Source of the DNA: Verrucomicrobiales bacterium
Lineage (GTDB): Bacteria; Verrucomicrobiota; Verrucomicrobiia; Verrucomicrobiales; DEV007
Direction of reading: 5' to 3'
Length of the DNA stretch: 38,001 bases
NCBI GenBank assembly: GCA_013911195.1
Contig: JACETS010000002.1
Location: 1-38,001, forward strand
Under the pieces are notes generated by a model, which searched no databases, was not told the DNA's origin, and saw only the letters and a program-made list of their open reading frames with translations. Each line of letters starts with the position of its first letter. The first letter of the stretch is position 1. Positions 1-38,001 of the stretch are shown here, piece after piece. A program made the translations under genes and the position numbers.

Positions 1-549
1 AGTGTTAAGCCTTATCAGCCCGCAAATATTTGGAACGAAGTTTCCTTAAATGGAGGACTTCGTTATAAGCGGGACTCCGGTGATAAGCTCTACAGAAGGT
101 CAATTTATACCTACTGGAAACGCTCTGCTCCAATGCCTAATATGCTTATATTTGATGCTCCGACTCGGGAAAAATGCATGATACAAAGACCAATCACAAA
201 TACTCCATTACAAGCTTTAGTTGTTTTGAATGATCCACAATTCGTTGAAGCCGCTAGAGCATTTGCACAAAAAATGATCACTGAGGGAGGAAATAATGAG
301 AAGGCCAGAATCAATTATGGTTTTAAAGTTGCTTTATCAAGAGAGGCTACTGAAGAGGAGATTTCAGTTATTAGCCAAGTTTTGAAGTCACAGATGGAAT
401 CGTTTAATGCAGATAATGAGAAGGCTAAAAAGTTTTTGTCTGTGGGTGAAATTTCAAGAGATGAAAAAATTGATTTAGTTGAGCATGCATCATGGACCGT
501 TATAGCTCAGATGTTACTCAATATGGACGAAACATTGACCCGAGGTTAA
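1..549 (+). CDS. PSD1-type DUF1553 protein, C-terminal fragment
   Basis: The reading frame is open from the first base of the window, so this is the 3' end of a gene that starts outside; the ATG at 133 offered by the ORF track is internal. The visible ~182 residues contain the DUF1553 (PF07587) signature: KPYQPANIWNEV at the edge, then RRSIYTYWKRSAPMPNM, FDAPTREKC and TNTPLQALVVLNDPQFVEAA. In the family, DUF1549 and often a cytochrome-c-like PSCyt domain precede this part; they would lie upstream of the window. Such proteins are exported and abundant in Planctomycetes and Verrucomicrobia, and their biochemical role is unproven. The DUF1501 gene follows after 23 bp, the usual partner arrangement, so the two are probably co-transcribed. 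Family assignment is firm; function is unknown. Confidence 0.93.
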   Translation, partial: SVKPYQPANIWNEVSLNGGLRYKRDSGDKLYRRSIYTYWKRSAPMPNMLIFDAPTREKCMIQRPITNTPLQALVVLNDPQFVEAARAFAQKMITEGGNNEKARINYGFKVALSREATEEEISVISQVLKSQMESFNADNEKAKKFLSVGEISRDEKIDLVEHASWTVIAQMLLNMDETLTRG

Positions 550-572
550 ACTAAATTTAACAACAAAACATT

Positions 573-2003
573 ATGGATGATTACAATCGCAGAAACTTTT
601 TGTTAAGCACAGGTCACGGAATGGGGGCTGCAGCATTGAGTTCTTTATGGAACCCCAATTTGATTGGGTCTGCTGGAGCAGCCTCTGGCCTTCCAGGATT
701 TCCAAATTTTCCACCCAAAGCAAAGCGAGCCATTTATCTTTTTTTCCCTGGTGGCCCTTCGCATATTGATCTGTTTGATTACAAGCCTGAGCTTCGTAAA
801 ATACATGGTCAAGAATTACCTGATTCCATTAGGCAAGGTCAGAGAATCACTGGAATGACTAGTGGGCAAAAATCATTTCCCTGTGTTGCTCCAATGTTTG
901 AGTTTGAAAAGTTTGGCAAGCACGGTACTTGGGTTAATAAGGACCTTCTTCCTCACACGGCTGGAATTGTTGACGATATAACTATTATCCGTTCGATGAA
1001 CACTGAGGCCATCAACCATGATCCTGCGATCACTTACATTAATACTGGTGTCCAGCCTCCTGGAAAACCGAGCATGGGTTCTTGGCTTAGTTATGGTTTA
1101 GGGAGTGAAAATGAAAATATGCCTTCCTATGTTGTAATGATTTCTAGAGGTAGAGGGCAGCTGCAGGCTCTTTATGATCGGTTATGGGGAAGTGGATTCC
1201 TTCCTTCAAAGCATCAAGGAGTTAAGCTGCGTTCTTCTGGAGAGCCAGTTCTGTATCTAAATAACCCTCCTGGTATTGATCGCGAAATGAGAAGAGGAAT
1301 GCTTGATGGTCTGCAAAAATTGAATTCAAAGACTCATCAAAAGTTCAATGACCCAGAAACTCAAACTAGAATTTCTCAATATGAAATGGCATTTAGGATG
1401 CAGGCAGAAGTTCCAGAACTCATGGACATCTCTAATGAACCTAAGCACGTCAAGGATCTATACGGTCCAAATGTTGAGAAGCCTGGAAGTTTTGCAAGGA
1501 ACTGCTTACTTGCTAGAAGAATGGCTGAAAAAGGAGTAAGGTTCCTTCAGCTTTTTCATAGGGGATGGGATCAACACGGAAGTTTACCTTCGAAAATTCG
1601 CCAACAATGTGAGGATATTGATCAACCTTGTGCAGGATTGATTAAAGATCTCAAGGAGAGAGGAATGTTTGATGATACCTTGGTAGTATGTGGTGGTGAA
1701 TTTGGAAGAACTATCTACTCTCAGGGCAAACTCACCAAAGATAATCATGGAAGAGACCATCATGGTCGATGCTTTACAACTTGGATGGCAGGGGCTGGAA
1801 TTAAGAGAGGTTACGACTATGGCCAAACTGATGATTATTCTTATAATATAATCAAAGATCCTGTTCATATAAGAGATCTGAATGCAACAATACTGGATAG
1901 GATGGGTATTGATCATGAAAAGCTTACTTTCAGATATCAAGGACTTGATCAGCGCCTTACCGGTGTTGAAGAGGCGAGAGTTGTAAAAGAAATTATTGCG
2001 TAG
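573..2003 (+). CDS. DUF1501 family protein with Tat-type signal
   Basis: This 476-residue protein belongs to the DUF1501 family (PF07394), which has a sulfatase/alkaline-phosphatase-like fold. It opens with a twin-arginine-like segment, [18 protein letters not shown], suggesting export by the Tat system. Recognisable blocks are [20 protein letters not shown] near residue 53, the [15 protein letters not shown] region, [13 protein letters not shown] near residue 325, and [15 protein letters not shown] followed by [21 protein letters not shown]. The conserved His, Asp and Glu residues in these blocks are in the places where metal ligands occur in relatives. It is 23 bp behind a DUF1553 gene, the standard pairing in PVC bacteria. 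The pair is often discussed with degradation of complex organic matter, but no substrate can be read from the sequence. The length is normal and the ATG at 573 is the natural start. Confidence 0.93.
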
Positions 2004-2029
2004 AACCTCTAAATAAAATTTACCCAAAT

Positions 2030-2623
2030 TTATTCGGGATCTTCAGGTTGAACGTACACTGATTGCATCCCCGCTTTTTTGGCGGCTTCGATACCCAATT
2101 GACTATCCTCAAAAACCAAACATTTTTCGGGTTCAATCTTCATTTTTTCTGCAGCTAGCAAGAATAGATCGGGAGCAGGTTTACTGTTCTCCACATCGTC
2201 TTGAGTTACGATTACATCAAATAGATCAGTTATACCAATTTGATCCATAGTCTTAATGACTGTTTTTTTTATTCCACCCGAGGCTACAGATATTGGCTTA
2301 CCTAGAGATTTGCAGGATTTTGCGAAATCAATTACTGGTTCATAGGGTTTGACTCTGTCAATATGGTTGAAAAAGTAATTCTCTTGATCTACGACCACCT
2401 TTTCTGGATCCATGTTGCAACCGAACCTATCATTTAAAATTTTAACCGTATCGTGCATTCCGATACCTGCGTATGATTGCGCAATTTTTCTAGTAAATTT
2501 AAAATTACCTCCATTTTTCCTAAAAGATTCAATCCAGCCATCGAAGTGAACATGCATTGATAATGACAAGGTGCCGTCATGATCAAAGATGTAGGCATCA
2601 AATTCACCTTTTGGTATATTCAT
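2030..2623 (-). CDS. HAD-superfamily hydrolase, beta-phosphoglucomutase/YqaB-like
   Basis: This 197-residue HAD phosphatase carries all four HAD motifs. Motif I is FDHDGTL near residue 13, with the nucleophile Asp and second Asp. A helical cap follows (residues ~20-85, with YAGIGMHDTVKIL). Motif II is SVASGG, motif III is the Lys in NSKPAPDLFLLAA, and motif IV is CLVFEDSQLGIEAAKKAG. The cap and the overall pattern resemble beta-phosphoglucomutase or the fructose-1-phosphatase YqaB, so a small phosphosugar is a likely substrate, but the exact one cannot be told. It converges with the DUF1501 gene (26 bp between stops) and is divergent from the SenB-like glycosyltransferase across ~100 bp. A phosphosugar link with that neighbour is possible but unproven. 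Confidence 0.88.
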   Translation of the reverse strand: MNIPKGEFDAYIFDHDGTLSLSMHVHFDGWIESFRKNGGNFKFTRKIAQSYAGIGMHDTVKILNDRFGCNMDPEKVVVDQENYFFNHIDRVKPYEPVIDFAKSCKSLGKPISVASGGIKKTVIKTMDQIGITDLFDVIVTQDDVENSKPAPDLFLLAAEKMKIEPEKCLVFEDSQLGIEAAKKAGMQSVYVQPEDPE

Positions 2624-2724
2624 TTTTTTCTAAATCAGTAGGTATTCAAAAGTTAATTTAATAACTTATATAATTAATCCATTATACTGTTATATATTTA
2701 TTTAGAAACTACACATATTTTTAG
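2624..2724. promoter_or_regulatory. Divergent intergenic region, HAD hydrolase / SenB-like gene
   Basis: This very AT-rich 101-bp gap separates two divergent genes and must hold both promoters. It contains TATATAAT-type and TTATACTGTTATATATT-type sequences that could serve as -10 elements, but such words are expected by chance in sequence this AT-rich and I cannot pair them with convincing -35 boxes. No clear Shine-Dalgarno sequence precedes the ATG at 2725. Confidence 0.35.
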
Positions 2725-3681
2725 ATGAAGTTTTTGATTCTTTTTCCAGATAATAAAAAAGCTGTTACTGGAAATTTGTGTTCAGCCTTGCAGTATCAAA
2801 TAATATTAGAAGATCTAGGACATACAGTTGAATTGACAAATAGATACTTCAAACAAGACGCTGAAGTATTAATCGCTATAAACGCAGATAAGAATAATTC
2901 AGATATTAGAAAATTTCATTCAGATAAACCACAATCTAAAATTGTTTTAATTCTCTCAGGTACTGATATTTACCCTGAGCCATCAGCCAAATCCATTGAC
3001 TCTATGGAAGTAGGGAATGTCTTAGTGCTTCTTCAGTCACATGGCATAGATCAAGTCCCGCTTCGTTATAGAAATAAATCGACCATAATATATCAAAGTA
3101 TTGAAAAATTAAGCGTTGATTCTGAAAGATCGAAATCTGACTCCGAATTCAAAGTCGTCTTGATTTCCAATATTAGGTCAGTTAAAGATCCGCTAATCGC
3201 ATCCCGTGCATGTCGATTAATCTCACCGGCATCCAAATTGAAAATTACTCATGTAGGATATTGTTTGGATGAAGAATTAGGATCAGAATTGACTCGGGAA
3301 AATAAAAGTAACATTAGATACGAATGGGTTGGAGGTCTTAGTAAACTAGAAGCTATGACTATTCTTAGTGAAAGTGATGTTCTGTTAATTACTTCCCAAC
3401 ATGAAGGTGCTGGAAGGGTAGTTGGAGAGGCTATACAGCTTGGAGTTCCAATTATTTCTACTAATAATCTTGGTGTAGTAGGTATTTTGGGTGATGACTA
3501 TGAGGGTTATTACCCCGTAGGCGACGCAAAAGCATTATCGGATATTCTAGCCAAAGCCGAGCAAGATAAGAGTTTTTTGATTCGGCTGAACGTTCATTGC
3601 CAAAATAGAAGTTCTCTTTTTGAAATTGAAGAGGAGAAAAAAAATTGGGAGCAACTTATTAATGATTTCTCTATTATCTGA
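2725..3681 (+). CDS. senB: SenB-like glycosyltransferase (TIGR04348-type; putative selenosugar synthase)
   Basis: This 318-residue GT-B fold glycosyltransferase resembles the TIGR04348 family, whose characterised member SenB joins selenophosphate and UDP-GlcNAc into a selenosugar in selenoneine synthesis. Seen in sequence, matched from memory: GNLCSALQYQIILEDLGHTV at the N-terminus, VLILSGTDIYPEP near residue 77, STIIYQS near residue 115, LISNIRSVKDPLIA near residue 150, HEGAGRVVGEAIQLGVPI near residue 226, and LGDDYEGYYPVGDAKALSDI near residue 252 followed by the characteristic RSSLFEIEEEKKNW tail. Family members usually have EGGANV where this protein has EGAGRV. Length matches the family. 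No senA (EgtB-like) or senC (SelD-like) gene lies in this window, so a selenium role is inferred, not shown; it may use another acceptor. It converges with the TPR gene, overlapping by 8 bp. Confidence 0.68.
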   Translation: MKFLILFPDNKKAVTGNLCSALQYQIILEDLGHTVELTNRYFKQDAEVLIAINADKNNSDIRKFHSDKPQSKIVLILSGTDIYPEPSAKSIDSMEVGNVLVLLQSHGIDQVPLRYRNKSTIIYQSIEKLSVDSERSKSDSEFKVVLISNIRSVKDPLIASRACRLISPASKLKITHVGYCLDEELGSELTRENKSNIRYEWVGGLSKLEAMTILSESDVLLITSQHEGAGRVVGEAIQLGVPIISTNNLGVVGILGDDYEGYYPVGDAKALSDILAKAEQDKSFLIRLNVHCQNRSSLFEIEEEKKNWEQLINDFSII

Positions 3682-4579
3682 TTTTACTAGTTAATTTTAG
3701 TGCTTTTTTCTGTACTGAAGCAGCTCTTCTCTTCTTTCCTATTCGGATTAGCAAATTGCAATAATTTTCACACATAATCTCATAGACATCTGAAGCGTCT
3801 TTAAGGGTGGTTTCAAGTAAACCTAGTGCTAATTCGTAGTTCTTTTCGGCGGCATCGGTTTCTCCTAATCTTTCCAGGCTAGCAGCTAAATTTGAGTAAG
3901 ATTGACCAAGATCAGAATTGTTGGATTTTTTTGATTCTATTAAAATTTCTAGTGCTTGTTCATGCATTTCTCGAGATTGATTTATTAGCCCAGAATCATA
4001 GAACAAAGTACCAAGATTATTGTAGACTGCAGCTGCCTCCTCACTCGTCGCTCCTTTGTTATTCTCGAAAGCTTGTAGAGCAATCATGTAATTGTTTTCA
4101 GCAACCTCGAATTCTCTCTTTTTCTTATGCAGCATGCCAAGATTATTGCGAATGTTTGCGATTTCAATTTCAGGTGAAGGTGTCAGTGAGGAAAATGTAT
4201 CAATTGCCTGATTGTATAGAATTATAGCTTCATCATTTAAATTGTTATTGTCGTAAATGCAGGCAAGATTACTTTTTATTCTTGCTAGTTGTTGTGTCTC
4301 TATTTTTTCAGATCCTTCATGACTCAAAGCTTCAACGTATACAGCTTCGCTCTCCATTTCTTTGCCGGAAATTCTGAGTAGGTTTCCTAAAAGTTCTAGG
4401 CATGTGACAAGATTTATTATTTGATCAGGTCTATCTTCAATAAGCCGTCTTGCCGATTCAACTGCGGTCTCTGCTGCTCGAATTGCATCCTCAAACTTTC
4501 CTGATTTTTTGAGATTCTGAATTCTCTCTATTAGTACATTAAGTACTGTTGGAGTTTTATAGTCTAAATTTAGGCTCAT
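3674..4579 (-). CDS. Tetratricopeptide-repeat protein (kinesin-light-chain type)
   Basis: This is a 301-residue all-helical protein with no signal peptide or membrane segment, so it is probably cytoplasmic. After a helical N-terminus it has repeats of about 42 residues of the TPR_10/TPR_12 (kinesin light chain) kind: ARIKSNLACIYDNNNLNDEA, ANIRNNLGMLHKKKREFEVA, AAVYNNLGTLFYDSGLINQS, GQSYSNLAASLERLGETDAA and a last, weaker repeat. The C-terminus is basic (KKRRAASVQKKALKL). Such repeats form a protein-binding scaffold; no partner or enzymatic domain is visible. The 3' end overlaps the convergent SenB-like gene by 8 bp. RecO lies 101 bp downstream on the same strand, but nothing connects the two functionally. 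The specific role is unknown. Confidence 0.85.
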   Translation of the reverse strand: MSLNLDYKTPTVLNVLIERIQNLKKSGKFEDAIRAAETAVESARRLIEDRPDQIINLVTCLELLGNLLRISGKEMESEAVYVEALSHEGSEKIETQQLARIKSNLACIYDNNNLNDEAIILYNQAIDTFSSLTPSPEIEIANIRNNLGMLHKKKREFEVAENNYMIALQAFENNKGATSEEAAAVYNNLGTLFYDSGLINQSREMHEQALEILIESKKSNNSDLGQSYSNLAASLERLGETDAAEKNYELALGLLETTLKDASDVYEIMCENYCNLLIRIGKKRRAASVQKKALKLTSKIR

Positions 4580-4680
4580 CCGTAAATCATAAGGATAAAA
4601 TTATTTTATCGAGTGATCTATTTAAATCAATGTCACTAGTAATTTGACGTTAAATAATTAGATAGGTTACAGAAATTTTA

Positions 4681-5229
4681 TTATTTTTCTTCTTCAGGCT
4701 TTTTTTGTACCAATTTTAGGATCTCTGACCTTATTTTTGGTATTTTACAGATTTCAGATATTGAAGTAATTGGTTCTTTCTCTGGATTTGATATTCCAAG
4801 TATTTTGGTCATCTCTCTCTCGTAATGACGAATTGCTAGTAATTGAGGTTCGTTTTCCTCGAGATAATTCAACCCTCTGTAAAGAAGCTCATAGAGTGAG
4901 TTGATTGGGCTATCAGATTCTGACACCTTATTTATCATTTTTGCAAAATAGCTAGCCGACAAAGTTTTCAAGTAGCTTTGCCGGATACTAGCTCTAGTCA
5001 TCAAAATTTTCATTTCTTTTAAGTTATGTAAGTCAGTTTTTTTGCTTCTTATTATTTCAAACTCTGCCTCATAAAATAAGTCCAACTTACCAGAAAATTG
5101 ACTTTTAGGTCTTCTGGCTCCCTTTGCTACTGTTTTTAGGAGCCCATGATCCTTAGTGCACCATGTTACAATCATGCTCGATTCTGTGAGCGGAATTCTA
5201 CGAATGATGGTTCCTTGGCATTTGTTCAT
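4681..5229 (-). CDS. recO: DNA repair protein RecO, short form
   Basis: RecO helps RecR and RecF load RecA on SSB-covered single-stranded DNA. The N-terminal OB-fold is recognisable: GTIIRRIPLTESSMIVTWCT, then GLLKTVAKGARRPKSQFSGK and LDLFYEAEFEI. It is followed by the start of the helical domain (YLKTLSASYFAKMINKVSES, YELLYRGLNYLEE, LAIRHYEREMTKILGI). At 182 residues it is clearly shorter than typical RecO (about 240). It ends shortly after the 'FELRLLELLG' equivalent, and no CxxC zinc-binding pair is present. The frame is intact, so this looks like a compact RecO and not a broken gene. Its start is only 36 bp from the divergent prfB start, so the promoters must overlap. Confidence in the family is good; a reduced function is possible. 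Confidence 0.85.
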   Translation of the reverse strand: MNKCQGTIIRRIPLTESSMIVTWCTKDHGLLKTVAKGARRPKSQFSGKLDLFYEAEFEIIRSKKTDLHNLKEMKILMTRASIRQSYLKTLSASYFAKMINKVSESDSPINSLYELLYRGLNYLEENEPQLLAIRHYEREMTKILGISNPEKEPITSISEICKIPKIRSEILKLVQKKPEEEK

Positions 5230-5265
5230 GTTGCGTGATGCTTATCAGTGTATAAAGTAACCCTT

Positions 5266-6385
5266 ATGGACGAAATTTCCATTGACCTCCAAGCTTTTGA
5301 TACTGACTCCTTAAAGTCACGCATTGGTGAGCTTCGGAGGTATCTTTGACCTAGAAACTCTTCAATCCCAGCAAGATGAGCTTGAAAAAATGATGTCAGC
5401 CCCGGGATTCTGGGATGATAACGAGAAGGCCGCCAAGATTTCTGAGGAACATGCATCAGCAGCAAAAAAAATAAACCTATTTGGTAGTCTTGAGTCTAGA
5501 GTTTCTGATATCGATGAATTGATAGCCTTTGCAGCAGAGGAGGGTGACGAGGACTCAGTCTCTGAAGTTAAGAAAGAAATAGACGAATTGTCTTCAATGC
5601 TCGGTGATCTCGAGATGGAATTATTGCTTTCTGGAAAACATGACAAAGATAATGCTTTTTTAACAATCCACGCTGGAACAGGTGGAACTGAAGCATGTGA
5701 TTGGGCCGAGATGCTCCTGAGGCAATATCAGAGATGGTCAGAGAGAAAGGGGTTGAGCGTGGAGATTGTGGAATGCCAAGAACATGACGAAGCGGGAATT
5801 CGCTCAGTTACTCTAAAAATAAGTGGTAATCATGCTTATGGATACTTACAAACAGAGAGAGGTGTGCATAGGTTAGTGAGAATATCACCATTTGATTCTC
5901 AATCTAGACGCCATACATCATTTGCAAGTATTGATGTAGTTCCTGAAATTGAAGATGATTCGGAAATAGAGCTTGATGAAAAAGAATATGAGATAACTAC
6001 AACAAAGAGTGGGGGTAAAGGAGGTCAGAATGTGAATAAAGTTGAAACGGCAGTTATCTTAAAACATCACCCCTCAGGAATCCTAATTAGGTGTAGCGCT
6101 GAGAGAAGTCAGCACAAAAACAGGGCAGTGGCCCTTAAGCTTCTTAAAGCTAAGTTATTTCAAATTGAGGAAGATAAGAAAAAAGCTGAAATGGAAAGAC
6201 AATACGGAGAAAAAGGTGAAATTGCGTGGGGTAGTCAAATTCGGTCCTATGTTTTTCAGCCATATCAAATGGTCAAAGATCATCGCACAGGTTACGAGAC
6301 GAGTAATGTGTCTGACGTAATGGATGGGGCTATTAATGGTTTTATTGAAGCTAAGTTACGTGGACAAAAAGCATCTTCTGAATAA
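5266..6385 (+). CDS. prfB: Peptide chain release factor 2, made by programmed +1 frameshift
   Basis: RF2 releases the finished protein at UGA and UAA codons. The ORF track starts at 5324, but the true gene begins at the ATG at 5266: frame 0 gives 27 codons ([20 protein letters not shown], then GELRRYL) ending at CTT TGA (5344-5349). A +1 shift at that site continues with [16 protein letters not shown]. The product is about 372 residues, a normal RF2 length. Diagnostic residues are the SPF tripeptide that reads the stop codon ([13 protein letters not shown]) and the GGQ hydrolysis motif ([15 protein letters not shown]). Expression should be autoregulated: scarce RF2 lets ribosomes pause at the in-frame UGA and shift frame. 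trmD follows after 25 bp on the same strand and may be co-transcribed. Confidence 0.96.
5336..5350 (+). promoter_or_regulatory. prfB +1 recoding site (internal SD plus CTT TGA C)
   Basis: The sequence GGAGGTATCTTTGAC holds every element of the classical RF2 frameshift site: an internal Shine-Dalgarno-like GGAGG, a three-base spacer TAT, the slippery CTT, the stop TGA, and a following C that makes the stop weak. It differs from the well-known E. coli site only in the SD-like part. The upstream frame closes here and the +1 frame carries on through the rest of RF2 without interruption. Confidence 0.97.
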
Positions 6386-6410
6386 GACTTATAATATTTT
6401 CTATTGATCA

Positions 6411-7100
6411 ATGTCTATGCCTCTTGAAATTGATGTTTTAACAATTTTTCCAGAATCAGTTAGGGTGCCTTTATCTGAGAGTATCATGGGTAGGGCTTCT
6501 GATAATGGATACATTCAAATTCGAGTTCATGATTTAAGAGATTGGACCACTGATAGTTACAGGAAGGTTGATGATGAACCATACGGAGGCGGACCTGGAA
6601 TGGTAATGAAACCAGAGCCCTTCTTTTCTGCTGTAAACGATCTTAGGAAGAATAACTCTACCGTTGTTTTGATGACCCCTCAGGGAAAAAAGTATAATCA
6701 AAAAAGTGCCGAGTTGTTTGCGAATTCCTCTTCACATTTAATTGTTCTTTGTGGCCACTACGAGGGCGTTGATCATAGAGTGATAGAATCATTGGTAGAT
6801 GAAGAGATTTCGATAGGTGATTATATCTTAACAAATGGCGCTATTGCCGCCGTGGTTTTTATTGACTCTATTACTCGACTTATACCTGGCGTCTTGGGTG
6901 ATGGTCGATCAAATATAGAAGAATCATTCTCCGTCTATGATGGTATTTTGGAAGCACCTGCGTACACGAGGCCTGCCGAATACAATGATATGAAAGTTCC
7001 TGAAGTCCTGCTTTCTGGGAATCATCAAAAGATTACAGATTGGAAATTTGAGAAAGCCCAGCAGAGGACCAAAGACAATAGACCAGACCTGATGTCATAG
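6411..7100 (+). CDS. trmD: tRNA (guanine-N1)-methyltransferase TrmD
   Basis: TrmD uses S-adenosylmethionine to make m1G37 in tRNAs with G36-G37 (Pro, Leu, some Arg), preventing +1 frameshifts. This 229-residue SPOUT-family protein shows IDVLTIFPESV at the N-terminus, VDDEPYGGGPGMVMKPEP near residue 53, VLMTPQGKKYNQ, and the trefoil-knot SAM site LIVLCGHYEGVDHRVIES and EEISIGDYILTNG. It ends with APAYTRPAEY and VPEVLLSGNHQKI. Two departures from the usual pattern: the common 'SGGE' after IGDYIL reads TNGA, and the expected EDSF reads EESF, so the Asp proposed as general base seems to be Glu. The start could be 6411 or the ATG at 6417. The gene ends 7 bp before the 3' end of a tRNA-Pro(GGG) gene on the other strand. 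Confidence 0.95.
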   Translation: MSMPLEIDVLTIFPESVRVPLSESIMGRASDNGYIQIRVHDLRDWTTDSYRKVDDEPYGGGPGMVMKPEPFFSAVNDLRKNNSTVVLMTPQGKKYNQKSAELFANSSSHLIVLCGHYEGVDHRVIESLVDEEISIGDYILTNGAIAAVVFIDSITRLIPGVLGDGRSNIEESFSVYDGILEAPAYTRPAEYNDMKVPEVLLSGNHQKITDWKFEKAQQRTKDNRPDLMS

Positions 7101-7107
7101 GATTTAT

Positions 7108-7184
7108 TGGTCGGGCTAGCGGGATTTGAACCCACGACCTCTTCACCCCCAGTGAAGCGCGCTACCAAACTGCGCTATAGCCCG
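7108..7184 (-). tRNA. tRNA-Pro (anticodon GGG), CCA encoded
   Basis: The reverse complement folds into a complete cloverleaf. The acceptor stem is CGGGCTA/TAGCCCG with discriminator A and an encoded CCA. The D arm is GCGC...GCGC, the anticodon stem is CTTCA/TGAAG with loop CTGGGGG, the variable loop is AGGTC, and the T arm is GTGGG-TTCAAAT-CCCGC. The loop places GGG at 34-36 with G37, so it decodes proline CCC and CCU. C1-G72 with A73 and the overall pattern agree with bacterial tRNA-Pro. It is antisense to the trmD-argC gap. TATATT about 12 bp upstream of its 5' end (7191-7196 on this strand) is a possible -10 element. Confidence 0.96.
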
Positions 7185-7333
7185 TTATGCCTAATATAAT
7201 TGTATAATTTATAAGGTTATTCAGACACTTGACCACAAGTTAAAATGAAGCAAGAGAAATCACTAAAGGCTTTATTTTAACTGAATGAAAAACAAAGTTG
7301 CTTTGAGTGGTGCTGAAAGCGACGTTATTAATA

Positions 7334-8386
7334 ATGTCGGACAACGAAACCATAAAAGTCGCGGTTTTAGGAGCCAGTGGTTATTCTGGCTCTGAACTCA
7401 TTCGTATTTTAGTAAATCACCGAAAATCAGATTTAGTCTGCGTTACTTCTCGATCAGAGGCTGGAAAAACAATATCTGATGTATTTCCAAGACTCAGGGG
7501 AAACAGATTAGCCGATTCACTCTGTTTTGAGGACCCTACGGTAGAAAACATTGTTGCTAGTGGGGCAAAGTTTGTTTTTCTTGCCTTGCCTCATGGCGTT
7601 GCCGCTAATTTTGCTGTTCCATTACTGGAAGAAGGGATTCGGGTAATCGACCTTAGCGCTGATTTTAGAATTAAGGATCCAGTAACCTATGAGGAATTTT
7701 ATGGAGACGCTCATCCTGCTCCTGAAAAACTTCAGGAAGCAGTATATGGGTTGCCTGAAATTAGGCCCCAGGAAATTGCAGCTGCATCTTTAGTGGCATC
7801 TCCCGGATGTTATCCAACGAGTATTTTACTGCCATTGTTACCAATCGTTAGAAGTCAGATCATAGATGCATCCACTATTCATGTTGTTAGTATGAGTGGC
7901 ACTAGCGGTGCAGGAAAAACTCCTAATCCACAACTTCTTTTTGCAGAATGTAATGAGAGTGTTCGTGCTTACTCTGTTCCAAAACATAGACACTTATCTG
8001 AGGTTGAACAGGAGTTATCTATTGCGGCATCTGAACCTGTTGTTATTTCTTTTACCCCTGTTCTGATGCCTGTTACTGCAGGTATTGCTACGGTTATACA
8101 TGTTACCTGTAAAGAGGCCGTTGATTCTAATGGTGTCCATAAAATATTAAAAATGGCTTATGAAAATTGCCCATTTGTTAGAGTTCTCGATGAAGGTGTT
8201 GCGCCGGATACGAAAAATGTCAAAGGTACAAACTACATAGATATTGGATGCGCGTATGATAAAAGAACAAATCGCATTATGCTGATGAGCGCCGAGGATA
8301 ATTTAATAAAAGGTGCCTCAGGACAAGCAATACAGAGCTTTAATTTAATGTGTGGCTTTGATGTTCAGACTGGTCTTAATCTATAA
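7334..8386 (+). CDS. argC: N-acetyl-gamma-glutamyl-phosphate reductase
   Basis: ArgC reduces N-acetylglutamyl-5-phosphate to N-acetylglutamate semialdehyde with NADPH, the third step of arginine synthesis. The NADP-binding motif is VAVLGASGYSGSELIRIL at the N-terminus. Further blocks are FVFLALPHGVAANFAVPLL, VIDLSADFRI, and the active-site Cys in LVASPGCYPTSILLPLLP. MSGTSGAGKTPNPQLLFAEC and the catalytic His region SVPKHRHLSEVEQEL follow. The ORF track begins at a GTG (7307), but the ATG at 7334 gives MSDNETIKVAVLG, the usual distance before the Rossmann motif, and a normal 350 residues; I prefer it. It heads the argC-J-B-D-F block. The 149-bp upstream gap has AT-rich palindrome-like sequence, but I could not recognise an ArgR box with confidence. 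Confidence 0.96.
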   Translation: MSDNETIKVAVLGASGYSGSELIRILVNHRKSDLVCVTSRSEAGKTISDVFPRLRGNRLADSLCFEDPTVENIVASGAKFVFLALPHGVAANFAVPLLEEGIRVIDLSADFRIKDPVTYEEFYGDAHPAPEKLQEAVYGLPEIRPQEIAAASLVASPGCYPTSILLPLLPIVRSQIIDASTIHVVSMSGTSGAGKTPNPQLLFAECNESVRAYSVPKHRHLSEVEQELSIAASEPVVISFTPVLMPVTAGIATVIHVTCKEAVDSNGVHKILKMAYENCPFVRVLDEGVAPDTKNVKGTNYIDIGCAYDKRTNRIMLMSAEDNLIKGASGQAIQSFNLMCGFDVQTGLNL

Positions 8387-8453
8387 ATTAAAAATTGATT
8401 TTTGATCCGATCTTTTGTTAAACAACAATCATAGGAACTAATAATTGGGAAAC

Positions 8454-9671
8454 ATGAAAAGGCAAAAATCATTGATTATGCCCAAAGGCTTTAGAGCTTC
8501 AGGTGTTGCTTCTGGTATCAAAGATGGTAATAAGCTAGATTTAGGATTAATAATTTCAGATTACAACACGACTTGTGCTGCTGCTTTTACTACTAATCAA
8601 ATCAAAGCAGCTCCAGTCAGATTATCAAAAAAAAATCTTCGCCGATCTGATATAAGAGCAGCAATTGTAAATAGTGGAAACGCAAATGCATGCAACGGCA
8701 AAAAGGGTTACGAAGATGCAGTATTGATGACAGAGTCTATTGCTCAGGAATTAAATCTTAAACCATGGCAAGTATTTACATGTTCGACTGGTATTATTGG
8801 ATACCCTTTACCAATAGATAATATTTGTTCTGCTGTTCCTGATTTGGTTAGAAAATTGAAAACTAATGGTTGGAATCGATTTTCCGAATCCATTATGACC
8901 AGTGATAGTATAAATAAGGTCGCCTCCACTCAGATTTCTATTGGCAAAAAGAAAGTTACTATAACCGGTGCGGCAAAAGGATCTGGAATGATTGCTCCCA
9001 ATATGGCCACTATGCTTGCTTTTGTTGTTACTGACGTAGCTATCAATGAAAGCGACCTTAAAGCTATCACAAAAAGTGCTGTCGAAGATTCGTTTAATTC
9101 AATCAGCGTAGATGGAGACATGAGTACAAATGATACTGTTATGGTTATGGCTAACGGTGCGGCTGGAAATTCGCTACCAAAATCAAATTCGAATGATCTT
9201 AGAAAGTTTACTGAGGGATTGAGACAAGTGATGATAGATCTAGCAAAGAAATTGGTAAGGGACGGTGAGGGGGTTACTAAATTTGTAACTCTTGAAGTCA
9301 ATGGAGCTGTATCGGTTAAAGATGCGCGTAAGGTTTCTAAAGCCGTCTCAGATTCTTCGTTAGTTAAATGTTCATGGAATGGATCTGATCCTAATTGGGG
9401 GAGAATTATTGATGCTGTCGGTTATTCAGGAGCTAAAGTCGATGAACAAAAAGTTGATATATTTTTCGGAGAATATGCAGGCGCCTTAGGAGGAGAAGCG
9501 GCCATTACTCCTATCGGCAAACTTAAAAAAGAAGTTTCAAAAAAAGCTTTCACTGTTCGTATAAATCTTAACTTAGGAACAAGTTCACACCGCATGTTCA
9601 CTTCTGATCTATCAGAAGAATACGTGGCTTTTAATAGGCTTGAGTATGCTCTAAAAATTCAGGGACATTGA
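8454..9671 (+). CDS. argJ: Glutamate N-acetyltransferase / amino-acid acetyltransferase
   Basis: ArgJ moves the acetyl group from N-acetylornithine to glutamate, recycling it, and in bifunctional forms also makes N-acetylglutamate from acetyl-CoA. Family landmarks are MPKGFRASGVASGIK at the N-terminus, CAAAFTTNQIKAAPV, AIVNSGNANACNG, FTCSTGIIGYPLP (oxyanion-hole region) and the autocleavage segment KGSGMIAPNMATMLAF, cut before the Thr to give alpha and beta chains. SWNGSDPNWGRIIDAVGYSG and the C-terminal LGTSSHRMFTSDLSEEYV close the protein. The ORF track starts at TTG 8445; the ATG three codons later (8454) is equally supported and preferred. Having argJ with no argA or argE here fits the cyclic arginine pathway. 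It follows argC by 67 bp and precedes argB by about 64 bp. Confidence 0.96.
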   Translation: MKRQKSLIMPKGFRASGVASGIKDGNKLDLGLIISDYNTTCAAAFTTNQIKAAPVRLSKKNLRRSDIRAAIVNSGNANACNGKKGYEDAVLMTESIAQELNLKPWQVFTCSTGIIGYPLPIDNICSAVPDLVRKLKTNGWNRFSESIMTSDSINKVASTQISIGKKKVTITGAAKGSGMIAPNMATMLAFVVTDVAINESDLKAITKSAVEDSFNSISVDGDMSTNDTVMVMANGAAGNSLPKSNSNDLRKFTEGLRQVMIDLAKKLVRDGEGVTKFVTLEVNGAVSVKDARKVSKAVSDSSLVKCSWNGSDPNWGRIIDAVGYSGAKVDEQKVDIFFGEYAGALGGEAAITPIGKLKKEVSKKAFTVRINLNLGTSSHRMFTSDLSEEYVAFNRLEYALKIQGH

Positions 9672-9735
9672 TTCTCTGGATTTGTCGAGTAGATTGTCTC
9701 TTCCACGAAGCATCAGGGTTTTTGGTATTATTAAT

Positions 9736-10632
9736 ATGACAGTTCACAAAGAGTTCTTAAAAGAGCATATCAATAAGGCAGGTATTCTTGTTGAGGCTCT
9801 TCCATATATTCAAGACTTCAGAGGAAAATGTATTCTTGTGAAAGTTGGAGGATCAGCTATGGAGGATGCAGAGCTTTTAGACGCTCTATTGAGAGATGTT
9901 GTTTTGCTGGAGGCAGTCGGTATTAATCCAGTCATTGTTCACGGTGGAGGAAAAGCCATATCTAATGCGATGGCAAATTCTGGAATCAAGCCACGATTTG
10001 TTTCTGGTCAGAGATACACTGATCCAGAAACAATGTCGATTGTCGAGGACACCCTTGTTAATGAGGTTAATCCGAATTTAGTTAGTCTAGTTCATTCCCA
10101 TGGAGGCAAAGCAAAAGGAATTCACGGCGCAGAGGTTTTTGTTTCAAAGAGAATGAAGGCTAATTGTATCGATTCTGAGGATGATGACCTTGGATTAGTA
10201 GGGGAAGTTATTCGATGCCAAACGGCAGAAGTGAAACATTTAACTGATCAGGAAATTATACCAATCGTTTCTCCTGTATCGATGGAGGAAAATTCTGATT
10301 CAGTTTTAAATACGAATGCTGACATCGCGGCAAGTTCATTGGCTGCAGAGATGAACGTTGCTAAGTTAGTGTACATTAGTGATGTTTTAGGCGTCCTTAG
10401 AGATCCTGATGATGATTCGACGTTAATTAATACAATTAAATGTTCAGAGGTTAAAGGCCTCTCAGATGTAGGTATAATATCTGGTGGAATGCTACCAAAA
10501 TTAAATTCGGCAATTCAAGCGATTGAGTCAGGAGTCGGTAAGGTGCATATGATTGATGGCCGAATCCCTCATTCATTACTTCTAGAAATTTTTACGAACA
10601 CGGGTATAGGTACGGAAATTGTGCCATCATGA
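9736..10632 (+). CDS. argB: Acetylglutamate kinase
   Basis: ArgB phosphorylates N-acetylglutamate with ATP and is usually the arginine-feedback-regulated step in organisms with the cyclic pathway. It is an amino-acid kinase fold protein with ILVKVGGSAMED (Lys in the phosphate site), VIVHGGGKAISNAM with the glycine-rich loop, RFVSGQRYTDPETM, IIPIVSPV, NTNADIAASSLAAEM, LVYISDVLGVLRD and GIISGGMLPKLNSA. The track starts at TTG 9682; starting at ATG 9736 (MTVHKEFLKEHINKAGILVE) gives 298 residues, the family's normal length. The N-terminal helix KEFLKEHINKAGILVEALPY is of the kind present in arginine-inhibited hexameric kinases, so feedback control is plausible. Its stop overlaps the argD start (ATGA), implying translational coupling. 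Confidence 0.96.
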   Translation: MTVHKEFLKEHINKAGILVEALPYIQDFRGKCILVKVGGSAMEDAELLDALLRDVVLLEAVGINPVIVHGGGKAISNAMANSGIKPRFVSGQRYTDPETMSIVEDTLVNEVNPNLVSLVHSHGGKAKGIHGAEVFVSKRMKANCIDSEDDDLGLVGEVIRCQTAEVKHLTDQEIIPIVSPVSMEENSDSVLNTNADIAASSLAAEMNVAKLVYISDVLGVLRDPDDDSTLINTIKCSEVKGLSDVGIISGGMLPKLNSAIQAIESGVGKVHMIDGRIPHSLLLEIFTNTGIGTEIVPS

Positions 10633-11906
10633 CTAATAGCGAAGAAATAACTATTAATTTATATAATAAATATATAGTCCCTAATTATGGCAGGTTTCCA
10701 ATTATGCCTGTTAAGGGGGACGGATCTTTTTTATATGACGAGGATGGGACTAGGTATCTTGATTTTACTGGAGGAATAGCAGTTAATTCTTTAGGGCATT
10801 CTAATAAAATAATGCTCGAGGCTTTGGCTGAACAATCTTCCCAACTAATTCATTGCTCTAATTTGTATCAACCAAGGATACAGGGAGAATTAGCAAAAGT
10901 TATAGTTGAAGAGATTGTTGGTTTCGATGGTAAATGTTTTTTTTGTAATAGTGGAGCAGAGGCCAATGAGGCACTTATAAAAGTTGCCAGAAGATTTGGT
11001 GAGATTAACCCAAGTTCTTCAGGAGTTGCGAGAAAAGAGATTATATCATTCAATGGATCATTTCATGGAAGAACAACAGGAGGTATGGCTGCCACTGGGC
11101 AAAAAAAAATACGCTCAGGATTTGGTCCCTTAATGGAAGGATTTAAGCATGTTGATTTTAATGATATTACTGGCTTAGAAAATGCAGTCAGTGATAATAC
11201 AGCAGCAATTTTAGTTGAACCCGTTCAGGGAGAGGGTGGTATTAATGTATCGAATAGTGATTTTTTATTAAGGTGCCAGTCAATATGTAATGAGAAGAAT
11301 ATACTTCTTCTATTTGACGAGGTACAATGTGGAATAGGTAGATGTGGTACTCTTAATGGTTGGCAATCAATTGATGGAGCTGATAAAATAGTTCCTGATG
11401 CTATTTCATGGGCGAAAGGTATGGGTGGTGGTTTTCCTATAGGAGCTATATGGCTTAAAGCTAGAAACACTGGTGATGGAGAATTAAGTGATCTTCTCGG
11501 TCCTGGATCTCATGGTTCAACTTTTGGAGGTTCGCCGTTAGCATCTGCTGTCAGTTGTGCGGTTTTAAGAACAATCATTGATGATAATTTATCGGCATAT
11601 GCTAAAGAATTATACAAATTCATTATAAATACTTTTAATGATAAAAAAATATCATTAATCAAAGAAATAAGAGGCAGAGGGCTGATGATTGGATTTGTAA
11701 TTGATCATGAAAAATTTAATTTAATTAAAAATACTGATCAAAATTCCTCAATTTATATGGTAAATGAGTTAGCAAAAAATGGACTGCTTACAGTTCCTGC
11801 TGGGCCAGATGTTATTAGATGGCTTCCTCCCTTGAATGTTAAAAAGAGTGAAGTAAAAGAGGCAATTCAGATTATGATATCAACTCTTGATAAGGAGGCA
11901 AAATGA
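10629..11906 (+). CDS. argD: Acetylornithine aminotransferase
   Basis: This PLP-dependent class III aminotransferase converts N-acetylglutamate semialdehyde to N-acetylornithine with glutamate as donor. The 425-residue protein shows LDFTGGIAVNSLGHSN near residue 45, CFFCNSGAEANEALIKVARR, the ISFNGSFHGRTTGGMAATGQ region, AAILVEPVQGEGGINV, LLLFDEVQCGIGRCG with the Asp that contacts the pyridine nitrogen, and the PLP lysine in ISWAKGMGGGFPIGAIW. It closes with HGSTFGGSPLASAVSCAVL and IKEIRGRGLMIGFVI. Members of this group often also serve as succinyldiaminopimelate aminotransferase (DapC), but the arg context favours ArgD. It overlaps argB and argF by ATGA at both ends. Confidence 0.95.
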   Translation: MTNSEEITINLYNKYIVPNYGRFPIMPVKGDGSFLYDEDGTRYLDFTGGIAVNSLGHSNKIMLEALAEQSSQLIHCSNLYQPRIQGELAKVIVEEIVGFDGKCFFCNSGAEANEALIKVARRFGEINPSSSGVARKEIISFNGSFHGRTTGGMAATGQKKIRSGFGPLMEGFKHVDFNDITGLENAVSDNTAAILVEPVQGEGGINVSNSDFLLRCQSICNEKNILLLFDEVQCGIGRCGTLNGWQSIDGADKIVPDAISWAKGMGGGFPIGAIWLKARNTGDGELSDLLGPGSHGSTFGGSPLASAVSCAVLRTIIDDNLSAYAKELYKFIINTFNDKKISLIKEIRGRGLMIGFVIDHEKFNLIKNTDQNSSIYMVNELAKNGLLTVPAGPDVIRWLPPLNVKKSEVKEAIQIMISTLDKEAK

Positions 11907-12817
11907 AAAATTTTCTATCTATTAAATCTTGCTCAAAGGAGTACATTGAGTCTTTAATTTCTTCTGCTGAAGAACTTAAAGTTGCTAGAACTGTAGGTGA
12001 TTTTGGAGAACAACCATTAAAAAATCAGTGTTGGGGTATTATTTTCAGCAAAGCGTCAACACGGACTAGGTTGAGTTTTGAAGTTGGTATTAGGGAACTG
12101 GGAGGTTCAGCATTATTTTTATCGCCAAAAGATCTTCAACTTGGTCGAGGTGAACCAATAAAAGATACCGCGAGAGTAATGGGTAGAATGTTGCATGGAG
12201 CGATTATAAGAAATGATTCCCAAGTGGAAGTCGAAAGCTTTGCAAATTATTCCAAGCTTCCTACAATTAATGCGCTAACAGATGTCGAGCATCCTTGTCA
12301 AATTATCGCTGACCTATTAACTATAAAAGAAATTAATGGAACTTGGGAAGATAAGAAAATTGTTTTCCTTGGAGATGTTAATTGCAATGTTGCACACTCC
12401 TGGGTATGGGCTGCTGAAAAACTTGGTTTTGAACTTATTCTGTCGGGTCCAAGTAGTATTTGTTCACCGTTGGAGTACTTAAATAAAATTGAAGGTGTTA
12501 AAACGAGATATGTTGAAAATCCATATGATGCTGTGGAGAACGCTGATGTGGTTTACACAGACGTATGGGTTAGTATGGGAATGGAGGATCTAGAGGGTGA
12601 GAGGAATGGGCAATTTAATGATTACCAAATCAATAACAAGCTACTTTCAGCTGCGGCTTCTGAAGTAATGGTAATGCATTGCCTTCCCGCCTATAGAGAA
12701 AAAGAGATAACGGATGAAGTGTTTGAAAAAAATGCGGATACCATATTTTGTCAGGCCGAAAACAGGCTGCACGCACAAAAATCCATTATGAAGAGTTTAG
12801 TTAATGATCTAGACTAA
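11903..12817 (+). CDS. argF: Ornithine carbamoyltransferase
   Basis: ArgF joins ornithine and carbamoyl phosphate to citrulline. The 304-residue protein has the carbamoyl-phosphate motif SKASTRTRLSFEVG (STRTR), LFLSPKDLQLGRGEPIKDTA, the HPCQIIADLLTI motif, KIVFLGDVNCNVAHSWVWAA in the second domain, DVVYTDVWVSMGMED, and the ornithine-side HCLPAYREKEITDEVFE. A strong AAGGAGG stands 4 bases before its ATG and inside the end of argD, so this gene has both translational coupling and its own good ribosome site. argG and argH are not in the window. The last 17 bp overlap the convergent APS kinase gene, leaving no room for a separate terminator. Confidence 0.97.
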   Translation: MKNFLSIKSCSKEYIESLISSAEELKVARTVGDFGEQPLKNQCWGIIFSKASTRTRLSFEVGIRELGGSALFLSPKDLQLGRGEPIKDTARVMGRMLHGAIIRNDSQVEVESFANYSKLPTINALTDVEHPCQIIADLLTIKEINGTWEDKKIVFLGDVNCNVAHSWVWAAEKLGFELILSGPSSICSPLEYLNKIEGVKTRYVENPYDAVENADVVYTDVWVSMGMEDLEGERNGQFNDYQINNKLLSAAASEVMVMHCLPAYREKEITDEVFEKNADTIFCQAENRLHAQKSIMKSLVNDLD

Positions 12818-14195
12818 GATAATTCATTTCTTCTAGATAGGTTAATACATCATTACAACAATCATCAATTTTTCTTCCCTCCGTATTAATAACTATTTCG
12901 GCATTAGTGGGAATTTCATAAGGATCTGAAACTCCGGTAAATTCTTTGATGGTTCCTTTTCTAGCTTTAGCATACAAACCTTTTCGGTCTCGCCTCTCAC
13001 ATTCCTCTAGTGAGGTGCTTATATGGACAAGAATGAAAATAGAGTTTTTTTCGATACTATTACGAATTTCTGTTCTTATGCTTTCATACGGTGCAATAGG
13101 TGCGCATATGACAATACCTCCGTGGTTGCAAATTTCTTTTGCTACATAAGAAATCCTTCTAAGATTCATCAATCGGTCTTCTTTTGAAAAGCCTAGCCCG
13201 TAACACAAATTTTTTCTAAGAATGTCACCATCAAGAAGAGTTACTCGTCTTTTAGACTTATTGAGTAATGTAGATTGAACTCGTTTAGCAATAGTTGATT
13301 TTCCAGATCCAGAGAGCCCTGTAAAAAAAAGAGTAATACCTTTTTTGAATTTTGGAGGATCTATATGATTCAATTCATTAAGCACTTCTTCATAGGAGTC
13401 GTCTCTAGAGCCTGGGGGAATTTTTATTATCTCAACTCCACTACCAAATTCAGGAATCTTTTGCTCAAAATTAGTTAGAAGGGTGTTTATTCCCCAATTT
13501 TTTGCAATCAGTATTTGGTTTAATATGACTCTAGAATCTGTTGAATGGTTTTCTGGGATTATTGATATTTGATAGCTTTCTTTAGGTAAGTTTGATAAAG
13601 CTGCAAAAATACATCTTAATTTTGCATGACATTCATAGGATTCATTAAAGATGACTTGAATTAAAATTTTCTTTTTAGTCTCTTTGAAATGATTTTTTAA
13701 GTGATTAATTTCGCTTTTATGTAACAAATTATTACATAAAAACATTGTCTCAAATTCTAATGAATCAGGATGCTGATAAAGTCGCATTGCCTCTTTGCCT
13801 GAACGATACGGAAGTTCAATTCCAATCACTTCACCTCCAAAATAATATCTGCCTTCATTAGAGAAAATGCTACTAACGAAAATAAATGCAATTAACACTC
13901 CCTCTGGATCAAGAAGAGAAACTGTTTCGCCTATTTCAATTTCTTCAAATAGATTTTTATTAACTTGAAGAGAAAGTAATTTTGACCATGGAGAACCATC
14001 CTCTAAGCAAAAGTTTTCAAGAACAGATAGATAGTCTTTTTCACTAAGGTATCCATTAAGAGGTTGATAATTCCCATATAATAATAACTCTAAATCATTT
14101 AATTGATCTTGATTTAGATCATGTGCCTTGCATCCTTGATTTGCAGCTACAAGTTTTTTTGCCGTTTGATCATCAGCAATGAGATTTGGAGGCAT
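12801..14195 (-). CDS. APS kinase fused to a degenerate ATP-sulfurylase-like domain
   Basis: The C-terminal part (residues ~288-464) is a full adenylylsulfate kinase, which makes PAPS from APS and ATP: P-loop FFTGLSGSGKSTIAKRV, LLDGDILRKNLCYGLGFS, ICAPIAPYESIRTEIR and RDRKGLYAKARKGTIKEFTG. The N-terminal part matches the fused ATP-sulfurylase/APS-kinase proteins at the PUA-like start (LNDLELLLYGNYQPLNGYLS, VSLLDPEGVLIAFI, GGEVIGIELPYR). The catalytic half that should follow is shortened and eroded: the QTRNPxHRAH motif reads LCNNLLHKSE, the HPxVG motif is gone and GRDHAG is absent. Total length is 464, against roughly 570 for bifunctional relatives. I infer a working APS kinase without sulfurylase activity. 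The track's first codon is TTG (14201); the ATG at 14195 is preferred. The unidentified gene 14249-15604 is 53 bp upstream on the same strand. Confidence 0.85.
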   Translation of the reverse strand: MPPNLIADDQTAKKLVAANQGCKAHDLNQDQLNDLELLLYGNYQPLNGYLSEKDYLSVLENFCLEDGSPWSKLLSLQVNKNLFEEIEIGETVSLLDPEGVLIAFIFVSSIFSNEGRYYFGGEVIGIELPYRSGKEAMRLYQHPDSLEFETMFLCNNLLHKSEINHLKNHFKETKKKILIQVIFNESYECHAKLRCIFAALSNLPKESYQISIIPENHSTDSRVILNQILIAKNWGINTLLTNFEQKIPEFGSGVEIIKIPPGSRDDSYEEVLNELNHIDPPKFKKGITLFFTGLSGSGKSTIAKRVQSTLLNKSKRRVTLLDGDILRKNLCYGLGFSKEDRLMNLRRISYVAKEICNHGGIVICAPIAPYESIRTEIRNSIEKNSIFILVHISTSLEECERRDRKGLYAKARKGTIKEFTGVSDPYEIPTNAEIVINTEGRKIDDCCNDVLTYLEEMNYLSLDH

Positions 14196-14248
14196 TTTCA
14201 AAAGAGGTTTTGTGAGAAGTAATTAATTCAGGCTCAAAAAAATATTAA

Positions 14249-15604
14249 TCAATCGATCTTTTCTTTTGCTTTATCTGCAGTTTCTTTTGCTCCTGGGTTT
14301 TTGGGCGTTGCTAATTCAATTTTCCCATCTCCAAATGCTATTACAGCCCCTTCTCTAAGCAACCAATTCAGATCTTGTAAAACTTTTAGCTGATTTTCAT
14401 TTAGTTCTTCTATTTCCGAATCACTTTTTGATGAATCTTGATCGGTTTTTGAGTCAGTGTTTTCGCTTGATGGAGCAAGTTCATCAAGTAGTTCTTTGCT
14501 GGTCACTCTTTTTCGATCACGAATAAAAGTAACAATGGCTTTGATTGGCTCAGACAGGGTGTCGTCATCTGAAAGAGGCTTAGGCCGTGAAATGCAGGCA
14601 AAAATTTTCTTACCTCTTTTAAAGAATTTCAATCCTTCATTACCCAATATTGTACATATAGGGTTAACTAAACTGGCAGGGTGTTTTTTCGCATGTATAG
14701 AAGTATTCTTAACCAATGCTAGTAAACCAGAGGAGAGCATTTTTCCTTCGATGTTACCGGGAACTGTGAATTTAATACCAGCCTCGACCAACTCCTCAGC
14801 GTAATTATTTAAGAAGTGATTTTCAGCTTCTTCTCGGCCCTTTAAAACTATTTCCTCATCATCAGTTTTGTTTTTAATAGAATATTGATCCTGTACACTT
14901 TGAGCTTTTTTCCATTTCTCTACTAACTCTTCACTGGATTCAATTTTTATCTTATTTTTGAAAGTTTCTAATTCAATATTTGGAAATTTATTTTTGTGAA
15001 GACTGATTATTTCTTTTTGATATGAGTGGTGATTAGGAGGTCCAATTAAGGTACCGCTTATTCCGCAGATTCCAATTGAATGATAATTACCTTTAGGGGC
15101 CTCTATTTCGACACTTTCTTTATTGTAGTAATTAAGCAAAGTATTTTCATCCAAAAGGCTATTCAGAGCCTCGTTTTTACTTAACCACAATGAGTTGTTA
15201 GAGGTACCAAAAAATAAATTGTTCTCTTTTTCACTCTCACACTTGAATGATATTTCATATCGCTCTCTTTGCGATAAGATCAGTTTTGCTATTTCAAATA
15301 CTGAATATGATCTTGCTGTTTTTTTAATTTGATCAGCAATTTGTTTAAGGCTCGATGCGCAGGGAAGAATTTCTGCTTTAATTCCCTCTGGAGGAACAAT
15401 TCTTTCTGTTCTTTCTTGATGATTCCTATTGCGGTTAAAATTTTTATTTTTTCCCTTAGACCATTTTTTTCTTTTTACCTCTTTTTTGTCATTCTTATTT
15501 CGAAATCTTTCTTCCTTAGGGAAGTTTTGTTTTTTCGGATTTTCTTTTAACCAATCGGGAACTAATTGGAAATTAGAAAGATCAAGGGGACTTTGGTCGC
15601 TCAT
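14249..15604 (-). CDS. Uncharacterised protein, basic N-terminal tail, possible RNA/DNA binder
   Basis: I do not recognise a named family in this 451-residue protein. Residues ~22-68 form a low-complexity, strongly basic tail rich in Lys, Arg and Asn (KRKKWSKGKNKNFNRNRNHQ), of a kind that often binds nucleic acid. Then comes a compact segment PPEGIKAEILPCASSLKQIA and TARSYSVFEIAKLILSQRER, a middle part with ICGISGTLIGPPNHHSYQKE, and a region ISRPKPLSDDDTLSEPIKAI that leads into a helical stretch. A charged linker (SSENTDSKTDQDSSKSDSEI) precedes NENQLKVLQDLNWLLREGAVIAF, which looks like a small winged-helix end. There is no signal peptide or membrane segment. It precedes the APS kinase fusion by about 50 bp on the same strand. 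A role in translation or RNA metabolism is a guess from composition. Confidence 0.72.
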   Translation of the reverse strand: MSDQSPLDLSNFQLVPDWLKENPKKQNFPKEERFRNKNDKKEVKRKKWSKGKNKNFNRNRNHQERTERIVPPEGIKAEILPCASSLKQIADQIKKTARSYSVFEIAKLILSQRERYEISFKCESEKENNLFFGTSNNSLWLSKNEALNSLLDENTLLNYYNKESVEIEAPKGNYHSIGICGISGTLIGPPNHHSYQKEIISLHKNKFPNIELETFKNKIKIESSEELVEKWKKAQSVQDQYSIKNKTDDEEIVLKGREEAENHFLNNYAEELVEAGIKFTVPGNIEGKMLSSGLLALVKNTSIHAKKHPASLVNPICTILGNEGLKFFKRGKKIFACISRPKPLSDDDTLSEPIKAIVTFIRDRKRVTSKELLDELAPSSENTDSKTDQDSSKSDSEIEELNENQLKVLQDLNWLLREGAVIAFGDGKIELATPKNPGAKETADKAKEKID

Positions 15605-15675
15605 TTGGTTGAGTAATGAATCTTATAATAAGGCAGGGCCTCATTGAAAATAAAATTACATGATAATTAAATCTT

Positions 15676-15698
15676 AAAAAGTGTTTAAAAGCAAACAC
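15676..15698 (-). terminator. Candidate intrinsic terminator after polX-plsY-gpsA
   Basis: On the minus strand, just past the gpsA stop, the sequence reads GTGTTT-GCTTTT-AAACAC followed directly by TTTTT. This is a perfect 6-bp hairpin with a U-tract, the form of a Rho-independent terminator. It sits exactly where the minus-strand operon should end and before the separate gene at 15604. The stem is short and AT-rich, so its strength is uncertain. Confidence 0.6.
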
Positions 15699-15702
15699 AG
15701 AC

Positions 15703-16701
15703 TTAATAGTCAGTTTCAGGCCTCAAGTCTCGAGATAGAAGATCTTGTAGGGCTTTGTCGGGTCTCTTTCCGTTTTCAATCATTTCATATGCTTGATCGA
15801 TAATGGGTGTGTTTACTTGATGTTTTTTTGTCGATTCATAAAATGAAATGGTATTGGGTACTCCTTCTGCAACCATATTCATTGAACTCATAATTTCATT
15901 TATTGATTTTCCTTCTCCAATTAACCTTCCAACTTTGTTATTTCTACTATATGCACTGTAGCAGGTCACAATTAGGTCACCTACACCAGACAAGCCTTGA
16001 AAGGTTTCAGATTTGCCTCCCAATGCGGTGCCTAGTCTAATCATTTCAGCCAAGCCTCGAGTCACTAGAGCAGATTTCGCATTATCACCCAATCCGAGTC
16101 CATCTGAAATTCCCGCACAAATTGCATAAATATTTTTTACCGCTCCGCCTAATTCTATTCCTGCAACATCATCACTCGTGTAGGTTCTAAACCAAGGTAA
16201 TGAAAATATGGACTGAATTTCTTTTGCAATTTTTGTATTTTTACATCCAATAACTGCAGCAGTGGCCAGTTTTTTGCCAACTTCCTCAGCATGATTAGGG
16301 CCACTCAAAACCGCTGCAATGTTGTTCGGAAGGTTATCTTCAATAATTTCTGTCATTCTTAGGCCAGTACTTCGTTCGATTCCTTTCGTGCAAGAAAGAA
16401 TAACAGAATCTTTTCTTAAACCTATGGATGAAATGTCTTCAGCAAAATGACGTATGCCTGTTGAAGGTATGACGCATGCGAGGATATCAGATTTTGATGC
16501 AGTCTTTAGATCGTCTGTCAGTTTAATTGTATTTGGAATGCTGACTCCTGGAAGATATCTTTTATTTTCTTTCAGATTCTCAATTTCCTCTAAGTGATTG
16601 GAATTTCTAGACCATAGAAAAACTTCTAAACCCCGCTCAGCTGCTACGGTTGCAATTGCCGTACCCCAACTTCCCGCTCCTAAAATGGATATGCTTTTCA
16701 T
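15703..16701 (-). CDS. gpsA: Glycerol-3-phosphate dehydrogenase [NAD(P)+]
   Basis: GpsA reduces dihydroxyacetone phosphate to sn-glycerol 3-phosphate, the backbone for phospholipids. The 332-residue protein begins with the nucleotide-binding ISILGAGSWGTAIATVAAER, then VFLWSRN, LACVIPSTGIRHF, VILSCTKGIERSTG, AVLSGPNHAEEVGKKLATAA, the catalytic Lys in ELGGAVKNIYAICAGISDGL, and LSGVGDLIVTCYSAYSRNNK. The C-terminal part includes MNMVAEGVPNTISFYES. It lies 8 bp after plsY, whose enzyme consumes its product, so this is a functional pair for lysophosphatidic acid synthesis. A candidate terminator follows the stop codon. Confidence 0.97.
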   Translation of the reverse strand: MKSISILGAGSWGTAIATVAAERGLEVFLWSRNSNHLEEIENLKENKRYLPGVSIPNTIKLTDDLKTASKSDILACVIPSTGIRHFAEDISSIGLRKDSVILSCTKGIERSTGLRMTEIIEDNLPNNIAAVLSGPNHAEEVGKKLATAAVIGCKNTKIAKEIQSIFSLPWFRTYTSDDVAGIELGGAVKNIYAICAGISDGLGLGDNAKSALVTRGLAEMIRLGTALGGKSETFQGLSGVGDLIVTCYSAYSRNNKVGRLIGEGKSINEIMSSMNMVAEGVPNTISFYESTKKHQVNTPIIDQAYEMIENGKRPDKALQDLLSRDLRPETDY

Positions 16702-16709
16702 GAAAATTT

Positions 16710-17390
16710 TTATTTCACCTTTCTTCGGAATTTGTCTTCTTCGCCTTTAATTATTCTTTGGATATTTGATTTATGTCTCCACAATGCCATCAGCCCTGCA
16801 AGAACTCCAAATAATAATACTGGCAATGATGAATTAATGTCTGGAAAAATATAATTATGATCGAGGAGATAAGTAAGGATAGGTAGGGATAAGGCTGCCA
16901 AAATTGAAGCAAGTGCTACATAACGAGAAGTAAAAAATACAACGATCCATATTATAAAACTTCCGATTAAAACTTCGGGAAGAAATGGGATCAAGGCGCC
17001 TGCAGAAGTTGCAATTCCTTTTCCTCCTTTGAAACCAAGCCAAAAAGTATAATTATGTCCAATGATAGTTGAGATAGCTAAAGTGACATAAACAAACCCC
17101 TCGAGAGCTTCTTTATCATTCACCACAGCTGGATCTATTGGTATTTTCTCAAGAATAACAGAACTTCCAATGAGGACAGGCAATAAACCCTTGGCAATAT
17201 CTAAAATCAAAACCAAGACACCATATCTTGGACCTAAGTTTCTAAATACATTAGTCGCTCCAATATTACCACTTCCATGATCACGAATATCAATGCCTTT
17301 AAGTTTAGCAATCCAAAAACCAAATGGAAAGGATCCAATTAAATAGGCAGCTAATAGGGATATGATAAAAACTGTGTAAGGAAAATCCAA
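16710..17390 (-). CDS. plsY: Acyl-phosphate:glycerol-3-phosphate acyltransferase PlsY
   Basis: PlsY is an integral membrane enzyme that transfers an acyl chain from acyl phosphate to glycerol 3-phosphate, giving lysophosphatidic acid. The 226-residue sequence has several hydrophobic segments (beginning FIISLLAAYLIGSFPFGFWI) and the three known motifs: GSGNIGATNVFRNLG, GHNYTFWLGFKGGKGIATSAG, and the third cytoplasmic loop near the C-terminus, ALWRHKSNIQRIIKGEEDKF. It starts with TTG one base after the polX stop, so translation is probably coupled to polX. gpsA, which supplies its substrate, follows 8 bp later. The acyl-phosphate-forming PlsX is not in the window. Confidence 0.95.
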   Translation of the reverse strand: MDFPYTVFIISLLAAYLIGSFPFGFWIAKLKGIDIRDHGSGNIGATNVFRNLGPRYGVLVLILDIAKGLLPVLIGSSVILEKIPIDPAVVNDKEALEGFVYVTLAISTIIGHNYTFWLGFKGGKGIATSAGALIPFLPEVLIGSFIIWIVVFFTSRYVALASILAALSLPILTYLLDHNYIFPDINSSLPVLLFGVLAGLMALWRHKSNIQRIIKGEEDKFRRKVK

Positions 17391-17391
17391 A

Positions 17392-19122
17392 TTATTGTTC
17401 TGTTGATTTTTGTTTTAGGAGTTTTGTTATTTCATCAAGTGGCAAACAATTTACTACATCACTAGGCTCAAGCCATCCCTTTTGTGCAATTTTTACTCCA
17501 AAATGTAAAAATTGAAGATGTTCAATTTTATGAGCGTCAGGATTAATGGAACACTTTACTCCTTTATCTTTAGCCGTTTTCCACCACCTCCAATCCATAT
17601 CAAGCCTTCGTGGGTTTGCATTTATTTCTATGATTGTATCATTTTTTGCGCATGCATCGATAATTTTACTAACATTAATATCATAAGGCTTTCGTAAAAG
17701 TAAAAGTCTTCCAGTCAAGTGTCCTATCATTGTGACGTATGGACTTTCTATAGCTTTAATTACTCTTTGAGTCATCTCATCTTCCGTTAATGAAAAAGAG
17801 CTATGAACTGAAGCAACGCAGTAATCTAATTGTGATAAAATAGAGTCTTCATAGTCTAAAGATCCATCTTTTAGTATGTCGCATTCGACACCTGAAAAGA
17901 TCTTTATGTCATTTTTGTTAGTTTTATTGTATTGGCTAATCTCTTTAATTTGTTTGATTAATCTTTCATCACTGAGTCCATTTGCTTGCACTGAACTTTT
18001 AGAATGATCGGATATTCCAAGATACTGGAGCCCAAGATCACTAGCCGCTTTAGCCATCTCATCTAGTGAGTTTTTACCGTCACTATCTGTGGTGTGATTA
18101 TGAAAAGTTCCTTTGAGATTTTCAATTTTAACTAATTTGGGGAGATCAGAAATTTCTGCAGCTTCTATTTCTCCCTGATCTTCTCTCAGGGCTGGATGAA
18201 TAAATGAAAGTCCTAAGGCTTCGTAGAGATCTGATTCGTCATTAATTGTTTTTTGATTATTTTTATCTTTTGAAATAAGAGCATATTCATTCAGGTTGTA
18301 GCCGTTTTTAATTGCCAATGATCGCATTCTGACATTATGAGCTTTGCTGCCTGTAAAATAATTTAATGCGAATGGAAATTCTGTATTGCTGACAACTCTT
18401 AAATCACATTGGATTCCATTTTTTAAGCGTACACTTGATTTGGTTTTTCCTTTTGAAATGACGTCCGAGACTTCAGGCATATTTGTAAATTCGTTGATTA
18501 TTTCATTTGGAAGTTTTGTAGCAACTATGAAGTCAATATCATGAACTGTCTCTTTTCCTCTTCTGTAACTACCAGCAATTTTTGCTTGAGAGGTTTGTGG
18601 AAGTTGTCGAAGGAACTCAAGTATGCTTTCAGCAATTGGAGCGATATTACCTAGACGAAAAAATTTGGAATTATTTTTACGAAATAATATGGATTCGATA
18701 ATACTGTCCGCGCTTTTTTTCCCAAACCCAGAAACTTTACTAATTTCACCGTTCTTACAGCATTCCTCTAGTTTATCGATGGAATCGATTTGTAATTCTT
18801 CGTAGAGTTTCTTTATTTTTTTGGGCCCTAAGTTAGCAATCTCAAATAGTTCAAAAAAAGAGTCAGGAAATTCGGATTTCAGTTCATCGAAATATGACAG
18901 TTTTCCAGTCTTTACAATTTCTTCTATTTTTGAGGCTAATGCTTTTCCTATACCCTTTAATTCATTTAATTTCCCGTCGTGGGCGATTTGCACTATATCT
19001 TCACCATAATTTTCTATTATCTCACTACCATTTTTGTAGGCTCTGATTTTAAAGGCATTTTCTCCTTTAATTTCCAAAATGAGTGCGATTTGATTTAATA
19101 TGGTAACGATTTTTTCCCTCAT
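17392..19122 (-). CDS. polX: DNA polymerase/3'-5' exonuclease PolX
   Basis: This is a family X polymerase of 576 residues for gap filling in base excision repair. The N-terminal 8-kDa-like and helix-hairpin-helix regions carry ALILEIKGENAFKIRAYKNG, LKGIGKALASKIEEIV and ANLGPKKIKKLYEEL. The polymerase active site is AGSYRRGKETVHDIDFIVAT near residue 184, with the third Asp in IQCDLRVVSN. The C-terminal PHP nuclease domain (from ~335) has its metal-binding set: FHNHTTDSDGKNSLDEM, LGISDHSKSS, GVECDILKDG, VASVHSSFS, MIGHLTGR, INANPRRLDMDWR and NPDAHKIEHL. All catalytic positions I can judge are intact. It starts at ATG 19122 and is the first gene of polX-plsY-gpsA, an unusual mix of repair and lipid genes. 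Confidence 0.96.
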   Translation of the reverse strand: MREKIVTILNQIALILEIKGENAFKIRAYKNGSEIIENYGEDIVQIAHDGKLNELKGIGKALASKIEEIVKTGKLSYFDELKSEFPDSFFELFEIANLGPKKIKKLYEELQIDSIDKLEECCKNGEISKVSGFGKKSADSIIESILFRKNNSKFFRLGNIAPIAESILEFLRQLPQTSQAKIAGSYRRGKETVHDIDFIVATKLPNEIINEFTNMPEVSDVISKGKTKSSVRLKNGIQCDLRVVSNTEFPFALNYFTGSKAHNVRMRSLAIKNGYNLNEYALISKDKNNQKTINDESDLYEALGLSFIHPALREDQGEIEAAEISDLPKLVKIENLKGTFHNHTTDSDGKNSLDEMAKAASDLGLQYLGISDHSKSSVQANGLSDERLIKQIKEISQYNKTNKNDIKIFSGVECDILKDGSLDYEDSILSQLDYCVASVHSSFSLTEDEMTQRVIKAIESPYVTMIGHLTGRLLLLRKPYDINVSKIIDACAKNDTIIEINANPRRLDMDWRWWKTAKDKGVKCSINPDAHKIEHLQFLHFGVKIAQKGWLEPSDVVNCLPLDEITKLLKQKSTEQ

Positions 19123-19279
19123 CTATATGTTGCTTATGCCAATTATTAATAAGTTTCATCTCAATCCTTACAAACTGACAGAATAAAAATAACCGCCAAA
19201 AATTTAAAAACTTTTTGTTTTTGTCTAAAAGTTTTGTAAATTTGGCGCTGATTTCCATCTGAAGAGACGCGGAATCGAA
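19123..19279. promoter_or_regulatory. Divergent region polX / hybrid kinase, with long inverted repeat
   Basis: The 157-bp gap between two divergent genes must carry both promoters. Its main feature is a long imperfect inverted repeat at 19194-19247, listed separately, placed about 70 bp from polX and 30 bp from the kinase start. I could not pick convincing -35/-10 pairs. Confidence 0.45.
19194..19247. repeat. Imperfect inverted repeat, ~22-bp arms, 11-bp loop
   Basis: The left arm CGCCAAAAATTTAAAAACTT (plus TT) and the right arm AAAAGTTTTGTAAATTTGGC (plus G) are near reverse complements, differing by a one-base length change and a few mismatches. The base of the stem is GC-rich (CGCC/GGCG) and the rest AT-rich. 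It lies in a divergent promoter region, so it could be an operator or a leader hairpin of the kinase mRNA. No U-tract follows, which argues against a simple terminator. Confidence 0.75.
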
Positions 19280-21262
19280 TTGTTTATTGTGATTAGTAAA
19301 GAATCAGATAGTTCCGGAAATCTTAATAATTTCGATGATATAATTGATATTGATTTGGCTAGAATTGTTCTTTTTACCAATGATCAAAAGTACTCTCGAC
19401 GTATTTCGACTTTAGCCATACAGGAGGGATTTGAGGTTACGACATGCTCAGATTTTGCTAGTCTTCAAAATTTAATCAAAAGCACTAAATTTGATGCTTT
19501 GCTATGTGATGTTCCCGCATCATCTTCAAGGCTCGAAGACTTACTTGGTTGGGTTTCAAAATTGGGAAATTCAAAACCTTATCTAATATTAAGCATAGCT
19601 CGAAATTCAGAGATTAATTTTTCAAAGTTAATCCATTATGGAATAGATGAATTCATATACGATGATTCGAAAGATGAAGAAATTCGATCAAGATTTAAAC
19701 TCATTGAAGCGAGGCTTAAGAAACAAGATTATTTGACCCAAAAATTTTCTAAACTTCGTCGTGATCGAAAAAGATACGAAAGTTTATTCATCGAATCGCC
19801 TGAAGCTATGCTTGTCCTGCAAAATAGACAGGGAAAAGTTATAGGAGTTAACCGTTCTGTTAAAGCTGTTCTTGGTTATGATGGCAAGGCTTTATTGGGT
19901 AAATATATGTCTCTTATATTTCCTCAAATATTCGGTAAGGATGGTTATGCATCGAATGGAGAAGTGATCAGTGGATCTACAATCCTGCAGTCAATACCTT
20001 ATCGTAAGCCGGATGGAAAAATGACTTCCCTAGATATAATGATGTCAGCCATTCCATGGGATTCAGGGTATGCATTAGTAATGTTATGTAGAGATGTCAG
20101 TTATAGAAACAACAAAAAAGACGATTCGATACTAGATTCAAAGAAAAAAGCAATTGAGTGTTTTGCAGCAGGAATTTCTGATGAGTTTGGAGATTTATTT
20201 ACTTCTATCGAAGGTAATCTTAATTTAATTGGCCTTGATCAATTAGCTGGCGGTGAGACCGGTGAAGCAATTAAAAGCGCTAAATCAGCTTGTGAGAGAG
20301 CTAGAGAAATTATCCATGAGGTTTCTGCTATTAGAGGAAAAGCAAAAGGCATCACAAAGAGAAGGGTGTTACTTCCTAAAATTATTAGAAATACATTAAG
20401 CTTTTCTCTGTTCGAATTTGATAAAATAAAGCCAGTTATAGATATTGCTCCTCAGCTCTTCGAAATTGATGCCGACGAAGGTCAATTGCGTAGAATGTTT
20501 GGGTCATTAATTAAGAATGCTGCCCAAAATATTTCTAGAGAAGATAGAAATCCAGGAGAGATAGTGATAGAAGGAAAAAATTTAGTAATCGAATCTGATG
20601 ATGATTTACCCCTAAGTCCTGGTAATTATGTGCATTTGTCTTTTAGGGACAATGGTCCTGGGCTTACTCTTGAGGAAAAGAACCGGGTCTTTGACCCTTA
20701 TTATAGTCGAGAAAAAAAGGGAAGAGGATTTGGTCTGAGTAGAGCAGCAACAATTTGTCGATCACATGGTGGCCACATATCAGTTGATTCTGAAGAAGGT
20801 AATGGCGCGTGTTTTGATGTTTTCTTACCCGCGGCGATGTCTAGTCGTGGTTTTGATGAGTCACAAACTTCTCGTTCGAATGCTCTTCGAGTATTGGTCT
20901 TGGATGATGAGCCTCATATTTGTGCAATTGTTGAAAGGTCCCTTAGGCGAGAGGGTCATGACGTTTACTGTACCTCAACAGGAAAGGCGGCGATGAGAGC
21001 TTTTGAGAAAGCAGAAGAATTTAAAAGATCATTTGATGTGCTTATTCTTGACCTAGATATTCGCGGAGGAATTGGAGGAAATGAAACGCTAGCACGCATT
21101 CGATCAATTAAACCAAATGTCAAAGCAATAGTAACGACAGGATATGTTGATGATACCGTTTTAGAGAACTATCTAGAACACGGGTTTTCAGGAGTTTTGA
21201 CGAAGCCGTTTCGAATTGAAAAATTAATCTCTACCGTTGAGAGATTAGGTAATCAAGGGTGA
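19280..21262 (+). CDS. Hybrid PAS sensor kinase lacking the phospho-accepting His
   Basis: This 660-residue cytoplasmic protein has no membrane segments. Domains in order: a receiver-like domain (residues ~28-130) that lacks the usual acidic pair and Lys; a PAS domain (~165-275; LFIESPEAMLVLQNRQGKV); a dimerisation helix region (~290-350); a HATPase domain (~375-525) with N box SLIKNAAQNIS, G1 FRDNGPGL and G2 KKGRGFGLSRA; and a C-terminal receiver (~537-655) with acceptor D591 in LILDLDI and Lys in LTKPF. The region that normally reads GGIAHDFNNLL reads AGISDEFGDLF, so the acceptor His is Asp301. ATP binding looks intact but classical autophosphorylation should be impossible. The start is TTG 19280; GTG 19289 is an alternative. 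It stands alone, divergent from polX, with no obvious partner. Confidence 0.9.
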   Translation: MFIVISKESDSSGNLNNFDDIIDIDLARIVLFTNDQKYSRRISTLAIQEGFEVTTCSDFASLQNLIKSTKFDALLCDVPASSSRLEDLLGWVSKLGNSKPYLILSIARNSEINFSKLIHYGIDEFIYDDSKDEEIRSRFKLIEARLKKQDYLTQKFSKLRRDRKRYESLFIESPEAMLVLQNRQGKVIGVNRSVKAVLGYDGKALLGKYMSLIFPQIFGKDGYASNGEVISGSTILQSIPYRKPDGKMTSLDIMMSAIPWDSGYALVMLCRDVSYRNNKKDDSILDSKKKAIECFAAGISDEFGDLFTSIEGNLNLIGLDQLAGGETGEAIKSAKSACERAREIIHEVSAIRGKAKGITKRRVLLPKIIRNTLSFSLFEFDKIKPVIDIAPQLFEIDADEGQLRRMFGSLIKNAAQNISREDRNPGEIVIEGKNLVIESDDDLPLSPGNYVHLSFRDNGPGLTLEEKNRVFDPYYSREKKGRGFGLSRAATICRSHGGHISVDSEEGNGACFDVFLPAAMSSRGFDESQTSRSNALRVLVLDDEPHICAIVERSLRREGHDVYCTSTGKAAMRAFEKAEEFKRSFDVLILDLDIRGGIGGNETLARIRSIKPNVKAIVTTGYVDDTVLENYLEHGFSGVLTKPFRIEKLISTVERLGNQG

Positions 21263-21299
21263 TTAAAATAGGTTGTTTTCTAGAAGTAAATTAATTCTA

Positions 21300-22898
21300 T
21301 TACAGTGTAACTAGCTTAGCGCTATGAATGTTTTCATAGGCAAGTAATTCGTCTCTTGCAGATTTATCCAAATAAGCATCAAGATTTAAAACTGTTAGAG
21401 CCAAGTCACCGACCTGATTTCTACTTAAAGACATAGTAGCAATGTTTGCTTTGTGATTAGCTAATACAGCGCCAATAGCTCCAACTACACCTGGCTTGTC
21501 TGTATTGCTAACGAGTAGAACATGCCCTTCAGGGTCGGCTTCGACTCTATGTCCATTGATAGTGACAATTCTTGGGGCTAAACCGTAAAAAGTTCCAGAA
21601 ATAGACGCTTTTTCTTTTTCGTTTGAAGTTTCGATTTCAATCAACTCCGTGAACTCATTTTCGTCAGTAGGTCTAGTTTCACTCACTGTAATGCCCAATT
21701 TTTCTGCAACTCCTGGTGCATTGATGTGATTAACTGATTCTTCACCGCATGCTATTTCTAGGAATCCTTTTAGTGCGGATCTTGTGATAAGAGAGGTGTC
21801 CAATTCAGCAACTTTCCCAGTATAACTGATATTTAGTGTTTCGTTTCCCTTTGATGCGACTTGGGAAAGCATTTTCCCCATCGCTTCCGCAAGATTAAGG
21901 TGCGGTTCTAGCATTTTTGCGGTTTTGCTATCGACACTAGGTGTGTTGACGGAATTAATAATGGTGCCATCTACCAAAAAATTTCTTACGTTTCTGGCGA
22001 TTTCAATTCCTACATTTTCTTGAGCTTCGTTGGTAGAGGCCCCAAGATGAGGGGTGAAGATAATTTTTTTTGACTCCAGTAAAGGATATCCTTCAGGAGG
22101 TGGTTCACTTTCTTCGTAAACATCTAAAGCTGCACCAGCTATTTCGCCCTCATTTATTGCTTCTAGTAAAGCATTTTCATCTATAAGCCCACCCCTAGCG
22201 CAGTTGATTATACGAACATCTTTTTTACACATAGTTAATCGTTCTTTATTGATTATGTGCTTGGTCTCTTCAGTTAGGGGCATGTGAAGAGTAATGAAAT
22301 CAGCTCCTTTAACTATTTCATCGACATCTTCAAAGAGCTCAACTTGAAGTGCTTTTGCTCTACTAGGCGAAAGATAAGGATCATATGCTGTTACTTTCAT
22401 TCCGAATGCTACGGCCCGTTTGGCAAACTCAGTGCCGATCCTTCCCATGCCTAAAATAGCTAATGTTTTATTATTCAATTCAACACCTTTGTAGTCTTTC
22501 CGTCCCCATCCTCCATTGACTACAGTTGAATGAGCTTGAGGAATATTTCTGGAAAGTGAAGCCATTAAAGCAAAAGCATGTTCAGCAGTCGAAATGGTAT
22601 TTCCAGCAGGAGTGTTCATTACAATTACTCCATTTTTAGTAGCTGTTGGTATTGAAATATTGTCAACTCCTACGCCTGCTCGGCCAACAATTTTTAAGTT
22701 TCCGGCAGCATTAATAACTTCTTCTGTAATTTTTGTTTGAGACCGAACGATTATTGCCTCATACAAGGCTGCATCATTCAATAGTTCATCTTCACTAATG
22801 CCTATACGAACATCTACATCTAAAGCTGGATCAGATTTGAGTTCTTCAATACCTGCATCAGCAATTGGATCAGCAACTAAAACTTTGTGTTTTGACAT
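21300..22898 (-). CDS. serA: D-3-phosphoglycerate dehydrogenase
   Basis: SerA oxidises 3-phosphoglycerate with NAD, the first step of serine synthesis. The 532-residue protein is of the long type: substrate and NAD domains (1-~310), an allosteric substrate-binding domain (~315-455) and a C-terminal ACT domain (~460-532; GHVLLVSNTDKPGVVGAIGA), where serine inhibits in relatives. Motifs are GRAGVGVDNISI, the nucleotide fold LAILGMGRIGTEFAKRA, catalytic Arg in INCARGGLIDENALL, Glu in AALDVYEESEPP and His in IFTPHLGASTNEAQENVG. The start ATG at 22898 gives the regular MSKHKVLVADPI beginning. It is divergent from ilvD across 173 bp and converges with the hybrid kinase gene (37 bp between them). 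Confidence 0.97.
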   Translation of the reverse strand: MSKHKVLVADPIADAGIEELKSDPALDVDVRIGISEDELLNDAALYEAIIVRSQTKITEEVINAAGNLKIVGRAGVGVDNISIPTATKNGVIVMNTPAGNTISTAEHAFALMASLSRNIPQAHSTVVNGGWGRKDYKGVELNNKTLAILGMGRIGTEFAKRAVAFGMKVTAYDPYLSPSRAKALQVELFEDVDEIVKGADFITLHMPLTEETKHIINKERLTMCKKDVRIINCARGGLIDENALLEAINEGEIAGAALDVYEESEPPPEGYPLLESKKIIFTPHLGASTNEAQENVGIEIARNVRNFLVDGTIINSVNTPSVDSKTAKMLEPHLNLAEAMGKMLSQVASKGNETLNISYTGKVAELDTSLITRSALKGFLEIACGEESVNHINAPGVAEKLGITVSETRPTDENEFTELIEIETSNEKEKASISGTFYGLAPRIVTINGHRVEADPEGHVLLVSNTDKPGVVGAIGAVLANHKANIATMSLSRNQVGDLALTVLNLDAYLDKSARDELLAYENIHSAKLVTL

Positions 22899-23071
22899 GA
22901 CGCGCCATAATCAGAGTAAGAGGTCCAAATGTCAATTAGAGTAAGTTTAAAAATAACGAAAAAGTCTATATTTCGTGGAAACTCTTAAATAACTCTTAAA
23001 TATTCACATCTTCTATACTTGAACTTTTCTGATGTAAGTTCAGAATCTGGCATTAATTGATTTGTTTCTAA
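22899..23071. promoter_or_regulatory. Divergent serA/ilvD control region
   Basis: This gap must hold both promoters. It contains a perfect tandem duplication of AACTCTTAAAT at 22980-23001. It also has two overlapping inverted repeats just before ilvD: GAACTT/AAGTTC (23021-23041) and TTCTGA/TCAGAA (23027-23045), which cannot form at the same time. The word AGAGTAAG occurs twice (22913-22920, 22938-22945). No leader peptide rich in branched-chain residues was found. Confidence 0.5.
22980..23001. repeat. Perfect 11-bp tandem repeat (AACTCTTAAAT x2)
   Basis: Two exact copies of AACTCTTAAAT stand head to tail in the serA/ilvD intergenic region, 82 bp from the serA start and 71 bp from the ilvD start. 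An 11-bp period is close to one helical turn, so a regulator could bind both copies on the same face; slipped-strand duplication is the simple alternative. Confidence 0.7.
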
Positions 23072-24847
23072 ATGCCTAATAAGAAAACCGCTAAGAAAAA
23101 AGGGACCACTGCGAAGAAAGCGGTCACAAAGAAAACTGCAAAAACTAAAAAGCCCAAGTATAAACCTCGTCAGTTTTCCTCTCAAGTTGTTGATGGGGAT
23201 GATCGGGCTCCAAGTAGATCAATGCTTTATGCAGTCGGCTTTCGAAAAGACGATTTTACGCGTTCCCAGGTCGGTATAGCATCCACCTGGGCTGACGTAA
23301 CGCCATGTAATATGCATATTGATAAATTGGCGCGAGAAGCAGAGAAAGGAGTAAACTCAACTGGTGGTAAAGGAGTAATATTTAATACCATTACTATGTC
23401 AGATGGGATTTCGATGGGCACTGAGGGAATGAAATTATCATTAATCTCCAGAGAGGTTATAGCTGATTCTATTGAGACCGTGTGTGTGGGCATGGGCTAT
23501 GATGGTGTTGTTATGGTTGGTGGGTGTGATAAAAATATGCCCGGGTGCATGATTGCAGCTGCAAGAATGGACAGACCTGCGGTCTTTGTATATGGAGGAA
23601 CCATAAGGCCTGGTGACCATAGGGGAAATGATGTAGATATTGTTTCTGTTTTTGAAGCAGTTGGTAAGAGAGCTGCCGGTGAGATTAATAGTCTTCAACT
23701 AGAAGCCATAGAGGAATGCGCCATTCCTGGGGCAGGATCTTGTGGAGGAATGTATACGGCTAATACTATGGCTAGTGCGATTGAGGCTATGGGTATGAGC
23801 TTGCCTAATAGTTCTTCTCAAATGGCAGTGCACTCTGACAAGATGCGCGACGCAATGGATGCAGGTGCAGCTGTAAATTACCTACTAGAAAAAGGGATCA
23901 GACCTTCTGATATAATGACTAAGGAAGCTTTCGAAAATGCTATAATAATGGTCATAGTATTGGGAGGTTCAACTAATGCAGTGTTGCACCTTTTGGCTAT
24001 GGCTCACGCTGCAAATATTCCATTAAACATTGATGATTTTACAAGATTGGGAGAAAAAACTCCAGTGCTTGCAGATTTAAAGCCTAGTGGCAAAAACGTA
24101 ATGGAAAAACTTGTTCATATTGGAGGTACTGTTCCTTTAATGAGAACCCTTGTTAAAGAAGGGATTATGCATGGGGATTGCCTGACAGTTACCGGAAAAA
24201 CTCTGAAGCAAAATGTTAATCGTTCAGATCTTAGGTATCCTGCAGGACAGGACATTATATACCCGCTAAATGATCCCGTTAAGAAATCGAGTCACTTAGT
24301 AATTTTAAGAGGTAATATTGCTCCAGAAGGAGCGGTTGCTAAAATTAGTGGTAAAGAAGGAGAAAGCTTTACAGGAAAGGCTCGTGTTTTCGACTCTGAA
24401 GATGATGCTCAGAAAGCAATACTTGCTGGTAAGATTGTTGCTGGTGACGTGGTCGTTATAAGGTATGAAGGACCAAAGGGTGGACCTGGAATGCGTGAAA
24501 TGCTTGGACCAACATCAGCAATTATGGGCAGGGGACTCGGCAAGGATGTTGCTTTGATTACTGATGGTAGATTTAGTGGTGGAACGCATGGATTTGTAGT
24601 TGGTCACATTACTCCTGAGGCGTTTAATGGAGGACCAATAGCCCTTTTAAAAGATGGAGATCAAATCACTATTGATGCTTCAAAAAGCGTTGTTGAGGCT
24701 GATGTAAGTGATGCTGAATTGAAAAAAAGAGCAAAAGATTGGGAAAAACCTTCTCCTCGATACACGAGAGGAGTTTTGGCCAAATATGCCTCTACCGTTT
24801 CATCAGCTTCAGAGGGAGCCGTTACTGACAAGGAGCTAGAACTTTAG
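23072..24847 (+). CDS. ilvD: Dihydroxy-acid dehydratase with Lys-rich N-terminal extension
   Basis: IlvD dehydrates dihydroxy acids to the 2-keto acids that become valine, leucine and isoleucine. After the N-terminus the protein follows the family: [13 protein letters not shown] near residue 45, the three cluster cysteines in [29 protein letters not shown] and [17 protein letters not shown], then [29 protein letters not shown] and [20 protein letters not shown]. What is odd is the first ~33 residues, [20 protein letters not shown] and more, a histone-H1-like run of Lys, Thr and Ala absent from ordinary IlvD. No start codon lies between this run and the Met near residue 51, which is already inside the conserved domain, so the extension is very likely translated. 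Length is 591, against about 560-570 for short relatives. Confidence 0.95.
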
Positions 24848-24852
24848 TCCTA

Positions 24853-26091
24853 CTATTGCTTCCATTTGAATTTGGAAATACCCTTAAGTTCACGAACAAA
24901 TATTTCATCTCCACAAAGGGCAAGGTGAGCCCACGTCGATTGATCTGAAACTTTTTTAGTATCTATTATCTTAAACTCCTTTGGAGTTAGGGAGAAAATC
25001 AATAATTCTCCATCTGCCTTTAATGCTAATACAGAATCTCCTTTGGCAACAAGAGAGGCGTAATCACTATGTTTTTTCTCAGAACTCCACATGACCTTAC
25101 CTGAATTTGCTTCGAAACAGTGAAACCTCTTATCCCTTCCATGCATGTAAACATATCCTTTGTGGCTGATTGGCGAAGACATATAGCCCTCAGTTTTATT
25201 GGTCCAAGTTTTGGAAACCTCTAGGCCTTTGGGCTTTGTAGATACCGTGAAAAGAAAACTGCCTCCTCCGTAACTACTTGTAAATAATGAATCTCCTATG
25301 ACCGTTGGGGTTAAAATATTCATTCCTCTAAAAGCTTTGACTTTGTAGCGCCACAGTACTTTTCCTGTTTCTAAGTCAAGACCTGCAATCTCTTCTCTAG
25401 TCTGAGTGAGTAGTTGATTTTTGCCTCCAACTTCTGCAATTATTGGAGAGGAAAAGGCACTGCCTGACATTGCTCTGTCATCTTTCATTGCTCCCCATAC
25501 CTTTTTGCCGTCAGAGCATTTAAGTTTGACCACCTGAGCTCCAGCCTGAATGTAGAGATGATCACCCAAAATTACCGGTGAGGATACAAAACCAAAAGTT
25601 GGAACCGTTGATTTTTCAGTTTTAACAAAATCTATTTTCCATTTTTCTTTACCTGTTTGAGCGTCTAATGCAACGAGGACATCCCTGATTCCACCAACAT
25701 ATAAAGTGCCATTATCATAAACTGGGGTAGATCGCACCCAACTTCCATTTTTTCTGGCAAAGAATGGAACTTTCATGGCTCCCTCCCAGGAAGTTTCCCA
25801 GAGTTGTTTGCCCGTTTTTCTGTCGAACGCTCTGGTGATCTCGTACGTCTTGTCTTTGGTTTCTACTGTAAATACTTTATCTGCAGTTATTATCGGACTC
25901 GAATAGCCCTCGGCTAGAGGTTTATTCCAAACCTTTTCGATACCTTTCAAATTTTTAGGCCACTCAAATGACTGATCTTCTATGATACCGTTTCTATTTG
26001 GACCTCTCCATTGTTCCCAAGTGGGGGAATTCGCCAAAATAGATTGGATTGAGATAATTCCAAGGGTAAGGAGAGCTAATTTTGTTTTCAT
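24853..26091 (-). CDS. Secreted PQQ-like beta-propeller protein
   Basis: This protein of 412 residues (from ATG 26091) has a signal peptide, MKTKLALLTLGIISIQSILA, then WEQWRGPNRNGIIEDQSF, the usual opening of PQQ-like propellers in Planctomycetes and Verrucomicrobia. Repeats with the Trp-docking pattern follow: FDRKTGKQLWETSW, LDAQTGKEKWKIDF, LKCSDGKKVWGAMK, LDLETGKVLWRYKV and FEANSGKVMWSSEK, making a BamB-like propeller. It is not clear whether it binds a quinone cofactor; there is no catalytic dehydrogenase signature, so a scaffold or sensor role is as likely as an enzyme. The track's TTG start at 26115 would put eight residues before the signal peptide, so I prefer 26091. The gene lies about 50 bp behind the HEAT/TPR gene on the same strand and is probably co-transcribed. 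Confidence 0.88.
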   Translation of the reverse strand: MKTKLALLTLGIISIQSILANSPTWEQWRGPNRNGIIEDQSFEWPKNLKGIEKVWNKPLAEGYSSPIITADKVFTVETKDKTYEITRAFDRKTGKQLWETSWEGAMKVPFFARKNGSWVRSTPVYDNGTLYVGGIRDVLVALDAQTGKEKWKIDFVKTEKSTVPTFGFVSSPVILGDHLYIQAGAQVVKLKCSDGKKVWGAMKDDRAMSGSAFSSPIIAEVGGKNQLLTQTREEIAGLDLETGKVLWRYKVKAFRGMNILTPTVIGDSLFTSSYGGGSFLFTVSTKPKGLEVSKTWTNKTEGYMSSPISHKGYVYMHGRDKRFHCFEANSGKVMWSSEKKHSDYASLVAKGDSVLALKADGELLIFSLTPKEFKIIDTKKVSDQSTWAHLALCGDEIFVRELKGISKFKWKQ

Positions 26092-26140
26092 ATTGAAATA
26101 AACGGAATAACCCAAAACTCAGATCTACAATTTATTGAAA

Positions 26141-28819
26141 TTATCGATCAGTGGGTTTTCCCGTCTTAAATCTCTCGAGTTGGCGTTTTACTTGTTTATC
26201 ACCATCTAGCAATTCAACCGCTTTTTTTGATATTTCTATGGCCTTTGTGCGATCACCTAACTGAAAATAAACTTCGGCTAATGTATCAAGAAATGCTCCG
26301 TTATCTGGGTCTATACTGACGGCCTTGTTGGCATGAGCCAGTGCTTCATCCAAATTTTTTGCACATCTGGATAATAACCAAGCATGATTATTATTGTGCT
26401 GACCGTGATCAGGGAAACGATTTACAGTTGATTTTGAAATCGAATAGGTGGTTTGAAATAATTTGTCTGCACCCTCTGAATTCCCACCGTCAACCAACAA
26501 TTGATATATGTCCTCTAGCATTGAGCTGTCAGATGGATTGATTTTTTGTAGTTCTTCAAGTCTTCTTTCTGCATCCTTTATTCTGCCATCTGATATTTCT
26601 ATTTTTGTTTTAGTTATTTCTAGATCCACTAAGTAACTTAATGATCTTCTGGGCGATAAAACACTGTTTGCATTAACGGGTCTCATTTTGGAAAGCATGT
26701 AAAATTCCAAAGATTTAGAATACTGTTTAAGATCTTTTGAGTTTATGCTTTGATCAAAGTATCGGCGGCGAAGCGCTTCAGGATGAACGCTTTCTCTTGG
26801 AGAAGCAATGCCTAGTATTATATTATCTTGAATGCGTGCTAATGCATCATCCTCATTTTGCCACATTGTAGTTGCCAGATGGTGGCGTTTAGTTAGTTCA
26901 CCTGTTGATATTAAAGAAGCGATTTTTTTTAGTTTTTGACCTTCTTCTTTTTGGCCAATTGCCTCCATAGCAACTCCTTTGAGGTATAATGGAATGGGAT
27001 CTGATTTTTTGCTTTCACATGCCTTGTCATATTGTATGACTGCTTTTTCTGGCATGCCTGCTTTCATTAGAACGTCACCATACTTCATGAAGTGATATCC
27101 TACTGCCTCGCCACCAATAAGTTCTAGCCATAGTTTAGTTGCATCGACAGTTAATTCCCATTTTTCATGTAAACGTGCTAAGTCTCTGGCCCCTCTGATG
27201 AGTTCTTTTTTCATGGCCAAATTCTTTTCATCCTTAGCGAATGAAAAAAAAGATTTGATGCATTGATCTGCAAGGTTTATCTGATTTTCATTTTGATTTT
27301 CAAGATCAAATAAAGACTCCATCCTAGAGAGTTTTTGTTCTGAACTCTCATTTGGATATTCCGATGTTATAAATTTCCAACAGGTTCTACCAAGCCATGA
27401 GTACTCAGCTCGTAGTTGAAAATAACCTTCAACTATTTCTTCTGGAGGCTCTCTTTTCATAGCTTCCAGCGCATGTCTTTTTGCTAGTTTATTTAAGCCT
27501 ATCATTCTTTCCCACTGAATTAGTTGGATTAGACTGTTATTTTTACGGATAAGTATTTCTTTTATTTTCTCCAATATTCTTTCAGCTTCATCAATTTGAC
27601 CTGTGATGTAGCAGGCACTAGCTAATTGACCTACAGGGAATAATGATTCTTGTAATTCACCTTCATTTTTCGCCTTAAATGAACTTTCGTAATTCTGAAG
27701 CCATTTAGAATAAGGTCCTTTCTTCTTTTGAATTCCTATTGAATTAAATGCTTCGTCAAAATTATACCTCCAAAGTTCCATATCAAAAATTTCCTTTCCT
27801 TTCACCTTCTTAGTTAAACTAAAGGCTGCGATTGCTTCACCATTTATTACTAAAGCATTGATGCATCTTCCAAGCTCATCTTTCATTGCCATAGCATATT
27901 CTTCAATGCTGCTTTTAATTCTATTAAATCTTTCCATGTCGCCTGAAAGTCTGGCTGCTGCAGCGGAAAATCCTAGGGAATCAATAGTTTTTCTAGTAGG
28001 GTCAACAAATGAATTTGCATAAGAGATTAAATCTCCACCAGCTGATAGAGAATGACGTGCTCTGGTTTTGTCTCCTAATTGTTCAAAAATAGTTGCCGCT
28101 TCCTGATAGTCTCCTTTTGCTCTTAGCATCCATGCGAGTATTTCTGCATCAAGGTTAGAATTTTTAGCAGCGATTCTTTTTTTACTAATTGCAGATTCGA
28201 TTTGGTTTGTTTCGACTAGGAAACTTGCATAATTTCGCATCCCATTATGATCCAGTGCAGCAACTTCTAAGAGTTGTCCAGCTTCATCAATTTTATTTTC
28301 TAATATGAGAGAAGGTACTTGCTCAGAGATATTTCTACTAACAATTTGAGCGACCATTTTTCTTATTCCTATGTCGTTCTCTCTTTTTATCAGTTTCATT
28401 AAAAGTTCAGTCTTTCCGAGTTCAGCCATTTTGATGATAGCGGCTTCTTTTTTTACTCCGACCCCTGAACGATAATCATTAATTAACTTCGCGATGTCCT
28501 CTGGAGTATCCGGGTAAAGACCTAGTTCAAATTCTTCTAAAATCTTGGTGCCTCTGTAGCGCAATTCTGGACCTCCATTTTTTAGCGCATCTCTAAGTAA
28601 GGGCTCAGCGCTTTTACCAAATTTCCATAATTTCTGAGTTGCTGATTCTCTAATTTTAAAATTATCAGAACCGATTTTTTTGATGGTTTCTAGTATTTCC
28701 TTTTTTTGCGATTCTGGTGTCTCATTATCAGATTCCTCTGCTGATACCTTGATGAATGTAAATGCAACCAACAATGCAGTTGTTATGGATAATGATTTTT
28801 TGGGCTGCAATAAGGCCAT
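26141..28819 (-). CDS. Large secreted HEAT/TPR-repeat protein
   Basis: This is an 892-residue protein with an N-terminal signal (SLSITTALLVAFTFIKVSAE), so it should be periplasmic or envelope-associated. Residues ~38-150 look like HEAT repeats (NFKIRESATQKLWKFGKSAE, PELRYRGTKILEEFELGLYP), the arrangement often seen at the front of secreted PVC proteins. The remainder is TPR-like helical repeats, clearest at the C-terminus: ALAHANKAVSIDPDNGAFLD, TLAEVYFQLGDRTKAIEIS. Other repeats include YHFMKYGDVLMKAGMPEKAV and IPLYLKGVAMEAIGQKEEGQ. No catalytic domain is visible. Such proteins are scaffolds whose partners are unknown. It precedes the PQQ-propeller gene by about 50 bp on the same strand, and the pair may act together in the envelope. 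Confidence 0.85.
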   Translation of the reverse strand: MALLQPKKSLSITTALLVAFTFIKVSAEESDNETPESQKKEILETIKKIGSDNFKIRESATQKLWKFGKSAEPLLRDALKNGGPELRYRGTKILEEFELGLYPDTPEDIAKLINDYRSGVGVKKEAAIIKMAELGKTELLMKLIKRENDIGIRKMVAQIVSRNISEQVPSLILENKIDEAGQLLEVAALDHNGMRNYASFLVETNQIESAISKKRIAAKNSNLDAEILAWMLRAKGDYQEAATIFEQLGDKTRARHSLSAGGDLISYANSFVDPTRKTIDSLGFSAAAARLSGDMERFNRIKSSIEEYAMAMKDELGRCINALVINGEAIAAFSLTKKVKGKEIFDMELWRYNFDEAFNSIGIQKKKGPYSKWLQNYESSFKAKNEGELQESLFPVGQLASACYITGQIDEAERILEKIKEILIRKNNSLIQLIQWERMIGLNKLAKRHALEAMKREPPEEIVEGYFQLRAEYSWLGRTCWKFITSEYPNESSEQKLSRMESLFDLENQNENQINLADQCIKSFFSFAKDEKNLAMKKELIRGARDLARLHEKWELTVDATKLWLELIGGEAVGYHFMKYGDVLMKAGMPEKAVIQYDKACESKKSDPIPLYLKGVAMEAIGQKEEGQKLKKIASLISTGELTKRHHLATTMWQNEDDALARIQDNIILGIASPRESVHPEALRRRYFDQSINSKDLKQYSKSLEFYMLSKMRPVNANSVLSPRRSLSYLVDLEITKTKIEISDGRIKDAERRLEELQKINPSDSSMLEDIYQLLVDGGNSEGADKLFQTTYSISKSTVNRFPDHGQHNNNHAWLLSRCAKNLDEALAHANKAVSIDPDNGAFLDTLAEVYFQLGDRTKAIEISKKAVELLDGDKQVKRQLERFKTGKPTDR

Positions 28820-28911
28820 GCTTCTATATATAATTGCTAAATACAGGGAATGAAAACCTCAAAATTTCATGTGTAAGCCTATAAATTGTTTCAATCAATT
28901 GTTTTTCGGTT

Positions 28912-28939
28912 TTGACTAGCTCGTTGACTTAGCTATTCT
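28912..28939 (+). promoter_or_regulatory. Candidate promoter of the ompH/skp-like gene
   Basis: TTGACT (28912-28917) and TATTCT (28934-28939) are separated by 16 bp, a sigma-70-like pair. Transcription would begin near 28945, downstream of the ATG at 28941 given in the track, which supports the internal ATG at 28959 as the real start. The match is reasonable but unproven. Confidence 0.4.
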
Positions 28940-28958
28940 AATGATGCATATCCAAATT

Positions 28959-29528
28959 ATGACTAAGTTTATTGTTTTTCTTTCAACATTAATTTGTTTC
29001 AATTTATCCGCACTTTCAGAAGAATTAAAAGTGGGAATTGTTGATATGACTAGAGTCTTTGGTGAGTATTATAAGACCAAAGAAGTTGAGAAAGAAATCG
29101 AGAAGAAGAAGGAAATTGCCAGAAGTGAGGTCAATGAGAGGGATGGAGAATTAAAAGAAAAGATGAATGAGTTAAAGGCTCTAGAGAAAGAAATTACGGA
29201 TCCAGTTAGCAGTAGGGAGGTTAGAGCAAATGCACAGAAAAAGGCTCAAAAAGTGACTGAAGAGGCAAGAGCAATGCGTGATGAAGTTTTGGGATTTGCG
29301 AGAAAGAGAGAGATGCAATTATTAGAAATGTCGAAAAGAAAACGTGAAGTTATTCTAGAGGAAATTCAGAGCGTAGTGAAATCACACTCGACCGCTGAAG
29401 GTTATGATCTTGTTTTTGATAAATCCTCAAAGAGCACTAGAGGAATTAGTTTTCTTCTTTATTCCAAAGATGCCAATGATTTTAGTTCAAAAATGATCAC
29501 TCGCCTCAATGACAAAAGCTCCGAGTGA
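28959..29528 (+). CDS. OmpH/Skp-family periplasmic protein
   Basis: This Skp-like chaperone of about 189 residues guards unfolded outer-membrane proteins in the periplasm. The signal peptide is MTKFIVFLSTLICFNLSALS; the mature protein starts with the typical short beta strand KVGIVDMTRVFGEYYKTKEV, then two long charged helices with coiled-coil pattern (EKEIEKKKEIARSEVNERDG; KKAQKVTEEARAMRDEVLGF), and ends in YDLVFDKSSKSTRGISFLLY. The track's ATG at 28941 adds six residues before the signal; ATG 28959 fits better with signal peptide shape and the candidate promoter. bamA and lpxD, frequent neighbours of skp elsewhere, are absent here. The 3' end carries a perfect hairpin. Confidence 0.85.
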   Translation: MTKFIVFLSTLICFNLSALSEELKVGIVDMTRVFGEYYKTKEVEKEIEKKKEIARSEVNERDGELKEKMNELKALEKEITDPVSSREVRANAQKKAQKVTEEARAMRDEVLGFARKREMQLLEMSKRKREVILEEIQSVVKSHSTAEGYDLVFDKSSKSTRGISFLLYSKDANDFSSKMITRLNDKSSE

Positions 29529-29529
29529 T

Positions 29530-29552
29530 TTATCGATATTTTGTATCGATAA
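29530..29552. terminator. Perfect 9-bp inverted repeat after ompH stop
   Basis: TTATCGATA-TTTTG-TATCGATAA starts one base after the ompH/skp-like stop codon. The arms match exactly. The tract that follows is only TTTG, so it may be a weak terminator or an mRNA 3'-end stabilising hairpin; scpB lies 50 bp downstream. The sequence is AT-rich, but a 9-bp perfect match with a 5-base loop is unlikely to be accidental at this location. Confidence 0.5.
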
Positions 29553-29602
29553 TTTGAATCACTTTTTCAAGATATTATTAATGCCGCCCCAAATAATTAG
29601 AA

Positions 29603-30277
29603 ATGAATCTTAATAAAATTGTTGAGGCGTTACTTTTTGCCTCTCGAGAACCGGTTGATTCCAAAAAAATTGCAAAAATAATTCGTAAGGTCTCCAAGAG
29701 GGAGGAAGCGGAACAGGAAATGTGTTCTGTAAAATATACAGAAATTGATGAGGTAATTGAGAAGTTAAATAAGGGATACGATAGAAAAAAATCTCCCTAC
29801 CTAATACAAGAAAGATCAACAGGTTGGAGGATTTATACTAGAATTGAATATGCTTCATACATTAGAGAATTATTTCCAGACCAAAAACCAACAAGATTAA
29901 GTGCTCCAGCTTTGGAAACTTTAGCGATTGTTGCGTACAGGCAACCAATCACTAAAGCCGCCATTGAGGCAGTTAGGGGGGTCAACGTTGATGGAGTTTT
30001 ACAATCCCTGATAGAAAGAGGATTAGTTAGTATTGCAGGAAGGTCGGATTTGCCTGGCAAGCCATTTTTATATGAAACTTCGCGCAATTTTCTTGAACAT
30101 TTTGGAATTAAAAATGTAGAAGATTTGCCAAATTCGGCGGAGCTTAGAAGTGTTGATCTGCCTCAACCGGAATCGGAAAAAGAGAATGATGAACAGCTTT
30201 CTCTTTCTGAAGTAGCTAAAGATTCACAAAATGAATCTGAGCCTACTGAAAATGAGGATGAAAAAGAATCTGAATGA
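29603..30277 (+). CDS. scpB: Segregation and condensation protein ScpB
   Basis: ScpB is the winged-helix kleisin-associated partner of ScpA and SMC in chromosome condensation. The 224-residue protein shows LNKIVEALLFASREPVDSKK, the IQERSTGWRIYTRIEYASYI block, RLSAPALETLAIVAYRQPIT (the family hallmark), AIEAVRGVNVDGVLQSLIER, and GLVSIAGRSDLPGKPFLYET followed by FLEHFGIKNVEDLP. The last 40 residues are an acidic, disordered tail (EDEKESE). scpA, usually directly upstream, is not in the window; here the upstream gene is ompH/skp-like. pheA follows 87 bp later on the same strand. Confidence 0.95.
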   Translation: MNLNKIVEALLFASREPVDSKKIAKIIRKVSKREEAEQEMCSVKYTEIDEVIEKLNKGYDRKKSPYLIQERSTGWRIYTRIEYASYIRELFPDQKPTRLSAPALETLAIVAYRQPITKAAIEAVRGVNVDGVLQSLIERGLVSIAGRSDLPGKPFLYETSRNFLEHFGIKNVEDLPNSAELRSVDLPQPESEKENDEQLSLSEVAKDSQNESEPTENEDEKESE

Positions 30278-30364
30278 TTCTTTTAAATGATAAATAATTA
30301 TAGCTAAAAGGGATAACTGACCGATTGTTAGCGTCATTATTGGAAACTTCAAAAAGGATAATTA

Positions 30365-31432
30365 ATGTCTCTGGACGATATAAGAAAAAAAATCGATACG
30401 CTTGATTCAAAGCTATTAGAGCTTTTAAACGAGCGGGCTGATTTAGTTCATGAGGTAGGAGAAATAAAAAAGAAAGACGGCATCGAGATTTATGCTCCTG
30501 AAAGGGAGGAGAGTTTACTAAAGAGCTTGGTAAAAAAAAGTAAGGGTCGCCTTAGTGAAACTTCCATCAGGGCAATATATCGTGAAATTATGTCTGCAGC
30601 ACTTTCTCTGGAGGAAGACTTGAAGATTGCCTATTTAGGTCCGCAAGGTACATGGACTCACCAGGCAGCTATCAGTAAATTTGGCCACAGTGTTGAATAT
30701 TCGCCACAAGAAAGTTTAGCCGGGGTTTTTGATTGTGTAGCTAGAAAAAAAGCTGATTATGGTGTTGTACCAATTGAGAATTCTACTGAAGGAGCTGTTA
30801 ATCATACCTTAGATATGTTTGCAGATTCTCCTCTTAGAATATGTGCTCAAATTCTTTTGCCTATCGAAAATGCTCTGATGACAAAGATTTCTCGAGAAGA
30901 TATAACTAAATTATATTCTCATCCACAAGTCTTCGGCCAATGCCGTAATTGGATACAAAAGAATTTTCCAAGCGCTGAGCTTGTGGAAGTTTCAAGTACT
31001 ACTAGGGCAGCAGAATTGATTGGAGATCAAAGTGATGCTGCCGCTCTTGGTGGCCGATTGGCCGCAGAATTAAATGATTTAGAAGTTTTAGAAGAAAATA
31101 TTCAGGACAAGGCCACCAATACTACAAGATTTTTGGTTCTGAGCCATAAGATGTGTCCGCCAACTGGTAATGATCGAACTTCTGTAATGTTTTCTGTAAG
31201 GGATAAGGCTGGATCGTTATTCAAAGCTTTAGAGCCCTTCAATGAGTTTCACATAAATATGTCAAAAATAGAAAGTCGCCCCTCTAAGCAGCGGGAGTGG
31301 GAGTATTTTTTCTTTGTTGATATTGCTGGTCATTGTGAAGATCCGAAGCTTTCAGAGGCACTTCATAACTTAGAGGAGCATTGTAACTTTATAAAAGTTC
31401 TCGGAAGTTATCCAGATTCTGAGTCAAAATAG
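30365..31432 (+). CDS. pheA: Bifunctional chorismate mutase / prephenate dehydratase
   Basis: PheA takes chorismate to prephenate and then to phenylpyruvate, leading to phenylalanine. The 355-residue protein has an AroQ chorismate mutase domain (1-~85; SLDDIRKKIDTLDSKLLELL, ERADLVHEVGEIK, IYAPEREESLLKSL), a prephenate dehydratase domain (~90-270; IAYLGPQGTWTHQAAISKFG, YGVVPIENSTEGAVNHTLDM, catalytic NTTRFLVL) and a C-terminal ACT domain (~275-350; TSVMFSVRDKAGSLFKALEP and INMSKIESRP), the phenylalanine-sensing module in relatives. An AAAGGATA sequence just before the ATG acts as ribosome site. It is followed by 248 bp before gltB. Confidence 0.96.
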   Translation: MSLDDIRKKIDTLDSKLLELLNERADLVHEVGEIKKKDGIEIYAPEREESLLKSLVKKSKGRLSETSIRAIYREIMSAALSLEEDLKIAYLGPQGTWTHQAAISKFGHSVEYSPQESLAGVFDCVARKKADYGVVPIENSTEGAVNHTLDMFADSPLRICAQILLPIENALMTKISREDITKLYSHPQVFGQCRNWIQKNFPSAELVEVSSTTRAAELIGDQSDAAALGGRLAAELNDLEVLEENIQDKATNTTRFLVLSHKMCPPTGNDRTSVMFSVRDKAGSLFKALEPFNEFHINMSKIESRPSKQREWEYFFFVDIAGHCEDPKLSEALHNLEEHCNFIKVLGSYPDSESK

Positions 31433-31680
31433 GCATTATTATTGCTATATTTAACAATAATTTCCTAAAAAAACGCTAAAACTAGTGTCATTAAGGAAAC
31501 GTTTAATAAATTATTAATTCTTATGCATTCTTACTTGGTTTTTATCAGTTGCTTGGTAGATTATGCGCCCTTTTTACAGGTTTTCTGGGAAGGGTAAAAT
31601 TCCGCTATCTTTCCTTTTTATCCCGAGGGTAATCAAGGAAAGCTAAAAACCACCTCAATTTAACATCTCCACAACAAATT
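31433..31680 (+). promoter_or_regulatory. gltB upstream region with candidate structured leader
   Basis: This 248-bp gap is the longest in the window. Near the start, ATTATTG...CAATAAT (31438-31461) is a weak AT-only hairpin. TTGGTT/TAGATT around 31535-31562 is a possible promoter. The last ~110 bases can fold into two hairpins: 31568-31594 (CCCTTTTTA/TGGGAAGGG) and 31609-31642 (CTTTCC/GGAAAG enclosing TTA-CC/GG-TAA). A competing pair, GGGTAAAA (31592-31599) with TTTTATCCC (31616-31624), would break both. I do not recognise a known riboswitch class. Confidence 0.45.
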
Positions 31681-34600
31681 ATGTCATTTAAGACATTTCC
31701 AAAAAAACAAGGCCTCTACGATCCAGCTTTCGAAAAAGATAGCTGTGGTGTTGGATTTGTTGCTAACATGAAGGGGGTGCCTGATCATCAAATTGTCTTA
31801 GACGCCCTAGAAATGCTTGTAAGGATGGAGCATCGGGGAGGATGTGGATGTGAACCCAACACTGGGGATGGAGCCGGTATACTAGTAGGATTACCTGAAG
31901 GGTTTTTAAGAAAAGTAGCCAAGTCTGATTTAGATTTAGATTTACCTGAAAAAGGTCAATTTGGAGCAGGTCTTGTATTTCTTCCAAAAGATGAAAATGA
32001 AAGAAAGAAATGCATCACTGAGGTAGAAAAAATCATCAGTGAGCACGGACAGGTTTGTTTGGGTTGGAGAGATGTCCCTGTTTGTACCGAGGAAGCAAAC
32101 GTTGGCCCTGCCGCCAGAGCAGCTGAGCCGGACATTAAACAATTATTTATAGGTGCAGCTGATGGTATTGAGGGGGATGATTTTGAGAGGCAGTTGTATC
32201 TCATTAGAAAGCGATCAAGTCACCAACTTCGATTCGATTATGAGCTCAATGAAAGACTACTTTTTTACATTTGTAGTCTTTCATCAAAGGTGATGATTTA
32301 CAAAGGTATGCTAAATACTGCTCAAGTGTTGAAGTATTTCAAAGATCTTCAAAATCCTGACTTCGAAACGCACTTGGCGATGGTTCATTCGCGATTTTCA
32401 ACTAACACCTTCCCAAGTTGGGATCGTGCTCAGCCATTCAGGTTCATGAGTCATAATGGTGAGATTAATACTCTCAGAGGTAACATTAATGCGATGCGAT
32501 CAAGAGAAGGTACTTTAAAGACAGATCTCTTTGGAGAACATCTTTCAAAGTTATACCCAATCATGGAGGACGAATGCTCCGATTCAGGTAATTTTGATAA
32601 CGCTCTTGAATTTCTATTGATGTCGGGTCGCTCATTGCAGGAAGCTGTTCTTTTAATGGTTCCTGAGGCATGGCAGAAACATAAGCAAATGGATCAGGAT
32701 AAGCGTGATTTTTATGAATATAATTCGAATATCATGGAACCATGGGATGGGCCTGCCTCAATTGTCTTTACCGATGGTAAGTATATCGGTGCGGTTCTTG
32801 ATAGAAATGGTCTTAGACCTAGTCGCTATTATTTGACCAAAGACGATCGCGTCATTATGGGCAGTGAAGTTGGTGTTGTTGATGTTGATCCTAAAGACAT
32901 TGTTGCAAAAGGAAGATTACAACCAGGAAAAATGTTCTTGGTTGATTTTGAAAAAGGCAAGATGGTTCCGGATGATGAGATAAAATCAGAGTTCTCTACA
33001 CAAAGGCCATATGGCGAATGGCTAAGAAACCAAAAAATTTCTCTCGATGATTTAGAGGCTTCTTCAAACTTCCCGGGCCTTTCTGAAGATAATTTATTAC
33101 AAAGGATGCAAGCCTTTGGATTTACTGCGGAGACCATGCAGTTTATGTTGCTTCCAATTGTAAATGAAAAGCGTGACCCTCTTGGGTCAATGGGTAATGA
33201 TGCTGCTCTCGCTTGTTTGAGTGACAAGCCCAGAATGCCTTATGATTATTTTAGACAATTATTTGCTCAGGTTACAAACCCTGCAATCGATTCTATTCGA
33301 GAAGAAGTCATCATGTCTCTGGAATGCTTCATAGGACCCGAAAGGAACCTTTTGGAGACTACAGAAAAGCATGCGCAAAGACTCAGTCTTCAGCATCCTA
33401 TTCTCACTAATAAGCAATTACATTCCTTGAAAAATATGGATCATAAGGGATGGAAATCAAAAGTCATTGACATTACTTTTCCTCGCTCCGAAGGAATTAG
33501 TGGAGTTAAAAAAACGATCGATAGAATATGTTTAGAGGCCAAAGAAGCCATAAATAATGGCTATAGTCTGGCAATATTGAGTGATAGAAATATTTCCGGT
33601 GACCGTGTGCCTTTAAGTACTTTACTTGCCAGTGGTGCAGTTCATCAATATTTGGTTAAGAATGCTTTAAGGACACAGATTGGACTTGTTTTAGAAACAG
33701 GCGAAGCCAGAGAGGTTCATCACCATTGTCTTTTGGTGGGCTATGGGGCTGACGCTATAAATCCATATTTAGCATTCGAGGCTCTCTGGAAATCCAGAAG
33801 AGATGGTATCATGGATCCCGGTGAATTTAAGGATGATAGTTCATTGGAAGAGGCTTATTTGAAGGGCGTTGCCAAAGGTATGTTAAAGGTCATGGCCAAA
33901 ATGGGTATATCTACATTGCATTCATATAAGGGTGCACAAATCTTTGAGGCAGTTGGCCTCAAAGATGATGTGATAGATTTATGCTTCAGGGGCACTGCTA
34001 GTCGTGTACAAGGTCTTGACCTAAGTGAGTTAGCCGAGGAAATGCTAAGGAGACATGCTCTTGGTTATCCTCCGCGGGACGGAGTCAAGTTGCCAACTCT
34101 TCCTAATCCGGGAGAATTTCATTGGAGGGCTGATGGAGAGAAGCACATGTGGAACCCCGAATCCATATCAGCTCTGCAAGTTGCTGCAAGAAACAACAAT
34201 TTTGAATCATACAAACAATTTTCCAATCACATTAACAACAGTAATAAGGCACTCTGCGCTCTTCGGGGTTTAATGGAATTCAAACCTGAGGCTAATGGTG
34301 GATCAATTTCAATCGATGAAGTTGAACCTGCCTCGGAAATAGTTAAGCGCTTTTGTACTGGGGCAATGAGCTTTGGGTCGATTTCGGCTGAAGCTCACGA
34401 AGGCCTAGCGATTGCGATGAATAGATTGGGTGGTAAAAGCAACACTGGAGAAGGAGGTGAGGATCCCGAGAGGTTCAAGCCTTTGCCCAACGGAGATTCT
34501 AAAAGATCAGCAATTAAACAAATCGCTTCTGGGCGGTTTGGAGTAACTATTTGGTATCTAACCAATGCGGACGAACTGCAAATCAAAGTTTCACAAGGAG

Positions 34601-36243
34601 CCAAGCCGGGTGAAGGTGGAGAACTTCCTGGCAAAAAAGTCGATGATAACATTGCTCGCATTAGACACAGTACTCCTGGAGTTGGTTTAATTAGCCCTCC
34701 TCCTCACCACGATATCTATTCAATTGAGGATCTTGCACAACTCATCCATGACCTAAAGAATGCAAACCGTCATTCAAGAGTGAGTGTTAAACTGGTTTCT
34801 GAAGTAGGTGTTGGCACTGTTGCTTCTGGAGTAACAAAAGCCAAAGCTGATCACATTGTTATTGCTGGAGAGACTGGGGGAACCGGTGCTTCTCCATTGA
34901 CCAGCATCAAACACGCTGGATTGCCATGGGAGCTTGGCGTTGCTGAAACACACCAAACACTCGTCCTAAATGACCTCAGGAGTCGTGTTGTCATTCAGAC
35001 TGATGGTGGGCTTAAGACTGGAAGAGACGTCGTTATAGCTGCTCTTTTGGGTGCTGAAGAAATGGGCTTTGCAACTGCTCCTTTAATAACAATGGGCTGT
35101 ATAATGATGCGAAAGTGTCACCTTAATACCTGTCCTGTTGGAATAGCCACACAAAACAAAGAGTTGAGGAAGAAATTTAACGGTTCACCGGACTATGTAG
35201 TGAATTATCTTTTCATGGTTGCAGAAGAAGCCCGTACGATAATGGCGGATCTTGGATTTAGAAACATAAACGAAATGATCGGTCGTGTTGATGCCTTGGA
35301 AATGCAGAAAGCAATTGATCATTGGAAAGCAGACGGGATAGACCTATCATCAATCCTAACACCTGCCGAAAAACCACATCCTGATGTCGGAACCTATTGC
35401 ACAGAGTCTCAAGACCATGGGCTTGATGAGGTTCTTGATATGAAGTTATTAGAGTTAGCCAAGCAAACTCTTGAAAATGGTAGTCCGGTAAGCATCGAAT
35501 TGCCAATCATCAACACTGATAGAACAGTAGGTACAATACTAAGCAATGAAGTAGCTAAATCTCAAGGAGGTAATATACTTCCAGAAGATACTATCAAAAT
35601 TAAGTTCAAAGGCTCAGCAGGGCAAAGTCTCGGTGCTTTTCTAGCGCAGGGAATAAGTATTGATTTGGAGGGTGATGCCAATGATTACGTAGGAAAAGGT
35701 CTTTCAGGTGGAAAAATTGCAATTTATCCTCCTGACTCTTCGGATTTTGTTCCTGAACAAAATATAATCGCTGGAAATGTTTGCCTTTATGGAGCAACAG
35801 GGGGTAAAGCATTTTTTAGAGGGCACGCTGCAGAAAGGTTTTGCGTCCGAAACAGCGGGGCTCAAGCAGTTATCGAGGGCGTTGGAGATCACGGATGCGA
35901 ATACATGACTGGAGGACGTGCAGTTATCCTTGGACCGACAGGTCGAAATTTTGCCGCAGGAATGTCTGGTGGGGTGGCGTACATTTGGGATCCTAATAAT
36001 GAATTCCCGCCTAACTGCAATATGGAGATGGTCAATCTTGAAAAAGTTTCAGACCAAGAAGATATCGAAGAACTTAGATCTTTGATAACTGAGCATGAAG
36101 AGGTTACTGGCTCTTCAGTTGCAAATTATATTTTAAAAGATTGGGACAAATCACTAAGTTGTTTTGTCAAAGTGATGCCTACTGATTACAAAAGAGTTTT
36201 GGAAGAACGTAAACAAGCCGCAAACAAAGAACTAGTTGCATAG
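31681..36243 (+). CDS. gltB: Glutamate synthase, large (alpha) subunit
   Basis: GltB takes ammonia from glutamine and makes glutamate from 2-oxoglutarate. The 1520-residue protein starts with a 21-residue propeptide removed to expose Cys22 ([14 protein letters not shown]), the nucleophile of the glutaminase domain (to ~residue 430; [31 protein letters not shown]). The linking central domain follows (~residues 480-770), then the FMN synthase domain (~850-1230) with [43 protein letters not shown] and [10 protein letters not shown]. The 3Fe-4S cysteines are in [17 protein letters not shown]. The C-terminal beta-helix (~1270-1500) has [11 protein letters not shown] and [20 protein letters not shown]. 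All cofactor sites appear intact. The gltD subunit follows after 11 bp. A structured leader may control it. Confidence 0.97.
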
Positions 36244-36254
36244 AGTTAAACAAT

Positions 36255-37838
36255 ATGGGAAAACCGACAGGATTTTTGGAACATGAGCGTGAGGCTGTGC
36301 CTTATCGAGATCCCCTCGATCGTTTGAATGATTATGGCGAGATTAATACTCGTCCTTCTGAAAAGCATCTTCAAACTCAAGGATCAAGATGTATGGATTG
36401 TGGTGTCCCATTCTGCCAGTCAGGAAATGGTTGCCCGATTGATAATTTAATACCCGAGTGGAATCATTTGGTTTATCAAAAGAGATGGAGAGAGGCAATC
36501 GATAGGCTTCATAAAACTAACAACTTCCCAGAATTTACCGGTCGAGTATGTCCAGCCCCATGTGAAGGATCATGTGTTTTGGGAATTACTAATCCACCTG
36601 TAACCATCAAAAATATTGAAAACACCATCATTAATAAAGCTTTTGAAGAGGGCTGGGTTTCATCAAATTCACCAAAAGAACGCACTGGAAAAAAAGTAGC
36701 AATCGTTGGCTCAGGTCCAGCTGGATTGGCTGCAGCCGATCAGCTGAATAAAGTTGGTCATGAAGTCACTGTTTACGAAAGGGCTGACAGGATTGGCGGT
36801 TTGTTGATGTATGGGATTCCAAATATGAAATTGGATAAGGATGTTGTTGAGCGTCGTGTTTCCTTAATGCGTGATTCAGGAATTAAATTTGTTACTTGTG
36901 CACACGTTGGCAAAAAAGATGATTTTGAAAACGGGCACATGACTCAAATTATGGAGGAGAATGGATCTAAGATTAAGTACATTGATCCCAACGATTTATT
37001 CAAAGAGCATGATGCTCTTTTGATGGCAACAGGTGCTACTAAGCCATTCGATCCTACGGGACGGAATCCTGGTCGGGAGTTGAAAGGTATTCAGTTCGCT
37101 ATGGATTTTTTAACTCGTAATACCAAGAGTCTTTTGGATTCTAATCTCGAAAACGGTGAATATACGTCAGCCAAAGATAAGAATGTTATTGTTATAGGTG
37201 GAGGTGATACAGGAGCTGATTGTATAGGAACTTCACTTAGGCACGGATGTAAGGAGGTTGTAAACTTTGAATTACTTGATAAGCCTCCCAAGGAAAGAGC
37301 GGCCAACAATCCTTGGCCCCAGTGGCCACGTATCTATCGTCTTGATTATTCTCATGCTGAAAATAAAGCAAAAAACGGTAATGATCCGCGAGCTTATCAT
37401 GTTTTAGCAAAGGAATTTATCGGAGATGAAAACGGTAATGTTAAAGCTGTTAAAACTGTCGAAGTTGATTGGTCTAGTCCTGTTGAGAATGGTCCTCCAT
37501 TTAGTGAAATAGAGGGATCTGAAAAAGAGTGGCCAGCGGACCTTGTTCTTCTTGCCACTGGATTTGTTGGACCTGAACTAGAAGTAGGCGACATGTTAGG
37601 TGTTGAAAAGCAAAATCCTCGTGGTAATTGGGAAACCTTCGCTGGTGAGCATGGAGAATTCACATCCAACATAGAAGGTGTCTTTACGGCGGGTGATTGT
37701 CGTCGAGGTCAATCTCTTGTTGTGTGGGCAATTAATGAAGGGCGAGGTGCTGCAAGGGCGATTGACATTTATTTGATGGGAAGCAGCTTGCTTCCTGCTC
37801 CTGGCGTCACCCAGGGTGGAGTGGTTGCAAATGTCTAA
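36255..37838 (+). CDS. gltD: Glutamate synthase, small (beta) subunit
   Basis: GltD passes electrons from NADPH through FAD and 4Fe-4S clusters to GltB. The 527-residue protein has two cysteine groups at the N-terminus ([16 protein letters not shown] and [13 protein letters not shown]), a FAD-binding site [17 protein letters not shown] near residue 150, an NADPH site [20 protein letters not shown] near residue 312 and the C-terminal FAD motif [20 protein letters not shown]. The start ATG gives [12 protein letters not shown], the usual beginning. It is translated just 11 bp behind gltB and surely belongs to the same operon. Confidence 0.97.
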
Positions 37839-37882
37839 GCGCGGATAATAGTTTATTAGAAATAATCATACGAAATAGTGTG

Positions 37883-38001
37883 ATGCCTTTGGAATCAAAC
37901 GAGCCCTGCCCTTTTCTTCCGAAGATTGTGAAAAAAGTTACAGCTTCTGACTCTCGAGCTTTAGGTGATTCAAAAGGTTTAGACTTTTATAAACTTTGTC
38001 T
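37883..38001 (+). CDS. Start of an unidentified gene, cut by the window edge
   Basis: An ATG at 37883, 44 bp after gltD, opens a frame that runs without stop to the last base (about 39 residues, MPLESNEPCPFLPKIVKKVT then ASDSRALGDSKGLDFYKLC). No signal peptide or recognisable motif is visible in this short piece, and no Shine-Dalgarno sequence is clear. It could belong to the glt transcript. Because only the start is visible, both its reality and its family stay uncertain. Confidence 0.45.
   Translation, partial: MPLESNEPCPFLPKIVKKVTASDSRALGDSKGLDFYKLC

Follow-up and report, generated by a model that had tools for sequence, protein, structure and literature searches.

A predicted hybrid pseudo-histidine kinase with a conserved receiver in a lineage of Verrucomicrobiales

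The locus and the encoded protein

The window, by which we mean the whole stretch of DNA that was analysed (38,001 nucleotides), belongs to a Verrucomicrobiales bacterium whose genome assembly is 71.5% complete and divided over 186 contigs. One of its genes encodes a protein with the layout of a hybrid histidine kinase (Table 1) and is situated among amino-acid and housekeeping genes (5324-37838). The extent of the gene is mirrored in the orthologue of G004, where the stop-to-stop frame measures exactly 660 residues and the first residue is the same.

Table 1. Coordinates of the kinase-like gene, its parts and its neighbours in the window
Feature	Position	Strand	Basis or remark
Release factor gene	5324		
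Semialdehyde dehydrogenase gene	7307		
Hybrid pseudo-histidine kinase gene (predicted), 660 aa, TTG start	19280..21262	+	(pseudo)REC - PAS - DHp - CA - REC; order from Pfam and AlphaFold
Degenerate N-terminal receiver, residues ~26-148	19355..19723	+	acidic pair and Lys gone; acceptor-position Asp77 kept
PAS domain, residues ~160-278	19757..20113	+	Pfam; conservation highest here and in the C-terminal receiver
DHp helical hairpin, residues ~282-351	20123..20332	+	AlphaFold helices 282-319 and 325-351; pLDDT mostly 50-70
Altered H-box AGISDEFGDLF, residues 297-307	20168..20200	+	sequence
Asp301 (GAT) at the phospho-acceptor His position	20180..20182	+	sequence; alignment with relatives
Asp305 at the His+4 (phosphatase) position	20192..20194	+	alignment; function of the position from PMC3510030
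CA (HATPase_c) domain: N413, G1 D457, G2 GFGL	20360..20833	+	sequence, Pfam
C-terminal receiver, residues ~537-657, full catalytic residue set	20888..21250	+	Pfam, alignment
Receiver phospho-acceptor Asp591	21050..21052	+	invariant in 24/24
Receiver Lys642	21203..21205	+	invariant in 24/24
serA-like gene	21300		
ilvD	23072		
Prephenate dehydratase gene	30365		
Glutamate synthase subunit genes	31681 and 36255		

Pfam matches were obtained for the PAS domain, the ATP-binding domain (HATPase_c, 1.7e-17) and the C-terminal receiver (Response_reg, 1.6e-25, best stretch 538-653); the match to HisKA stayed below threshold (14.4 bits vs a cut-off of 26.9). An AlphaFold model (mean pLDDT 73.8) arranges the protein as receiver, long helix, PAS, DHp hairpin, CA and receiver, with a pTM of 0.44 that is low and leaves the relative placement of the domains unreliable. 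The PDB folds nearest to this model include PAS/LOV-histidine kinases, ShkA, NifL, CckA and DivL.

The family was sampled with 24 proteins (the window protein included) from 12 genera and two families of one order, gathered from the relatives, the family and the order; all of them fit the family profile clearly better than other hybrid kinases do. The N-box Asn (N413), the first residue of the G1 box (D457) and the receiver residues D591 and K642 are invariant in this sample (24 of 24). The C-terminal receiver of the window protein has in addition the acidic pair D542/D543 and T620, so that the claim of an intact receiver stands. The sequence-only reading had likewise called the N and G boxes intact, which is true for the window protein (G1 box D457-N-G-P-G461, G2 GFGL) but not for the congeners G006, G008 and G009 (loci L086, L088 and L087), where the second Gly of the G1 box is lost (DNGPE or DNGPK instead of DxGxG); nucleotide binding may thus have been lost in this subset of the genus.

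The N-terminal receiver had been described as degenerate. Its acidic pair (now T-N) and Lys (now Asp) have indeed been replaced, which sets it apart from functional receivers, yet an Asp is still present at the acceptor position. The decay is stepwise: the domain is canonical in class-level homologues, keeps one acidic residue, the acceptor Asp and the Lys in genera g17, g15, g6 and g8, and has only the acceptor-position Asp left in the window's genus.

The gene order plsY-polX-[kinase]-serA-ilvD, in which serA, polX and plsY were assigned by reading of the sequences, is common to g1, g17, g15 and g6, and no conserved two-component gene was found beside the kinase at the compared loci. Neither the kinase gene nor the polX and serA orthologues were found in the congeners G001, G002, G003 and G005; as all three are missing together, the region is taken to be absent from these incomplete genomes and no gene loss is implied. 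Elsewhere in the window, a minus-strand ORF of 451 residues (14249-15604) has no Pfam match at 1e-5 and a place that is conserved in nine genomes of the family, and a PQQ beta-propeller protein and a TPR-rich protein of 892 residues (24853-28819) keep their position in several relatives.

The acceptor position and its history

The sequence and the alignment confirm that the H-box of the window protein carries an Asp codon where the phospho-acceptor His is expected, and D301 falls unambiguously on the His column when aligned with its relatives, His-bearing ones included. The His of the DHp alpha-1 helix is absent from 20 of the 24 family members (19 of the 23 sampled relatives of the window protein), and His-less members occur in 10 of the 12 genera. 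Compared with the 0.9% of HisKA domains in general that lack it (722 of 76,471; PMC12632262), the loss in this family is beyond chance. The residue that has taken its place varies: Asp is fixed in the sampled members of the window's genus (6/6) and recurs in g10, Gly occupies the position in g17 and g12, and Arg is found in g15, g6, g8 and most of family f3, one member of which has Ile. The idea that Asp is a meaningful replacement is therefore not borne out. The His is kept by four proteins, namely that of G017 and those of three g4 genomes.

The other hallmarks of a catalytic HisKA domain, an acidic residue directly after the acceptor and the N-box Asn, are present in the window protein (E302 and N413) as in the whole sample (E/D and N in 24 of 24). 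A substitute acceptor is not apparent: the DHp has no other conserved His, and the family alignment has no invariant His column at all, the single nearly invariant one being H634, inside the receiver. Given the missing acceptor, autophosphorylation of the window protein would not be expected. Judged by its sequence the protein is a pseudo-histidine kinase, a classification that follows from the His-less orthologues across genera, the low dN/dS and the conserved locus. A search of the literature for bacterial hybrid kinases without the His, verrucomicrobial or other, yielded nothing specific.

Two trees were built without the H-box columns. In both, the 24 members form one clade with G017 as the first branch, and two changes from His suffice to explain the distribution; a single His-less clade was not rejected by the AU test (p-AU 0.117 and 0.175). 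Within the window's clade Arg is basal and is followed by Gly and then Asp (tree, parsimony R>G>D), an order that fits single-base codon steps (CAT>CGT>GGT>GAT). Position 301 has probably passed through His, Arg, Gly and Asp, with Gly as the direct predecessor of Asp, and in view of this tree-implied path it is the missing His and not the Asp itself that matters. The His-bearing protein of G017 adjoins serA and ilvD, the same side of the locus as in its His-less relatives, which identifies it as an orthologue and the His as ancestral. The same follows from the sampled next-best matches, which are ordinary hybrid kinases with the His, and from full-length class-level homologues of the same layout, which also carry it (AHDLNNIL); its absence thus characterises most of the family. 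Orthologues with His had been named as a possible sign of a strain mutation; they do exist (4/24), but the conservation of Asp in the genus and the 20 His-less members speak against that origin.

A second change, which had escaped the sequence-only reading, lies four residues further on. Every His-bearing protein of the trees has Asn there. Of the 20 proteins without the His, 18 have Asp, and the other two, from G018 and G030, keep the Asn and might retain phosphatase activity. Transmitter phosphatases of the HisKA type have Asn or Thr here, where the window protein has Asp305. CrdS needs this Asn for its phosphatase activity: in the N375D mutant kinase activity was not measurable and phosphatase activity was not significant, whereas removal of the His alone (H371A) left phosphatase activity in place (PMC3510030), in agreement with the conclusion that the His is not essential for this activity in HisKA proteins (PMC12632262). 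By analogy with these mutants, the window protein probably lacks transmitter phosphatase activity.

Constraint on the domains and possible partners

Selection was estimated with a Nei-Gojobori script, and because dS often approaches or exceeds saturation, the resulting dN/dS of about 0.05-0.13 for the whole gene is rough; it agrees with the earlier claim that the gene is not decaying. For the pairs with measurable dS, the values by domain were 0.01-0.05 for the C-terminal receiver, 0.02-0.045 for the PAS domain, 0.03-0.15 for the DHp, 0.09-0.23 for the CA domain and 0.17-0.24 for the N-terminal receiver. Purifying selection is thus strongest on the PAS domain and the C-terminal receiver, and in most species pairs weakest, among the five domains, on the N-terminal receiver.

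Across the deepest split of the genus (window versus G009) the PAS domain is 81% and the C-terminal receiver 75% identical. The emphasis differs in two control kinases of these genomes that bear the His (G007-G009): they are least conserved in their N-terminal part (36% and 36%), and the conservation of their C-terminal receivers (66% and 46%) is below that of the window protein. The CA domain (51% vs 44% and 58% in the active controls) is no more relaxed than theirs. With the N-box and most G-boxes kept, some ATP- or ADP-dependent function may persist.

Hpt domains (PF01627) were not detected in any of the six members of the window's genus, one of them a 94%-complete genome, by a search that used one Pfam model on partly incomplete MAGs. 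A classical His-Asp-His-Asp relay through the C-terminal receiver is therefore not apparent. Hpt domains are present in the control genomes and in some relatives. We also considered whether loss of the His tracks absence of Hpt, but the relation is not clean, as the His-less G016, G018, G020, G098 and G120 have Hpt; in the His-bearing G090 no Hpt was detected. The genome of the window does encode ordinary His-bearing hybrid kinases (C50 and C153), which are possible phosphate donors to the C-terminal receiver.

Interpretation and comparison with known systems

Considering all of the above, the gene is most likely not broken; it would encode a regulator that acts on other kinases and is itself non-catalytic. 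With moderate confidence we favour a hybrid pseudo-histidine kinase akin to DivL and RetS, controlled by its PAS domain and phosphorylated on its receiver in trans. The DHp-CA dimer, catalytically dead, would take its conformation from the PAS domain and engage another histidine kinase or the response regulator of that kinase. The C-terminal receiver would serve as a sink or a reporter, accepting phosphoryl groups from an active kinase instead of relaying phosphate made in cis. What favours phosphorylation in trans is the missing acceptor His, the selection on the PAS sensor, the DHp-CA scaffold and a competent receiver, and the RetS and DivL precedents. Against it, the gene has no linked partner kinase, and a complete receiver could also take acetyl phosphate. 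Signalling by conformation and phosphorylation of the receiver by another kinase had both been proposed from the sequence and are still the best readings of it. More tentatively, with both transmitter activities apparently disabled, possibly twice, and the receiver still constrained, a former kinase may have become a phosphate-receiving sensor of the activity of other kinases, with the flow of the signal reversed.

It is also possible, if rather doubtful, that the dead DHp-CA core binds a phosphorylated response regulator and signals to a partner kinase by conformation, with the C-terminal receiver as an internal allosteric part only. DivL, the closest functional precedent and a match in fold and sequence (4q20), is itself without kinase and phosphatase activity, and the acidic residue after the acceptor position is conserved here. 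However, DivL lacks a receiver, whereas in the present family the receiver and the PAS domain are the most constrained parts; together with the invariance of the catalytic residues of the receiver, this suggests that its phosphorylation matters.

A self-contained switch is unlikely. In such a protein ATP or ADP and a PAS ligand would set the conformation, and the C-terminal receiver would be phosphorylated by small-molecule donors or contact an output protein. The invariant N413 and D457 would fit, as would the recovery of NifL (9qq6), itself built as PAS-DHp-CA, by the structural and the profile comparisons. NifL works through its conformation and the binding of nucleotides, has NifA as its target and is not known to carry a C-terminal receiver. 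Nucleotide binding, however, appears to be unequally maintained, as the three congeners without the second G1 Gly indicate, and no output gene, NifA-like or other, adjoins the window kinase.

A dedicated phosphatase of a response regulator, an option of the sequence-only reading to which CrdS H371A and the dispensable His lend some substance, is very improbable in view of Asp305 and the N375D result. That the protein is an active kinase with Asp301 or another residue as acceptor seems hardly credible: Asp is fixed in the genus, but sister genera have Gly or Arg, one relative has Ile, and the DHp lacks a conserved His. The incompleteness and fragmentation of the assembly could hint at an artefact or a decaying gene, which we consider extremely improbable: the same residue in independent orthologues rules out a strain mutation or assembly error, and the conserved locus, the lack of internal stops and dN/dS values that stay well below 1 for each domain rule out decay.

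The favoured reading, a trans-phosphorylated hybrid pseudo-histidine kinase, can be compared with several known proteins. RcsD is kinase-like, does not autophosphorylate and works in a relay (PMC5651002), but has an Hpt domain where the window protein has a receiver. CckA is the best solved sequence match for the DHp-CA part (5idj, E 5.9e-37) and shares the order PAS-DHp-CA-REC; it is, however, active, has the His and feeds ChpT, whereas the window protein has neither the His nor the Asn four residues beyond. RetS of Pseudomonas aeruginosa is a hybrid sensor kinase whose REC2 Asp receives its phosphate in trans from GacS and whose kinase core inhibits GacS (PMC5992135), and both features fit our proposal. 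The transmitter phosphatase activity of RetS, which is lost in a T428A mutant (PMC5992135), would have no counterpart in a protein with Asp at His+4.

DivL of Caulobacter crescentus shares PAS-DHp-CA, a lineage-wide non-His residue at the acceptor position and the preserved N and G boxes. Neither kinase nor phosphatase activity has been reported for it, and its dead core acts as a sensor (PMC4211667). The acceptor position of DivL is a conserved Tyr, and a receiver is lacking. In the window's family the position has varied between D, G, R and I, and the kinase-like part is joined to an intact receiver, so that the window protein falls outside the DivL group. A missing acceptor His is rare, and its best-studied bacterial case, DivL, has no attached receiver; the present family provides a natural series from His-bearing proteins (G017 at the same locus, g4) through intermediates with Arg or Gly to Asp, and the phosphatase residue has changed too. 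The family thereby makes the path from kinase to pseudokinase, and the role of an intact receiver on a dead kinase, amenable to testing. Pseudo-histidine kinases are known as a kind; what is unusual is a hybrid form that occurs in two families of an order, has His-bearing orthologues, carries a second disabling change and keeps its receiver strongly conserved.
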